This document shows, piece by piece, positions 1 to 57,500 of a DNA stretch of 57,500 nucleotides. Source of the stretch: Novosphingobium sp. 9. GTDB taxonomy: Bacteria > Pseudomonadota > Alphaproteobacteria > Sphingomonadales > Sphingomonadaceae. Under the pieces are notes generated by a model. The model was not told the origin of the DNA. It was given only the letters and a program-made list of their open reading frames with translations, and did not search any database. The stretch lies in NCBI RefSeq assembly GCF_025340265.1, contig NZ_CP022708.1, positions 1,017,501 to 1,075,000 on the forward strand. Reading direction: 5' to 3'. Within the stretch, counting starts at the first letter, position 1, and every line of letters begins with the position of its first letter. Both the position numbers and the translations under genes were made by a program.

Positions 1-54
1 GTCGGCGCCATGCCGGCGACTGGGGATTTGGTCATTCAATGAGGGCTTCGCGTC

Positions 55-2430
55 ATGTCAGGGCATAGCAATACCATGAACACCTTCGCCGCCGGCAACC
101 GGAGCGGCAGCCGGAGTCATCGCCGGTTTCTCGCCTCGTCCTGCGCCGTTCTCGCGCTGGCAGGCGCCTCGCAGGCCACCTTTGCCGCCGATGGAGCCGC
201 CGCCAGCGGCGCTGCCGCCGCTGCGGACGACAACAACGGCGCCATCGTCGTCACCGCCCAGCGCCGCGCGCAGTCGGTCAACGACGTGCCGCTTTCGGTC
301 GCCGTCACCGACCGCAAGGAGATGGACCAGCAGGGCATCCGCAGCATCTCCGACCTTTCGCGGATGACCCCGGCGTTGAACTTCGCGCCGTCCTCGGGCG
401 TGTCGGCGAACAACGGCTCGAACATCTCGATCCGCGGCATGGCCTCGGACGTGGGCTCGGCGACGACCGCGATCTACATCGACGACACGCCGATCCAGAT
501 CCGCAACGTCGGCTACTACGGCGGCAACCCCTATCCCAAGGTCTTCGATCTCGACCGCGTGGAAGTGCTCTACGGCCCGCAAGGCACGCTGTTCGGCGCC
601 AGTGCCGAAGGCGGTGCGGTGCGCTTCATCACGCCGGGGCCGGACTATGACGGCATGCACCTCTACACCCGCGATCAGGTGTCGTTCACGCAGGAAGGCT
701 CGCCCTCCTACGAGACCGGTCTGGCGGTCGGCGCGCCGATCACCGACAACCTCGCCTTCCGCGTCAGTGGTTGGTATCAGCACCAGGGCGGTTACATCGA
801 TCAGGTGGCGCAGGGCACCGACGATGTCATCAAGAAGGACATCAACTCGGGCAACTCCAAGGTCTTCCGCGCCTCGCTGGGCTGGAAGCCGACCGATACG
901 CTGACGATCACCCCGGCCTTCTACTACCAGCGCACCCATCAGGATTCGCGCAACGATTACTGGGAAGGCTACGGCGTCACGTCGGATGCCGACTATCACT
1001 CGGGCGTCTATGCGCTGGAGCCCAGCACCGACACGTTCTACCTCCCCTCGATGAAGGTCGAGTGGAAGGTCGCACCGAATATCGACTTCATTTCCAACAC
1101 CTCGTACTTCGCGCGCAAGCAGGAGCAGACGCTCAACTACGCGACGTACTTCTCCACCCTTCGTTCGGGCAGCGCCTTCGGGACTTATGCGAACAAGGAT
1201 CTGGACAACATGAACGACTACCTGACGATGAAGCAGAAGAACTTCATCCAGGAAGCGCGTTTGCAGTCCTACGGCAACCAGCTGATCGACTGGACCGCCG
1301 GTGTGTTCTATTCGCACACCAAGCAGGACTTCAGCAACTACACCGCCTCGGGTCGCACGCCGGGCGTGCTGGTCAACGGCTATACGCAGTATGATGGCCA
1401 ATTCAGCTACGTGAACCTCGTCCATGCCAAGGACGAGCAGATCGCCGGCTACGCCAGCGTCGATGTGAAGCCCACCGACAAGCTGACCGTCACCGCCGCC
1501 GTGCGCTACAGCCACGACACCTTCGACTTCACCAATGTCGGCGATGGACCGACCACTGCCAACGTGCGCACGGTCACCACCGCCAACATGAAGGAAGGTG
1601 CCTGGACGCCCAAGTTCGGCGTGACTTACAAGGCGACGCCCAACAACATGCTCTACGTCTCAGCCACCAAGGGCTTCCGCCCCGGCGGCGCGCAGGCGGC
1701 GATCGCCAGCGATCTGTGCGCGGGCGACCTTGCGACGCTGGGCCTGACCACCAGCCCCACCGCCTACAAGTCGGACTCGCTGTGGTCTTACGAGGCCGGT
1801 TCGAAGAACACCTTCTTCGGCGGCAAGGTAAGCCTGGGCGCCAGCATCTACCTGATGAAGTGGACGAACATCCAGCAGTCGGTGCGCCTGCCCACCTGCT
1901 CGTTCTCGTTCATCTCGAACCTGGGCAATGCCACCGGCAAGGGCGGCGAACTCTCGGCCGAAGTGCGCCCCTTCCAGGGCTTCAACCTCGGCGCCAACCT
2001 CGCCTACGTCCACCTGACCTACGATCATGACGCGTTCGGCGGCAACGGTCTGCTGCTGAAAGCCGCCGGTCAGCACATCGGTGGCCCCGCCTGGACCGGC
2101 CACGTCTACTCGTCCTACGAAATGCCGGTGGGCGAAGACGTGAAGGCCTATGTCCGTGGCGACTACACCTTCTCCAGCCATACCTACCAGACCGCCGTCT
2201 CGGGCGCCTATGGCTACGATTCGGGCCTGACCGACCTGCCGGGCACCAACTATGTCGCGATGCGCGCGGGCGCCCGCTTCAGCGGGGTCGATCTGTCGTT
2301 CTTCGTCGACAACCTGCTGAACTCGCACGACGTCCTGTCGCGCGGCCACGACTCGATCGGCGCGTCGCTCTACTACGACCAGAGCTTCCAGCCGCGCACG
2401 GTCGGTCTGACCCTTCAGTATTCCTACTGA
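55..2430 (+). CDS. TonB-dependent outer-membrane receptor
   Basis: 791 residues, the usual length for a TonB-dependent receptor. An N-terminal export signal ends near ATFAADG. It is followed by a TonB box (IVVTAQRR, about residue 63), a plug domain with the conserved VEVLYGPQGTLFGASAEGG segment and a long beta-barrel region ending in an aromatic residue (QYSY). The receptor should import a substrate through the outer membrane using TonB energy. The substrate cannot be read from the sequence; the plug resembles the large Sphingomonadales receptor groups used for plant-derived or xenobiotic compounds. ATG at 55 or ATG at 76 could both start the protein; both keep the signal peptide. A strong GNRA-loop hairpin lies just downstream. 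Confidence 0.93.
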   Translation: MSGHSNTMNTFAAGNRSGSRSHRRFLASSCAVLALAGASQATFAADGAAASGAAAAADDNNGAIVVTAQRRAQSVNDVPLSVAVTDRKEMDQQGIRSISDLSRMTPALNFAPSSGVSANNGSNISIRGMASDVGSATTAIYIDDTPIQIRNVGYYGGNPYPKVFDLDRVEVLYGPQGTLFGASAEGGAVRFITPGPDYDGMHLYTRDQVSFTQEGSPSYETGLAVGAPITDNLAFRVSGWYQHQGGYIDQVAQGTDDVIKKDINSGNSKVFRASLGWKPTDTLTITPAFYYQRTHQDSRNDYWEGYGVTSDADYHSGVYALEPSTDTFYLPSMKVEWKVAPNIDFISNTSYFARKQEQTLNYATYFSTLRSGSAFGTYANKDLDNMNDYLTMKQKNFIQEARLQSYGNQLIDWTAGVFYSHTKQDFSNYTASGRTPGVLVNGYTQYDGQFSYVNLVHAKDEQIAGYASVDVKPTDKLTVTAAVRYSHDTFDFTNVGDGPTTANVRTVTTANMKEGAWTPKFGVTYKATPNNMLYVSATKGFRPGGAQAAIASDLCAGDLATLGLTTSPTAYKSDSLWSYEAGSKNTFFGGKVSLGASIYLMKWTNIQQSVRLPTCSFSFISNLGNATGKGGELSAEVRPFQGFNLGANLAYVHLTYDHDAFGGNGLLLKAAGQHIGGPAWTGHVYSSYEMPVGEDVKAYVRGDYTFSSHTYQTAVSGAYGYDSGLTDLPGTNYVAMRAGARFSGVDLSFFVDNLLNSHDVLSRGHDSIGASLYYDQSFQPRTVGLTLQYSY

Positions 2431-2472
2431 TCTGTAAGGGCGTAAGGCCCGACAGGATAGCAGAACAACAGG

Positions 2473-2504
2473 CAACGGCGGGAGCAGCAATGCTTCCGCC
2501 GTTG
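2473..2504 (+). terminator. Hairpin after the TonB receptor
   Basis: A 9-bp outer stem (CAACGGCGG at 2473-2481 with CCGCCGTTG at 2496-2504) continues through a G-T pair into AGCA/TGCT around a GCAA tetraloop. It lies 43 bp after the receptor stop. There is no clear T-tract, so it may act as a transcript-end stabiliser rather than a classical intrinsic terminator. Confidence 0.6.
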
Positions 2505-2607
2505 TCGCATCCGGATCACGCGTTGCAGGGCGGCAAGTGGTGCGATGGATCGGGCATTGCCGTCGCGCCGGCCCACTCCGCTGCGACTAGCATCGCCTGC
2601 GGCTCTG

Positions 2608-2652
2608 CAAGCCTTCCGCCCTCCCCCGCCTGCGGGAGAGCCGGAAGGCTTG
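2608..2652. repeat. Palindromic intergenic element
   Basis: An 11-bp inverted repeat (CAAGCCTTCCG at 2608-2618, CGGAAGGCTTG at 2642-2652) encloses a second dyad (CTCCC with GGGAG). The 443-bp gap 2431-2873 otherwise holds only the hairpin at 2473-2504 and the promoter of the next gene. The nested GC-rich palindrome has the look of a dispersed REP-like element. Confidence 0.5.
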
Positions 2653-2873
2653 GGAACACAGTGACAGCGAGGCAATCCTTCCTTCCGCCAATAGCACAGC
2701 GTGTCATCAGATAATCCATCACTGCTAAGCTATCGCCGAGTTTGACTGTCAGCAATGGGACGCTTCCAAACCAGCCAATTTAAACGCGCCACACACCCCG
2801 GCCACACCGTACAACCCGCGATATTGGCAGCCACACACTTATCAGGCATGCTCCCACCAAAAGGGGAGAGAAC

Positions 2874-3905
2874 ATGCTGAGGGCTCTTGTTCTGCCGCTG
2901 GTCCGCGCCAGTGCTGTCGTATCCAGTGCGCTGCTTCATGCTGCACTGGCCAGTGCTCCCTCCAACGTGCCGCCCTTCGATTCCGCGCCGCCATCCGCCC
3001 CCGCATCCACAAAGCCCCTTTCCAGCGACGAAATTCTCGTCACGGCCAGCCGGATGCGGCTTGTGGATCTCACCTATTCGCTGCGCGACCGCAGACTGTC
3101 GTCCTGCACGATTACAAAATCGAGCGGAGTGCGCGAAGTGGACGTCACGGTCTGCACCATCCTCGACACTTGCCTCCGCGAAGGGCACACCAAGCCGTTC
3201 GATGCGAAAAGCTGCCTCAACGATGCCATCGCAGACTTCCGAAAGGGGAAACGCGATCTGGCTGGGCTGACAGGGCAATACTCCCGCGACTTCGACGTTC
3301 AATTCGCGCCGGATCAGGCCGAACGAGAGAAATTGGCCACGCTGGCGGCCGGACGTAATGGCTCCCCTCCCTCTCCGTCACCCGAGGCGGTCACACCTGA
3401 GCCACCGCCCATCGTCGTCACCGGCAACCGCAATCCGATCACGGCAGGGCAATGGCAGTTCGAGCAGACCGGCTATCTGCTGACGGATACCAATGTCAGA
3501 ACGCTGGGGCGAACGTGGTTCGTATGCATCACGGATGGCGCCTTGCACTATACCATAGACGATATGATCCAACGCTCGTTCTTCAGTCCGGACGTTCCTT
3601 CCTGGTGCCAGCGCTGGAACGTGGCGCTTGCCGCCGACGATACGATCACCGGCGATCAGCGCTGCTGGGTGGGCAAAAATGTCCGCATGAAAGGCGAGTT
3701 GAAAGGCCATGTCTCGGCGGACGAGATCCATCTGCAGCGCGTCATGTACCTGCATGCCATACAGACGACCAGCGCACTGATCGATCCGGAGGCCCACATG
3801 GATATTGACGGACAGCGTATCGGCGACTGCGATCCGAACGAAGCCAGGCCCAGCGGCAGCGCGTTCCTGCCTTCACCGCGACGGCAACACTCTCAGCGGA
3901 AGTAA
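2874..3905 (+). CDS. Exported protein, DUF3617-like C-terminus, TonB-box-like motifs
   Basis: 343 residues. The hydrophobic N-terminus (LVLPLVRASAVVSSALLHAA) reads as an export signal, and a proline/serine-rich linker follows. Two motifs resemble TonB boxes although the protein has no plug or barrel: EILVTASR near residue 54 and IVVTGNR near residue 179. The second half (AGQWQFEQTG, then CITDGA, then RMKGELKGHV) recalls the DUF3617 fold of small periplasmic proteins. Several cysteines suggest disulphides. A clear ribosome-binding site (GGGGAGA) precedes the ATG. The C-terminal codons overlap the end of the convergent glycosidase-like gene. Function unknown; a periplasmic role linked to TonB is inference only. 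Confidence 0.75.
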   Translation: MLRALVLPLVRASAVVSSALLHAALASAPSNVPPFDSAPPSAPASTKPLSSDEILVTASRMRLVDLTYSLRDRRLSSCTITKSSGVREVDVTVCTILDTCLREGHTKPFDAKSCLNDAIADFRKGKRDLAGLTGQYSRDFDVQFAPDQAEREKLATLAAGRNGSPPSPSPEAVTPEPPPIVVTGNRNPITAGQWQFEQTGYLLTDTNVRTLGRTWFVCITDGALHYTIDDMIQRSFFSPDVPSWCQRWNVALAADDTITGDQRCWVGKNVRMKGELKGHVSADEIHLQRVMYLHAIQTTSALIDPEAHMDIDGQRIGDCDPNEARPSGSAFLPSPRRQHSQRK

Positions 3906-5053
3906 TCGAGCAGCCGCTTGGTTTCCGCAGGGCTCACCGCGATCACTGCACCGTGCTTGGGGCCGGTGAAGTTGGTGGTCTTCATCGGCGAGCCGGGATC
4001 GTTGAAGCGGCCCAGATTGCGGAAGTGGACGAAGTCGGTGGTTTCGGAAAAGCCCATGTTGTTGGGCTTGGCACCGAACACATCGTACATCAGCACATAG
4101 GTCGATGTGCCCGCGCGGCGCCACAGCGTCGGTGCCTCGGTGCCGACCTTCTCGGGATCGACGGGCGTGGGATCATAGGCATAACCGCCGTTGATGCTCG
4201 TCGAGATCGCCTGTCGCAAGTGGCCCGGCTTGTCATGCGCAACGTAGAACAGGTGATACTTGTCACCCACCTTGGTGATGTCGCCGTCGATCGTGTTGAT
4301 GCCCGCCTTGGGATAGGTGAACAGCGATTTGGGCACATCGGTCAGCGTGGTGAAATCGGGATCGGCATAGGAATAGACCATGTGGTCGGTCTGCGCGAAA
4401 TCGTGCGTGGTGTAATAGACCATCATCCGGCGCCGGGCGGGGTCATAGATCGTCTCGGGCGCCCAGGCGGTGCCGATGTTCGTGGTCTCGGGGAACAGCT
4501 TGTCGATCCGCACGATGTGGTGCGTCCAGTGGATCAGATCGTAGGACTTCATGAAGATCAGCGCGCGGTTGTTGCCCCAGCCCCACTTGTCGGCAGGGCG
4601 CTGCCATTCGGTATCGCGAAGCCCCTCGCGCTGGGCATAGATGTGCAGGTCGGTCATGGCGATATAGAACGCCCCGTCCGGCCCGCGCGAAATGTGCGGA
4701 TCGCGGATGCCCTTCTGCTCGGCAATGTCCCGGCCGGACAGCACCGCCGTGCCGCCGTTCACATCGGTGAAGGTATAGCCATCGGGCGACACCGCGAAAT
4801 GGAGCGAGTGATCCTCGTCCTTGAAGTACACCAACAAATAGGACATGCGCGCCGCCGCCTTCGGCGTTTTCGGGTGTGCCTTGGGCAACGTGGTGACGAT
4901 CGCCAGTTGGCGTGGGCCTGCCTGCCTCACGCCAGGCGTCGACGAAGCCTGCGAAACCGCCGGGGCCGGCATCGCGCCAATACCCAGCATCACAGCGCCC
5001 CAAAGCGCCATACCGCTCCGGCGAATTTTCATGCGCTCTCTTGCCGCCTGCAT
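3893..5053 (-). CDS. Secreted GH43-like beta-propeller glycosidase
   Basis: 386 residues from ATG 5053, chosen because GGGGAGA lies a few bases upstream. An N-terminal signal segment (ALWGAVMLGIGAMPAPAVSQA) indicates export. The mature part has the repeated blade pattern of five-bladed propeller hydrolases of the GH43 type: SPDGYTFTD, then GIRDPHISRGPDGAFY, then TAWAPETIYDP, NTIDGDITKVGDKYHLFY and GTEAPTLWRR. The Asp of RDPHI and the Glu of APE or TEAP fit the acidic catalytic positions of the clan. It would act on arabinan, xylan or another glycan in the periplasm or outside the cell. The substrate is not determinable here. A 15-bp overlap with the preceding gene is convergent. Confidence 0.8.
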   Translation of the reverse strand: MQAARERMKIRRSGMALWGAVMLGIGAMPAPAVSQASSTPGVRQAGPRQLAIVTTLPKAHPKTPKAAARMSYLLVYFKDEDHSLHFAVSPDGYTFTDVNGGTAVLSGRDIAEQKGIRDPHISRGPDGAFYIAMTDLHIYAQREGLRDTEWQRPADKWGWGNNRALIFMKSYDLIHWTHHIVRIDKLFPETTNIGTAWAPETIYDPARRRMMVYYTTHDFAQTDHMVYSYADPDFTTLTDVPKSLFTYPKAGINTIDGDITKVGDKYHLFYVAHDKPGHLRQAISTSINGGYAYDPTPVDPEKVGTEAPTLWRRAGTSTYVLMYDVFGAKPNNMGFSETTDFVHFRNLGRFNDPGSPMKTTNFTGPKHGAVIAVSPAETKRLLDYFR

Positions 5054-5112
5054 CTTGTCTCTCCCCATTCTCTGCCAGGTCTATATCGTTTTCCACCCCG
5101 GTCTGTCCCACC

Positions 5113-5994
5113 TCAGTTTACCGAGCGCGCCTGCTTCAGGAACGCCAGAACCGCGGCCGAGCGCTCTCCGCGGCGCACCGCGATCGCGAGCTCCACGCTG
5201 GGCAGATCATCGACAATCGCGTGATAGTTCACGCCCTTTACCGTCACTTCGCTCATCGCGGCGGGGACGAGCGCAACGCCCATTTCCGCCGCGACCAGCG
5301 CGATCACCGAAGCGATCTGCGGCGCCGATTGCCCCAGCTTGGGTTCGAAACCGGCATTGCGACAGGCCTGGATGGTCGCATCGAAAATCGTGGGGCCCAA
5401 GGGCTTGGGCGTCACGATGAACAGGTCTTCGGCAAGACTCGCCAGCTGGATACCGTCCTCATTGGGCATGCGTGAAGAGGCCAGCGCCGCGATCAACGGT
5501 TCCTTTTCCAGAACGTGAATATCGAGGTCGCTGCGGTCGATCGCCTCGGGTCGCAGGAAGACCGCATCCAGCCGCCCTTCGCGCAGCGCCGTCGCCAGAA
5601 GATTCGAGTTCGCTTCTTCCAGCGCCAGCACGACATCGGGATGCTGACGACGGAAAGTGCGAATCGAGGCGGGGACACGGTGATTGAACGCTGCCGACCC
5701 GGTAAACCCGATCCGCACCGAGCCGGTCTCGCCGCGCGCGGCCCGCTGTGCGGCGACCGTTGCCGCTCCCGCCTGCTCGGGAATGTGGCGCACCGAAGCC
5801 AGAAAGGCCCGCCCGGCATCGGTCAGCTCAGCGCCATGCGGCACCCGGCGGAACAGCGCGACGCCAACCTCGTCCTCCAGATCGCGGATCTGCTGGCTGA
5901 GCGGCGGCTGACCGATGCCGATCCGCCGGGCCGCGCGGGTGAAATTGCCCTCCTCGGCCACGGCAAGGAAGTACCGGATGTGACGCAGCTCCAT
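5113..5994 (-). CDS. LysR-family transcriptional regulator
   Basis: 293 residues, the standard LysR length. The N-terminal winged helix-turn-helix is clear (MELRHIRYFLAVAEEGNFTRAARRIGIGQPPLSQQIRDLE), with the typical SQQI recognition helix. The rest is a periplasmic-binding-protein-like effector domain that most resembles the CatR/BenM branch. The gene is divergent from the alpha/beta hydrolase at 6085, with 90 bp between the start codons, so it probably controls that gene and itself. The ligand is unknown; an aromatic or beta-ketoadipate-type acid would fit the branch. Confidence 0.93.
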   Translation of the reverse strand: MELRHIRYFLAVAEEGNFTRAARRIGIGQPPLSQQIRDLEDEVGVALFRRVPHGAELTDAGRAFLASVRHIPEQAGAATVAAQRAARGETGSVRIGFTGSAAFNHRVPASIRTFRRQHPDVVLALEEANSNLLATALREGRLDAVFLRPEAIDRSDLDIHVLEKEPLIAALASSRMPNEDGIQLASLAEDLFIVTPKPLGPTIFDATIQACRNAGFEPKLGQSAPQIASVIALVAAEMGVALVPAAMSEVTVKGVNYHAIVDDLPSVELAIAVRRGERSAAVLAFLKQARSVN

Positions 5995-6084
5995 GCGCTA
6001 TCTCCAAAAGCTATGACGAACGCCACTGCCATATATTGGACATCAGGTCGATGCCACGCCATTACATCTCCACGGAGATAGACA

Positions 6085-6861
6085 ATGCTGCTCGACGAAG
6101 ACCGCCCGTTTTCCCATTTTGACAACGCCCATGACAGTCATGGTACGGTCTACGCACCCAGCGCACAGACGCTGGAGCCCGTGGTCTTTCTTCCCGGCCT
6201 GTTGTGCGACCAGTCCTTGTGGCGCCCGCAGATCTCGCGTCTTGCCGACGTCGTGGCGCCAAGTGTCGCCGATCTCACGCTCGACAACGATGTATCGCGG
6301 ATGGCGGCCCGTGTACTGGCAGCAGCACCTGCGCGATTTGCCCTCGTCGGCCTTTCGATGGGCGGCTATGTCGCGCTGGAGATCATGCGTCAGGCACCCG
6401 AGCGTGTGACTCGCCTTGCGCTGTTCAGCACCAGCGCGCTCCCCGACAGCGAAGAGCAGAGCGCCAATCGCCGCCGGAACATCGAATCGCTCAAGCGTGG
6501 ACGCTTCGTGGGTATCACCCGCCCGCTGCTCGACCTGCTGGTCGACGAGAGCCATCGTGAAGGCGCGGTCGCCGATGCCTTGCGCGGCATGGCCTCGCGC
6601 GTCGGCGGTGATGCCTATATCCGCCAGCAGGAAGCGATCATGAACCGCGCCAGCGCAGCGGACATCCTGCACAGCTTCCGTATTCCGACACTGGTGGCGG
6701 TCGGCAAGAACGACCGCGTCACACCTCCCGATGCCGCGCGCTTCATGCGCGATCGCATTCCGGGGGCCGACTATGCCGAGATCGCCGATTGCGGCCACCT
6801 GCCCGCGCTCGAACGCCCCGAAGAGACCGCCGCCCTGCTGCGTCGCTGGCTGACCAAGTAA
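6085..6861 (+). CDS. Alpha/beta hydrolase
   Basis: 258 residues with the complete alpha/beta-hydrolase signature. The oxyanion strand is VVFLPGLLCD, the nucleophile elbow GLSMGGYVALE, the acid lies in VGKNDRVTPP and the histidine in GHLPALERPEE. The cap region is small, as in RsbQ- or PcaD-like esterases. It is likely a cytosolic esterase or enol-lactone/carboxylic-ester hydrolase; the exact substrate cannot be told. It is divergently transcribed from a LysR gene, which suggests substrate-induced expression. A GC-rich hairpin follows the stop codon. Confidence 0.9.
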   Translation: MLLDEDRPFSHFDNAHDSHGTVYAPSAQTLEPVVFLPGLLCDQSLWRPQISRLADVVAPSVADLTLDNDVSRMAARVLAAAPARFALVGLSMGGYVALEIMRQAPERVTRLALFSTSALPDSEEQSANRRRNIESLKRGRFVGITRPLLDLLVDESHREGAVADALRGMASRVGGDAYIRQQEAIMNRASAADILHSFRIPTLVAVGKNDRVTPPDAARFMRDRIPGADYAEIADCGHLPALERPEETAALLRRWLTK

Positions 6862-6872
6862 CCTCTCTCCCC

Positions 6873-6906
6873 GTCTGCGTGCCCTGCCTCCGGGCGGCAC
6901 GCAGAC
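6873..6906 (+). terminator. Hairpin after alpha/beta hydrolase
   Basis: GTCTGCGTGCC (6873-6883) pairs perfectly with GGCACGCAGAC (6896-6906) around a short loop. It starts 11 bp after the hydrolase stop. No T-tract follows. Confidence 0.6.
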
Positions 6907-6939
6907 ACCCCCTCGCTGGCACGCTCTGCCTGACAGGCC

Positions 6940-7070
6940 TTGGTTGACACGGTTTACACGGTCCAGAGCGATCTTCGCCTCCGGAAATCCGCCATTTTCC
7001 GTCGCAAAAGCGCTTGCATGTTGACACCCGGTGTCACCTTGCAGCGTGTAAAGTGACACGCCGGACACCC
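6940..7070. promoter_or_regulatory. Clustered TGACAC/GTGTAAA operator-like dyads
   Basis: The 431-bp gap 6862-7292 upstream of the metallo-hydrolase holds several related sequences. There is a perfect 7-bp dyad (TGACACC at 7022-7028, GGTGTCA at 7030-7036). Two further half-site pairs combine GTGTAAA and TGACAC, one near 6944-6961 and one near 7047-7060. The repetition suggests a multi-site regulator-binding region. The rest of the gap (7090-7290) shows nothing I recognise. Confidence 0.45.
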
Positions 7071-7292
7071 TCGCAGCCGGGTGAAGTGCCACGGGCGGCA
7101 TCCTTTGCGGAAGATAGAAGACGATAGAAGAGGCGGGGAGAACCGGCATTCCCTCTTCTACCTTGGCGCCACACCTGTAGGACAGCCGCGGCACGCCCAT
7201 CCGGCATCATCGCAACACCCGGCGAAAAAGCGCAATGCCGCCCTCGCGGGATTCGGGTCCGCTTCCTACATGGCGGGTGAAAGGTCTCCTGC

Positions 7293-8333
7293 ATGCCTCG
7301 TCGAAATCGCTATTATACCGGCCCCATCACCGATCATTTCGACGGCACGCGCTTCCTCAATCCACCGGGGGAGCCGGAGACCGACCGCAGCCTGAGCGAT
7401 GTCTGGCGCTGGCGCCGCACCGCGCCGTCGAATCCATGGCCCGCCTCAGTGCCGGTCACCCCGATCGTGCCCGAACCGCGTGTCGAGACCTTGCGCGTCA
7501 CCATGATCGGGCACGCGACCGTGCTGATCCAGATCGCAGGACTGAACCTGCTGACCGATCCGGTCTGGTCGGATCGCGCAAGCCCGGTCACTTTCGCCGG
7601 TCCCAGACGGATCACCGCGCCGGGCGTAGCGCTGGAGGCGCTCCCTCCGATCGACGCCGTGCTGCTCTCGCACAACCATTACGACCATCTCGACGTGGCG
7701 ACGCTGAAGGCGCTGGTCGCGCGGCACGATCCCCTGATCGTCACGCCGCTGGGTAACGACAGCATCATCCACAAGCATATCCCACAGGCACGCGTCTATG
7801 CAGGAGACTGGGGTGCCGTGTTCGCGCTGGCCGCCCCGAACGGCACCTTCGCCCGCGTACACATCACACCTGCCCTGCACTGGTCCTCACGCGGGCCGCG
7901 CGACCGGCGCATGGCCCTGTGGGGCGGGTTCATGGTCGAGGCAGCCAACAAGTTCGTCTATTTTGCGGGAGATACCGGCTATGGCACCGGCAATATCTTC
8001 CGCGCTTTGCGAGAGCGGTTCGGTCCCTGTGACCTCGCCATCCTGCCGATCGGCGCCTACGATCCGCGCTGGTTCATGGCCGCCCAGCACACCGATCCGG
8101 AAGAGGCCGTCCAGATCATGCTGGATCTGGAAGCGCAGGCCGCGCTCGGCATGCACTGGGGCTCGTTCAAGCTGACCGACGAGGCGCGCGACGAACCCGC
8201 AGAGCGGCTACGCGCGGACATGATCCGTCGCGGCCTGGACCCGACGCGTTTCGTGGCGATGCAACCGGCAGAGGTGGCCGATTTCGCAGACATCGCCGAA
8301 CTCCCGACAAAGGCACAGACGACGCTCGCCTGA
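7293..8333 (+). CDS. MBL-fold metallo-hydrolase, NAPE-PLD/UlaG-like
   Basis: 346 residues. The metallo-beta-lactamase metal motif reads SHNHYDHLD (HxHxDH), with further ligands in ALHWSSRG, FAGDTGYG and GMHWGSFKL. The overall layout, including the N-terminal DGTRFLNPPG and the late MHWGSF histidine, is that of bacterial NAPE-phospholipase D-like or UlaG-like hydrolases. Such enzymes are usually zinc hydrolases acting on phosphodiesters or lactones. No signal peptide is visible, so it is probably cytoplasmic. The gene stands alone behind a long, operator-rich leader. Confidence 0.9.
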   Translation: MPRRNRYYTGPITDHFDGTRFLNPPGEPETDRSLSDVWRWRRTAPSNPWPASVPVTPIVPEPRVETLRVTMIGHATVLIQIAGLNLLTDPVWSDRASPVTFAGPRRITAPGVALEALPPIDAVLLSHNHYDHLDVATLKALVARHDPLIVTPLGNDSIIHKHIPQARVYAGDWGAVFALAAPNGTFARVHITPALHWSSRGPRDRRMALWGGFMVEAANKFVYFAGDTGYGTGNIFRALRERFGPCDLAILPIGAYDPRWFMAAQHTDPEEAVQIMLDLEAQAALGMHWGSFKLTDEARDEPAERLRADMIRRGLDPTRFVAMQPAEVADFADIAELPTKAQTTLA

Positions 8334-8395
8334 TCCCGATCCGCGCCCTGCCCATTGTTGGATAGCGTCCCGATACGGGATGCATTCTTTACTTT

Positions 8396-8411
8396 ATGAA
8401 CGGACGTTCAT
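8396..8411. promoter_or_regulatory. TetR-type palindromic operator candidate
   Basis: ATGAACG (8396-8402) and CGTTCAT (8405-8411) form perfect 7-bp arms around two bases. The site lies 85 bp upstream of the LuxR-type regulator start, and an imperfect dyad (TCCCGATACGGGA) sits about 30 bp before it. The shape matches operators of TetR/AcrR regulators, but no such gene lies in the window. Confidence 0.5.
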
Positions 8412-8495
8412 GATACAAGGGGGGCTTGTGCGCGGCCCCTGACTTGGCGCTTGGGGCAACGCGCACGATCGGGGCGATATGTTCACGGGGGGCCG

Positions 8496-9590
8496 ATGGA
8501 CAGGGGTGCATTGTACGATGCCATTCACGACGAGACGGCGTTTGCCGAACTGCCGACACGGCTTGCCCTGCTCGCGGGCGGACGATCCGCCACGCTCTAT
8601 CGGTTCGATAGCGCCGGGCATCTGACGGATCTGCAGTATTCGCATTTCCCCGACGAGGTGATCGCCGGGATTCTCGCCGACCCGGATCGCCGGCTCGATA
8701 CCTGGGGCAATATCGGCTTCGCCTCGGGCATTACCGGGCGAAGCATTGCACTGGACGACCTGCTGCCGGAAGCGGAATTCCGTCACTCGGCATTCTGGAA
8801 CGAGGTGGTTCGCCCGCTGGGCGACGACACCGGACATTGCATGGGGATCGTCCATCGCATGGAAGGCGCGATGCTGTGCACCGCGATCCAGCGCCCCATC
8901 GCCAGCCGCCATGCATCGGGCAGCAATTGGGGCGGCGTCTATTCCAAAGAGGAGACCGCGCGGCTCGACGGGCTGATCGTCGATCTCCAGCGCATCTATC
9001 TCGCCCGCAACCTGATCGGCGCGCACGAGCAGCGGATCGATGGCCTATCGCAGTTGCTCGACGCCGGAGAAGAGGGGCTTCTGCTGGTCGGTCCACGCCT
9101 GCGGGTGATCGAAGCGACGCCTGCGGCCCTCGCCGTGCTGGATGCGATGGGCGCGCGCGTGCGCGATGGCCATGTCCGCCTGGGCGACGCTCGCCTTGAA
9201 ACCATGCTGCGCCGAGCGGTGGAGGACACCCTCCACCGCCGTGCGACACCGCAGGTGACATTTGCCTGCGAGACTGCCGACGCCACATATACGGCACGCC
9301 TGCTGGTTCTGCCTACGAAGAGGGGCATGCAAAGCGGCTGCGTGATCCGCCTGCGCACAGAAGCATCGAGCGGGTGCCATACCGGAACGTGGCTGACCCG
9401 CCATTTCGGCCTGACCGCCGCCGAAGTTTCGGTGGCGCAGGCCCTGTCGGCCGGGCTCGCGCCCGATGACATCGCACAGCAACGCCGTGTCAGCCTCAAC
9501 ACCGTGCGCACGCAGGTTCGCCAGATTCTGCAAAAGACCGGCTGCGAGACGGTCACGCGTCTCGTCGTCCTGATCCGCAGCCTGCCGTAG
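8496..9590 (+). CDS. LuxR-type helix-turn-helix transcriptional regulator
   Basis: 364 residues from ATG 8496; a TTG 45 bp upstream is an alternative. The C-terminal 65 residues form a LuxR/GerE helix-turn-helix (FGLTAAEVSVAQALSAGL, then VSLNTVRTQVRQILQKTG). The N-terminal 290 residues form a sensor-like region with no acyl-homoserine-lactone motif that I can see. Such long single-HTH LuxR proteins are common orphans in sphingomonads. The targets are unknown. The convergent CsgG-like gene ends 24 bp downstream. Confidence 0.88.
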   Translation: MDRGALYDAIHDETAFAELPTRLALLAGGRSATLYRFDSAGHLTDLQYSHFPDEVIAGILADPDRRLDTWGNIGFASGITGRSIALDDLLPEAEFRHSAFWNEVVRPLGDDTGHCMGIVHRMEGAMLCTAIQRPIASRHASGSNWGGVYSKEETARLDGLIVDLQRIYLARNLIGAHEQRIDGLSQLLDAGEEGLLLVGPRLRVIEATPAALAVLDAMGARVRDGHVRLGDARLETMLRRAVEDTLHRRATPQVTFACETADATYTARLLVLPTKRGMQSGCVIRLRTEASSGCHTGTWLTRHFGLTAAEVSVAQALSAGLAPDDIAQQRRVSLNTVRTQVRQILQKTGCETVTRLVVLIRSLP

Positions 9591-9614
9591 ACGCCGCGTT
9601 GCGGGAAGCCCCCG

Positions 9615-10490
9615 CTAGCGCACGTTGCGGGCAATCGCCCTCAGCGTGTCGATCGCAACCTGCCGACCTGCGGCGAGCGGCGTTGCCGGCTCGGGCGTCG
9701 CCCGCACGAAACCGGCAGCCCCGGCGACATAGGGCATCGGTCCGGCAGAAGGCTGCCCCTCGCTGGAGGTCATCGCGATCACGCTGCCTGATCGCAGATC
9801 GCGCACCACGACCTTGAACGCGCTGTCACCCTCGGCGCGCGCCAGCGGCGTGACTTCCACCACCCAGTCCGCGCGGCCAAGCAGCGCCTTCATCTCCACC
9901 GCCTGCCCGTTCGCAGTATCGCCATCGAGCGCGGCGGCGCGAACGATCGTGGTGCGATCGACCAGTTTCACCCCCGCATCCGCCAGCCCCTGCATAAAGC
10001 CGCGTTCGAGATCGAAATCGACCGCCTCGGAGAACGGCGTGTCACGTCGCGCGTTATCCAGACGATTGGTGACGGAGCGCAAGGTCGCATCGACATCGCG
10101 CTCCGTGCGCGCATCGAGGCGACTGTGCGTGCCGCGCCGGGTGCCGCGCGTGTCGAGATCGGCCGCCTCGGTGCCCGAACCATGCAAGGAGAATGTCGTC
10201 ACATCCTCGCGCCCGGTCTCGATCTCATCGGTCAGCACGCGGTTCCAGAACACCGCCACCCGTGGCGAATGCACCCGCGCATAGGCAAACGAAAAACCCT
10301 CCGAGCCATCGCGCCGGGGCGGGGCATAGGGCGCATCCAGTGTCGCGGGCAGCCCCTCGCGCGTGCCCGGTGGCGAAGACCAGCCTGCTGTCACGCCGGG
10401 CTGGCCTTCGCGCTGGGGACCTTCCTGCGCCGCCGCATCGCTCCCCGATACAGCGGCGAATATCGTCATGGCCAACAGCGCCGTCTTCAC
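9615..10490 (-). CDS. Exported CsgG-like protein, fourth gene of LpoB-like operon
   Basis: 291 residues from GTG 10490. The start overlaps the stop of the upstream gene as GTGA, which argues for translational coupling. A signal peptide (MKTALLAMTIFAAVSGSDAAAQ) is followed by an Arg/Pro-rich stretch. Then comes a domain with the strand-helix pattern of CsgG/LpoB-like folds: RVAVFWNRVLTDE, FMQGLADAGVKLVDRTTIVRAA, WVVEVTPLARAEGDSAFKVVVRDLRSG. No lipobox cysteine is present. The family cannot be named with certainty; the fold assignment is inference from pattern and neighbours. Likely periplasmic and part of an envelope complex. Confidence 0.7.
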   Translation of the reverse strand: MKTALLAMTIFAAVSGSDAAAQEGPQREGQPGVTAGWSSPPGTREGLPATLDAPYAPPRRDGSEGFSFAYARVHSPRVAVFWNRVLTDEIETGREDVTTFSLHGSGTEAADLDTRGTRRGTHSRLDARTERDVDATLRSVTNRLDNARRDTPFSEAVDFDLERGFMQGLADAGVKLVDRTTIVRAAALDGDTANGQAVEMKALLGRADWVVEVTPLARAEGDSAFKVVVRDLRSGSVIAMTSSEGQPSAGPMPYVAGAAGFVRATPEPATPLAAGRQVAIDTLRAIARNVR

Positions 10491-10990
10491 TGGTCGGCCC
10501 TCAGTTCGATCAGGTAGAACTCGACGCCATCGGGACTGATCGAGCGTTCCTGATAGACGCTGGTCGAAAGCGGAGAGAGATAGACCGGCTTCCACACCGA
10601 GGCTTTTTCCGCCGGCGCCTGCGAGGCGTCCAGGAACGAAGAGCGGGCCTGCACCACCAGCGGCTGCTTGGTGCAGTTGACGAGCCGCGCGGTCACTTCC
10701 AGCGTATTCGCCTCGGTCCGCCGGGCGAATAGCCCTTCGACGACCACCTTCTTCCACGTCTCGCGGTCATTCATCTGCACCGCGTTGAGATCCACAGGCG
10801 TCATCGCACGCGGCATGTTGGCGACCAGCGCCGGGCCGCCATGCGGCGGGTCCTTGCGCGCAGCACCGATATTGCATTTCAGCGGGCGGTTTTCACGCGC
10901 AAGAGCCGGAGCGGGCAGCGGTGCCGGAACCAGGCCGGTGCCAAGCGCGGCCAACAGCACACCGCCGATCAGGAAACGTTGAAACTTCAC
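10487..10990 (-). CDS. YcfL/DUF1425-like exported protein
   Basis: 167 residues from GTG 10990, again with a GTGA overlap with the gene before it. A signal peptide (FLIGGVLLAALGTGLVPAPLPAPALA) is clear. The mature domain shows the DUF1425 pattern: LEVTARLVNCTKQPLVVQAR, then SVWKPVYLSPLSTSVYQ, then VEFYLIELR. E. coli YcfL is a lipoprotein encoded beside lpoB. Here the lipobox is missing, so the protein should be soluble in the periplasm. Its neighbour at 12473 is LpoB-like, which supports the assignment. Function in the family is unknown. Confidence 0.7.
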   Translation of the reverse strand: MKFQRFLIGGVLLAALGTGLVPAPLPAPALARENRPLKCNIGAARKDPPHGGPALVANMPRAMTPVDLNAVQMNDRETWKKVVVEGLFARRTEANTLEVTARLVNCTKQPLVVQARSSFLDASQAPAEKASVWKPVYLSPLSTSVYQERSISPDGVEFYLIELRADQ

Positions 10991-12393
10991 AGGGTCGATC
11001 CTTCCAGAGTGGTGCGGAAGGCCTTGTTCTTGACCTGCACCGGCTTCTTGCGATTCTGCGCGGCGGCAACGCCTGCATCCTCGCCGACGATATCGTCGCC
11101 GAACACGCCGGGACGCGAGCGCATCCACACGATCGAACAGGCCTTGGCCCCGCCGCGCAGGGTATCGCTGTCCTTCAGGCCATCCACCGCAGCAGTGTCC
11201 TTGAGATACTTACCCTCGGACTTCCACGAAGGGGACTTCGCGGTGGCGGAGCCCACCAGGATCAGATCGGGCAGCCCTTCCCAGGCGCGAATATCGGCAT
11301 TGGTCTTCATCGCGCCCGAGAACATCTTGAACATGCTTCCGGCGAGCTGCGAATAGACGCCGCCGTTGCCCATCAGTCCCTGCATCGCCAGCGCGGTGCC
11401 CACGGCATCGGTGCCTTCCTTCCAGTTGGCCTTGCCGTTCATCAGTCCGTCGATGGCGCGCCCGCCGCGCGTGGTCGCCTGATACTGCACGCTGCTGGCC
11501 AGCCGGAGTGGAACCGCGCTGGTCTTCTTGCCATCGACCAGCGTCACCGCCGCCGCATTTTCATCGTAGGCCGCGCCCGGCTGGAACACGAGTTTCTGCG
11601 CCTGCGCGGCATCGCGCGCCTTGACCGGCCCATTGCCGAGCTCCGCCACGAACAGCACGTTGTCTCCCGGTGCGGGCGCTGTCAGGCCCTTTTGCGCCTT
11701 CATCGCCAGATCGAACGATTCCCTGGCAGAGGTCGTGTCGCCCGCACACTTCTGGCTCCAGCCGCGCAAGTAGTTCATCACCGCAAAGTCGCTCTGGAAG
11801 CTCTCTTCCTCGGACAGCGTATCCTGATACTCGGCATTCTTGAACGACACCGTTGCATCGGGGTAATTGCCCTGCTGCAGATAGATCAGCCCGCGATAGT
11901 AATAGGCCATGGCGCGTTCGTAGGGCTCGCCCTTGAAGTCCTTGTTGGCCTCATTGTGGAATACCGATCGCGCGGTCGCCGCCTGCGGGTTGTCGGCATA
12001 GATCGTCTCGATCCGGTTCAACGCCTGATCGAAAGCCCAGCCCGCGTCCTTGAACTGTCCCGCCTGATAGGCTGCCAGCCCCAGCCGCTCGAAGTTGAGC
12101 ACCGCATTGCGCTCCCCGCCTGTGTAAAGCGCGCGATAAAGCGGACGCAGCGCCTCCGGTTTGGCATTGACGTAAGCGGTGATCTCGTCCGGGTAAGGCC
12201 CCATGCCATACTTCGCGACCAGATCGCGCTGGCGCTTCGCCTCGGCCTTGGCGGCCGCTTTTGCAGCCTTTGCATCGGCCACCGGTGCAACATCGGACGA
12301 AGCGGCCGGCACTATCGCTCCGGTCTGCGCGCGAAGCGGTGCGGCAACCAGCGTGGTGGACAGCAGGACGGTGATGACAACGCGAATACGCAT
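10987..12393 (-). CDS. COG3014-like exported repeat protein
   Basis: 468 residues from ATG 12393, which has a good ribosome-binding site (AAGGGGG). A signal peptide (VVITVLLSTTLVAAPLRAQ) precedes an Ala/Lys-rich segment. Helical TPR-like repeats follow: VLNFERLGLAAYQAGQFKDA, AMAYYYRGLIYLQQGNYPDA, FAVMNYLRGWSQKCAGD. The second half is mainly beta (VLFVAELGNGPVKARDA). This architecture matches COG3014, uncharacterised proteins encoded beside lpoB and ycfL in gamma-proteobacteria such as Vibrio. Those are lipoproteins; this one lacks a lipobox cysteine. Role unknown. Confidence 0.72.
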   Translation of the reverse strand: MRIRVVITVLLSTTLVAAPLRAQTGAIVPAASSDVAPVADAKAAKAAAKAEAKRQRDLVAKYGMGPYPDEITAYVNAKPEALRPLYRALYTGGERNAVLNFERLGLAAYQAGQFKDAGWAFDQALNRIETIYADNPQAATARSVFHNEANKDFKGEPYERAMAYYYRGLIYLQQGNYPDATVSFKNAEYQDTLSEEESFQSDFAVMNYLRGWSQKCAGDTTSARESFDLAMKAQKGLTAPAPGDNVLFVAELGNGPVKARDAAQAQKLVFQPGAAYDENAAAVTLVDGKKTSAVPLRLASSVQYQATTRGGRAIDGLMNGKANWKEGTDAVGTALAMQGLMGNGGVYSQLAGSMFKMFSGAMKTNADIRAWEGLPDLILVGSATAKSPSWKSEGKYLKDTAAVDGLKDSDTLRGGAKACSIVWMRSRPGVFGDDIVGEDAGVAAAQNRKKPVQVKNKAFRTTLEGSTL

Positions 12394-12472
12394 GGAAATT
12401 CCCCCTTCTGGATGAGCGCGGCACGCGATTGCCCCCTGCAAACCCGTGAGCGAACGCAAGCTTTTGGAAAAC

Positions 12473-13111
12473 TCAGCGGTAGACGACGTCGTCCCCGGCT
12501 GCCCGGACGATCACATAGGGCTCTCCGCTCCACGGCAGATCACCGGTTTCCATGTCGACCAGCTCGAACACCACTTGCGTGCGGCGCTGGACAAGTCCCG
12601 AGCGGGTATCGCGCGAATCCAGCGAAGTGACGCGGCCGATCAACTGATAGTCGACGCCCGAGACACCCTTGGTCATCCCGCGCGTACCCACATCGGCAAC
12701 CCCCGAACGCTTGAGTTCACGCTCACGCATGACGATGTCCATCGCCTCGCGACTGACGAAACGGATGCGTCCCTTCGCCGCGCGGTTCAGTTCGGCACGC
12801 AGCATCGAGGTAATCATGTCCCGGTCGATGCGCTGGATCGAATTGTTATAGAACTTCTCGCTATCCACGACGATGCGCGGCGGCACAGGGGTGCCGACAA
12901 TATCGGGCCGCGACATGAGATCGCGCACCACCTCGTCGGCCATTCGCTGAATATCCGCCGATTCGATCGATTGCCCGAACACCGCCCCCTTGCTCGACGG
13001 ATCGATCTCCATCGCCTGCGTGCCACGCTTGTTCGATCCGGCATGGGCAGCGCTGCTGCCGAACGCCAGAATTCCCATCGAGGCTGCCGCGATAAGGCCA
13101 CGAAACTGCAT
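12473..13111 (-). CDS. LpoB-like penicillin-binding-protein activator homologue
   Basis: 212 residues from ATG 13111. A signal peptide (MQFRGLIAAASMGILAFGSSAAHA) precedes a domain with the LpoB pattern: IQRMADEVVRDL, then RIVVDSEKFYNNSIQRIDRDMI, then RIRFVSREAMDIVMRERELKRSG, then VDYQLIGRVTSLDSR. E. coli LpoB is an outer-membrane lipoprotein that activates PBP1b through its UB2H domain. This homologue lacks the lipobox cysteine, so membrane anchoring differs. The gene leads a four-gene operon; 79 bp separate it from the next gene. The name lpoB is not assigned because activation of a PBP is unproven in alpha-proteobacteria. Confidence 0.78.
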   Translation of the reverse strand: MQFRGLIAAASMGILAFGSSAAHAGSNKRGTQAMEIDPSSKGAVFGQSIESADIQRMADEVVRDLMSRPDIVGTPVPPRIVVDSEKFYNNSIQRIDRDMITSMLRAELNRAAKGRIRFVSREAMDIVMRERELKRSGVADVGTRGMTKGVSGVDYQLIGRVTSLDSRDTRSGLVQRRTQVVFELVDMETGDLPWSGEPYVIVRAAGDDVVYR

Positions 13112-13290
13112 GCTTTCCCCCTCGTGGCAAGGACAACGCGGCACCGCCCCCCGATGCCTGTCCGTCCCGCCTTCGCGTAATCTCTTGCCATGCCCGGCGC
13201 AGCGCGATCATCATCAGGATTGATGATGCGGTGAATTTGCCAAAGGAAAGCTACTGGCCGATTCCGCGCAATCCGGGCTAGGGACGTCAT

Positions 13291-14715
13291 ATGGAACACG
13301 CCCCTCACATGCTTCTGATCGACGGCCATCTGGTCGACGGCGCCAGCGATTTTCCCGTCATCAATCCGGCCACCGGCGCGCCCTTCGCGCAAGCCCCGCG
13401 CGCCGACGAAGCGCAGGCGGCTGTTGCCGTGGCTGCGGCCCGACGGGCCTTTCCGGACTGGGCGGCGCTGGGTTTCGGCGAGCGGCGTCGGCGTCTGGAA
13501 GCACTCGCCGACGGGCTGGAGGCGGATCTGGAGACCATGGCTCGCCTGCTGACGCGCGAACAGGGCAAGCCGCTGACGGAAGCGCGCGAGGAAGTGTTCT
13601 TCTCCGTCGCTGCGCTGCGCCACTTCGCCGCGATGACGCTAGAGCCGCGCGTGCTGCGCGACACTGCCAAAGAACGCATTGTCGAGCAGCGCTATCCGCT
13701 GGGGGTCGTCGCGGCGATCACGCCATGGAACTACCCGCTGCTGCTGCTAATGGTGAAGCTGGCGCCAGCGCTCATCACCGGCAACGCGGTGATTGCCAAA
13801 CCGGCGCCCTCGACCCCGCTCACCACACTGCGGCTGGGCAGGATCGCTGCCGACATCCTGCCCCCCGGCGTGTTCCAGACGCTGGTCGACCGGAACGACC
13901 TCGGTGCCTGGCTGAGCCGCCACCCGGACGTGGCGCATGTCAGCTTCACCGGCTCCACGCCCACCGGCAAGAAAGTGCTGGCAAGCGCTGCCGACACGCT
14001 CAAGCGGTTCACGCTGGAACTGGGCGGTAATGACCCCGCGCTGATCCTCGACGATGCCGATGTTGCCAAGGTCGCCGCGCGCATCTTCGCCGGTGCCACC
14101 GCCAACGCCGGGCAGATCTGCCTCGCGATCAAGCGCGTCTATGCGCCCCGCGCGATGATGGATGCGCTGTGCGACGAGCTGGCGCGGCTGGCGGACGAGG
14201 CCGTGGTGGGCGACGGCATGGAACAGGGCACCACCATCGGCCCGATCCAGAACCGCGCGCAGTACGAAAAGGTGCTCGGTTTCATCGAAGAGGCCCGCAC
14301 GCAGGGCACGCTCGTCGCAGGGCGCGCGCCGAACGAGGACGTTACCGGAACCGGCGGCTACTTCATCGCGCCAACGATTGTGCGCGACCTGCCGGACGAT
14401 GCCCGCCTCGTGCGCGAGGAACAGTTCGGCCCGGTGCTGCCGGTGCTGGCCTATAACGATCTCGATCAGGCCATCGCGCGGATCAACGACAGCGACTATG
14501 GCCTCGGCGCCAGCATCTGGACCGGCGACGCAGCGCGCGGTGCGGAGCTGGCAGCGCGGATCGAAAGCGGCACGGTATGGGTGAACAAACACCTCGAACT
14601 ACCCTTCGACGTGCCCTTCGGCGGTGCCAAGCAGTCCGGCATCGGTCGCCAGCAGGGGATCGAGGGACTGGAGGACTTCACGCAGGCGCGCATCGTCAAC
14701 GTGGCGCTGGGGTGA
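13291..14715 (+). CDS. NAD(P)-dependent aldehyde dehydrogenase, semialdehyde type
   Basis: 474 residues. The aldehyde dehydrogenase landmarks are present: TPWNYPLLLL, the glycine motif FTGSTPTGKKV, the catalytic glutamate in LELGGNDPALI, the catalytic cysteine in NAGQICLAIKRVY and EEQFGPVLPVLAY. The IKRVY segment after the cysteine is typical of a semialdehyde/acyl aldehyde branch. It oxidises an aldehyde to the acid with NAD or NADP; the substrate is unknown. It is divergent from the LpoB-like operon and lies 121 bp before a Rieske oxygenase. A nested palindrome lies between those two genes. Confidence 0.92.
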   Translation: MEHAPHMLLIDGHLVDGASDFPVINPATGAPFAQAPRADEAQAAVAVAAARRAFPDWAALGFGERRRRLEALADGLEADLETMARLLTREQGKPLTEAREEVFFSVAALRHFAAMTLEPRVLRDTAKERIVEQRYPLGVVAAITPWNYPLLLLMVKLAPALITGNAVIAKPAPSTPLTTLRLGRIAADILPPGVFQTLVDRNDLGAWLSRHPDVAHVSFTGSTPTGKKVLASAADTLKRFTLELGGNDPALILDDADVAKVAARIFAGATANAGQICLAIKRVYAPRAMMDALCDELARLADEAVVGDGMEQGTTIGPIQNRAQYEKVLGFIEEARTQGTLVAGRAPNEDVTGTGGYFIAPTIVRDLPDDARLVREEQFGPVLPVLAYNDLDQAIARINDSDYGLGASIWTGDAARGAELAARIESGTVWVNKHLELPFDVPFGGAKQSGIGRQQGIEGLEDFTQARIVNVALG

Positions 14716-14736
14716 TAGTGCGCTGCAAGGATGGGC

Positions 14737-14784
14737 GCTCTATTTTATGCAATGATGCGGCCTATTCATTGCGTTTGATAGAGC
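14737..14784 (+). promoter_or_regulatory. Nested dyad before Rieske oxygenase
   Basis: GCTCTAT (14737-14743) pairs with ATAGAGC (14778-14784), and inside it CAATGA (14750-14755) pairs with TCATTG (14766-14771). The structure lies between the aldehyde dehydrogenase stop and the oxygenase start, so it could be a terminator, attenuator or operator. Confidence 0.5.
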
Positions 14785-14836
14785 GGCCTGCACTTGCGAC
14801 AAGGCTGGAACGATATTCCCCAACGGATATAGCTCC

Positions 14837-15910
14837 ATGGCCACTGCCCCCGTTCTCGACACCACCCCGGACACCCGGCGCCCGCCCTTACCGCACGGCT
14901 GCACTTTTGATGCCGAGGATTGGTACGTACTCGGGCGGTTCTGGTATCCGGTCGCGCTGGTTCGCGATGTGGCCGAGAAGCCGATCGGCACCAAGCTGCT
15001 CGATCAGCCGCTGGTGGTCTATCGTTCGGGCGGCGAGGTCGTCGTCGCCACCGATGTCTGCCCGCATCGCGGGGTGCCGCTCAGCATGGGCACGCAGGCG
15101 GACGACACGGTCGTCTGCCCCTATCACGGCCTGCGCTTCGGTGCAGGCGGCAAGTGCGTGCATGTCCCCGCCCATCCCGCGCGCGACATTCCCGCCCGGC
15201 TGAACTTGCGCACGTTTCCCGCCATCGAGCGCTATGGCCTGATCTGGACCTGCCTCGATCCCGTAGGAGAGGCCCCGGCGCCGGGCGACATTCCCGACAT
15301 GCCGCACTGGGACGAGGACGGCTTCCAGCAGATCACCTGCCCCTCGACCGATATCGCAGGCTTTGCCGGGCGCCAGCTCGAAGGGTTCCTCGACGTCGCG
15401 CACTTCGCCTTCGTCCATACCGAGACCTTCGCCGATCCCGACAATGCCGAAGTGCCCGCGTATTCCCCCAAACGCACCGATTACGGGTTCGAGGCCGAGT
15501 ACTGGAGCAGCGTGGGCAACTACCCGATCGGGGTTTCGCAGCGCGGTGTTCCCGGCTTCCAGTGGCTACGTCATTTCCGCTGCCACCTGCCGTTCACCGC
15601 GACACTGGAGATCCACTTCCCCGGTAGCGACCGGCTGGTCATCATGAACGCCGCCTCACCGGTATCCGCCCGTATGACCCGCCTGTTCGCGCCGATCGCG
15701 CGCAATTTCGATACCGACCTGCCGGTGCAGGACGTCTACGACTTCAACCAGCGCATCTTCGACGAGGACAAGATCATCGTCGAGGCGCAGATGCCCGAAT
15801 GGCTCCCGCTCGACCCCGGCGATGAAGGGCATATCCCCGCCGACATGAGTTCGATGACCTACCGACGCGGACTCAAGGCCCTCGGCCTCAAGCGGTTCTT
15901 CGGGTATTGA
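14837..15910 (+). CDS. Rieske [2Fe-2S] non-heme iron oxygenase, alpha subunit
   Basis: 357 residues. The Rieske cluster motif is CPHRG, then CPYHG 18 residues later (about residues 75-97). The mononuclear iron site follows as LDVAHFAFVH with the two histidines (about 195-200). The C-terminal catalytic domain and total length fit a single-component-type alpha subunit such as vanillate O-demethylase or phenoxybenzoate dioxygenase relatives. It would hydroxylate or demethylate an aromatic substrate using electrons from a separate reductase. No reductase or ferredoxin gene lies nearby. An aldehyde dehydrogenase precedes it, which would suit a catabolic pair. Confidence 0.93.
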   Translation: MATAPVLDTTPDTRRPPLPHGCTFDAEDWYVLGRFWYPVALVRDVAEKPIGTKLLDQPLVVYRSGGEVVVATDVCPHRGVPLSMGTQADDTVVCPYHGLRFGAGGKCVHVPAHPARDIPARLNLRTFPAIERYGLIWTCLDPVGEAPAPGDIPDMPHWDEDGFQQITCPSTDIAGFAGRQLEGFLDVAHFAFVHTETFADPDNAEVPAYSPKRTDYGFEAEYWSSVGNYPIGVSQRGVPGFQWLRHFRCHLPFTATLEIHFPGSDRLVIMNAASPVSARMTRLFAPIARNFDTDLPVQDVYDFNQRIFDEDKIIVEAQMPEWLPLDPGDEGHIPADMSSMTYRRGLKALGLKRFFGY

Positions 15911-15964
15911 AATCCACCAAGGGCCTGCCTCGAAATTCTCGCAAAGCGAAGTTCCAGTCAGAGA

Positions 15965-16050
15965 CCGTTTGAGAACGCGTCTGACGTCGCATCGTGGGGG
16001 CGTGGGCCGTTGCCGCCTCTGAAATCGCTCTTTCGCGATTTCTCAAACGG
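15965..16050. repeat. Nested palindromic intergenic repeat
   Basis: CCGTTTGAGAA (15965-15975) and TTCTCAAACGG (16040-16050) are perfect inverted copies, with one mismatch if extended to 15 bp. Inside, GAAATCGC and GCGATTTC (16021-16042) form a tight hairpin. The element occupies much of the 252-bp gap between the oxygenase and nfu. Confidence 0.55.
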
Positions 16051-16162
16051 ACTCTCAGGCCCAGCGCTTTTCACGACCTTTACTGTTCGCGGCTTCGGTT
16101 CGCGATACTGCTCGTCGCACGCCACATCTTGACCCCGCGCGGGATCGTCCTATCTCGCGCCT

Positions 16163-16738
16163 ATGTATATCGAGACCGAAACCACGCCGAATCCTGCCAC
16201 GCTGAAATTCCTGCCCGGCCAGCAGGTAATGCCTGCAGGCACGCGCGAGTTCCTTGATCCCGAGGATGCTACTGCATCGCCGCTTGCTGAAGCACTGTTC
16301 GGCCTTGGCGACGTGATCGGCGTGTTCTTCGGGCAGTCGTTCATCGCGGTGACGGCCGCGCCCGGCGTTGAGTGGAGCGGCCTCAAGCCGCAAGTCGTCT
16401 CTATCCTGCTGGATCATTTCGTTTCGCAGGCCCCGCTGTTCGCGGGCGGCGACGCCTCGGGCTTCTCGGTTCCGCCTGAGGACGAGGATTTCGGTGATGA
16501 CCCTGCCGATGCCGATATCGTCGCGCAGATCCGGGACCTGATCGAGACCCGCGTGCGCCCGGCCGTCGCCAACGATGGCGGCGACATCACCTACCGCGGC
16601 TTTCGCGAAGGGATCGTCTATCTCTCGATGCAGGGGGCCTGCTCCGGCTGCCCCTCGTCGAGCGCGACGCTCAAGCACGGCATCGAGAGCCTGCTGAAGC
16701 ATTATGTTCCCGAAGTCACCGAGGTCCGCGCTGCCTGA
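16163..16738 (+). CDS. Nfu-type iron-sulphur cluster carrier
   Basis: 191 residues in two parts. The N-terminal Nfu domain begins MYIETETTPNPATLKFLPG. The C-terminal NifU domain has the cluster-binding CxxC in GACSGCPSS, preceded by the conserved VANDGGDITYRGF. It carries [4Fe-4S] clusters to target apoproteins in the cytoplasm, like mitochondrial NFU1. tsaB starts two bases after its stop codon, so the genes are co-transcribed. IspH and the Rieske enzyme encoded nearby are possible clients, which is inference. Confidence 0.93.
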   Translation: MYIETETTPNPATLKFLPGQQVMPAGTREFLDPEDATASPLAEALFGLGDVIGVFFGQSFIAVTAAPGVEWSGLKPQVVSILLDHFVSQAPLFAGGDASGFSVPPEDEDFGDDPADADIVAQIRDLIETRVRPAVANDGGDITYRGFREGIVYLSMQGACSGCPSSSATLKHGIESLLKHYVPEVTEVRAA

Positions 16739-16739
16739 C

Positions 16740-17429
16740 GTGAGCGTGACTGGAACCTCCTGCGCGCAAGCTTTTCCGGCGCAGCGCACGCTGGTGGTCG
16801 ACAGTGCCACCGAAGCCTGTTCGGTCGCGCTTCTTGACGAAGACGGCACCCTGCTCGCGGGCGATTGGCGAATGCTGGGGCGCGGCCATGCCGAGAGCCT
16901 CGTGCCCATGATCGCAGCGCTGCCCGACAACGGGCGTGCGGATCGCATTGCCGTCGCACTTGGCCCCGGCAGCTTTACCGGCGTGCGCGTCGGCCTTGCT
17001 GCCGCCCGCGCGCTGGCGCTGGCATGGCACGCGGATATCGTCGGCTATTCGACGCTCGACATGATCGCGGCAATGGCAGCGGCAGAACGCCCCGGCCTGC
17101 CGCTCGCGGTAGCCATGACCGGCGGCCATGGCGAATGGTTCGTCCAGACCTACGACGCGGATAGCGCGATAGATATGCCGCTCTCCTCGCTGCACCCCGA
17201 ACAGGCGGTCGAGACCTGCCCGCAGTCGCTGATTGCCGGCAGCCAGGCGCAAGCCCTGCTCGCCAGACGTGTGCCTGCGACCGGCGGCGAGGCGCTGGTC
17301 CTGTGGCCCGATGCCAGACGCTTTGCGCTACTCTCGCCGATGGCCCTGACCATGGATGTCACCCCGATCTACGGCCGCGCACCCGATGCGCTGCTGCCCG
17401 GCGGGATAAAACCCGCGAGCGCCGCATGA
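16740..17429 (+). CDS. tsaB: tRNA threonylcarbamoyladenosine biosynthesis protein TsaB
   Basis: 229 residues from GTG 16740; an ATG 36 bp upstream inside nfu is an alternative. The ASKHA-fold signatures are LVVDSATEACSVALLDEDG, then RGHAESLVPMI, then IAVALGPGSFTGVRVGLAAAR. TsaB is the non-catalytic partner of TsaD in making t6A37 on ANN-decoding tRNAs. The rimI gene overlaps its stop codon by ATGA, a common arrangement in alpha-proteobacteria. Confidence 0.93.
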   Translation: MSVTGTSCAQAFPAQRTLVVDSATEACSVALLDEDGTLLAGDWRMLGRGHAESLVPMIAALPDNGRADRIAVALGPGSFTGVRVGLAAARALALAWHADIVGYSTLDMIAAMAAAERPGLPLAVAMTGGHGEWFVQTYDADSAIDMPLSSLHPEQAVETCPQSLIAGSQAQALLARRVPATGGEALVLWPDARRFALLSPMALTMDVTPIYGRAPDALLPGGIKPASAA

Positions 17430-17884
17430 TCGACGACGTAGATCGGATCATGGCGGTCATGCAGGCCGCCTTCGACCCGCTCTACGGCGAAGCCTGGAAC
17501 CGGCGACAGGTGGAAGATTCGCTGTCGCTCGGCCATTGCCATTACGGGGTTATCGCTGCCGAAGGTCTACCCTGCGCCGGAGATGTTCCCGCAGCCGGTT
17601 TCTTCATGTCGCGCAATGCCTTCCACGAGGAAGAACTGCTGCTGCTTGCAGTAAAACCTGAATTTCGACGTTATGGACTGGGGCGTAAGCTTCTGGATAC
17701 ATTACGCCGGGATGCCGGCGCACGCGGCGCACAGCGCCTGCTGCTGGAAATGCGTCGGGGAAACCCCGCTGAAGCACTGTATGCAGCCTTCGGTTTCTAC
17801 AAGATCGGCGAGCGCCCGAATTATTACCGCACGTCGGAAGGTGACAGGCTGGATGCCATTACCTTCGCATGTGACATTTCCTGA
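17426..17884 (+). CDS. rimI: RimI-like GNAT N-acetyltransferase
   Basis: 152 residues. The ATG overlaps the tsaB stop as ATGA. The GNAT acetyl-CoA site is LLLAVKPEFRRYGLGRKLLD, followed by LLLEMRRGNPAEALYAAFGF, which is the RimI pattern. It would acetylate the N-terminal alanine of ribosomal protein bS18 or related protein N-termini. Codon use is like its neighbours. Confidence 0.88.
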   Translation: MIDDVDRIMAVMQAAFDPLYGEAWNRRQVEDSLSLGHCHYGVIAAEGLPCAGDVPAAGFFMSRNAFHEEELLLLAVKPEFRRYGLGRKLLDTLRRDAGARGAQRLLLEMRRGNPAEALYAAFGFYKIGERPNYYRTSEGDRLDAITFACDIS

Positions 17885-17917
17885 GTGCGCTTGCGTAACA
17901 CTGTCGACCGTCAATTC

Positions 17918-17984
17918 TTGTCGCAACGCAATGCACAGTATCATTTTTGACTAATACATGTTGATACTTGCACAATTGCGACAA
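17918..17984. promoter_or_regulatory. AT-rich leader and inverted repeat before mucR
   Basis: TTGTCGCAA (17918-17926) and TTGCGACAA (17976-17984) are perfect inverted copies either side of an AT-rich stretch with several T-A steps. MucR-family proteins are known to bind AT-rich DNA and often repress their own promoter, so this is a candidate autoregulatory site. Confidence 0.5.
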
Positions 17985-18061
17985 CTGGTTCAATGGTGAA
18001 ACCACAACGCCGATGAAGCGTTGAGTCATCCTGCACAGACAGGTCGCCAAAGGACAGACAA

Positions 18062-18505
18062 ATGGACATCATTCAGAACGACATGAGCGAAACGCTCATC
18101 ACCCTGACGTCGGATATCGTCGCCGCGCATGTCAGCAACAATTCGGTTTCGGTCGACGACCTTCCTTCGCTGATCTCCAACGTCTACGGCGCCCTCGCCG
18201 GCCTTGGCACGACTGTCACGGTCGAAGAAGAAAAGCCTGAGCCCGCCGTTTCGGTACGCGCGTCGGTCAAGCCCGACTACATCGTCTGTCTGGAAGACGG
18301 CAAGAAGCTCAAGATGCTCAAGCGCCACCTGATGACGCACTACAACATGACCCCGGAAGAGTATCGCGTGCGCTGGAACCTGCCCGCAGACTATCCGATG
18401 GTCGCCCCCAACTACGCCGAGAAGCGCCGCGAGCTGGCCAAGAAGATCGGCCTGGGTCGCAAGCCCAACGTGCGTCGCGGTCGCAAGCCCAAGGCTGCCG
18501 CCTGA
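18062..18505 (+). CDS. MucR/Ros-family zinc-finger transcriptional regulator
   Basis: 147 residues. The Ros/MucR core is unmistakable: DYIVCLEDGKKLKMLKRHLMTHYNMTPEEYRVRWNLP holds the prokaryotic zinc finger (cysteine and two histidines), followed by YPMVAPNYAEKRRELAKKIGLG. A basic tail (RRGRKPKAAA) ends the protein. In related alpha-proteobacteria MucR proteins act as nucleoid-like repressors of exopolysaccharide, motility and virulence genes and of their own promoter. A strong terminator follows the gene. Confidence 0.95.
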   Translation: MDIIQNDMSETLITLTSDIVAAHVSNNSVSVDDLPSLISNVYGALAGLGTTVTVEEEKPEPAVSVRASVKPDYIVCLEDGKKLKMLKRHLMTHYNMTPEEYRVRWNLPADYPMVAPNYAEKRRELAKKIGLGRKPNVRRGRKPKAAA

Positions 18506-18515
18506 TAGATCGCCC

Positions 18516-18550
18516 GACCGGGGAGCGGCGACCATCGCCTCTCCCCGGTC
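18516..18550 (+). terminator. Terminator after mucR
   Basis: GACCGGGGAG (18516-18525) pairs with CTCCCCGGTC (18541-18550), with an inner GGCG/CGCC stem. A short T-containing stretch follows. It separates mucR from fur. Confidence 0.7.
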
Positions 18551-18713
18551 GATTCCTTAACGCCTGACAGCTGCCCTGCCTGACTCTGCCGTCACCGGCA
18601 CCCATGACACCGGATACCCACTGCGAACCGCCCGCAAGAGGCGATGGACAGTTGAGATCGACGACAGACGCTCCTAAGTAGATGCGACTGCCATTCTCAA
18701 ATACAGGTCCCCA

Positions 18714-19151
18714 GTGAACCAACCGATCGATCTTGAAGCCCTCTGCGCCGAACGCGGACTTCGCATCACCGAACAGCGCCGCGTGATCGCTCGGGTTCTC
18801 TCGGAGAGCACCGACCATCCCGACGTCGAGAAACTGCACGAGCGCGCCATGGCGCTCGATCCCGGCATCTCGATCGCCACTGTCTATCGCACCGTGCGCC
18901 TGTTCGAGGAGGCGGGCATCCTTGACCGTCACGATTTCGGCGATGGCCGAGCCCGCTACGAAGCGGCGCCCGAGGCGCATCACGATCACATGATCGACGT
19001 CGAAAGCGGCGCCGTCATCGAATTCGTCGATCCCGAACTCGAACAGCTCCAGCGCGATATCGCCGAAAAGCTAGGCTTCCGTCTCGTTGATCACCGCATG
19101 GAGCTCTACGGCGTACGGCTCGACCGCGAGGATGCAGACAAGCGCAAGTGA
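18714..19151 (+). CDS. fur: Fur-family metal-responsive regulator
   Basis: 145 residues from GTG 18714, since no ATG fits. The winged-helix domain reads RGLRITEQRRVIARVLSES, then HPDVEKLHERA, then ISIATVYRTVRLFEEAGIL. The metal site is seen in EAHHDHMIDVESG. The C-terminal CxxC pair of some Fur proteins is absent. It probably represses iron-uptake genes when iron-loaded, or acts as the heme-dependent Irr-like or Mur variant found in alpha-proteobacteria; the exact metal cannot be decided. plsC follows after 4 bp. Confidence 0.9.
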   Translation: MNQPIDLEALCAERGLRITEQRRVIARVLSESTDHPDVEKLHERAMALDPGISIATVYRTVRLFEEAGILDRHDFGDGRARYEAAPEAHHDHMIDVESGAVIEFVDPELEQLQRDIAEKLGFRLVDHRMELYGVRLDREDADKRK

Positions 19152-19155
19152 TCGG

Positions 19156-19914
19156 ATGAAGGATACTGCTCCGGCGGCCGTACCCTGGCGGGGGTGGCCG
19201 CTGGTGATCTTGCGCATTGCCGCGCTCGGCGCCCTGCTACCCCTCGCCGTCGTCGCCTACTATATCGCGACACCTCTCGTGCGCCGCAATCCGGTGCCGC
19301 GCGCGTTTCTCGCCAGCGTCGGCGCAATCTGCGGGCTGCGCATCGAGGTGTTCGGCGAGGAAGTCTCCGGTCCACGGGTACTTCTGGCAAATCACGTCAG
19401 CTGGCTGGATATCCTGGCTTTGGCTCGCACCAGCGGCGCGGCCTTTGTCGCGCATGACGGGCTTGCCGACTTCCGCCCCTTGCGCAAGCTGTGCGAGATG
19501 AACCGGACAGTCTTCGTGGCCCGGCACGAACGCGCAGGCGTCGCCGGGCAGGTCGCGCAGATCCGCAGCGCCATCGCCCGGAATGAAGCCCTCGCCATCT
19601 TTCCCGAAGGCACGACCAGCGAGATCCTGCTGCCTTTCAAGTCCTCGCTGCTCTCGGCACTGGAAGGCGATGCATGCGCGGAAACCGCGATCCAGCCGGT
19701 ATGCCTCGATTACGAGGGCGATCTGCCCAAAGTTGCATGGACCGGCACCGAATCGGGCCTTCGCAATGCGCTGCGCATACTCGCGCGCTGGCGACCGGTA
19801 CGCCTGACGGTGCATTTCCTGAAGCCGCTGGAGGCAACGCAGCGCAGCTCCCGCAAGACCATGGCCTTCACCACCCAGAGCGCCATCGCCGGGACGATCG
19901 CCCGATTACGATAG
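19156..19914 (+). CDS. plsC: 1-acyl-sn-glycerol-3-phosphate acyltransferase
   Basis: 252 residues from ATG 19156, which lies 4 bp after fur. A membrane segment (VILRIAALGALLPLAVVAYY) is followed by the acyltransferase motifs NHVSWLDILAL (HX4D) and FPEGTTSE. It acylates lysophosphatidic acid to phosphatidic acid at the inner membrane. Close linkage to fur suggests a shared transcript. Confidence 0.92.
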   Translation: MKDTAPAAVPWRGWPLVILRIAALGALLPLAVVAYYIATPLVRRNPVPRAFLASVGAICGLRIEVFGEEVSGPRVLLANHVSWLDILALARTSGAAFVAHDGLADFRPLRKLCEMNRTVFVARHERAGVAGQVAQIRSAIARNEALAIFPEGTTSEILLPFKSSLLSALEGDACAETAIQPVCLDYEGDLPKVAWTGTESGLRNALRILARWRPVRLTVHFLKPLEATQRSSRKTMAFTTQSAIAGTIARLR

Positions 19915-19938
19915 CGCTCCGAGCCGTGTTCGCTGCGA

Positions 19939-20607
19939 TCAGCGGGTAACGTTGTAGGCCAACTGGTCGTTGTTGAGCTGGAAACCCAGCAGAACCTCGA
20001 AGGTCGCAGTGGCAACGGCCGCCTTCACCTTGGGGTCGGTCAGAGGATCGACCGCCGCATCGGCATCGCCAGCCTTGCGCTTTTCGGTGATCTTGGCGCG
20101 AATGTCCTCGGGCAGCGTGGCAGCCGCGCGATCGACATAAGCCGTGCCCTGTCCCGTCGCGGTAGCGCGCGCGGCACCGTCGGCGAAGTTGAGCGTCACC
20201 TGACCGACGCGCTTGGACACGACCGACGTACCGCCCTGCAGAACCGAGAAATAATACGGCAGCGTCACCTGGCGCGCACCGTGCGTATCACGACGGATCG
20301 CCTCGACCTTGAAGGTCACCTGAGAATTGACCTTCGGCGTCACCGAGGCCTCGTCGCACGTCGAGCGCACATCGGTCATCGTGGCGACCAGATCGAGATT
20401 CGATTCGGTCTTGGGGCCTGCCGGATCGCGGAACAGCGTCATGTCGCCGGTATAGTCGGGAATGCCGACAGCCGGACAATGGCTGCGCACAGCGGTGATG
20501 CCCACGCCCGAATCCACCACGATTTCGCCCTTCTTCGCGCAGCCGCTCAGCAGCGTCGCCGTGGCGGCGGTGGTCATGGCAATGGCAGTCAGGCGCCGTG
20601 CATTCAT
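19939..20607 (-). CDS. Conserved lipoprotein of unknown function
   Basis: 222 residues from ATG 20607. A lipoprotein signal peptide ends in LLSGCAKKG, so Cys22 should be lipidated. The residue after it is Ala, so the protein probably goes to the outer membrane. The mature part is beta-rich (VNSQVTFKVEAIRRDTH, then VGQVTLNFADGAARATATG) and ends with FEVLLGFQLNNDQLAYNVTR. I do not recognise the family. It is divergent from ispH, 69 bp between starts, and convergent with plsC. Confidence 0.82.
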   Translation of the reverse strand: MNARRLTAIAMTTAATATLLSGCAKKGEIVVDSGVGITAVRSHCPAVGIPDYTGDMTLFRDPAGPKTESNLDLVATMTDVRSTCDEASVTPKVNSQVTFKVEAIRRDTHGARQVTLPYYFSVLQGGTSVVSKRVGQVTLNFADGAARATATGQGTAYVDRAAATLPEDIRAKITEKRKAGDADAAVDPLTDPKVKAAVATATFEVLLGFQLNNDQLAYNVTR

Positions 20608-20676
20608 CGTCAGATCCTCAAGGTTCGCTTGTGCTTGCCCTAGCGGCGCGCGCGCCAAAGCGCTAGAGGCGCATTC

Positions 20677-21675
20677 ATGAACGCGTCCTTTCCGACTTCG
20701 AACCCGGTTTCGACCGACACCGCGGCCACAGGCACGGCCAAGATCCCGCTGCGGCTGATGATTGCCGCCCCGCGCGGCTTCTGCGCCGGGGTGGACCGCG
20801 CCATCGAGATCGTCGAACGCGCGATCGACCGCTACGGCGCACCGGTCTACGTCCGCCATGAGATCGTCCACAACAAGTACGTGGTCGACAGCCTGAAGGC
20901 CAAGGGCGCGATCTTCGTCGAGGAACTGGACGAAGTGCCCGATGGCGTGCCGGTTATCTTCAGCGCCCACGGCGTGCCCAAGTCGGTGCCTGCCGCCGCG
21001 ACCGAGCGCGGCCTCGAATGGCTCGATGCCACCTGCCCGCTGGTCAGCAAGGTTCACCGCCAGGCCGAGCGCCAGGTCGAGGCCGGGCGCCACATCCTGT
21101 TCATCGGCCATGCCGGACACCCCGAAGTTATCGGCACATTCGGACAGGTGCCCGAAGGCGGCATGACGCTGGTTGAAACCGTGGCAGACGTCGCCGGTCT
21201 GAACTTCCCGGCGGACGCGCAGCTTTCCTATCTGTCGCAGACCACGCTCTCGGTCGACGACACCGCAGATATCATCGCCGCCATCCGCGAGCGCTTCCCC
21301 GAAGTGCGCGTGCCCAAGGCCGAGGACATCTGCTACGCCACCTCGAACCGACAGGCCGCCGTCAAGCAGATCGCGCCCGACTGCGATCTGGTGCTGGTGA
21401 TCGGCTCGCCCAAGAGCTCCAACTCGCTGCGCCTTGTCGAAGTGGCCGAGCGTTCGGGCTCGGTCGGGCGGATGATCCAGCGCGCCAGCGAGATCGAGCC
21501 GGAATGGCTCGACGGCGTGGCGACCGTGGGCGTCACCGCAGGTGCCTCGGCGCCCGAGGAACTGGTCAACGAAGTGCTCGCCCGCCTGCGCGAACTGCGC
21601 GCGGTCGAGGCCGAGGAGATCGTCACCGCACAGGAGCGGATGACCTTCAAGCTGCCGCGCCAGCTGACGGAGTAA
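20677..21675 (+). CDS. ispH: 4-hydroxy-3-methylbut-2-enyl diphosphate reductase
   Basis: 332 residues. The three cluster cysteines appear in [23 protein letters not shown] and [10 protein letters not shown]; the substrate site is seen in SSNSLRL and the catalytic glutamate region near HGVPKSV. IspH performs the last step of the MEP isoprenoid pathway, giving IPP and DMAPP. thrB starts 5 bp after it, and rnhA overlaps thrB, so the three form one transcript. Confidence 0.96.
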
Positions 21676-21680
21676 GCAGC

Positions 21681-22667
21681 ATGGCCGTCTATACCCGCCT
21701 CGGCGCCGAAGACCTCGGCGCGCTGATCGAGCGTTTCGCGGTCGGCACACTGACCTCAGCCAAGGGCATTGCCGAGGGCGTATCGAATTCCAACTGGCTG
21801 ATCGAGACCGATGACGCGGGCACCTCGCGCCGCTTCATCCTGACCGTCTACGAAAGCCGGACCGACACGGCAGAGCTGCCGTTCTTCCTCGACCTGCTCG
21901 ATTACCTCGCCGCCGCAGGGTGCCCGGTGCCGCGCACGATCCACGACCGCGAGGGCGCCAGCCACTTGTGGATCGAGGCACCCGACGGCCGCAAGCCGCT
22001 GGCGCTGATCGAGTTCCTTCCCGGCGTCTCGGTTAGCGAGCCGACCTCCGAACAGGCCCGCGCGGTCGGCGGCGCGCTGGCGCAGTTGCACCTTGCCGCC
22101 GCCAGCTTCGAGGGCGCACGCGTCAACACACTGGGCCCGGTGGCATGGCGCGAACTGCTCGATGCCTGCACCCGGCAGGGACTCGATTCGATCGACCCCG
22201 ATCTCGGCGCGCTGGTTGCCCGCGAACTGGCAGCGCTCGAACGCGGCTGGCCCGAACATCTGCCGCGCGGGATCGTCCATGCCGACCTGTTCCCCGACAA
22301 CGTGCTGATGCTGGGCGATAGCGTCACCGGCCTTATCGACTTCTACTTCGCCTGCACCGACCTCCTCGCCTACGACGTGGTCGTCACGCACGCGGCGTGG
22401 TGTTTCAGCGACGACGGGCGCGAGTTCTACCCTGCGCTCTCCGCCGCGCTGATCGAGGGTTACGAGGCGGTGCGTCCGCTCTCCGCAGAGGAACGCGCGG
22501 CGCTGCCGCTGCTGGCGCAGGGGGCCGCGCTGCGGTTCCTGTCGACCCGCGCCTATGACTGGCTCAACACGCCTGCCGATGCGCTGGTGACGCCCAAGGA
22601 CCCGATGGCCTTCGCGCGCCGTCTGGAATTCTACGCCGATTCCGCAAACGCAGGAATCTTTGCATGA
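21681..22667 (+). CDS. thrB: Homoserine kinase, APH-fold type
   Basis: 328 residues from ATG 21681. The aminoglycoside-phosphotransferase-like fold is shown by [13 protein letters not shown], then [14 protein letters not shown] with the catalytic aspartate and asparagine, then [18 protein letters not shown]. This is the type II homoserine kinase found in alpha-proteobacteria, phosphorylating homoserine in threonine synthesis. It sits between ispH and rnhA. Confidence 0.93.
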
Positions 22668-23116
22668 AGAAGATCGACATTTTCACGGACGGCGCCTGCA
22701 AGGGCAATCCCGGCCCCGGCGGCTGGGGCGTGCTGCTGCGCATGGGCGAGCACGAGAAGGAAATGTCCGGAGGCGAAGCGGATACCACCAACAACCGCAT
22801 GGAAATGACTGCAACGATCAAGGCGCTCAACGCCCTGACCGAGCCGTGCGATGTGACGCTCCACACCGACAGCAAGTACGTGATCGACGGCATCACCAAG
22901 TGGGTTCACGGCTGGAAGAAGAAGGGCTGGGTCAATGCCAGCAAGCAGCCGGTGCGCAATGCCGACCTGTGGCACGACCTGATCGAGGCCGCAGGACGCC
23001 ACAAGGTCGACTGGCAATGGGTGCGCGGCCACAACGGCCACGTCGAGAACGAGCGCGTGGACAAGCTGGCCAGCGACGCCGCGCTGGCGGCAGCGAAGAT
23101 GTCGCGTCCGGCATAA
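22664..23116 (+). CDS. rnhA: Ribonuclease HI
   Basis: 150 residues; the ATG overlaps the thrB stop (ATGA). The four catalytic acids fit [35 protein letters not shown] and [14 protein letters not shown]. It removes RNA from RNA-DNA hybrids during replication and repair. Confidence 0.96.
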
Positions 23117-23285
23117 GATGTCGATAGGTTATGGATCGGACTGATGTTTGATCTGTAACCACTTGAAATACAATAATATTGCGATATGGATCGCATAATT
23201 TGGCGGCGTCACCTCAAAAGGCTCCCGTCACCTAAAAATAATTTCGGGTCACCTGAATCCAAATCCGTTCTTCTTACGCTCCCAC

Positions 23286-23312
23286 TTTCTGGATGATATT
23301 CTCATCCAGAAA
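23286..23312. terminator. Perfect hairpin between rnhA and porin
   Basis: TTTCTGGATGA (23286-23296) and TCATCCAGAAA (23302-23312) are perfect 11-bp arms around a 5-base loop. The 352-bp gap 23117-23468 lies between two gene ends, so this is likely a bidirectional terminator. The same gap carries three GTCACCT copies (23208, 23227, 23248) at near two-turn spacing. Confidence 0.6.
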
Positions 23313-23468
23313 TCGCAGCCAGCTAAGTCGTCGGCGAACGTGGGGAGAAAGCCCGGCTCATTCTCTACCCCTGTCTCATAGCCTACCTAGCTGCACTGAG
23401 GCAGAAAATCCAATTATCTCAGTATACAAATTGTCCAGACCACCGCTCGTTAGTCCAGTATCAGATAC

Positions 23469-25103
23469 CTAGAACCTAACATTCAGCTGCGTGCGAATGC
23501 CGTCATATTCGTAATACGGCCCTGATAAGAAACGATTACGAAAATAGCTGAGTTGCAGCCAGGCATTGTGATCGAGGCCAATCAGCCCTTCCAGCGCCAA
23601 CACAGTACGATTGGTGCCGCCGGGATTGTAATCGCCCTCGGTAAAGGCGGCGATGACGGAATCCGTTTCCAGGCGCCGATAGGATCCCGTGACCTGCCAC
23701 TGCCCGAATTCGGACACGTTGGGATCACCAATCGTGATGGCGCCCATCCAGGCCTTGTTGCCATTGGGCTGCGTGAGCAACGGCAACGCTTCCAGCGCGC
23801 TGCGATCATAGGCCAGATTGACGGCATAGTCGAAGGCGCCTGAAATCGCATAGCGATTGCCAAGACGCTGCGACACGGCGCCAAGGACTTCGGCAATCCG
23901 AAAAGACGAAGCGACGCCGGGCAATACCCTGTTCGCCAGAGGGTCAAGGTCGACAAGGGTATTGCCGACGCCCAGCACGGTCGAGGCCGTGGCAGAATTA
24001 CCGACGACGCCGCGATAATGGCTCCAGTCGTAATAGGTTACCGCAAGCCGCAGGTGCGTGCTGGAAGACAGCGGCACACCAGCCACGCCGACCTGCCCGG
24101 CATATACGAAGCGGTCAGGCGTAGTGCCCGCATTTTCCTGAAGATAGAAGACAGCGCCGGTCGCGAAGACATACCCGGAGTTCAGCTTGCGCCTGAACGA
24201 GGCGGCAAACCCTTCTGGATTGACATCGCCATCCCACAGCAAATTCGTCGTGTAGAACGGGTTCGGCATGCGCCCGCCAGTCACGACGATATCCTTCGTC
24301 GGCTTCCACTGAAGATAGGCACGATCGATCCCCACACCGTCGCGATTGAAAAAATCGCCATAAGTCTGGTCGGTGGAGGTCGGCTCGGTCAGATTTCCCG
24401 CCGCCAGACGGATCACGGCGGTAAAATGATCGTCGACCCGAGCGGTGAAGCTGAGCCGCGCGCGATACCGCAGGCGCGCCCGGTCGTTGTTGGGCAGGTA
24501 ATTGGTGACCGGAACAGCGGAACCACCCGTCGAAAGGCCCGCCCAGTTCGGAATCGTCGCGGAACTTTTATTATTGAAGTACTCGCCCTGCCAGCGAAGA
24601 CGAATATCGCCGTCGATGCGGATGCGATCGGCCCAACTCTGGTCCTGCATGGCGAAGGCCGCGTTACGGACCACCGGCGCAGAGGGATCGACCGAAGGAT
24701 CGCGATTGTTCGGAAAGGCATAGGCCTGCGGCGGCGCGGCCTCGACCGGGCGCGGCGCTTCGGGCTGGCGGATCGCGCTCTGATTTTCGACCGCAGCCAT
24801 GCTGGGACGTGCTGGCTGTGCCGCAGGCGGTCCACTGGGCGCCTGCGCAACCGTCGCAGCGACAGGTGCTGCCGCAACGGCCTGCTTCAGCCCATCCGCC
24901 TTTGCCTGGGTAATGATGCCCTCGCTGACCAATAGGGCGATAAGGGCATCGACCTTGCCGTCTTCCGCTGATCTTGAAGCGGTTCTGTCGGATGCCGTGC
25001 CCGGCGCTGTCGGGCTCGACGTCAAAACTTGAGCCTGCGTTTCGGCTGGCAGCGCACAAAGCGCCGCCAAGGCCGTCACCACCAAACCTGCATCTGCCCT
25101 CAT
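23469..25103 (-). CDS. Putative outer-membrane porin of the ttu cluster
   Basis: 544 residues from ATG 25103, preceded by GGAGAGG. The signal peptide ends near ALPAETQAQ. A short helical segment (VDALIALLVSEGIITQAKADGLKQAVAA) and a Pro/Ala linker precede a beta-barrel. The barrel has porin-like strands and ends in the aromatic residue typical of outer-membrane sorting (QLNVRF). Such porins are often annotated only as putative porin in sphingomonads. Its place as the last gene of the tartrate cluster suggests diffusion of tartrate or a similar dicarboxylate, which is inference. Confidence 0.85.
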   Translation of the reverse strand: MRADAGLVVTALAALCALPAETQAQVLTSSPTAPGTASDRTASRSAEDGKVDALIALLVSEGIITQAKADGLKQAVAAAPVAATVAQAPSGPPAAQPARPSMAAVENQSAIRQPEAPRPVEAAPPQAYAFPNNRDPSVDPSAPVVRNAAFAMQDQSWADRIRIDGDIRLRWQGEYFNNKSSATIPNWAGLSTGGSAVPVTNYLPNNDRARLRYRARLSFTARVDDHFTAVIRLAAGNLTEPTSTDQTYGDFFNRDGVGIDRAYLQWKPTKDIVVTGGRMPNPFYTTNLLWDGDVNPEGFAASFRRKLNSGYVFATGAVFYLQENAGTTPDRFVYAGQVGVAGVPLSSSTHLRLAVTYYDWSHYRGVVGNSATASTVLGVGNTLVDLDPLANRVLPGVASSFRIAEVLGAVSQRLGNRYAISGAFDYAVNLAYDRSALEALPLLTQPNGNKAWMGAITIGDPNVSEFGQWQVTGSYRRLETDSVIAAFTEGDYNPGGTNRTVLALEGLIGLDHNAWLQLSYFRNRFLSGPYYEYDGIRTQLNVRF

Positions 25104-25159
25104 GTATCCTCTCCTCACTTTTACAAGGGTCTTTTGCCCTTCTTGAAGACCGTCGAAAT

Positions 25160-26608
25160 TTACCGCTCCTTCGCATCCTCCATCGTAGCGACGCGAAGGG
25201 CGTTGGTGGCGCCCGAGCGACCGAAGGGCGTTCCTGCGACCACCACGAAGGCATCGTCACCCTTCGCACCCACCATCCTGCGACAGATGCTTGCGGCCTC
25301 TGCCACCGCATCGTTCATCCGTTCGACCGCATCCACGACGGCGGCCTCCACACCCCAGACCAGCGCGAGACGGCGCGCCACAGTGGAAAGCGGGGTGGCT
25401 GCCAGCAACGGGGCTGCGGGGCGATGCCGTGCGATGCGAAGCGCGGTTGTGCCGCTCTGGGTGTAAGCGACAATCGCCTTTGCAGGGATCGTGTCCGCGA
25501 CATGGCGGGCCGATGAGGCGATGGCCTCCGCAGCCGACTGATCCGGCGGCAGGCGCCGTTCACCGGTCCGGCTCTGCCAGTCCGAACTGTTCTCCACGCG
25601 GGCGAGGATACGGCTCATGATGCTCACCGCCTCCTCCGGATACTGGCCTGCCGCAGTCTCCGCCGACAGCATCACCGCATCGGCACCGTCGAACACGGCA
25701 GTCGCGACGTCGGACGCTTCTGCGCGGGTCGGCGTCGGGGCGCTGATCATGCTTTCGAGCATCTGCGTCGCGACAATCACCGGGCGGCCAAGGCGATTGC
25801 ACAAGGCCACCACCTCCTTCTGCACCAGCGGCACATCCTCTGGCGGCAGTTCGACCCCAAGATCGCCACGCGCGACCATGATGCCATCGGAGGCTTCGAC
25901 GATCGCCTCGATGTCCGTGACGGCCTGCGGCTTCTCGATCTTGGAGACAATCCAGGCACGATCACCGATCAGTTCGCGTGCCTCAAGCACGTCCCTCACC
26001 GTCTGCACGAACGACAGGCCGACGAAATCCACGTTATGCTCAAGCGCAAAGGCCAGATCGCGCCGGTCCTTTTCTGTCAGCGCCGGGATCGGCAGGATCA
26101 TGTCGGGGACGTTCACGCCCTTGCGATCCGACAGGCGGCCGCCGACGAGCACTTCGGTATCGAGATAGCCGTCGCCCACGCGCTTGACGCCAAGGCGGAT
26201 CTTTCCATCGTCCAGCAGCAGGCGTGTGCCGGGCGTCGCGGCCTCAATGATCTCGGGATGCGGCAGTCGAACACGCTCCAGGTCACCCGGAATATCGCGC
26301 ATATCGAGCCGAAGCATCTTGCCGCGTTCCAGATTGATATAGCCGCCCCGGATAGTTCCGATGCGAAGCTTCGGGCCCTGGATGTCGGCCAGAACGCCGA
26401 TCGGGCGGCGATACTTCGCTTCGAGTTCACGCAGCGTCTTGAGGCGGGCGGCGTGATCGGCATGATCGCCGTGGCTGAAGTTCAGGCGGAAAACGTCCAC
26501 ACCGGCACGAAACAGCGATTCGATGACCGCAGGGGCCGTGCTTGCCGGGCCCAGAGTGGCGACGATCTTGGTGCAACGATTACGAAAGATGGGTTCTATG
26601 CGTGGCAA
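25160..26608 (-). CDS. ttuE: Pyruvate kinase (TtuE-type)
   Basis: 482 residues. Landmarks are CTKIVATLGPAS, FRLNFSHGDH, the substrate site IMVARGDLGVELP, ATQMLESM and the C-terminal effector domain ending before GTPFGRSGATNALRV. It converts PEP and ADP to pyruvate and ATP. In Agrobacterium vitis ttuE encodes the pyruvate kinase of the tartrate operon; the same order here (ttuD then ttuE) supports that name. It may also be the only pyruvate kinase of the cell. Confidence 0.92.
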   Translation of the reverse strand: MPRIEPIFRNRCTKIVATLGPASTAPAVIESLFRAGVDVFRLNFSHGDHADHAARLKTLRELEAKYRRPIGVLADIQGPKLRIGTIRGGYINLERGKMLRLDMRDIPGDLERVRLPHPEIIEAATPGTRLLLDDGKIRLGVKRVGDGYLDTEVLVGGRLSDRKGVNVPDMILPIPALTEKDRRDLAFALEHNVDFVGLSFVQTVRDVLEARELIGDRAWIVSKIEKPQAVTDIEAIVEASDGIMVARGDLGVELPPEDVPLVQKEVVALCNRLGRPVIVATQMLESMISAPTPTRAEASDVATAVFDGADAVMLSAETAAGQYPEEAVSIMSRILARVENSSDWQSRTGERRLPPDQSAAEAIASSARHVADTIPAKAIVAYTQSGTTALRIARHRPAAPLLAATPLSTVARRLALVWGVEAAVVDAVERMNDAVAEAASICRRMVGAKGDDAFVVVAGTPFGRSGATNALRVATMEDAKER

Positions 26609-26610
26609 GG

Positions 26611-27888
26611 TCAGGCTACCAGAATTGCGCGAAAGTCGTTGACGTTCGTCATGGTGGGTCCGGTCAGGACCAAATCGCCGATGGCGTCGAAGTAGGTGTA
26701 GCTGTCGTGTTCGGCCAGAAAGGCGCGGGCATCGAGGCCCGCTTCCCTTCCCCGCTCCAGAGTATCGGGCGTAGTGATGGAACCCGCCGCATCTTCGGTG
26801 CCGTCGATGCCGTCGGTATCGCCGGACAGTGCCCAGACGCCATCCATGCCGGACAGCGCCAGTGCCAGCGCAAGCTGGAATTCGGTATTGCGCCCGCCGC
26901 GGCCGGCACCGCCAGCACCGATTGTCACCGTGGTCTCGCCACCGGACAGCAGCACCGCAGGCGCGGCGACGGGAACGCCATGCTCCCGCACAGAGCGCGC
27001 AATTCCGGCCATGACGATCCCGGCCTCGCGGGCTTCACCCTCGATGGCATCGCCAAGGACCAGCACATTGATTCCCGCCGCACGCGCGACATCCGCGGCG
27101 TGGGCCAGCGACAATGCAGGCGCCGCGACCATTCGGATATCCTCCGCGATCTCACCCGGCTTGGGCGTTTCCGCACCGGAATCGATCACCGCCTGCGCCG
27201 ATGCGGGCAAGACGATGGAGCGCCGCGCCAGAATGGCACGCACATCATCGATAGTGCTCGTATCGGCAACGGTCGGCCCGGATGCGATAGAGCCCGGATC
27301 GTCTCCTGGAATATCCGAGATCACCAGCGAAACGACCCGCGCGGGCGCGGCAGCAGCAGCCAGACGTCCGCCCTTGATGGCCGAGAGATGCTTGCGAACC
27401 GTGTTCATCTCCTGGATCGTGGCACCGCTTGCCAGCAGTTGACGGTTGATCTCCTGCTTGTCGGCCAGCGTGATGCCGGGCGCGGGAAACACCATCAGCG
27501 CAGAACCGCCTCCGGAAATGAGCGCCAGCACCAGATCGTCCGGTTCCAGTCCCTGGACCATAGCAAGGATACGATGCGCAGCCTCTTCGCTGCGCGCATC
27601 CGGGACAGGGTGCGATGCCTCGATGATCTCGATCCGGCCTGCGGGAACGGCATAGCCGTCACGCGTGACGACCAGACCGGTCAGTTCCACATCCGGCCAT
27701 GCCGCATCCACGGCGGCAGCCATCGCAGCGGAGGCCTTACCGGCCCCGATCACCACGCACCGCCCCTTGGGCTTAGTCGGGAGAAGAGGCGCGATGGCCC
27801 CGCCCGGAGCAGCGCGTTCAACGGCAGCCTCGAACAATTGCCTGAGCAATGCACGGGCAGACGTATCGGTGATGGGACCGGGGGCCAT
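26611..27888 (-). CDS. ttuD: Glycerate 2-kinase / hydroxypyruvate reductase-type protein (TtuD)
   Basis: 425 residues from ATG 27888, two bases after the ttuC stop. The DUF4147/MOFRL architecture is seen in VIGAGKASAAMAAAV, LISGGGSALM, VVSLVISDIPGDDP and VLLSGGETTVTI, and the C-terminal GDTDGIDGTEDAAG. Older literature calls TtuD a hydroxypyruvate reductase; the family is now understood as glycerate 2-kinase, forming 2-phosphoglycerate from D-glycerate. This fits the product of tartrate dehydrogenase and the nearby enolase. Confidence 0.9.
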   Translation of the reverse strand: MAPGPITDTSARALLRQLFEAAVERAAPGGAIAPLLPTKPKGRCVVIGAGKASAAMAAAVDAAWPDVELTGLVVTRDGYAVPAGRIEIIEASHPVPDARSEEAAHRILAMVQGLEPDDLVLALISGGGSALMVFPAPGITLADKQEINRQLLASGATIQEMNTVRKHLSAIKGGRLAAAAAPARVVSLVISDIPGDDPGSIASGPTVADTSTIDDVRAILARRSIVLPASAQAVIDSGAETPKPGEIAEDIRMVAAPALSLAHAADVARAAGINVLVLGDAIEGEAREAGIVMAGIARSVREHGVPVAAPAVLLSGGETTVTIGAGGAGRGGRNTEFQLALALALSGMDGVWALSGDTDGIDGTEDAAGSITTPDTLERGREAGLDARAFLAEHDSYTYFDAIGDLVLTGPTMTNVNDFRAILVA

Positions 27889-27890
27889 GG

Positions 27891-28964
27891 TCAGCTGTTC
27901 CGGCCGCTGATGGCGGCGATCACGGCTGCCGTGACTTCCTTGGTTGTGGCAGTGCCACCGACATCGGGGGTCAGCACTCCGTCTGCGCACACCTGCTCGA
28001 CCGCAGTCATCAGACGCGCCGCAGCTTCACCCTCACCCAGATAATCGAGCATCTGCGCAGCGGTCCAGAAGGTTGCGACCGGATTGGCGATACCCTTGCC
28101 GGTGATGTCGAACGCCGATCCATGGATGGGCTCGAACATCGACGGATAGCGGCCTTCCGGATCGATGTTGCCGGTGGGAGCAACGCCCAGCGACCCTGCC
28201 AGCGCGCCGGCCAGATCGGACAGGATGTCTGCATGCAGATTGGTGGCAACGATAGTGTCGAGGCTCTTGGGATTGAGCGTCATGCGCACGGTCATCGCAT
28301 CGACCAGCATCTTGTCCCAGGTGACGTCCGGGAAGTCCTGCGAGACTTCGGCGGCGATCTCGTCCCACATCACCATGCCGTGACGCTGCGCGTTCGACTT
28401 GGTGACAACGGTCAGCAGCTTGCGAGGGCGCGACTGGGCCAGCTTGAACGCGTAGCGCATGATCCGCTCCACCCCGACGCGGGTGAAGATCGCCACTTCG
28501 GTGGCGACTTCCTCGGGAAGTCCACGGTGCGCACGACCGCCCACGCCCGAATATTCGCCTTCCGAATTCTCGCGCACGATCACCCAGTCCAGATCGCCGG
28601 GCTCGCAATCGCGCAGTGGCGACTTGATGCCCGGAAGGATCTTGGTGGGGCGGACATTGGCGTACTGGTCGAAGCCTTGGCAGATCGGCAGACGAAGGCC
28701 CCACAGCGTGATGTGATCCGGCACGTCCGGCGCGCCTACGGCACCGAAATAGATCGCATCGAACGGCTTGAGCTGTTCCGGACCATTGGCCGGCATCATC
28801 TCGCCGTGCTTCTTGTAATAGTCCGAACCCCAGTCGAAAGTCGTAATATCGAACTTCAGGTCACCATCACGCTGTGCGAGAGCTTCGAGAACCTCGACAC
28901 CAGCATCGATAACTTCGGGACCAATACCATCAGCAGGAATGGCAGCGATTTTATAATGACGCAT
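27891..28964 (-). CDS. ttuC: Tartrate dehydrogenase/decarboxylase (TtuC)
   Basis: 357 residues of the isopropylmalate/isocitrate dehydrogenase superfamily. The start is MRHYKIAAIPADGIGPEVI; the specificity region reads VRENSEGEYSGVGGRAHRG, as in tartrate dehydrogenase/D-malate dehydrogenase rather than LeuB; the metal aspartates lie in VDAMTVRM and ATNLHADILSDLAG. The enzyme oxidises tartrate to oxaloglycolate and can decarboxylate meso-tartrate to D-glycerate or D-malate to pyruvate. Gene order with ttuB, ttuD and ttuE supports the tartrate role. Confidence 0.92.
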   Translation of the reverse strand: MRHYKIAAIPADGIGPEVIDAGVEVLEALAQRDGDLKFDITTFDWGSDYYKKHGEMMPANGPEQLKPFDAIYFGAVGAPDVPDHITLWGLRLPICQGFDQYANVRPTKILPGIKSPLRDCEPGDLDWVIVRENSEGEYSGVGGRAHRGLPEEVATEVAIFTRVGVERIMRYAFKLAQSRPRKLLTVVTKSNAQRHGMVMWDEIAAEVSQDFPDVTWDKMLVDAMTVRMTLNPKSLDTIVATNLHADILSDLAGALAGSLGVAPTGNIDPEGRYPSMFEPIHGSAFDITGKGIANPVATFWTAAQMLDYLGEGEAAARLMTAVEQVCADGVLTPDVGGTATTKEVTAAVIAAISGRNS

Positions 28965-28994
28965 TTTCTTGAACTCCAGACTTCAATATCGAAA

Positions 28995-30302
28995 TTATTT
29001 TACCGACGGAGTGGCAGTCGTGGCCGCTGCCGCTTTCTTCTGGGTGCGGGAAAGGATCAGAATCAGAACCGCTGACAGCATCACACAGGCTGCGACGAAA
29101 TAGAGGCCGCCTGCAAAACTGCCCGTCTCGTCCTTGATCCAGCCGATGATCGCAGGACCGGCGAAACCACCGAGGTTGCCGATCGAATTGATCGCCGCGA
29201 TACCGGCGGCGGCACTCGAACCGCCCAGGAACATCGTCGGCATCGACCACAAGGGCGGCTTGGCCGAAGAGATGCCGATATTGACGATAATCAGGGCTGC
29301 AACGACGGCAACCAGCGTCGTCGACTGCGCTGCGAACGCCAGACCGCCAACGGCGACAAGGCAGGCAAGAACCACATGCCAGGTCCGCTCTCCGGTGCGA
29401 TCCGAATGACGGGCCCATATCACCATTCCCACGACCGCGATCACGGCCGGGAGGGCATTCACGAACCCGGTATCGAAGGACGATAGTCCAAACGACCGGA
29501 TAATCTGCGGTGACCAGATCCCCAGCGTGTACAAACCGGCCGAGGTGCCGAAATACACCAGCGCCAGGGCAAGAACACGCAAGTCCGCAAGCGCCTTGAG
29601 CGGGTTGTGCGAGCCCTTCGACGGAACCCGCGTAGCCTCTTCAGCCGTCATCGTGGCGACCAGCCATTCCCGCTCGTCCTCAGCCAGCCATTTGGCTTGC
29701 GCAGGGCGATCCGTGAGGAAGAAAAATGTCACCACGCCGAGAATAACAGCCGGGACAGCCTCGATCAGGAACATCCACTGCCACCCGGCAAGGCCCGCCA
29801 TACCGTGCATCTGAAGAAGTGCTCCGGAAATTGGCGACCCGAGGGCTGTTGAAATCGGCGCGGCAGCCATGAACAAAGCCGTCACCGACGCACGATTCTT
29901 CGCAGGAAACCAGTAGCTTAGATAAAGAATGATGCCAGGAAAGAAACCAGCCTCAGCCACACCCAGCAAGAATCGCAGAATGTAGAAGCTGGTTTCTCCT
30001 TTTACAAAGGCCATGCCTCCAGAGACGAGCCCCCAGGTGACCATGACTCGTGCTATCCAGAGCCTTGCACCCACCTTATGAAGAATAAGATTTGATGGAA
30101 CCTCAAACAGAAAGTATCCTACAAAAAAAATTCCTGCTCCAAATCCAAATACGGTTGATGAGAAACCGAGATCTTTGTTCATCTCTAATGATGCAAAGCC
30201 AAGATTAACCCTATCCAAGAATGCAACGAAATACATAATCATGATATAGGGAACAAGGCGCCAGGAAATGCGCGCAACAGTGCGTTTTTCAACGTCAAGC
30301 AC
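28995..30302 (-). CDS. ttuB: MFS transporter, tartrate type (TtuB)
   Basis: 435 residues with about twelve membrane helices. The ACS-family motif is FLDRVNLGFASLEMNKDLGFS, then LFEVPSNLILHKVGAR with an intact GAR loop, then AEAGFFPGIILYLSYWFP. This branch imports organic anions such as tartrate, phthalate or hexuronate with protons. As the first gene of the minus-strand cluster, with the LysR gene divergent, it matches ttuB. Its first 300 bases are less GC-rich than its neighbours. Confidence 0.9.
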   Translation of the reverse strand: MLDVEKRTVARISWRLVPYIMIMYFVAFLDRVNLGFASLEMNKDLGFSSTVFGFGAGIFFVGYFLFEVPSNLILHKVGARLWIARVMVTWGLVSGGMAFVKGETSFYILRFLLGVAEAGFFPGIILYLSYWFPAKNRASVTALFMAAAPISTALGSPISGALLQMHGMAGLAGWQWMFLIEAVPAVILGVVTFFFLTDRPAQAKWLAEDEREWLVATMTAEEATRVPSKGSHNPLKALADLRVLALALVYFGTSAGLYTLGIWSPQIIRSFGLSSFDTGFVNALPAVIAVVGMVIWARHSDRTGERTWHVVLACLVAVGGLAFAAQSTTLVAVVAALIIVNIGISSAKPPLWSMPTMFLGGSSAAAGIAAINSIGNLGGFAGPAIIGWIKDETGSFAGGLYFVAACVMLSAVLILILSRTQKKAAAATTATPSVK

Positions 30303-30402
30303 TATCCACTTCCTCTTCCATTTATATAATATCGCTGATCAGCCGTTCCGCTGACGTGAAGAGTGTTTACGTAGAATCCATCTTGAGTCGCAATCTTCAT
30401 TG

Positions 30403-30427
30403 TATTATATATTAAAAGTATATTATT
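30403..30427. promoter_or_regulatory. AT-rich imperfect dyad in the ttuA-ttuB divergent promoter
   Basis: In the 136-bp intergenic region the sequence near 30403-30427 is an AT-rich imperfect palindrome with a T-N11-A-like layout, as expected for a LysR binding site. It lies just before the ribosome-binding site of the LysR gene. Confidence 0.4.
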
Positions 30428-30438
30428 GAGGTGGTGAT

Positions 30439-31347
30439 ATGGAATTGCGACAGCTTCGCTGTTTCCTGGCAGCATCGGACACTTTGCACTTCGGCAAGGC
30501 TGCGCTGGAGCTGGGCATTCTTCCCGCCGTCCTTGGGCGGCAAATACAGATGCTGGAATCGGAACTGCGCGTTCGCCTGTTCGCGCGCTCCACTCGGCAA
30601 GTCACACTGACGGATGCCGGCAAGAAACTACTGCCGCGGGCTCGTGATCTGGTTTCCGACGCGGACGACATAGTCCTGCACTTGCGTGAACTGGCCGTTT
30701 CAAACCCCAGATTGCTACGCGTTGGCGCAATAGACAGCGCCGCATCTGGCCTAATTCCAAAACTTCTTCAGGACATTCACCAAGAGTTTCCGGAAATAGA
30801 AGTCATTCTGGTAGAAGACAAAACCATTCGCCTGCTCCCTCAACTCATAAGCGGAGCGCTGGATATAGCTCTCGTCCGGCCGCCGGAGCGATTTGACAGG
30901 AGCCTGCAGGCAAAAATGCTACTTCAAGAGCATCCCATTCTCGCATTGCCTGTCGATCACGCTTTGGCTTCACTCGATATTGTCCCGATGAGCGCACTTG
31001 CCGGTGTGCCGATGATCCTTCCAAATCGACGCGCTCGCCCCCACAGCCATGATCTGGCCGTTAAACTGTTCGAAGAGGCCGGCGTCACCATGACGGTCGG
31101 GCAAGAGGCCGAAGAGAAGCACACCATTCTACGCATGGTGTCGGCTGGCATCGGCGCCGCGATTGTTCCCCGGTGGAGCGCCACCAGTAACGAGCAAGGC
31201 GTGATCTATCGAACGCTGGCCCTTTCGACGCGCAGCATCACTTTGCCGCTCGCCGCCATGTGGCTGCAAGGCGACCAGAACCGCCTTGTCGATGCGCTTA
31301 TGGCGACGCTCGAAGGCAATCTTGATAGATATGCCTCAACTGCTTGA
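30439..31347 (+). CDS. ttuA: LysR-family regulator of the tartrate cluster (TtuA-like)
   Basis: 302 residues. The helix-turn-helix domain is MELRQLRCFLAASDTLHFGKAALELGI, then ILPAVLGRQIQMLES; the SQQI of most LysR proteins is replaced by LGRQI. The effector domain follows normally (RPPERFDRSLQAK, then SAGIGAAIVPRWSA). It is divergent from ttuB, as ttuA is in Agrobacterium, so tartrate-responsive control is likely. A sharp AT-rich tail follows the gene. Confidence 0.88.
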   Translation: MELRQLRCFLAASDTLHFGKAALELGILPAVLGRQIQMLESELRVRLFARSTRQVTLTDAGKKLLPRARDLVSDADDIVLHLRELAVSNPRLLRVGAIDSAASGLIPKLLQDIHQEFPEIEVILVEDKTIRLLPQLISGALDIALVRPPERFDRSLQAKMLLQEHPILALPVDHALASLDIVPMSALAGVPMILPNRRARPHSHDLAVKLFEEAGVTMTVGQEAEEKHTILRMVSAGIGAAIVPRWSATSNEQGVIYRTLALSTRSITLPLAAMWLQGDQNRLVDALMATLEGNLDRYASTA

Positions 31348-31479
31348 TGCAAGTAGGAAAATGCAAATTTATTTACATTTAATATATAATAAATAGCCAA
31401 TTGAAGGCCGGGACCTTTGGCTTAATTCCCCGATGCGGACGCGATGCAATGCCCTCGTCTCAAGCGATCGGAGAATTCA

Positions 31480-32232
31480 ATGACCAGAACCGTCCTCATC
31501 ACCGGCGCCACGTCCGGCATCGGCGCCGCCGCCGCGCGTCGTTTCGTCTCGGAGGGATGGAAGGTGGTGGGCACCGGTCGCCGCAAGGATCGTCTGGATG
31601 CCCTCGCCAGCGAACTGCCGGAAGGTACGTTCTATGGTGCCGCATTCGATGTCTGCGACCGTTCGTCGACCGAAGCCGCGCTGAATGCCCTGCCCGCTGA
31701 ATTTGCAGACATCGATGTTCTGTTGAACAATGCCGGACTGGCGCTGGGCACGGTTCCCGCTCAACAGGCCAGCGTGGAAGACTGGCAGCTGATGATCGAA
31801 ACGAACATCACCGCCCTCGTTTCGATCACCCATCGCCTGCTTCCCCGGCTGATCGAGCGCAAGGGCATGATCATAAACCTGTCCTCTACGGCGGCTACCT
31901 ATCCCTACACGGGCGGCAACGTCTACGCCGGGACCAAGGCGTTCGTTCACCAGTTCAGCCTCGGCCTGCGTTCGGATCTGCACGGCACGGGCGTGCGCGT
32001 CACCTCGATCGAGCCCGGCATGGTCGAGACCGAGTTCACCGTGGTTCGCACGAAGGGCAACAAGGCGGCCTCGGACGACCTCTATGCCGGATCGCACCCG
32101 CTGACCGGCGATGACATTGCCGACATGATCTACTGGACTGCCAGCCTTCCCCCGCACGTCAACATCAATACGCTGGAGACCATGCCCGTCAGCCAGTCCT
32201 TTGCGGGCTTTCAGGTCGCGCGCGACCTCTGA
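31480..32232 (+). CDS. ydfG: YdfG-like short-chain dehydrogenase (3-hydroxy acid dehydrogenase)
   Basis: 250 residues. The cofactor site is TGATSGIGAAAARRF with TGRRKDRL (NADP preference), the NNAGLALG motif follows, and the catalytic set is SST with YAGTKAF. Very close in pattern to E. coli YdfG: PAEFADIDVLLNNAGLALG, SVEDW, LPPHVNINTLETMPVSQS. YdfG oxidises L-allo-threonine, serine and related 3-hydroxy acids and reduces malonic semialdehyde. A small tautomerase gene follows after 23 bp. Confidence 0.92.
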   Translation: MTRTVLITGATSGIGAAAARRFVSEGWKVVGTGRRKDRLDALASELPEGTFYGAAFDVCDRSSTEAALNALPAEFADIDVLLNNAGLALGTVPAQQASVEDWQLMIETNITALVSITHRLLPRLIERKGMIINLSSTAATYPYTGGNVYAGTKAFVHQFSLGLRSDLHGTGVRVTSIEPGMVETEFTVVRTKGNKAASDDLYAGSHPLTGDDIADMIYWTASLPPHVNINTLETMPVSQSFAGFQVARDL

Positions 32233-32255
32233 CGCGATCTCTGAAAGGAAAGTTC

Positions 32256-32441
32256 ATGCCTGAAATCGTCGTTCACGCCGTATCCGGCCGTAGCCCAGCG
32301 CAGAAGAAGGCGCTGATGAAAGCCATCACTGATGCCGTCGTCACCCACTTCGAAGTCCCTGTCGACAACGTGATCGTGCAGATCGTTGAATCTGCCGCCG
32401 ACAGCAAGGCACGCGGCGGCGTCCCCTATTGCGAGCGCTGA
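32256..32441 (+). CDS. 4-oxalocrotonate tautomerase family protein
   Basis: 61 residues, the size of the short tautomerases. Proline follows the initiator methionine (MPEIVVHAVSGRSPAQKKAL), giving the catalytic N-terminal Pro1 of the family. The later arginine pair expected in classical 4-OT is not clear, so the substrate may differ. It probably shares a transcript with the upstream dehydrogenase and the cupin. Confidence 0.85.
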   Translation: MPEIVVHAVSGRSPAQKKALMKAITDAVVTHFEVPVDNVIVQIVESAADSKARGGVPYCER

Positions 32442-32488
32442 TCTCCCCAATCGTGTTTGACTGTTCCCCAACCGGAAGGCCCCTAGCA

Positions 32489-32941
32489 ATGTCTGGCAAG
32501 TTTTCGCTCACCCTGATGGCCGCCGCCGCCAGCCTTGGTACCCTTGTGACCGCAGCCCATGCCCAGTCGGTATCGTCGGCCCATGTCGACGTGCTGGCCA
32601 AGAGTACGAAATCGTGGAACGGGAAGCGCTACACCGCCTACCCCAAAGGCCAGCCTGAGCTCACCATGCTCAAGATGACCATCCCTGCGAATACCGCCCT
32701 GCCCTGGCACAAGCACCCCTACCCGAACGCCGGGTACGTCCTGCAGGGCCAGTTGACCATCGAGGACCGGGCGAGCGGCAAGAAAGAGACTTTCCACACC
32801 GGACAGGCTTTCACAGAATCGGTCGATGACGTCCATCGCGGCGTCAGCGGCCCGACGCCGACCATTCTGATTATCACGTACTCCGGCACGCCCGGCGTGC
32901 CGACGTTCAAGGCCGAGCCCGGCCAGAAACCCGAATACTGA
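32489..32941 (+). CDS. Exported cupin-domain protein
   Basis: 150 residues from ATG 32489. A signal peptide (FSLTLMAAAASLGTLVTAAHAQ) is followed by a small cupin barrel: ALPWHKHPYPNAGYVLQGQLTIED carries the metal histidines, and TGQAFTESVDDVHRGVSG the second cupin motif. Likely a metal-binding periplasmic enzyme or sensor of unknown substrate. It lies 47 bp after the tautomerase gene and 114 bp before eno. Confidence 0.85.
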   Translation: MSGKFSLTLMAAAASLGTLVTAAHAQSVSSAHVDVLAKSTKSWNGKRYTAYPKGQPELTMLKMTIPANTALPWHKHPYPNAGYVLQGQLTIEDRASGKKETFHTGQAFTESVDDVHRGVSGPTPTILIITYSGTPGVPTFKAEPGQKPEY

Positions 32942-34342
<1,401 letters not shown>

Positions 34343-34355
34343 GGATGTGACCTGT

Positions 34356-34392
34356 TTGGGAGGCGCGCCGCACAAAAGCCGCGCGCGCCCAA
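34356..34392 (+). terminator. Terminator after eno
   Basis: TTGGG (34356-34360) and CCCAA (34388-34392) close a GC-rich stem (GGCGCGCCGC with GCCGCGCGCGCC) just after the eno stop. No strong T-tract follows. Confidence 0.6.
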
Positions 34393-34450
34393 GAAAAGCG
34401 CGTTCCGATACGCTCCCTTTCGAAACCGATTTCATACAAGGTATCTGAAA

Positions 34451-34747
34451 ATGAGCACAGAAATCTCAGTGGTCGCCATTGCCGAAGCAAAGCCCGGCAC
34501 AGCTACTGCTGTCGAAGCGGTCATTCGTCCTTGTATTGGCGAAACGCGCAAGGAGCCGGGTTGCCTCCTCTACAACGTGCATCGCGATCAGGATTTCCCG
34601 GACCGTTTCGTCTTCATCGAACGGTGGACGGACACAGGCGCGCTCGATGTTCACAAGACGACCCCGCACTTTCTGGCGATGGTCGATGGTCTCGAACCCC
34701 ATCTCGATGCCCCGCTATCCATTCTGGTCCTGAATCCGCTCGACTAA
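34451..34747 (+). CDS. ABM-domain monooxygenase-like protein
   Basis: 98 residues, the size of the antibiotic-biosynthesis-monooxygenase/YgiN family. The pattern is ISVVAIAEAKPGTATAVEAVI, then TRKEPGCLLYNVHRDQD, then FVFIERWTDTGALDVHKTTPHF. Members are small dimeric ferredoxin-like proteins acting on quinols or stressing small metabolites. The following dehydrogenase gene begins 24 bp later, so they are likely co-transcribed. Confidence 0.85.
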   Translation: MSTEISVVAIAEAKPGTATAVEAVIRPCIGETRKEPGCLLYNVHRDQDFPDRFVFIERWTDTGALDVHKTTPHFLAMVDGLEPHLDAPLSILVLNPLD

Positions 34748-34771
34748 GTGCCTGATTGTCTGGAATATCTG

Positions 34772-35719
34772 ATGCAGCCCATTGAACTTCTGCTGACTCA
34801 TCCCCTCCCCTCCTCACCTCGCCAAGGCGAACTTGACGGGTTCGTTCTGCACAAGCTGTGGGAGGCAGCCGATCCCGACGCCTTTATCGCCCAGATCGGG
34901 GAGCGGGTGCGCGGGGTGATTGCCAGCCGCCCGACTCCGATCAACGAAGCCCTGTTCAACAGGCTTCCAAACGTTGAAATCGTCTCCAATTTCGGGGTCG
35001 GATACGATCAGATCGACGTTGATGCAGCAACCCGGCATGGCGTGGTGGTGACGAACACCCCCAGTGTGCTCGACGAAGAGGTCGCCGATCTTGCGCTGGG
35101 GCTGCTTCTGGCGACGGTTCGCCGGATACCCCAAGCCGATCGTTATCTGCGGGACGGGCAGTGGCTCAAATCGTCCTTTCCACTGTCTGCCAGCCTGCGC
35201 GGCAGAACGGTGGGCATTCTCGGCCTAGGCAATATCGGCCTTGCGATTGCACGTCGCCTGAGCGGTTTCGATGTCGGGATTGCGTATCACAGCCGCCGCC
35301 AGCGCACGGACGTATCCTATCGATATTACGACAGCCCTGGTGCTTTGGCCGAGGCGGTCGATGTCCTGATCCTGATCGTGCCCGGCACTGCGGAAACACG
35401 CCACCTCGTCGATGCCGCCCTGCTCGAAAAACTGGGACCGAACGGCATCCTCATCAACGTCGCACGCGGCATCGTGGTCGACGAGCAGGCCTTGATCAAG
35501 GCGCTTGCCGACGGGACCATTCTGGCAGCCGGTCTGGATGTCTTCGAGCGTGAGCCGAACGTGCCCGCCGCCCTGATCGAAGCGGACAATGTGGTACTCC
35601 TGCCGCATGTCGGCTCTGCAAGCGAACCCACGCGCGGCGCGATGGCCGATCTGGTCATTGCCAATATCTGCGGCTGGTTCAGCGACAAACAGGTCGTGAC
35701 CCCGGTTAATCAGGGATAA
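34772..35719 (+). CDS. 2-hydroxyacid dehydrogenase (copy 1), GhrB-like
   Basis: 315 residues from ATG 34772, chosen because it aligns with the start of the second copy at 56301; a GTG 24 bp upstream is an alternative. The NAD(P) site is VGILGLGNIGLAIARRL. The catalytic Arg lies in NVARGIVVDE, the Glu in DVFEREP and the His in LLPHVGSAS. It probably reduces glyoxylate or hydroxypyruvate to glycolate or D-glycerate. The proximity of ttu and eno suggests glycerate metabolism. It is nearly the same as the protein at 56301-57251 over its whole length. Confidence 0.9.
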   Translation: MQPIELLLTHPLPSSPRQGELDGFVLHKLWEAADPDAFIAQIGERVRGVIASRPTPINEALFNRLPNVEIVSNFGVGYDQIDVDAATRHGVVVTNTPSVLDEEVADLALGLLLATVRRIPQADRYLRDGQWLKSSFPLSASLRGRTVGILGLGNIGLAIARRLSGFDVGIAYHSRRQRTDVSYRYYDSPGALAEAVDVLILIVPGTAETRHLVDAALLEKLGPNGILINVARGIVVDEQALIKALADGTILAAGLDVFEREPNVPAALIEADNVVLLPHVGSASEPTRGAMADLVIANICGWFSDKQVVTPVNQG

Positions 35720-35796
35720 CCTTCTATTCGGGATCAACAGGCAAGCCCGGAATTAAACTCCGGGAGGCCGTTCGGACAAAGACGCGTCTGGCCCTA

Positions 35797-35837
35797 TGTC
35801 ATGCCCTGCACGATGCCATATCGTGTACGGCATGACA
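35797..35837 (+). promoter_or_regulatory. Long stem-loop before amidohydrolase
   Basis: TGTCATGCC (35797-35805) pairs with GGCATGACA (35829-35837). After a C/C mismatch the stem continues through TGCACGAT and ATCGTGTA, with one wobble pair, to a 5-base loop. A smaller dyad (CCCGGA/TCCGGG) lies about 45 bp upstream and may be the terminator of the dehydrogenase. Confidence 0.55.
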
Positions 35838-35966
35838 GTTGCGGCCCAATAACAATGCGGCCCAGATCGTTCCCAAAAGCCCATCGTTCTCCCCCCTCCA
35901 GCCGCCATGGTTGAGTTCGTCCGCACGTATCATCGACCGATAATCTCCATCCCAGCCCGATCAAAC

Positions 35967-37298
35967 ATGAGGATCTGTGCCGTGAAATTTCTCTCAGCCC
36001 TTGCCGTTGCGTCCGTTCTCGCCGCAAGTCCGGCAGTCGCCGCGCCCATTGCACTTGTTGGCGCACGCATCATCGACGGCAACGGCGGCACGCCGATCGA
36101 GAATGGCACGATCCTGATCGATGGTTCCCGCATCGTTGCGGTCGGCACCAATGTCGCGATTCCCAAGGGCGCCCAGCGCATCGACGAACATGGCCGCACG
36201 ATCATTCCAGGCCTTATCACCGATCACAGTCACATCGGCCAGTATCAGGGCGTGACCGAAGGCCCCGCCGCCTACACCCGCGCGAGTATCGTGGCCCAGC
36301 TGGCCCAGTACCGTAAGTACGGCGTGCTGACCGTGGTGGCACTGGGCGATAACCGGCCACTGTTCGACACACTGCGGGCCGATGCCCATGCTGGCCTGCT
36401 GCCTACCGATCTGTATGGCGTAGACCAGGGCATCGGCGTGCCGAACGGGGCGCTGCCTCAGGCGGTTTTTCACAGCGCTCCCGATCAGCTGTTCCGCCCC
36501 ACCACGCCTGAGGAGGCCCGCGAGGCGGTCCGCAAGATGGTGGCGGAACATACCGATCTTGTGAAAATCTGGGTCGATAACTTCGGCGGCAGCTTGCCCG
36601 CCAAGATGTCGCCGGAAATCTACCGCGCGGTGATCGACGAAAGCCATCGGCTGGGCGTACGCGTCGCGGCCCATATCCACGATCTGGACGATGCCCAGGG
36701 CGTGATCGATGCCGGTGTCGATATCCTTGCCCACGGCGTGCGCGATCAGCCGGTGCCACCCGCTTTCGTGGCGGAACTCAAGGCGAAGGGCATCTGGTAT
36801 ATCCCGACCCTGTCGCTCGACGAAGCCACTGTGGCATGGGCCAAGCAGGAGCCATGGACCCTGACCCCCATGGCACGGGCAGGCCTTTCGCCGGAACTCG
36901 CCCACGAGATCGACGATCCCGCATGGCGCGCGAAGACTCTGGCCTCGCCGCAGGCCCCCGCCGCCGAGGCCTCGCTGGCGATGAACCTGCGCAACCTGGC
37001 CACGCTGTACAAGGCCGGGGTCAAGATCGGCTTTGGAACCGACAGCGGCGCAGTTCCCCTCCGTGTTCCAGGCGTGGAGGAACATCGTGAACTGGTCTTG
37101 CTTGTACAAGCCGGCCTTACCCCGTTGCAGGCGATTACCATCGCGACGCGCGATGCTGCCGCTCTTATGGAACTGCCTGACCGAGGAACAATCGCTCCGG
37201 GCAAGCGCGCGGACCTTGTTGTTCTTTCCGCGGATCCAACCCATAATATCCGCGCTGTTGGCAACATTGCCGAGACGTGGAGCCATGGAGAGCGATAG
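35967..37298 (+). CDS. Secreted amidohydrolase
   Basis: 443 residues from ATG 35967; GTG 35982 is an alternative. The signal peptide is VKFLSALAVASVLAASPAVAA. The amidohydrolase superfamily motifs follow: GLITDHSHIGQY (HxH metal site), VKIWVDNFGG with the bridging lysine, VAAHIHDLDD and ILAHGV with metal histidines, and GFGTDSGAVP with the aspartate. The composite beta domain at both ends (ALVGARIIDGNGG, then GTIAPGKRADLVVL) is typical. It probably cleaves an amide, ester or lactone in the periplasm; the substrate is unknown. Confidence 0.92.
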   Translation: MRICAVKFLSALAVASVLAASPAVAAPIALVGARIIDGNGGTPIENGTILIDGSRIVAVGTNVAIPKGAQRIDEHGRTIIPGLITDHSHIGQYQGVTEGPAAYTRASIVAQLAQYRKYGVLTVVALGDNRPLFDTLRADAHAGLLPTDLYGVDQGIGVPNGALPQAVFHSAPDQLFRPTTPEEAREAVRKMVAEHTDLVKIWVDNFGGSLPAKMSPEIYRAVIDESHRLGVRVAAHIHDLDDAQGVIDAGVDILAHGVRDQPVPPAFVAELKAKGIWYIPTLSLDEATVAWAKQEPWTLTPMARAGLSPELAHEIDDPAWRAKTLASPQAPAAEASLAMNLRNLATLYKAGVKIGFGTDSGAVPLRVPGVEEHRELVLLVQAGLTPLQAITIATRDAAALMELPDRGTIAPGKRADLVVLSADPTHNIRAVGNIAETWSHGER

Positions 37299-37324
37299 AA
37301 TTACACAGCAAACATATCCGCATC

Positions 37325-37460
37325 TGAAATGAAATTTCACATTAATGAATTAAAAATAATAATTATTTATTTTTAGCTTTTTTGAATTCTATTATCATAG
37401 ATGGATAATGATATTATCACTATATAAACAATAAAATAGAGACGATTAATGTTGTTGTAT
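37325..37460. other. AT-rich intergenic stretch with dyads
   Basis: The 346-bp gap 37299-37644 between convergent genes is markedly AT-rich for this genome. It holds TGAAAT/ATTTCA (37325-37339), a long A/T run pair ending in a T6 tract that could be a bidirectional terminator, and a GATAAT/ATTATC dyad near 37410. No gene is visible. Confidence 0.5.
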
Positions 37461-37644
37461 AGAAATTCTTTCCTCTAATTCGAAACCTGCATCGAACACG
37501 CCACCATCTTCCCCATAAAATCTGGAGCGACGAATTTACATCGTCGTACGTCTAGGTCCCAGAAGCTGCCTCTCTTCTTCTCTCCACATGGCGAGCCAAG
37601 CCGGCATCCCGTGCCAGTCTTGTCTCGCCCGTGTTTCACATCGA

Positions 37645-38319
37645 TCAGGCTGCTGCCAGGATGGCCTTGGCAACGCCTTCGCTGCTTGCAGGGTTCTGCC
37701 CGGTAATCAGGCGCCCGTCCTCGACGATGTAAGGCGCCCAGTCCGGACCCTTTTCATAAAGGCCGCCAAGCGCCTTGAATTCATCCTCGATGAGGAAGGG
37801 AACAACGTCGGTCAGCTCGACAGCGTCTTCCTCGCCGTTGGTGAACCCGGTTACGCGCCGCCCGGCGATCAGCGGCTTGCCATCCGCAGCCATGACGTGA
37901 CGCAGCACGCCGGGCGCATGGCAGACAAAGCCGGTGATCTTGCCCGTCCGCTCAAAGGCTTCGATGAGAGCAATCGACACGTCGGATTCTGCCAGATCCC
38001 AGAGCGGTCCGTGGCCGCCAGGATAAAACACGGCATCGAAGTTATCCGCCCTCATGTCGGCCAGCTTTACCGTGTTGGCGAGGACGGCCTGTGCATCGGC
38101 GTCGGCCTTGAAGCGGTGCGTGAGATCGGTCTGGAAGTCAGGCAGATCGCTTTTGGGATCGAGCGGGGGTTGCCCGCCCGCCGGTGACGCCACGGTGATC
38201 TGCGCGCCGGCATCCTTGAAAGTATAGTAAGGGGCCGCGAATTCCTCCAGCCAGAAACCGGTCTTCTTGCCGGTGTCGCCCAACGCGTCATGAGACGTCA
38301 GAACCATCAGTATCTTCAT
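37645..38319 (-). CDS. DJ-1/PfpI-family protein, Hsp31-like
   Basis: 224 residues from ATG 38319. The fold is seen in KILMVLTSHD, then GFWLEEFAAPYYTFKDAG, then DAVFYPGGHGPLWDLA, with the nucleophilic cysteine in GFVCHAPGVLRHV and the later RRVTGFTNGEEDAV. This is the class 1 Hsp31/glyoxalase III-like group, which detoxifies methylglyoxal or repairs glycated proteins. It is the last gene of a minus-strand set with an aldehyde dehydrogenase and Ohr, so a reactive-carbonyl and peroxide defence role is likely. Confidence 0.9.
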   Translation of the reverse strand: MKILMVLTSHDALGDTGKKTGFWLEEFAAPYYTFKDAGAQITVASPAGGQPPLDPKSDLPDFQTDLTHRFKADADAQAVLANTVKLADMRADNFDAVFYPGGHGPLWDLAESDVSIALIEAFERTGKITGFVCHAPGVLRHVMAADGKPLIAGRRVTGFTNGEEDAVELTDVVPFLIEDEFKALGGLYEKGPDWAPYIVEDGRLITGQNPASSEGVAKAILAAA

Positions 38320-38342
38320 GATTATTCTCCTGAAATTGAAGC

Positions 38343-39761
38343 TCAGTTTGAGAGCATGGCCTGAAGCACCGGCAACTTTTCGGCATAGGGCGCACGAAGG
38401 CGCAGACCGCTGGCACCCTCCGGGGCCTGCCATACAACCGGGCGGGCGTGGCTGAAGCGACGGAAGCCATGAACGCCATGATAGGCCCCGATACCGGAGG
38501 CTCCAACACCGCCGAAAGGTAGGCTCTCGATCGAGGCGTGGGTCATGACATCGTTGATGACCAGCGCGCCGGAGGTCGTGCCGCGGGCGAACTGCTGTTG
38601 CCGATCAGCATCGTGGCCAAAGTAATACGCCGCCAGCGGACGCGGATGGGCGTTGATATACGCCAGCGCCTCAGCCAGGTCCGTCGTGGTTCGGATCGGC
38701 AGGACTGGACCGAAGATTTCCTCCTGCATCGCCATCATATCGTCCCTGCCGCCTATGATGAGCGTCGGCGCGATCTTGCGCGTCGTGCGATCGTGCCCAG
38801 GTTCGCCTGACGGTGCCAGCGAAATGACCTGTGCGCCTTTGGCTTCGGCATCTGCGATCATTGCAATGAGGCGGTCGAAATGACGCTCGCTGACAATCGA
38901 CGTATAATCGGCGTTGCTCTGAACGGTAGGGAACGCCGATTGCATGAACGTGCGGGCTGCCTCAACGAAAGCCCCGATCCGGTCTTTGGCCAGCATCACA
39001 TAGTCGGGCGAGAGGCAGATTTGACCTGCGTTGAAAGTCTTCACCGTAAGCGTGCGCTCGGCCGCCATGGCAATATCCGCGTCACGGTCGATGACCACCG
39101 GGCTTTTGCCGCCCAGTTCCAGCGTTACCGGAACAAGGTTTTCGGCGGCCGCACGCATCACGTGCCGACCTACGGTTGTGCTGCCGGTAAAGACCAGATG
39201 ATCGAAAGGCAGGGCGGAAAACGCCGTGCCAACGCTTGCATCGCCGAGCACCACACCCAGTTCCATCGGCGAGAAATACCTGCCGACCAGTTCCGCGATC
39301 AGTTCAGACGTGCGCGGCGTCAATTCGGACGGCTTTAGCAAGGCCACATTTCCGGCTGCAAAAACGCCCGCCAGCGGGCCGAAAGACAGATTGATCGGAA
39401 AATTCCACGGGGCGATCACACCGACCACCCCCAGCGGCTGCGGCACGATCGAGGCAGTGACCCCATCCATGCCGGTGCCGACCGCTTCGGCCTGCATCCA
39501 GACATCCACGTTCTGCGAAGCATACGCCAGTGACTTGGCGGTTGTGGCAGCGTCGGCTGCAAGCGTCTGGTAGAGGCTACGATGGCCAAAATCCGCGCTC
39601 ATCGCAGTTGCAAGCGCATCGCGGTTATCGAGGATCAGGCGCATGGAGCGGGTCAGGCGATCCCGCCGCAGCGCGGCATCTGCCGGGCCGGTCTGGATCA
39701 TGGTCTGGCGCATCGACTGGACGATGCCGTTCAGCGTAACGCTATCGGTGCCTTGGGGCAT
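38343..39761 (-). CDS. Coniferyl-aldehyde dehydrogenase-type aldehyde dehydrogenase
   Basis: 472 residues. The landmarks are APWNFPINLSFGPLAG, FTGSTTVGRHV, LELGGKSPVVI with the general-base glutamate, NAGQICLSPDYVM with the catalytic cysteine, and EEIFGPVLPI. The NAGQICLSPDY and C-terminal FGGVGASGIGAYHG features match the coniferyl-aldehyde dehydrogenase (CalB) group that acts on long or aromatic aldehydes. It lies 23 bp upstream of pfpI and 33 bp downstream of ohr in one direction. Confidence 0.91.
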   Translation of the reverse strand: MPQGTDSVTLNGIVQSMRQTMIQTGPADAALRRDRLTRSMRLILDNRDALATAMSADFGHRSLYQTLAADAATTAKSLAYASQNVDVWMQAEAVGTGMDGVTASIVPQPLGVVGVIAPWNFPINLSFGPLAGVFAAGNVALLKPSELTPRTSELIAELVGRYFSPMELGVVLGDASVGTAFSALPFDHLVFTGSTTVGRHVMRAAAENLVPVTLELGGKSPVVIDRDADIAMAAERTLTVKTFNAGQICLSPDYVMLAKDRIGAFVEAARTFMQSAFPTVQSNADYTSIVSERHFDRLIAMIADAEAKGAQVISLAPSGEPGHDRTTRKIAPTLIIGGRDDMMAMQEEIFGPVLPIRTTTDLAEALAYINAHPRPLAAYYFGHDADRQQQFARGTTSGALVINDVMTHASIESLPFGGVGASGIGAYHGVHGFRRFSHARPVVWQAPEGASGLRLRAPYAEKLPVLQAMLSN

Positions 39762-39794
39762 GACGGTTCCTTTGCAACGTAGAGAAAGGCGACG

Positions 39795-40217
39795 TCAGCG
39801 CAGTTCGAGCGTGACGTCGATGTTGCCGCGAACGGCATTCGAATACGGGCAGACGGCATGCGCGGCAGAGATGAGAGCTTCTCCGGCGTCCGCTTCAATG
39901 CCCGGCAGGCTGATCGCGAGATCGATGGCAAGACCGAACCCGCCCCCTTCGCGCGGGCCAATAGCCACACGAGCCGTCACGTTCGCATCGTGCGGAACCG
40001 CAGGGTGCGGAGCGTGGGCGATAGCCTTCATCGCGGACAGGAAGCAGGCCGCATAGCCGGCAGCGAAGAGCTGCTCCGGGTTGTTCCCATGGCCCTTTCC
40101 GCCCAGTTCGACCGGCATATCCAGCCAGACGTTGAGCGCGCCATCGGTGGTACGTGCGCGTCCATCGCGTCCACCGGTGGCGGTTGCTTCGGTTTCGTAA
40201 AGTATTTTGCTGATCAT
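39795..40217 (-). CDS. ohr: Organic hydroperoxide resistance protein (Ohr)
   Basis: 140 residues of the OsmC/Ohr family. Both redox cysteines are visible: YAACFLSAMKAIAH and HAVCPYSNAVRGNIDV. The ARTTDGALNVWLDMP and GNNPEQLFAAGYAACFL segments are typical of Ohr rather than OsmC. It reduces organic hydroperoxides with lipoylated partners. A LysR gene is divergent 118 bp away, in place of the usual OhrR repressor. Confidence 0.92.
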   Translation of the reverse strand: MISKILYETEATATGGRDGRARTTDGALNVWLDMPVELGGKGHGNNPEQLFAAGYAACFLSAMKAIAHAPHPAVPHDANVTARVAIGPREGGGFGLAIDLAISLPGIEADAGEALISAAHAVCPYSNAVRGNIDVTLELR

Positions 40218-40334
40218 GGCCTATCTCCAGCCTGTGCCGCGCCTCAGCGCCGTGATCAGGCGTATAGACCTGTGTTGCCCGCAGGGCCTCAAAGCCTTAC
40301 GACCAGTGCCCATAAAATTAATTATGGGCCATTT

Positions 40335-41224
40335 ATGATGCTCCAGCGTCTGCACACGTTTATCGAAGTCTATCGACAGCGCTCCATCAGCGCCGCTGCG
40401 CGTTCGCTGGGGATTACCCAACCCGCTGCATCGCAACATCTTGCAGGGCTGGAGGCGACGATCGGTCGCCAGTTGTTCGAGCGCACCGCAACCGGGGTGT
40501 TGCCAACTGTCGCGGCAGAAGAACTGGCAGCACAACTGGGTGACAGTCTGGATATTGCGGAAGCCGCGCTTGCTGCCGTGCGGGCACGCTCCGAGGAACT
40601 GGCAGGCGCCATTCAGATCGCCGGACATCTGGACTTCCTCGCCGAAGTCGTAGGCCCATTGTTCCGCCCGCTGCTGGATCGCGGCATGCGCATTCGCCTG
40701 CATGGGGCAATCGCTCACGGATCGAGGAAATGGTCCTCGACGGCCAATGCGACCTGGGCATTGCCGCCTATCCAGTCCATGATCGACGCCTGCGCGGCGA
40801 GCACGTTCGGGATGTCGCCATGATGGCGGTCGCTGCACCTGCCGTGGCGGACAGGCTCAACGCGGCGGACAATCTCGGAGCAGCGCTCGGTCGGGAACCG
40901 GCAGTCGCCTATGGTGTGGAACGTCCGGTCCTCGACGACTGGCTGCGCCATAACGGCATGCAGGCCATCAAGCTGCCCCCGCCCGCCATTGCCGGGCAGG
41001 ACCTGCGCGGATTGTGTCGCATATTGCGGGATGGCTTCGGGTGGTCAGTGATGCCGGAGTATCTATGCCGGCGTTATCTGGATCGGGGCGAACTGGCGCA
41101 GATACGCGCGCCGGTCGGCCATATCCTTCAGCAGTATTTCCTGATTTGGGCACCCAGCGCCTTGCGTGAGCCACGTATCGCCCATGCCCGGCAGACATTG
41201 CTCTGGGGTTTAAGCGAAGCATGA
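40335..41224 (+). pseudogene. Frameshifted LysR-family regulator
   Basis: Read across one frameshift, this is a full-length LysR protein of about 296 residues. The first part gives MMLQRLHTFIEVYRQRSISA, then LGITQPAASQHLAGLEA (helix-turn-helix) and the start of the effector domain. The second part continues in frame -1 from EEMVLDGQCDLGIAAYP to the C-terminus. The break lies at the G4 run 40704-40707; one more G would restore LHGGNRSRIEEM. The gene is divergent from ohr, aldehyde dehydrogenase and pfpI, so it was or is their regulator. A sequencing deletion is as likely as a real mutation. Confidence 0.85.
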
Positions 41225-41255
41225 AAAAGTAGGTTCGCGTCGAATATGGATATGA

Positions 41256-41785
41256 GAGCAGCGGTGCTGGCGCGGAAGCGATTGGTTTCGGTTTCCAGGA
41301 TGTGGCAGTGGTGACTTAGCCGATCGAGCAGCGCAGTGGTCATCTTGGCATCGCCAAACACGCCAGCCCATTCGCTGAAGCTCAGGTTGGTGGTGATGAC
41401 GACGCTGGTGCGCTCGTACAGCTTGCTGTGCTGATGGAATAGCATGGCGCCACCCGATGGGCTGAAGGGCAGGTCGCCCAGCTCATCGAGGATGAGCAGG
41501 TCAAGGCGTAGCAGGCGTTCTGTCAGTTGGCCGGACCGGTTCAAGGTCTTTTGGGCAATGCATTGCTCTTCCAGCCAAGCGTTCAACTCAGCCAGATCGC
41601 GGAAGCTGGGCATCGGTTGCCACAACCGGCGTCGAGCGTTCTGAACGCTCTTCTCAACCTGCCCTTTCTCTCAGCCAGAAGGCGGATTGCAGAAATCGGG
41701 CTCGAACAGATAGTGGCTGGCCATGGCGGCGAACCTGGCTTTGACCTGCCGCGCCTTCTCGGTCCCGACCTGGTCGGCAGCGGTC
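41256..41785 (-). mobile_element. IS21-family remnant, fused istA/istB fragments
   Basis: On the minus strand from about 41785 the translation gives the end of IstA (HYLFEPDFCNPPSG, then an in-frame TGA at 41671-41673 where Trp is expected, then EKGQVEKSVQNARRRL and MPSFRDLAELNAWLEEQC). It then jumps straight into the middle of IstB (LDLLILDELGDLPF with Walker B, then ERTSVVITTNLSFSEW, GDAKMTTALLDRLSHH, RFRAS). The beginning of istA and the first half of istB are missing. No terminal repeats were found. The element is dead. Confidence 0.85.
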
Positions 41786-41924
41786 CGCCTGCGCAAAAGC
41801 TCCGCTAGCATAGTCTGTGCAAGTTCAGCAGGTGCGACGTGCCTGCCCAGTGAAAGATAACCGATAGACACGTCACGCAGGACATCGAACCCCATACATA
41901 TCAGTGCAGACTCATCATTGCTGG

Positions 41925-42190
41925 AGGGGCATTGTCCAATCGCCTCCAGAATGTCAGCGACCGGGGCGCGGAAAGATTACTATCGAGCATAGTCTTGCCG
42001 TCGAGCAGCCCGATCTGACCTTTGACCTTCAATGTTCCGGCCATCGGCTTCACCAACCTCACCAGAATACGCAACATACTGAATTTTCTTATTCCATTCA
42101 CAGCAATCAGGTGCACCGCCGCGCCGGGTTTCAGCGCCAAGGCCAGCCTTCTCAGAGGCACGCGATCACTCCGGCTACACTCCAGTCCAT
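41925..42190 (-). pseudogene. Decayed ccmA (heme exporter ATPase) fragment
   Basis: The minus-strand translation LRRLALALKPGAAVHLIAVN, followed by SMLRILVRLVKP, KGQIGLLDGKTMLD and LTFWRRLD, follows the CcmA ABC-ATPase pattern from the region before Walker A to the GLLDERPALD...FWARLD segment. The Walker A lysine motif (expected GPNGAGKS) has decayed to AVNGIRKF, so ATP binding must be lost. Only about 90 of 200 residues remain. It lies next to the ccm operon, on the same strand, 100 bp beyond ccmI. The similarity is my own pattern reading. Confidence 0.65.
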
Positions 42191-42292
42191 TCGCCCCGCT
42201 GCAGGAAACGTTTCCGGCATCGCCGGAAAGACCTGCATATGTGGGAACTTTCGGAGTCACCCTTGTCCCAAGATGCACGATGTGCGCCCTTG

Positions 42293-42939
42293 TCAGCTTT
42301 CGGGTTGCGTGGGGGGCTGTGTCGTAAGGCTGCTTTCGATGTGGGCGAGCTGGAGCTGGACGAGGGGTTTCCAGGCGGCGTCGTGGGGTGCGTGGGTGAG
42401 GAGATCGGCCCAGATCTTTGCGGCTTGCGGCAGTTTTCCCGAGGTTGCGAGGGCGAGGGCTGTGAAGAACGGTGGGCCGGGCGCCTTGGGATCGGCCTGT
42501 CCTGCGCGGCGATAGGCGTAGAAGGCGGCCGGTGAGGGAAGCCGTGGGCGTGCATCAGCAGGGCATTGCCCAGCGCCAGCCAGGCCTCGCTGTTCTTCGG
42601 GTCTTCCTCGATGGCGCCTCGCAGGATGCCCGCTGCGCTCACATAGTCGCCGTTGCGGGCCAGCGCGTCGGAGACGATCACCCAGCGGTTGAGCGGCGGG
42701 ATCGTACTGTTCGTCACCTTGCGGCGCAGATCGACCAGCAGTCCCGGATTGTCGGCATCGGCTTGCACGGGATCGGTAGGACGGTCTGGCAGGTCGGGTC
42801 GGCCCTGCACGGCATAGCCTGCAAGCCCCACCGCCAGCGCTGCCGCCAGCGCGCCGTATGCACTGCGCGGCACCCGCAGGCGCCAGACCGCAAGGGCGAA
42901 GATCGCGCCTGCAAGGATCAGAACCGCCAGCCAGATCAT
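42293..42939 (-). pseudogene. ccmI: CcmI-like cytochrome c maturation protein, frameshifted
   Basis: Read across one frameshift this gives about 215 residues. A membrane anchor (IWLAVLILAGAIFALAVWRL) and second hydrophobic helix precede TPR-like helices (WVIVSDALARNGDYVSAAGI, then AIEEDPKNSEAWLALGNALL). After 42538 the frame shifts by one base; the correct continuation is AAFYAYRRAGQADPKAPGPP and then LPQAAKIWADLLTHAP, ending at a TGA at 42293-42295. CcmI delivers apocytochrome c to the CcmF/H heme lyase. The ATG overlaps the ccmH stop. One missing base near 42538 would restore the gene. Confidence 0.85.
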
Positions 42940-43355
42940 GATGCTCTCCTGCCCAGACGCGTGCGGGCTATCAGTGTGCCCAGAACCACCAGCACCACCG
43001 GCAGCGCATAGAGCGGCCAGCCCGCACCATCGAGCGGCGGGGCATAGCTGACGTAATCGCCATAGCGCCCGATCAGCCAGCTGCGGATCTGCGCGGGCGT
43101 CTGTCCTTGCGCGATCCGCTCACGCACCAGCGATCGCATCGCGCCTGCGATCGGCGCATCGGAATCGGCGATCGACTGCCCCTGACACTGCAGGCAGCGC
43201 AAGGTTGCCATCAGCGCCCTGGCCCTGGCCTCCTGCTGCGGGTCGTCGAGCTGGCGCCAGGCATAGGGCGCGGTGCCCTGAAGCTCCTGCGCCAGTGAGG
43301 GCGCAGCCAGTCCGAGCGCTGCGGTGATCGCCATCAGGGCAAGTGTCCGCCTCAT
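42936..43355 (-). CDS. ccmH: Cytochrome c maturation protein CcmH
   Basis: 139 residues from ATG 43355. The signal segment (LALMAITAALGLAAPSLAQ) is followed by the CcmH/NrfF redox motif LRCLQCQGQSIADSDAPIA (Cys-x2-Cys) and a C-terminal membrane anchor (LYALPVVLVVLGTLIA). CcmH keeps the heme-binding cysteines of apocytochrome c reduced for heme attachment. It overlaps both neighbours by ATGA. Confidence 0.95.
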   Translation of the reverse strand: MRRTLALMAITAALGLAAPSLAQELQGTAPYAWRQLDDPQQEARARALMATLRCLQCQGQSIADSDAPIAGAMRSLVRERIAQGQTPAQIRSWLIGRYGDYVSYAPPLDGAGWPLYALPVVLVVLGTLIARTRLGRRAS

Positions 43356-43924
43356 CGCCCGGCCTCGCGGATCTGTGCCAGCAGACCCGGCATGTCCTCT
43401 GTCCGGATCTCGCCGATATGCTGGTAGCGGATCACCCCGTGCCCATCGACGATGTAGCTTTCCGGTACGCCCGAAGAGCCGAGCGCAAGCTGCACCTGCC
43501 CGCTGTCGTCGCGCCCGATCGTCTCGAACGGGTTGCCGTTGGTAGCCAGGAACTTCGCCAGATCGCCAGGCTCGTCGCGCACCGCGATGCCGACGAGCGA
43601 CACGCCTGCGGCACGCAGGGCCGCCAGTTGCGGCGCCTCCACCCGGCACGGCAGGCACCACGAGGCGAAGACGTTCACCACATGGACATGGCCATCGGCG
43701 AGCGCGCGGCTGTCGAGGCCGGTTCCGGCACTCGGCCCTTTAGGTAAGCCTGCGGGCAGCGAGAAAGCGGGCAGCGGCTTGCCGACCATCGCGCTGCGCA
43801 CCGCCGTGTCCTGCGGCCGCAGCAGCGCTGCCAGCGCCAGCGCGGCAACGCCTGCGAACAGCGCCAGCGGCAGCCAGATCACCCAGTTCGAGACGCGCGC
43901 GGAGGGTGTCGAAGGCGTCGTCAT
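43352..43924 (-). CDS. dsbE: Thiol-disulphide oxidoreductase CcmG/DsbE
   Basis: 190 residues from ATG 43924. A single N-terminal membrane helix (VIWLPLALFAGVAALALAAL) anchors a periplasmic thioredoxin domain with the active site ASWCLPCRVEAP and the cis-proline region GSSGVPESYIVDG. It supplies reductant to CcmH and apocytochromes. The start overlaps the ccmF stop by ATGA. Confidence 0.95.
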   Translation of the reverse strand: MTTPSTPSARVSNWVIWLPLALFAGVAALALAALLRPQDTAVRSAMVGKPLPAFSLPAGLPKGPSAGTGLDSRALADGHVHVVNVFASWCLPCRVEAPQLAALRAAGVSLVGIAVRDEPGDLAKFLATNGNPFETIGRDDSGQVQLALGSSGVPESYIVDGHGVIRYQHIGEIRTEDMPGLLAQIREAGR

Positions 43925-45879
43925 CGCCCCATCTCTTCCCGGCGTTCCTCGATCCGTCGCACGATCCGGCCGCGCCGCCATCCGCTCCCCACGCGTCCGG
44001 CCAAGGCCAGCAGACCGCCGAGCGCGACCAGCACCCCGCCCAGCCAGATCAGCGACACGAACGGCTTCCACCACAGCCGCAGCTGCCAGCGGCCATCGTC
44101 GGTCTGCTCACCCAGCACGGTATAGAGCTGCCCGTTCCAACGGGTATGGAGCGCCGTCTCGCTGGTGCCTTGTGGTGGCGCCCAGAACATGCGCGCCTGC
44201 GGTTGGAGGTGAACAGGCGCCCCGCCGCGATAGCGTGCGTCGAGTTCGGCCTCCAGCGCGGTCCAGTTCGGCCCGGCCTGCGGCTCAATGGCGGCAAGCC
44301 GCACGCTCCACGGGCCTACTTGCGTACTCTGTCCGGGCTTCAGGGCAACGAGACGCTCGATGGTCCAGGTGCTCTCGCAGCCCATGCCGATCAGCGCGAC
44401 GCCGATCCCGAAGTGCGCGATCACCATGCCCCACAGCGGCAGCGGCGCCTTCAGGCGGCGACGCGAGACCAGCGGCATCCACGAAGCCACGGCAAGCCCT
44501 GCCCCCAGCACCAGCACGAGGAACGGCAGCACGCTCGCCCCGCCCCACACCAGCACGGCGATGACGGCCAGCGCGATCATGATCGCCGCGCCGGTCAGCA
44601 GCGGCAGCACGCGCGGCAATGTGTCGCGGCGCCAGCGCAGCAGCGGCCCGACCATCAGCACCACCAGCATCGGCACCGCGAACAGTGCCGAGACCGGGTT
44701 GAAGTAGGGCGGCCCCACCGAGACCCGCTCGCCCATGGCCTCGGCCACCAGCGGATAGAGCGTACCGAACAGCACGATCGCCAGGATCGCCGTCAAGAGC
44801 ACATTGTTGAGCACCAGCGCGCCCTCGCGGCTCACCGGCTCGAAGCGCGCACCTTCGTGGATGCGCACGGCGCGCAGGGCGAACAGCAGCAGCGCGCCGC
44901 CGATATAGAGCGCCAGCAAGGCGAGGATGAAGGTGCCGCGCGTCGGATCGACGGCAAAGGCATGGACGCTGGTCAGGATGCCCGAGCGCACCAGGAACGT
45001 GCCGATCATCGACATCGAGAAGGCGATCACCCCCAGCATCACCGTCCACACCCGCAGCGCATCGCGCGAGGCCAGCACATTCACCGAGTGGAACAGCGCG
45101 GTCGCCGCGAGCCATGGCATCAGCGAGGCGTTCTCCACCGGGTCCCAGAACCACCAGCCGCCCCAGCCCAGCTCGTAATAGGCCCAGTACGAGCCGAAGG
45201 TGATGCCCAGCGTCAGGAAGATCCACGCGCCCAGCACCCAGGGCCGCATCGCCACGGCAAAGGCGCGCCCCGCCTCCCCGCTCGCCAACGCGCCCACCGC
45301 AAAGCTGAAGGCGATCGAGAGCCCGACATAACCGAGGTACAGCGTGGGCGGATGGAACGCGAGGCCCATGTCCTGCAACAGCGGGTTGAGCCCCATGCCC
45401 GCAGGCGGCGCCGGATCGAGCCGGGCGAACGGGTTCGAGGCCAGCAGCAGGAAGGCATAGAAGCCAAGGCTGACGAAGGCCTGCGCCGCCAGCGTCATGC
45501 GCATCGTGCGTTCGGGCAGGCGATGCTCCAGCAGCGCGACCAGCGCGCCGGCAAGGCCCATCACCGAGACCCACAGCAGCATCGAGCCCTCGTGGTTGCC
45601 CCAGGTCGAGGCAAGCCGGAAGATCAGCGGCTTGTCCGCGCTCGAATCGCTGGCGACCAGCGCCACCGAGAGGTCCGTCTGAACGAAGCACCAGGCAAGG
45701 CAGGCAAAGGCCGCCAGCACCAGCACCCCCTGCACGACCGCTGCCGGACGGGCGAGCGCGCCGAAGGCTGCACTCTCCTCATTGTCACCGCCCCGCGCCG
45801 ACAGCACGCCCGCCAGCAGTTGCAGCAGCGCCAGCGCGGCGGCCATCCACAGGGCAGCAAGGCCCAGTTCGGCGATCAT
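43921..45879 (-). CDS. ccmF: Heme lyase subunit CcmF
   Basis: 652 residues with about fifteen membrane helices. The tryptophan-rich heme-handling motif reads WGGWWFWDPVENASLMPWL, and the conserved ASTWGNHEGSMLLWV segment lies earlier. CcmF is the core of the cytochrome c synthetase that attaches heme to apocytochrome c. It overlaps ccmE upstream and dsbE downstream by four bases each. Confidence 0.96.
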   Translation of the reverse strand: MIAELGLAALWMAAALALLQLLAGVLSARGGDNEESAAFGALARPAAVVQGVLVLAAFACLAWCFVQTDLSVALVASDSSADKPLIFRLASTWGNHEGSMLLWVSVMGLAGALVALLEHRLPERTMRMTLAAQAFVSLGFYAFLLLASNPFARLDPAPPAGMGLNPLLQDMGLAFHPPTLYLGYVGLSIAFSFAVGALASGEAGRAFAVAMRPWVLGAWIFLTLGITFGSYWAYYELGWGGWWFWDPVENASLMPWLAATALFHSVNVLASRDALRVWTVMLGVIAFSMSMIGTFLVRSGILTSVHAFAVDPTRGTFILALLALYIGGALLLFALRAVRIHEGARFEPVSREGALVLNNVLLTAILAIVLFGTLYPLVAEAMGERVSVGPPYFNPVSALFAVPMLVVLMVGPLLRWRRDTLPRVLPLLTGAAIMIALAVIAVLVWGGASVLPFLVLVLGAGLAVASWMPLVSRRRLKAPLPLWGMVIAHFGIGVALIGMGCESTWTIERLVALKPGQSTQVGPWSVRLAAIEPQAGPNWTALEAELDARYRGGAPVHLQPQARMFWAPPQGTSETALHTRWNGQLYTVLGEQTDDGRWQLRLWWKPFVSLIWLGGVLVALGGLLALAGRVGSGWRRGRIVRRIEERREEMGR

Positions 45880-46349
45880 TGCGTGTGTTCCACGAGGTCG
45901 TGTGCCTCCTTCGCGCTCATGCTCGCCATCTCGCGCGGCACGTACTTCTCGTCATGCTTGGCCAGCAGTTGCGTCGCCACGAACAGGTCATGACCTGCTG
46001 CTCCCGCCTCCATATGCCCTTGCGCCACGACGCCCGATCCCTCGACGAACAGCGAAGGCACGATGCCGGTGAAGCGCACGGGTACCCGCACCTTGCCGTC
46101 GGTCACATCGAAGGCCACCGTCACGCCATCGGCCAGCGTGTGCAGCGAGCCGCGCCGCACCATGCCGCCAAGGCGAACCTCCTGATCGGGCTTGGGCGGA
46201 TGGGCAAGGATCTCTGCCGGAAGATAGAAATAGCTCGCCTCGCTGCGCAGCGCCCAGGCCGCCAGCAGCCCTGCCCCCAGCAGCGCCGCGATCGCCAGCA
46301 ACACCAGCACCATGCGCTGGTTGCGCGCCTTCAGAGCCGATACCCGCAT
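45876..46349 (-). CDS. ccmE: Heme chaperone CcmE
   Basis: 157 residues. An N-terminal membrane anchor (RMVLVLLAIAALLGAGLLAA) precedes an OB-fold (VRLGGMVRRGSLHT) and the heme-binding histidine motif LLAKHDEKYVP. The usual HDENYMP reads HDEKYVP here, still with the His and Tyr. It carries heme from CcmC to CcmF. ccmD overlaps its start by one base (TGATG). Confidence 0.94.
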   Translation of the reverse strand: MRVSALKARNQRMVLVLLAIAALLGAGLLAAWALRSEASYFYLPAEILAHPPKPDQEVRLGGMVRRGSLHTLADGVTVAFDVTDGKVRVPVRFTGIVPSLFVEGSGVVAQGHMEAGAAGHDLFVATQLLAKHDEKYVPREMASMSAKEAHDLVEHTQ

Positions 46350-46492
46350 CAGCGACGGCGCTTGATCTTGTCGCGGCGCGCCTCGGCCCGCTTCATCGTC
46401 CACAGCGACCAGGCGACCAGCGCGATCGTCGCGCCCAGCGCCACGCCATAGGCGGCGATCACATAGGGCCAAGCATCGAAGGCCGCGCGCAT
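46349..46492 (-). CDS. ccmD: CcmD small membrane protein
   Basis: 47 residues: an aromatic start (AAFDAWPYVIAAYGVALGAT), one membrane helix and a basic tail (ARRDKIKRRR), as in CcmD. It helps release holo-CcmE from CcmC and normally the CcmAB transporter. Its stop overlaps ccmE and its start overlaps ccmC by a single base. Confidence 0.9.
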   Translation of the reverse strand: MRAAFDAWPYVIAAYGVALGATIALVAWSLWTMKRAEARRDKIKRRR

Positions 46493-47256
46493 CAGGCCGC
46501 CTCCTCGCCCAGCGCCATGCGGCGCAGGCGCGCATCGGCCTGCCGGTCCGCCAGGATCGCGCGCATCCGCGCCAGCACGCAGGCTGCAAAGATCAGTGTG
46601 AAGCCCAGCGTCGCTGCGAACAGCGGATAGAGAAAGATCGGCGCGATGGCCGACTTGCCCAGCGTGATGCTGGGCGGCTGATGCTGGCTGTTCCACCAGA
46701 TCACCGAATAGTGGATGATCGGCAGGTTCACCGTGCCCACCAGCCCGAACAGGGCAGGCGCCAGCGGCGGCTCACCGCCCACCGACGCCTCATCGCTCGC
46801 CCGCGCCAGCGCAATCCACGCAAGGTAAAGCAGCAGCAGCACCAGCATACTGGTCAGCCGACCGTCCCACACCCACCAGGCACCCCACGCCGGACGCCCC
46901 CACAACGAGCCCGTCGCCAGACACACGGCGGTAAACACCGCCCCCGGCACCGCGCAGGCCCGCGCCGCCACCGGTGCCAGCGGATGGCGCCATACGACCT
47001 GCGAAAAACTCCCCGCCGCAATCCCCGACCACCCCGCCATGCCCAGCCACGCCGCAGGCACATGCAGGAAAATGATCCGCACCGTGTCCCCCTGAAGCCG
47101 CTCCGGCGGAACACAAAACAGCCCGAACACCAACGCCCCGCCCGCCAGCACGACACCGCCGATCAGGCACACCGGCAGCAAAACCCGCGCCAGACGCAAA
47201 AAACGAGCCGGATTCGCCAAACCGTGCATGCCGGAAGCTCTAGGGGCGGAACTCAT
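46492..47256 (-). CDS. ccmC: Heme transporter/handling protein CcmC
   Basis: 254 residues from ATG 47256 (a TTG lies one codon earlier, and ATG 47229 is possible). Six membrane helices carry the WWD motif WGAWWVWDGRLTS and the two periplasmic histidines in FLHVPAAWLGM and NLPIIHYSVIWWN. CcmC loads heme onto CcmE. No intact ccmA or ccmB precedes it, unlike most ccm operons, so the operon begins with ccmC. Confidence 0.95.
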   Translation of the reverse strand: MSSAPRASGMHGLANPARFLRLARVLLPVCLIGGVVLAGGALVFGLFCVPPERLQGDTVRIIFLHVPAAWLGMAGWSGIAAGSFSQVVWRHPLAPVAARACAVPGAVFTAVCLATGSLWGRPAWGAWWVWDGRLTSMLVLLLLYLAWIALARASDEASVGGEPPLAPALFGLVGTVNLPIIHYSVIWWNSQHQPPSITLGKSAIAPIFLYPLFAATLGFTLIFAACVLARMRAILADRQADARLRRMALGEEAA

Positions 47257-47279
47257 CAACGATCTCGATTAATTCTTGC

Positions 47280-47304
47280 AGGCGTGAAGACGTCATTCAC
47301 GCCT
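47280..47304. promoter_or_regulatory. Palindromic operator upstream of ccmC
   Basis: AGGCGTGAA (47280-47288) and TTCACGCCT (47296-47304) are perfect 9-bp arms around seven bases with a central GACGTC. The site is 24 bp upstream of the ccmC start, so it could control the ccm operon. The rest of the gap to the riboswitch (47305-47585) shows no gene I can support. Confidence 0.5.
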
Positions 47305-47585
47305 ATCACTTCCCTCGCGCGTGTCGCGGAAAAACTGCGCGGGCCTTCATGGACACAGCGGTCATTCCAGACGAAACGGAGCCCTCCGAAATGTCCGGAA
47401 GACTCCGACTGTTCGTAAGATCAGGGCTGGAAAACAGAACTGCCAGCCTCAACCCTGCCAACCTTTATGCCGTGCGCCTGGCTGTTCGGCGCTGCCCCCT
47501 GCGGATCGCGAAGAAGGAAAGCGCTGCATCGGTGGATTGCACAATGCCGGTTGCCAGACCGATCCCCACGATCTAGCAAGCGAGC

Positions 47586-47604
47586 GCCTGCGGTTCATCC
47601 GCAG
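47586..47604 (+). terminator. Hairpin before riboswitch
   Basis: CCTGCGG (47586-47592) and CCGCAGG (47598-47604) form a perfect 7-bp stem around TTCAT, nine bases ahead of the riboswitch P1 stem. It could be an upstream terminator or part of the leader. Confidence 0.5.
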
Positions 47605-47610
47605 GCATGA

Positions 47611-47838
47611 TCGCGCCGGTGCCCCGAAAGGGGCTTAATAGGGAACGCGGTGAGGATGGCCCCGGCCATCCGAATCCGGGGCTGTCCCTGCAACTGTAAG
47701 CGGTGAGCGAGATGCACATGCGCGGACGGGCGACATACCCCCGAGCCGCCAGCCACTGGGCCGGACGCTAAATCCTGCGAGGCCCGGGAAGGCCGTGTTT
47801 CGAGCGATGACCCGCGAGCCAGGAGACCTGCCGGCGTT
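47611..47838 (+). ncRNA. Cobalamin riboswitch
   Basis: The leader of the BtuB-like receptor shows the cobalamin aptamer. A P1 stem pairs CGCCGG (47613-47618) with CCGGCG (47831-47836). GGTGCC with a GAAA tetraloop and TTAATAGGGAA follow, then the GCTGTCCCTGCAACTGTAAG segment, GCCACTGGGCC, CGGGAAGGC, and finally the B12 box core AGCCAGGAGACCTGCC. A possible expression platform stem (GTCGCTC 47841-47847 with GAGCGAC 47892-47898) starts four bases after P1. When adenosylcobalamin or a related form binds, receptor synthesis should fall. Confidence 0.92.
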
Positions 47839-48049
47839 CGGTCGCTCTTGCCTGGGTCCAGGGGATGGCCAGGGCACGGTACTATCCGTCTGAGCGACGA
47901 CACGTGTGCGGTAGGAACCGCATGGACGGTCGTGCCGGTCGCAAAGGGGCGTCCGGCGGGCACGGCTGTCGCCGTCGTGGGTGCCGACTTTGTCGCTGCC
48001 GTGCGCGCGGAGGGTTCCTGCCGGTTCGCCAGACGCCGGGGACTATCCA

Positions 48050-50235
48050 ATGCTGTTTTCCAAGACCCGTCTCGCGCTTTCGGGCGCTGTTCTGCTGCCT
48101 GCTTTCGGCGCGACGCTGCCGGCGCTCGCGCAAACCGAGCCGCAGGATACTTCTGCCGAAAATATCCTCGTTCTGGGTGCGAAGGACCGCACCACGCTGA
48201 CCACGCCCAACGGCACCGGCAGCCGGTTGAACCTCACCCCGTTGCAGACCCCCGCCAGCATTGCCGTGCTCGATGGGGACACCGTACGCGCCCGTGGCGA
48301 CATGTCGATCGCCGAGGCTGAATCGCGCGCGCCGGGCATCACCAGCGTCGCCAATCTCGGTAACGGCGGCACCGCGCTCGCCGCGCGCGGCTTCAGCGGT
48401 CAGGGCTCGGTCCTGCAACTGGTGGACGGCGTGCGCCTCTATCCCGGCGCGGGCACCATCACTTTCCCCACCGATCCGTGGATGGTCCAGCAGATCGACG
48501 TGCTCTCCGGCCCCGCCTCGGTGCTCTATGGGCAGGCCGCGCTGGGCGGTGCAGTCAACGTAGTGATGCGCGCGCCCGATGCGCAGAAGACCGAGGGCCA
48601 GGCCGAGATCGGCTATGGCTCGCAGAACACCTTCCACGCCGCCGCCGGGATCGGCGGGCCACTCGCGGATCAACTGTCCTACCGCGTCGATGCCAGCTAT
48701 CGCCGCTCGGACGGCTATGTCGATCGCGGCGGATCGCACAGCCTCGCGCTGTCTGGCGCGCTGCGCTGGGCACCGAGCGACCGCCTGACCGTGACCCTGC
48801 GTGACGACTGGGGCGACAATCATCCCTCCAAATACTTCGGCACCCCGCTGATCGACGGCAAGCTCGATACCGCAATCCGCCATCGCAACTACAACGTGGA
48901 CGATGCCAGCGTGTGGTTCCACGACAACCGCACCACCCTGCGGGTGGACTGGCACCCGTCCAACACGCTGACCTTCTCCAACACCGCTTATCGCCTGACG
49001 ACGAAGCGGCACTGGCAGGATCTGGAAAGCTACTGCTGGGTCGGCGCCGACGGCTTCTGCCCCAATGGCTACAATGCACAGGCCGCGACACCGGGCACGA
49101 TCTATCGCACCGACAATTTCGGCATCGACCATGACCAGACCCAGTGGGGCGATCAGGGCAGCATGACGCTGCAAACCCCGCTGACGGCAGGCCTGTCGAA
49201 CACGCTGGTTACAGGGTTCGACGTCAACACCATCGGCTTCACCCACGGCAACGATTTCGGATCGGACGTGCAGGTGAGCGAGGTCGATCCCTACGCTTTC
49301 GATCCCGGTCAGTTCCTCGACACACAGGGTATCGCGCCGCGCTATCGCACCCGCACCAACGAATACGCGATCTTCGCCGAGGACCGGCTGGCGCTGGTGA
49401 GCATCTCTCAGTGGTCGGCGGCGTGCGCTATGAACACGATCAGGTGAAGCGCTGGACGATTGCCTATACGAATGACGGCAGCCGCAGCGATACCTTCGTG
49501 CTCGACAAGCGGCTGCACAACACCACATGGCGCGTGGGCAGCGTCTATCAGCCGATCTCCACCGTCTCGCTCTATGCCCAGTACGCCACCGGTGTCGATC
49601 CTTTGGGAACGCTGACGACCTATTCCACCGATCAGGTCGCCTTCAGCAATGCCACCGGCGATCAGGTGGAAGTGGGTGCCAAGGCCAGCTTCCTGAACGG
49701 CCACGGCACCGCGACGCTGGCCGCCTATCGCATCGTCAAGAAGCACCTGCTGGCCCAGCAGACGCTGACCAGCCCGATCGAGCAGGTCGGCCAGCGTTCG
49801 GCAAAGGGGATCGAGGCGTCGGTCTCGCTGGACCTGCCGCGCGGCTTCGGGATCGATGCCAACGGCTCGGTGCTGGATGCCCGCTTCGACGATTTCGTTT
49901 CGGGCGGGGTCAGCTACACCGGGAACACGCCGCCCAACGTGCCCGAACGCATGGCCAACCTGTGGCTGCGCTGGAATGCCACACGCCAGCTTCAGGCCCG
50001 CGCGGGCCTGCGCTATGTCGGGCGGACCTATTCGGACAATGCGAACGCCTTCCGCATTCCCGGTTACGCCACCGTCGATACGACGCTGTCCTGGGCACTG
50101 ACGCCCAAGCTGGCGCTGGACCTGCGCGTCTACAACCTGCTCGACAAGGCGTACGCGATGACGAGCTACAACGACGAGCAGTGGATTCTGGGGCGTCCGC
50201 GCTCGGTGGACGTGACGCTTCGTGCGGGCTTCTGA
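48050..50235 (+). pseudogene. btuB: BtuB-like TonB-dependent cobalamin receptor, frameshifted
   Basis: Read across one frameshift this is a receptor of about 728 residues from ATG 48050. Signal peptide TRLALSGAVLLPAFGATLPALA, a TonB-box-like ENILVLGA, plug with SIAVLDGDTVRARGDMSIAE and GPASVLYGQAALGGAVNVVM, then a beta-barrel ending SVDVTLRAGF. The frame breaks at 49397-49400, where one missing G would restore LALVEHLSVVGGVRYEHDQ. The cobalamin riboswitch in front indicates B12 or corrinoid uptake. The substrate call rests on the riboswitch. Either the gene is dead or the base is a sequencing loss. Confidence 0.88.
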
Positions 50236-51717
50236 TCCCCTCGTGCGCCGGTCTTTCGGAAGGAAGACCGGCGCAGTTCGCGGCCTCGTCACCGACAAGG
50301 CGGTGCGGCGGTGGGTAATGCTGATCCATCGCTGGATCGGCATTGCCGCCTGCCTGCTGTTTGCGATGTGGTTCGCCTCGGGGCTGGTGATGCTCTACGT
50401 CCCCTACCCAGCCTTTCGGCGTCGCAGAAGGCCGCAGGCGCTCAGCCGATCGACGCGCGGCTGATCGATGTGCCGCCGCCCGTCATGACCATGCCGCAGT
50501 CGCTGCGGCTGGAAATGCGCGACGGCATACCGGTGTGGCGGATCGAGGGTTGGGACGGGACATTGCGCACACCCCCGGCAATACGAGGGCGCGTGCCCGC
50601 ACCGGTCGATGCCGCCTATGCCGCGCGCGTGGCGGCGCGTTTCGGGCATGCGAAGACACGCGATGTCGAGGAGATCGCGCGTGATCAGTGGACGGTCGCG
50701 AGCGGGTTCGACCGGCACCGACCGCTGTGGAAGGTCAGCCTTGCCGATGCGGCAGGCACGCAGCTCTACATCTCCTCGACCAGCGGCGCGGTGGTCCAGC
50801 GCACCACTGCGCATCAGCGGTTCTGGAACTGGCTCGGCGCGATCCCGCACTGGATCTATCCCACGCTGCTGCGGCAGGACAATGCGCTGTGGCGGCAGGT
50901 GGTGATGTGGGTCTCCGGCCCCTGCATCGCCGCCGCGCTCACCGGCATCTGGGTAGGCGTACTGCGCACCCGGCTGGGACAGCGACGCTACAAGGGCGGG
51001 CGCGTCACCCCCTATCGCGGGTGGATGCTGTGGCACCACGCGGCAGGGATGCTGGGCGGCCTGTTCCTGCTGACATGGATCTTCAGCGGCTGGCTTTCGG
51101 TCGATCCGGGGCGAGTGTTCAGCGGAAGCGAAACAGCACCTGATGCGCTGTTCCGGTATGGCGGCGGCAACGCTCCCCTGCCGCGTGTCCCGCTCGCCCG
51201 CTGGCGGCAGGACTCGAACGGGATGAGCGGCGTTGAACTGACGTTCAAGGCTTCTCTACCCCGCTTCAGTGCGTTTCACCCCGATGGCACGCGCACGGTT
51301 CTGACGCTGGACAATCGCGCTGTTGAATCGGGTAAAATCGTGCAGATCGAAAGGCTTGCGTCGGAACTTGTGCCGGACGGGAAGCCGGTGGAAGCGCAAT
51401 GGCTGCGCGCGCCCGATGCCTATTGGTACTCGCTTGAAGGCCTCCCGCAACTCCCCGTCCTGCGCCTGAAATTCGACGATCCTGCAAGGACCTGGCTGGA
51501 ACTGGACCCTGCAACCGGGGAGATTCTCGAACGCCTGGACTCCCGCCACCGCACATATCGCTGGCTCTACGATTTCCTGCACCGCTGGGATGCCAGTTGG
51601 CTCACAAGGCACGATACTTTCCGCCAATGGCTGATCTGGGCGATGTCGCTGCCGGGGCTGATCCTCTCCATCAGCGGGATCAGGATCGGCTGGAAGCGAT
51701 TGCGCAGCGACATGTGA
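50222..51717 (+). pseudogene. PepSY-associated membrane protein, frameshifted
   Basis: Read across one frameshift this is a PepSY-TM protein of about 498 residues. The start is uncertain; GTG 50222 overlaps the receptor end and gives VMLIHRWIGIAACLLFAMWF as the first membrane helix. The frame breaks at the C3 run 50407-50409; one more C restores YPSLSASQKAAGAQ. Later parts show WVSGPCIAAALTGIWVG, MLWHHAAGMLGGLFLLTWIF with His pairs, and a C-terminal HRWDASWLTRHDTFRQWL with LPGLILSISGI. Such proteins sit beside siderophore or B12 receptors and are thought to reduce or release the cargo. Confidence 0.85.
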
Positions 51718-51740
51718 AGACATCCGAAACACCTCATTAA

Positions 51741-51770
51741 TTGAAATTATATATACATATATAATTTCAA
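51741..51770. terminator. AT-rich perfect palindrome after PepSY gene
   Basis: TTGAAATTATATAT (51741-51754) and ATATATAATTTCAA (51757-51770) are perfect 14-bp arms around two bases. It lies 24 bp after the PepSY stop, in very AT-rich DNA. It may act as a terminator or mark the edge of an inserted segment. Confidence 0.5.
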
Positions 51771-51839
51771 TATTACTTAGTGCATTCTGCCAATTATCAA
51801 ATACCGGCAGATTCGACGATGAATCTCCAAAAGTCGCAG

Positions 51840-51930
51840 CCCTCCCCTTGCAGATTTTCTTGAGCAGGGCCTTGAGTCGGAAGAAGGCCTTCTCGATCGA
51901 GTTGAAGTCCGGGCTGCAGAGTGGAAGGAG
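51840..51930 (-). mobile_element. IS630-type transposase C-terminal fragment
   Basis: The minus strand encodes LLPLCSPDFNSIEKAFFRLK followed by ALLKKICKG, the DDE-domain end of IS630-family transposases including the catalytic glutamate of NxIEKAF. Nothing else of the gene is left, and the remnant lies 39 bp from the MITE-like element. Confidence 0.7.
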
Positions 51931-51968
51931 GCCCAGACCGATCGGACCTAGAAGCGAAAATTGGCTGC

Positions 51969-52237
51969 TTAGGGTCAGGACCCATTACTCCCACCATCGA
52001 GGTTTGAAGCAAAATGGCTCGGCACGAGAAGGGAAAGCGCAGGAATATGTCGATATTTCAAGACTTCCCGACGAAGTGCGGGGCCATTTTGGTCAAATCC
52101 CTACGGGACGCCCGAATGGCTTCCATCTCGAACCAAACCGTCCTTGGAAAGGCAACCAGCCTTTCCGGCGAGCGATTTGGCCCGATATGTTCGCCATTCG
52201 GGCGCCTCGACGGTGCGAGTAATGGGTCCTGACCCTA
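51969..52237. mobile_element. MITE-like element with 22-bp perfect inverted repeats
   Basis: The 22 bases at 51969-51990 recur exactly inverted at 52216-52237; with mismatches the repeat runs on to about 34 bp (CACCATCGAGG with CCTCGACGGTG). The ends contain GGGTCAGGACCC next to TA, as expected for IS630/Tc1-type TA-target transposition. The 269-bp element holds no transposase; short open frames inside are not convincing. It was probably mobilised by an IS630-type transposase. Confidence 0.75.
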
Positions 52238-52356
52238 ATGGCCATGCTGGGCAGATTGGCGCTCCGGAGTGGGAGCCTCGACACCTGGTGTTGATCAATC
52301 AAGCCGGGGTGCGACGCTCTGTTTGATTAACCGCCTACCGCGGCTAAACGGAGGGC

Positions 52357-52587
52357 ATGACAGCATCTGACCTCGAATACCTGCTTATAGCTCGCCTCGT
52401 CCGGGAAAAAGGTGGCTCCTCGCAGACTTGGCGGCAAGCGCTAGGCAAGATCATCGTGCGAGACACAAAGACCTATCCCCATTGCAACTGGGATGTCAGA
52501 CTTGGTGGTACTGATACACAACGCGCTGTGATCGAACGCATGCTTGATGACGTGCGGCTTGAATATTCGATCGTGACAGTCGGCTAA
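52357..52587 (+). CDS. Small hypothetical protein
   Basis: 76 residues (MTASDLEYLLIARLVREKGG, then WRQALGKIIVRDTKTYPHCN, then TDTQRAVIERMLDDVRLEYSI). GGAGGG lies very close to the ATG. Composition is that of a soluble, folded protein with helix-strand-helix character. I do not recognise it. It sits between the MITE-like element and an IS630 copy, so it may be cargo or leftover accessory DNA. It could also be a chance open frame. Confidence 0.5.
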   Translation: MTASDLEYLLIARLVREKGGSSQTWRQALGKIIVRDTKTYPHCNWDVRLGGTDTQRAVIERMLDDVRLEYSIVTVG

Positions 52588-53772
52588 TACCAAGCCCCTC
52601 TGATCATGCCCCATGCGCCCACTGGCGCAAGCCGATGGACATGATGCGCCATGGCTGATCGATGAGGCGGTTCCGGGCGTGGCAGCAGTGGTCCACGACG
52701 TTGTCGTATGAGGAGAAGATGCGGTTCGACAGCCAATTGTCGCGCACGAACTGCCGCACGTTCTCGACCGGATTGAGTTCAGAACATTTGGGCGGCAGAG
52801 GCAAGAGGGTGATGTTGGCCGGGATGTCGAGTTTGCCGGACATGTGCCACCCGGCCTGATCGAGCATGAGCACGGCGTGAGCGCCGGGTGCGACCTGGCT
52901 GCTGATTTAGCTGCGCTGGACTACGTCTCGGCGAGATGCATGTTCATTGCTTCGCCGTTGCAACGAGGCATGACCAATGCGGCGCCTTTGCCTTCTGCGG
53001 GACAAATCGCTCCAAAGATCCATGCCGATGCCCGGCGCAGATCACGGAGCGCGACAGGGCTTGTTCCGCTCTTGGCCCAGCGCCGTGTGATCTGCGTTTT
53101 TTGACCGATCCGGGTCTCGTCTTGCCACCAGAATTCTATTGCTGTGCCTTTGGGCAGGCGTCTTTGGATTTGCGCCAGACGGGCGGGGAAGGCTTTTTAA
53201 AAGCGGCAATATCTTCAGGGCGTTGCCCCTGATGGCCTGGTCGGGCCGAGAGTTTGCGATAGCCCATGGTCCGAAGTTCATGCCCCAGCGCCTGCTTGCT
53301 GATCGAGATTTCGAAGTAATCCCATAGCCATTGGACGAGGTCGATGGTCCGCCAACGAACAACGCTATGAACGGTGGGAATGGAGCCAGCCTCAAAGGCA
53401 TCTGCCAACGCGCGCCGATGACAGTCGTCCAAGATGGTATCTGGCCCCGGCGCCTTGCGGGTTTCCAGACCATCAGGGCCCTGCGCGTTGAAGCGCAGCG
53501 CCCAGTCCCTGACAATCTGCAGCGTGACCCCGCCAACCTTGGCTGCGTCACTTCGACTTCCGCCGTCCAGGATCGTCGCAATCGCCAGAAGACGGCGGAC
53601 TTGGTCTGCATCCTTGGCGTGGCAAGCAAAGACCCGAACCTGCGCAGAACTGAAATTACCTCGAAGTCTGACCGGCGCTGCCATCGCAAAACTCCAACCG
53701 TTTGCGATGGTGAATCACGTCATGCCCCGGCCGGATACCTTCCATGAGTCAGATTCCACAGGTCCTGGTATA
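52587..53772 (-). mobile_element. IS630-family element, disrupted transposase
   Basis: The minus strand from 53684 encodes an IS630 transposase in three pieces. The helix-turn-helix part gives LLAIATILDGGSRSDAAKVG. After a -1 shift at the T5 run 53194-53198 the DDE part follows (WWQDETRIG, then SAWIFGAICPAEGKGA). A roughly 20-bp insertion with a stop near 52906-52926 breaks it again. The rest gives LMLDQAGWHMSG and SELNPVENVRQFVRDNW to 52604. The catalytic D, D and E remain. Imperfect ends (ATACCAAGCCC on the left, GGTCCTGGTAT on the right) suggest terminal repeats; the boundaries are approximate. Confidence 0.75.
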
Positions 53773-53849
53773 AGTGCCGGATGGGAGTAACCGCCAATGG
53801 CATGACGGCCAGATTCGCGCCCCTATCGGTCCAGGCCGTGCACAAAAGT

Positions 53850-54218
53850 TCAGCCTGAGGTCGAGGTCGTCCCCGCTTCCAGCGTTGCCGCCACATGCGC
53901 GCGATTTGTCGTTCCCCATTCGCACAGGGGCCGCAGCGCCTCGACCAAGGTCTCGCCAAACGGCGTCAGCGCGTAATCCACCATCGGCGGCACACACTGG
54001 TGGTCCCGGCGGATGAGTACATTCATCGCGACCAGTTCTCGCAGCTGCTGAATGAGAACTTTCTCGCTAATGCCCGCGACGCGCTGCTTCACCTGGGAAA
54101 ACCGGGTTGGGCCGCCTTGGAGGTGATAGAGGATCAACGGCTTCCACTTGCCGCCCATCACCTTCAGCGAAACGTCAAGACCGCAGGGGCTATCCATCAT
54201 GTCCACGTACGATTTCAC
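53850..54218 (-). CDS. HxlR-family transcriptional regulator
   Basis: 122 residues of the MarR-like HxlR winged-helix family: CGLDVSLKVMGGKWKPLILY, then PTRFSQVKQRVAGISEKVLI and QQLRELVAMNVLIRRDH, then VDYALTPFGETLVEALRPLCEWG. The N-terminal cysteine is the position used by redox- or electrophile-sensing members. It is divergent from the SnoaL-like gene, 109 bp between starts, so it likely represses that gene. Confidence 0.92.
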   Translation of the reverse strand: MKSYVDMMDSPCGLDVSLKVMGGKWKPLILYHLQGGPTRFSQVKQRVAGISEKVLIQQLRELVAMNVLIRRDHQCVPPMVDYALTPFGETLVEALRPLCEWGTTNRAHVAATLEAGTTSTSG

Positions 54219-54327
54219 ACTTACCTTTAGGTAGGTACTGCCCTTATTGTAACTTAATGTCTATCTGGATTTCGAACGTTGCCTGGACAGGGCTGGTGCC
54301 AGCCTCTCGCAAGGAAGGAAACTCTGG

Positions 54328-54741
54328 ATGACACGCAATATTCAGACCATCGAAAAACTCTATGCTGCGGCTGAAGGCAACAGTCTGGATATCCCCGGCT
54401 TCCTGGCCTGCTTTGCGTCAGACGGCTATGCGCGCAATGTCCCTGCCGGGATAGACTTTCACGGCGAGGACATCGCCCTGGTCGCCAGTGGAATGGTTGA
54501 GGCCTTTCCAGACGTGCACCGGGAGATTTTCCATATCGCTGCGACCGATGATCTTGTCGTTGTCGAACTGGCTATTCGTGGCGAGCATCAAGGCACCTTA
54601 GTGACGCCCGCCGGCCCTATGCTCGCCACCGGCAAGAGAATCGACGTACCGTGTTGCGACGTATTCCATATGAAAGACGGCAAGGTGACCGCCTTTCATT
54701 GTTACAATGCGGCCAATATTCTACAACAACAACTCATCTAA
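54328..54741 (+). CDS. SnoaL/NTF2-like polyketide-cyclase-type protein
   Basis: 137 residues of the NTF2-like fold: TIEKLYAAAEGNSLDIPGFL, then GMVEAFPDVHREIFHIAATD, then VVVELAIRGEHQGTL, then KRIDVPCCDVFHMKDGKVTA. Close to the SnoaL-like/ester cyclase branch, which acts on small hydrophobic substrates. Paired with an HxlR regulator, which suggests induction by a reactive or quinone-like compound; the true substrate is unknown. Confidence 0.85.
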   Translation: MTRNIQTIEKLYAAAEGNSLDIPGFLACFASDGYARNVPAGIDFHGEDIALVASGMVEAFPDVHREIFHIAATDDLVVVELAIRGEHQGTLVTPAGPMLATGKRIDVPCCDVFHMKDGKVTAFHCYNAANILQQQLI

Positions 54742-54958
54742 ACTGTCATGATAGGGCGATTAACGGAACGTACACCAGTCAGACCCGGCCTACCAAAAAA
54801 TAGCTTCGCAAGCGACTTGTCTTGGGCCGCCCAAAGATGATGGGGAAGCGATCAGTACGCTCTCGAGGACCAAAAAGATCGGTGGCTGAACGGCAATAAA
54901 AGTCGTTAGCCACCTCAAGATTGATTCTAGGCGGTGCGGATAAATTCCACATCACCAC

Positions 54959-55058
54959 GGCTGGAGGCAAAAACCGCCAGTTCAAGAAGTCGAGGTAGCG
55001 AAATATCGAGAATATTGCGCGCCGAGCCGTCACTGAAATGGCGGTTTTGCCTCCAGCC
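54959..55058. repeat. Inverted repeat with 59-bp loop
   Basis: The arms at 54959-54979 (GGCTGGAGGC...CCGCCA) and 55039-55058 (TGGCGG...GCCTCCAGCC) match over 20 bases, differing only in the length of an A5/T4 run. They enclose an AT-rich 59-bp loop. The whole gap 54742-55227 has no convincing gene. It could be a small non-autonomous element or a structured RNA. Confidence 0.5.
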
Positions 55059-55227
55059 CCAAAGGGGGTATCCTGTTAAGGCCTAGCAGCCTTGCTCGGC
55101 CTTGAAAGAGGCCCACTCTTCCTGCGTCCTCGCGCCTCCCCAAGGGCTTTACAGGACAACCTTCGTGATGCGGAATTTGTCCACGCCGCCTTAGGGTTGA
55201 TCGGCATTCAGAGGGCGACGATCAACT

Positions 55228-56178
<951 letters not shown>

Positions 56179-56300
56179 TTAGCGAACCTTGCGTTTTTAA
56201 CCAGTGCCTTGGCATCAGGTGCTGCCCGCCCTCAGGCGGGGCTGGTCGTTACCGATCTTCGTGTTAGAAACGTGCATCTAACACCTTAGCGGAGAACGAA

Positions 56301-57251
56301 ATGCCCCACATCGAGCTGCTGCTGACCAACCCGCTTCCCGCATCGGAGCACTCGCGCGATCTGGAAGGCTTCGTGGTCCACAAGCTGTGGGAAGCCGCCG
56401 ATCCCGACGCGTTGCTGGCCGAGGTGGGGGCGCGCATACGCGGGGTCATCGCCAACGGTCCTACCCGCATGGACGAGGCGCTGCTCTCGCAATTGCCCGA
56501 GCTTGAGATCGTCGCGAATTTCGGCGTGGGCTACGACAGGATCGACGTTCCTGCTGCGACCCGGCACGGCGTTGTCGTGACCAACACCCCCAGCGTGCTC
56601 GACGATGAAGTGGCGGACCTGACACTGGGCCTGCTGCTGGCAACCGTTCGCAAGATCCCGCAAGCGGACCGCTACGTGCGGGACGGACGCTGGCTGCAGT
56701 CGGCATTTCCGCTGTCCACCAGCCTGCGCGGCCGCAAGGTCGGTATTCTGGGCCTTGGCAACATCGGTCTTGCCATCGCCCGGCGCCTTGCTGGCTTCGA
56801 GGTCGAAATCGCCTATCACAGCCGCCGCCGGCGAGAGGGCGTTGCCTATGAATACTGCGACAGCCCCTCAGCACTGGCGCAGGCGGTGGACGTGCTGATC
56901 GTGATCGTTCCGGCGACGCCCGAGACGCACCATATCGTCGATGCCGATCTTCTGGAAAAGCTCGGCCCCAACGGCATCCTGATCAATGTCGCACGAGGGT
57001 CAGTGGTGGACGAGGCCGCGCTGATCGCCGCGCTGGAAAACGGCACCATTCTGGCCGCCGGGCTCGACGTATTCGAGCACGAACCGGTGGTGCCCGCCGC
57101 GCTGATCGCTGCGGAGAATACCGTTCTGCTGCCGCATATCGGTTCTGCCAGCACGCACACGCGCAGCGCGATGTCCGATCTCGTGATCGCCAATATCTGC
57201 GGCTGGTTCCGTGACGGGCACGCCGTGACCCCGGTCAACGAAATCGCGTGA
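56301..57251 (+). CDS. 2-hydroxyacid dehydrogenase (copy 2), GhrB-like
   Basis: 316 residues. Cofactor site VGILGLGNIGLAIARRL; catalytic Arg in NVARGSVVDE, Glu in DVFEHEP, His in LLPHIGSAS. It aligns without gaps, except near residue 15, to the protein at 34772-35719 from start (IELLLT.PLP) to end (DLVIANICGWF). The two are clear paralogues. Likely reduces glyoxylate/hydroxypyruvate. It overlaps the convergent GGDEF gene by a few bases. Confidence 0.91.
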   Translation: MPHIELLLTNPLPASEHSRDLEGFVVHKLWEAADPDALLAEVGARIRGVIANGPTRMDEALLSQLPELEIVANFGVGYDRIDVPAATRHGVVVTNTPSVLDDEVADLTLGLLLATVRKIPQADRYVRDGRWLQSAFPLSTSLRGRKVGILGLGNIGLAIARRLAGFEVEIAYHSRRRREGVAYEYCDSPSALAQAVDVLIVIVPATPETHHIVDADLLEKLGPNGILINVARGSVVDEAALIAALENGTILAAGLDVFEHEPVVPAALIAAENTVLLPHIGSASTHTRSAMSDLVIANICGWFRDGHAVTPVNEIA

Positions 57252-57500
57252 TCTCAAGCACCTGACCGCCAGTGATGGCCCCGGCATCGTCCGGGGCCGA
57301 AGGAAGGGCGTCCGCCACGACCTGATTGCGACCGTTGCGTTTTGCCGCGTACAATAGCTCGTCGCGCGGCGGGGGCCGTGGCGAGGGTCTCACCGGGATG
57401 CACCGCGGTCGCCCCGAAGCTGGCGCTACACTGCCATGACGGGCCTGCCATGCCCCAGACGCGTTGGGCGAACGCCATGCGTATCGCTTCCGCAGTCTCT
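57236..57500 (-). pseudogene. GGDEF diguanylate cyclase C-terminus, partial and frameshifted
   Basis: The minus strand at the window edge reads AIRMAFAQRV, CSASFGATAVHPGETLA, which is the SIGVA-strand end of a GGDEF domain. After a shift at the G5 run 57371-57375 it continues with DELLYAAKRNGRNQVVADA, the conserved ALYxAKxxGRN terminus, to a stop at 57236-57238. Here one base seems extra rather than missing. The start and active site lie outside the window. The full protein would make cyclic di-GMP if intact. Confidence 0.75.

Follow-up and report, generated by a model that had tools for sequence, protein, structure and literature searches.

Four adjacent genes for exported proteins in Novosphingobium sp. 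9 belong, on the evidence of gene neighborhoods in relatives, to a real, sparse module that is kept together across several bacterial groups. Its first subunit is, as judged by sequence, a paralogous LpoB-family protein, and the most likely reading of the set, which we put forward tentatively, is that of a periplasmic complex that acts in an Lpo-like manner but does not need UB2H, the known dock for LpoB.

The gene set and its distribution

Within the window, the 57,500-nucleotide stretch analyzed here, our reading of the open frames places four genes for exported proteins side by side on the minus strand at 13111-9615. The first (12473..13111) encodes the LpoB-superfamily protein P0001 of 212 amino acids, the second (10987..12393) the COG3014-like TPR protein P0002 of 468, the third (10487..10990) the YcfL/DUF1425-like P0003 of 167, and the fourth (9615..10490) the 291-amino-acid P0004, of an unnamed family referred to here as G4. 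Genes 1 and 2 are separated by a 79-base gap (12394..12472, minus strand) with AAGGGGG shortly before the gene 2 ATG, and genes 3 and 4 each start at a GTG within a GTGA overlap with the preceding gene's stop. Judged by eye, all four N termini resemble signal peptides, and a lipobox cysteine is absent from all four proteins. An earlier note on this DNA had described adjacent minus-strand genes for exported proteins, the last three coupled by GTGA overlaps and none with a lipid anchor, and each point was confirmed. The genes have a GC content of 0.62 to 0.69 (GC3, 0.76 to 0.79) in a window of 0.63. None of the four proteins matched PHROGs at E values up to 0.01, and so there is no sign of phage origin; no relative of P0002 was found in viral contigs.

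The same four genes stay together in relatives, as the earlier note had required of them. Through the TPR gene alone, using two conserved TPR peptides, we collected 213 relatives and took the best 80 as named loci (L055 to L134), a sample in which Idiomarinaceae and Sphingomonas are over-weighted. The module was complete on one strand in 68 of these 80 loci, so the survey gives no ground for rejecting the gene set. Hosts include Alpha-, Beta-, and Gammaproteobacteria and one Desulfococcaceae genome, which makes the initial view of an alphaproteobacterial peculiarity too narrow. A neighbor comparison of 88 loci, in which four contigs occur twice as judged by their length (L041/L061, L042/L063, L043/L072, and L047/L071), took its E values from profiles that had taken in neighbors; the unextended seed alignments A2 to A5 of the first round had given identical counts of matching frames.

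An order survey of 196 genomes found a strong LpoB match (at least 69.9 bits) in nine, and the same nine were those with a strong P0002-family match (E of 7.7e-83 or better), the two genes being adjacent in every case. The remaining matches, 12 to LpoB and 2 to the P0002 family, were weak and partial, and the co-occurrence is beyond chance. Strong G4 matches were found in 3 of 229 gammaproteobacterial genomes and in 4 of 398 genomes of a second sample, where a fifth match (G566; E of 4.5e-4), in a frame of 57 amino acids containing two stops, was excluded. In all seven genomes with strong G4, the window's included, another module gene adjoins it.

The link previously drawn between lpoB, ycfL, and COG3014 genes in gammaproteobacteria is supported. 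High-scoring LpoB genes there, defined by a PF13036 score of at least 107 bits (TIGR02722 was run on two of them), adjoin DUF1425 and/or TPR genes, and the latter we take to be the genes labeled COG3014. All three occur together clearly in Marinobacter F3R11, and ycfL comes before lpoB in E. coli.

The four proteins

P0001 is a member of the Pfam LpoB family, as the earlier note had proposed (PF13036; E of 5.1e-19, 69.1 bits against a gathering cut-off of 22.3), and it also passes Pfam CsgG (PF03783; 29.2 bits, cut-off 20.8). It fails the LpoB equivalog TIGR02722, at 42.6 bits against a curated cut-off of 110.55. Five further module LpoB proteins scanned score 56.4 to 78.9 bits against this model, and non-module LpoB proteins in two module genomes reach 152 and 207.5 bits; a module LpoB and a true LpoB coexist in the genomes of Marinobacter F3R11 and Colwellia maritima. 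In a tree with 33 high-scoring rows (the 30 best-scoring ones, to which Colwellia, Marinobacter, and E. coli were added, the last a very long branch) and with five duplicate module rows omitted, the module LpoB proteins, P0001 among them, form their own side with support of 93/93. Two genomes, G288 (88 bits) and G345 (55 bits), lie outside both LpoB classes. PDB sequence searches returned no relevant match for P0001 and none for alignments A4, A5, A6, A7, and A8. With the equivalog cut-off missed, P0001 on a separate side of the tree, and no UB2H seen in a class A PBP of the genome, the version that the earlier note had implied, a plain E. coli-type LpoB minus its anchor, is not supported.

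The TPR protein is homologous at the profile level to its presumed gammaproteobacterial counterpart. Only TPR repeats reach a curated-level score in P0002 (TPR_2, 31.4 bits), and hhalign was run against ten TPR genes adjacent to high-scoring LpoB genes, all ten preselected with the TPR profile of the module; it gave a probability of 99.2 and an E value of 7.2e-20 over a span that takes in the TPR stretch and the ADxRxWxxLP region. This bears out the COG3014-like assignment, with two differences: P0002 and most of its Sphingomonadaceae-type relatives carry no lipobox, and P0002 sits in a four-gene set with G4. AlphaFold predicts TPR helices followed by a C-terminal beta/alpha region (pLDDT, 83.6), and the closest solved folds to this model are TPR domains. 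P0003 scores below the cut-off of DUF1425 (PF07233; 20.7 bits, gathering cut-off 28.3). The YcfL-like assignment is nevertheless supported, as seven of eight same-slot proteins, P0003 included, match PF07233 at E values up to 0.1 (best, 3.6e-6), and the one from L048 scores 36.7 bits.

For gene 4, a CsgG-like pattern had been noted, and what survives of it is a predicted structure. P0004 matches nothing in Pfam, CsgG PF03783 included, or in NCBIfam at E values up to 1, the passing Pfam CsgG score being P0001's instead; profile comparison found no homology between G4 and LpoB. The AlphaFold model (pLDDT, 82.3) has CsgG, TolB, LpoB, PelC, and GNA1162 among its best Foldseek and VIA-align 2 rows, at middling Z scores and in lists where a family's absence does not exclude it. 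The tentative prediction is a fold of the CsgG/LpoB/TolB-N type with a variable polar beta-hairpin insert, which would put CsgG, the TolB N-domain, PelC, and GNA1162 among the closest known systems.

Because folds of the LpoB/CsgG/TolB/PelC kind also serve secretion and transport, the fold alone does not fix function, and this counts against an Lpo-like reading. The main rival, which we consider rather unlikely, is an assembly or export platform in which the LpoB-like and G4 proteins would assemble into CsgG/PelC-like rings, the TPR and YcfL-like proteins would be accessories, and the whole would support export of a polymer or surface protein. The structural matches of G4 to CsgG, PelC, and GNA1162 and the passing CsgG score of P0001 are consistent with such a platform, TPR proteins accompany such systems, and 20 of the 80 loci have a gene for a glycine-zipper-like lipoprotein next to the module. 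However, a G4 lipobox is rare (2 of 53 in L071 to L134, 0 of 16 in L055 to L070), and among the recurrent flanking families listed, three of them domain-scanned, none was recognized as a polymer synthase or an amyloid gene. The G4 hairpin is polar and variable in length in the 15 sequences compared and so does not look membrane-like, and we rejected it as a CsgG-like membrane hairpin.

Lipid anchors and class A PBPs

Outside Sphingomonadaceae-type loci, usually one to three module subunits are predicted lipoproteins, whereas most Sphingomonadaceae-type loci have no anchor on any subunit. This census used a custom rule rather than SignalP, by which L058, L062, and L064 are likely false positives and L076 and L079 are doubtful. 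Along the LpoB tree the lipobox changed at least seven times, a count for which L064 and the window were set to "none" by hand. The pattern looks like a loss of anchors in most Sphingomonadaceae-type loci. One possibility is a general scaffold of the envelope, which would set outer membrane-peptidoglycan spacing or sense stress without direct synthase regulation. Up to three anchors per operon and their repeated change would suit a scaffold, and the scattered distribution (9/196, 3/229, and 4/398 genomes with strong matches) suggests an accessory role, but the anchorless state of most Sphingomonadaceae-type loci is ill-suited to tethering, and we regard a scaffold as distinctly unlikely.

The domain scan covered three open frames of the window's genome, each with both transglycosylase and transpeptidase domains; a fourth GT51 frame measures 305 amino acids. 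No class A PBP with UB2H was found there, the genome's UB2H matches being UvrB and an Mfd-like frame, both partial, so the one contact known for LpoB is lacking. A strong UB2H match was present in 14 of 34 named module genomes and absent from the other 20. Across the 229 gammaproteobacterial genomes, UB2H occurred in 33 of 44 with LpoB of at least 107 bits versus 98 of 185 others, a weak link (Fisher p of 0.01), and in all three genomes with G4. GT51 matches numbered 5 in the window's genome (two from one split frame) and 6, 6, 3, 2, 2, 2, 4, and 2 in eight other module genomes, against typical sample values of roughly 4 for the window's family and 2 for other families. With no consistent rise in module genomes, we rejected a tie between the module and extra PBPs. 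No PBP gene was recognized among the 30 recurrent flanking families listed (three domain-scanned). A canonical LpoB pathway, in which P0001 would activate a class A PBP by way of a UB2H-like dock too divergent for the Pfam model, can draw on the Pfam LpoB match and the three bifunctional frames but is very improbable given the failed equivalog cut-off, the identity of the UB2H matches, and the true LpoB that accompanies module LpoB in Marinobacter F3R11 and Colwellia maritima.

A possible Lpo-like complex

An Lpo-like complex working without UB2H is favored by the LpoB match, the DUF1425 and/or TPR genes beside high-scoring LpoB, the TPR homology, the co-occurrence of the genes, the signal peptides and lipobox census, the fold matches of G4, and the activity that E. 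coli LpoB retains at the inner membrane; the missing UB2H, the inconsistent GT51 counts, and the lack of a recognized flanking PBP gene count against it. The four products would form one periplasmic module, with the TPR protein as the scaffold of a complex and the LpoB-like and G4 proteins as effector surfaces. These would touch an enzyme of the envelope through an Lpo-like contact that needs no UB2H dock, and the likeliest target would be a class A PBP or some other peptidoglycan synthase. As most Sphingomonadaceae-type loci encode no anchor, their complex would be soluble in the periplasm. According to passages of PMC9593243, E. coli LpoB keeps activating PBP1B when it is moved to the inner membrane, but the turn-down of synthesis after osmotic upshift is impaired; by analogy, one would expect the soluble form to activate but not to sense outer membrane distance or wall pores.

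A broader proposal, possible though doubtful, is that the module represents a second Lpo-type system that does not depend on UB2H. It would be a periplasmic machine of four proteins, with two LpoB/CsgG-fold subunits and sometimes a fifth, glycine-zipper-like lipoprotein, patchy across Proteobacteria and beyond, fully soluble in most Sphingomonadaceae-type hosts, and with the E. coli ycfL-lpoB pair as a stripped relative. That pair parallels the YcfL-like and LpoB genes of the module, and E. coli LpoB belongs to the same family, but the window differs in an LpoB that lacks a lipobox and in the addition of G4. A precedent for TPR proteins in class A PBP activation is LpoP of Pseudomonas aeruginosa, described in passages of PMC7267771 as a TPR-domain activator. 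LpoP, however, is an outer membrane lipoprotein that binds UB2H, which many module hosts lack, and the TPR protein of the module is larger and comes together with LpoB-type proteins.

With most subscription papers outside the scope of our searches, no paper on COG3014 was found, and the module was described in no title or abstract opening among the matches listed for the LpoB, ycfL, and DUF1425 literature. In sections of PMC3060616, LpoA is reported as restricted to gammaproteobacteria and LpoB to enterobacteria, at a 100-bit cut-off, and a passage of PMC10470522 states that as of 2023 no LpoA or LpoB homologues were known in R. sphaeroides and other Alphaproteobacteria. A conserved alphaproteobacterial LpoB-family module without UB2H alters this reported restriction and raises the question of what job an LpoB-type protein does where its known dock is missing. 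The naturally occurring range from three anchors down to none makes the role of outer membrane anchoring directly testable, and the unanchored set may represent a different way of envelope control.

The four-gene module and its distribution

The four minus-strand genes encode an LpoB-family protein (P0001, 13111-12473), a TPR protein (P0002, 12393-10987), a YcfL-like protein (P0003, 10990-10487) and a member of a family we call G4 (P0004, 10490-9615). In the window sequence, 79 bases separate gene 1 from gene 2, GTGA overlaps join genes 2 and 3 and genes 3 and 4, and all four products have signal-peptide-like N termini. Of the flanking plus-strand genes, one for a LuxR-type regulator (8451-9590) converges on the set and one for an aldehyde dehydrogenase (13291-14715) diverges from it; the latter and a vanillate-demethylase-like Rieske oxygenase gene adjoin the module on the opposite strand (13291-15910, plus).

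Among 196 genomes of the order, the nine with strong LpoB matches were the same nine with a strong match to the P0002 family, the two genes being adjacent in every case, and all eight further loci opened from this collection carried all four genes in the same order. Within the window's genus, the window's genome was the only one of 11 sampled to have the module. Scanning named genomes with a TPR alignment yielded 213 relatives, and in 68 of the best 80 of these the complete set lay on one strand. The remaining 12 were without one or two genes: in nine, the contig ended less than 2.5 kb from the TPR gene, but three of these nine (L112, L120 and L134) also lacked a gene on the side where enough sequence was available; the other three (L073, L089 and L116) lay away from contig ends. 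Starting from G4, we found matches in 3/229 gammaproteobacterial genomes and strong matches in 4/398 genomes of the phylum, with a second module gene within the fetched stretch in all seven, which include the window's genome and two others already known as carriers. Judged from sequence, the four genes are a conserved module.

Gene order was LpoB-TPR-YcfL-G4 in 54 of 88 loci, LpoB-YcfL-G4-TPR in 14 (Burkholderiales and Lysobacter/Pseudoxanthomonas), TPR-LpoB-YcfL-G4 in four (the Erythrobacter group) and otherwise in 16, incomplete loci included. Hosts include Sphingomonas, Kordiimonas, Rhodospirillales, Polaromonas, Lysobacter, Idiomarina, Marinobacter and a Desulfococcaceae bacterium; Nitrospinaceae loci have LpoB and TPR genes and mostly a YcfL-like gene, and G4 was not found in them. 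In 20 of the 80 named loci, and also in genome G171, the module has a fifth gene beside it, for a glycine-zipper-like lipoprotein (examples are L132:3630-5132, L124:4657-5190 and L048:6480-7130); two representatives scanned, from L132 and L048, matched no Pfam family. In Idiomarinaceae-type loci an S41-peptidase-like gene comes after the module, in most cases no more than 100 bases away (L124:8510-9877, the only one whose domain was scanned, and L085, L093, L097, L100, L103, L105, L106 and L108).

Two lines of LpoB

Besides a module LpoB that stays below the equivalog cut-off (78.9 and 56.4 bits), Marinobacter F3R11 and Colwellia maritima each have an LpoB that exceeds it (152 and 207.5 bits). 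The true LpoB gene stands in a TPR-DUF1425-LpoB row in Marinobacter and between DUF1425 and glycine-zipper genes in Colwellia. Most of 30 further high-scoring LpoB genes, viewed in stretches of about 3.4 kb, have a YcfL-like and/or TPR match beside them, and several of these matches are weak, with E up to 0.1; neither was seen within the stretches of L152, L153, L158, L160, L162 and L165. In an unrooted tree of 115 LpoB-family proteins, with E. coli on a long branch, a branch supported at 93/93 splits 82 module members from 33 high-scoring ones. Because of this split and the coexistence with true LpoB, module LpoB is taken as a paralogous line, distinct from E. coli-type LpoB.

Anchors, UB2H and possible function

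No lipobox was seen in the four window products. Where LpoB, TPR and YcfL-like genes were all present (74 named loci), our own lipobox rule called all three lipoproteins in 29, LpoB and YcfL in 13, LpoB only in six, YcfL only in five, other patterns in four and none in 17; G4 was flagged in 2 of 69 named loci. Across 16 Sphingomonadales loci (L055-L070), LpoB, TPR and YcfL were flagged once each, apparently falsely. Exceptions to the pattern are G171, from the window's own family, where the YcfL-like protein has a lipobox and G4 is flagged; Kordiimonas, from the window's order, with a lipobox on LpoB; and the gammaproteobacterium Lysobacter niastensis, with none. The LpoB lipobox changed at least seven times on the LpoB tree. 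By analogy, anchor loss is compatible with activity, because E. coli LpoB retains its activation of PBP1B when relocated to the inner membrane, according to PMC9593243, which also reports impaired turn-down of synthesis after osmotic upshift and impaired high-salt growth.

In the window's own genome, three open frames combine transglycosylase and transpeptidase domains; none of them matches UB2H (the LpoB dock on class A PBPs). The genome also has one more short GT51 frame, and its UB2H matches are UvrB and an Mfd-like frame. Strong UB2H matches (E 5.8e-13 or better) occurred in 14 of 34 named module genomes, all gammaproteobacteria by name. The other 20, all non-gammaproteobacteria by name, gave no match or only weak ones, mostly in frames of Mfd or UvrB length (judged by length alone). 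Two irregular reading frames were seen in the window's own genome: a GT51 gene at C1:282018-282514 is matched in two overlapping frames, with a TGA inside the shorter, a frameshift that is either genuine or an assembly error; an Mfd-like frame at C1:2031587-2031724 (UvrB interaction domain), open for only about 300 amino acids, is a pseudogene or an assembly error.

By sequence, the conserved exported set combines a member of the LpoB family and another protein predicted to adopt an LpoB/CsgG-type fold with a YcfL-like and a TPR protein. The main rival reading would make this set a CsgG/PelC-like assembly platform. We favor a model in which the module proteins would form a complex that may act on a peptidoglycan synthase without UB2H.
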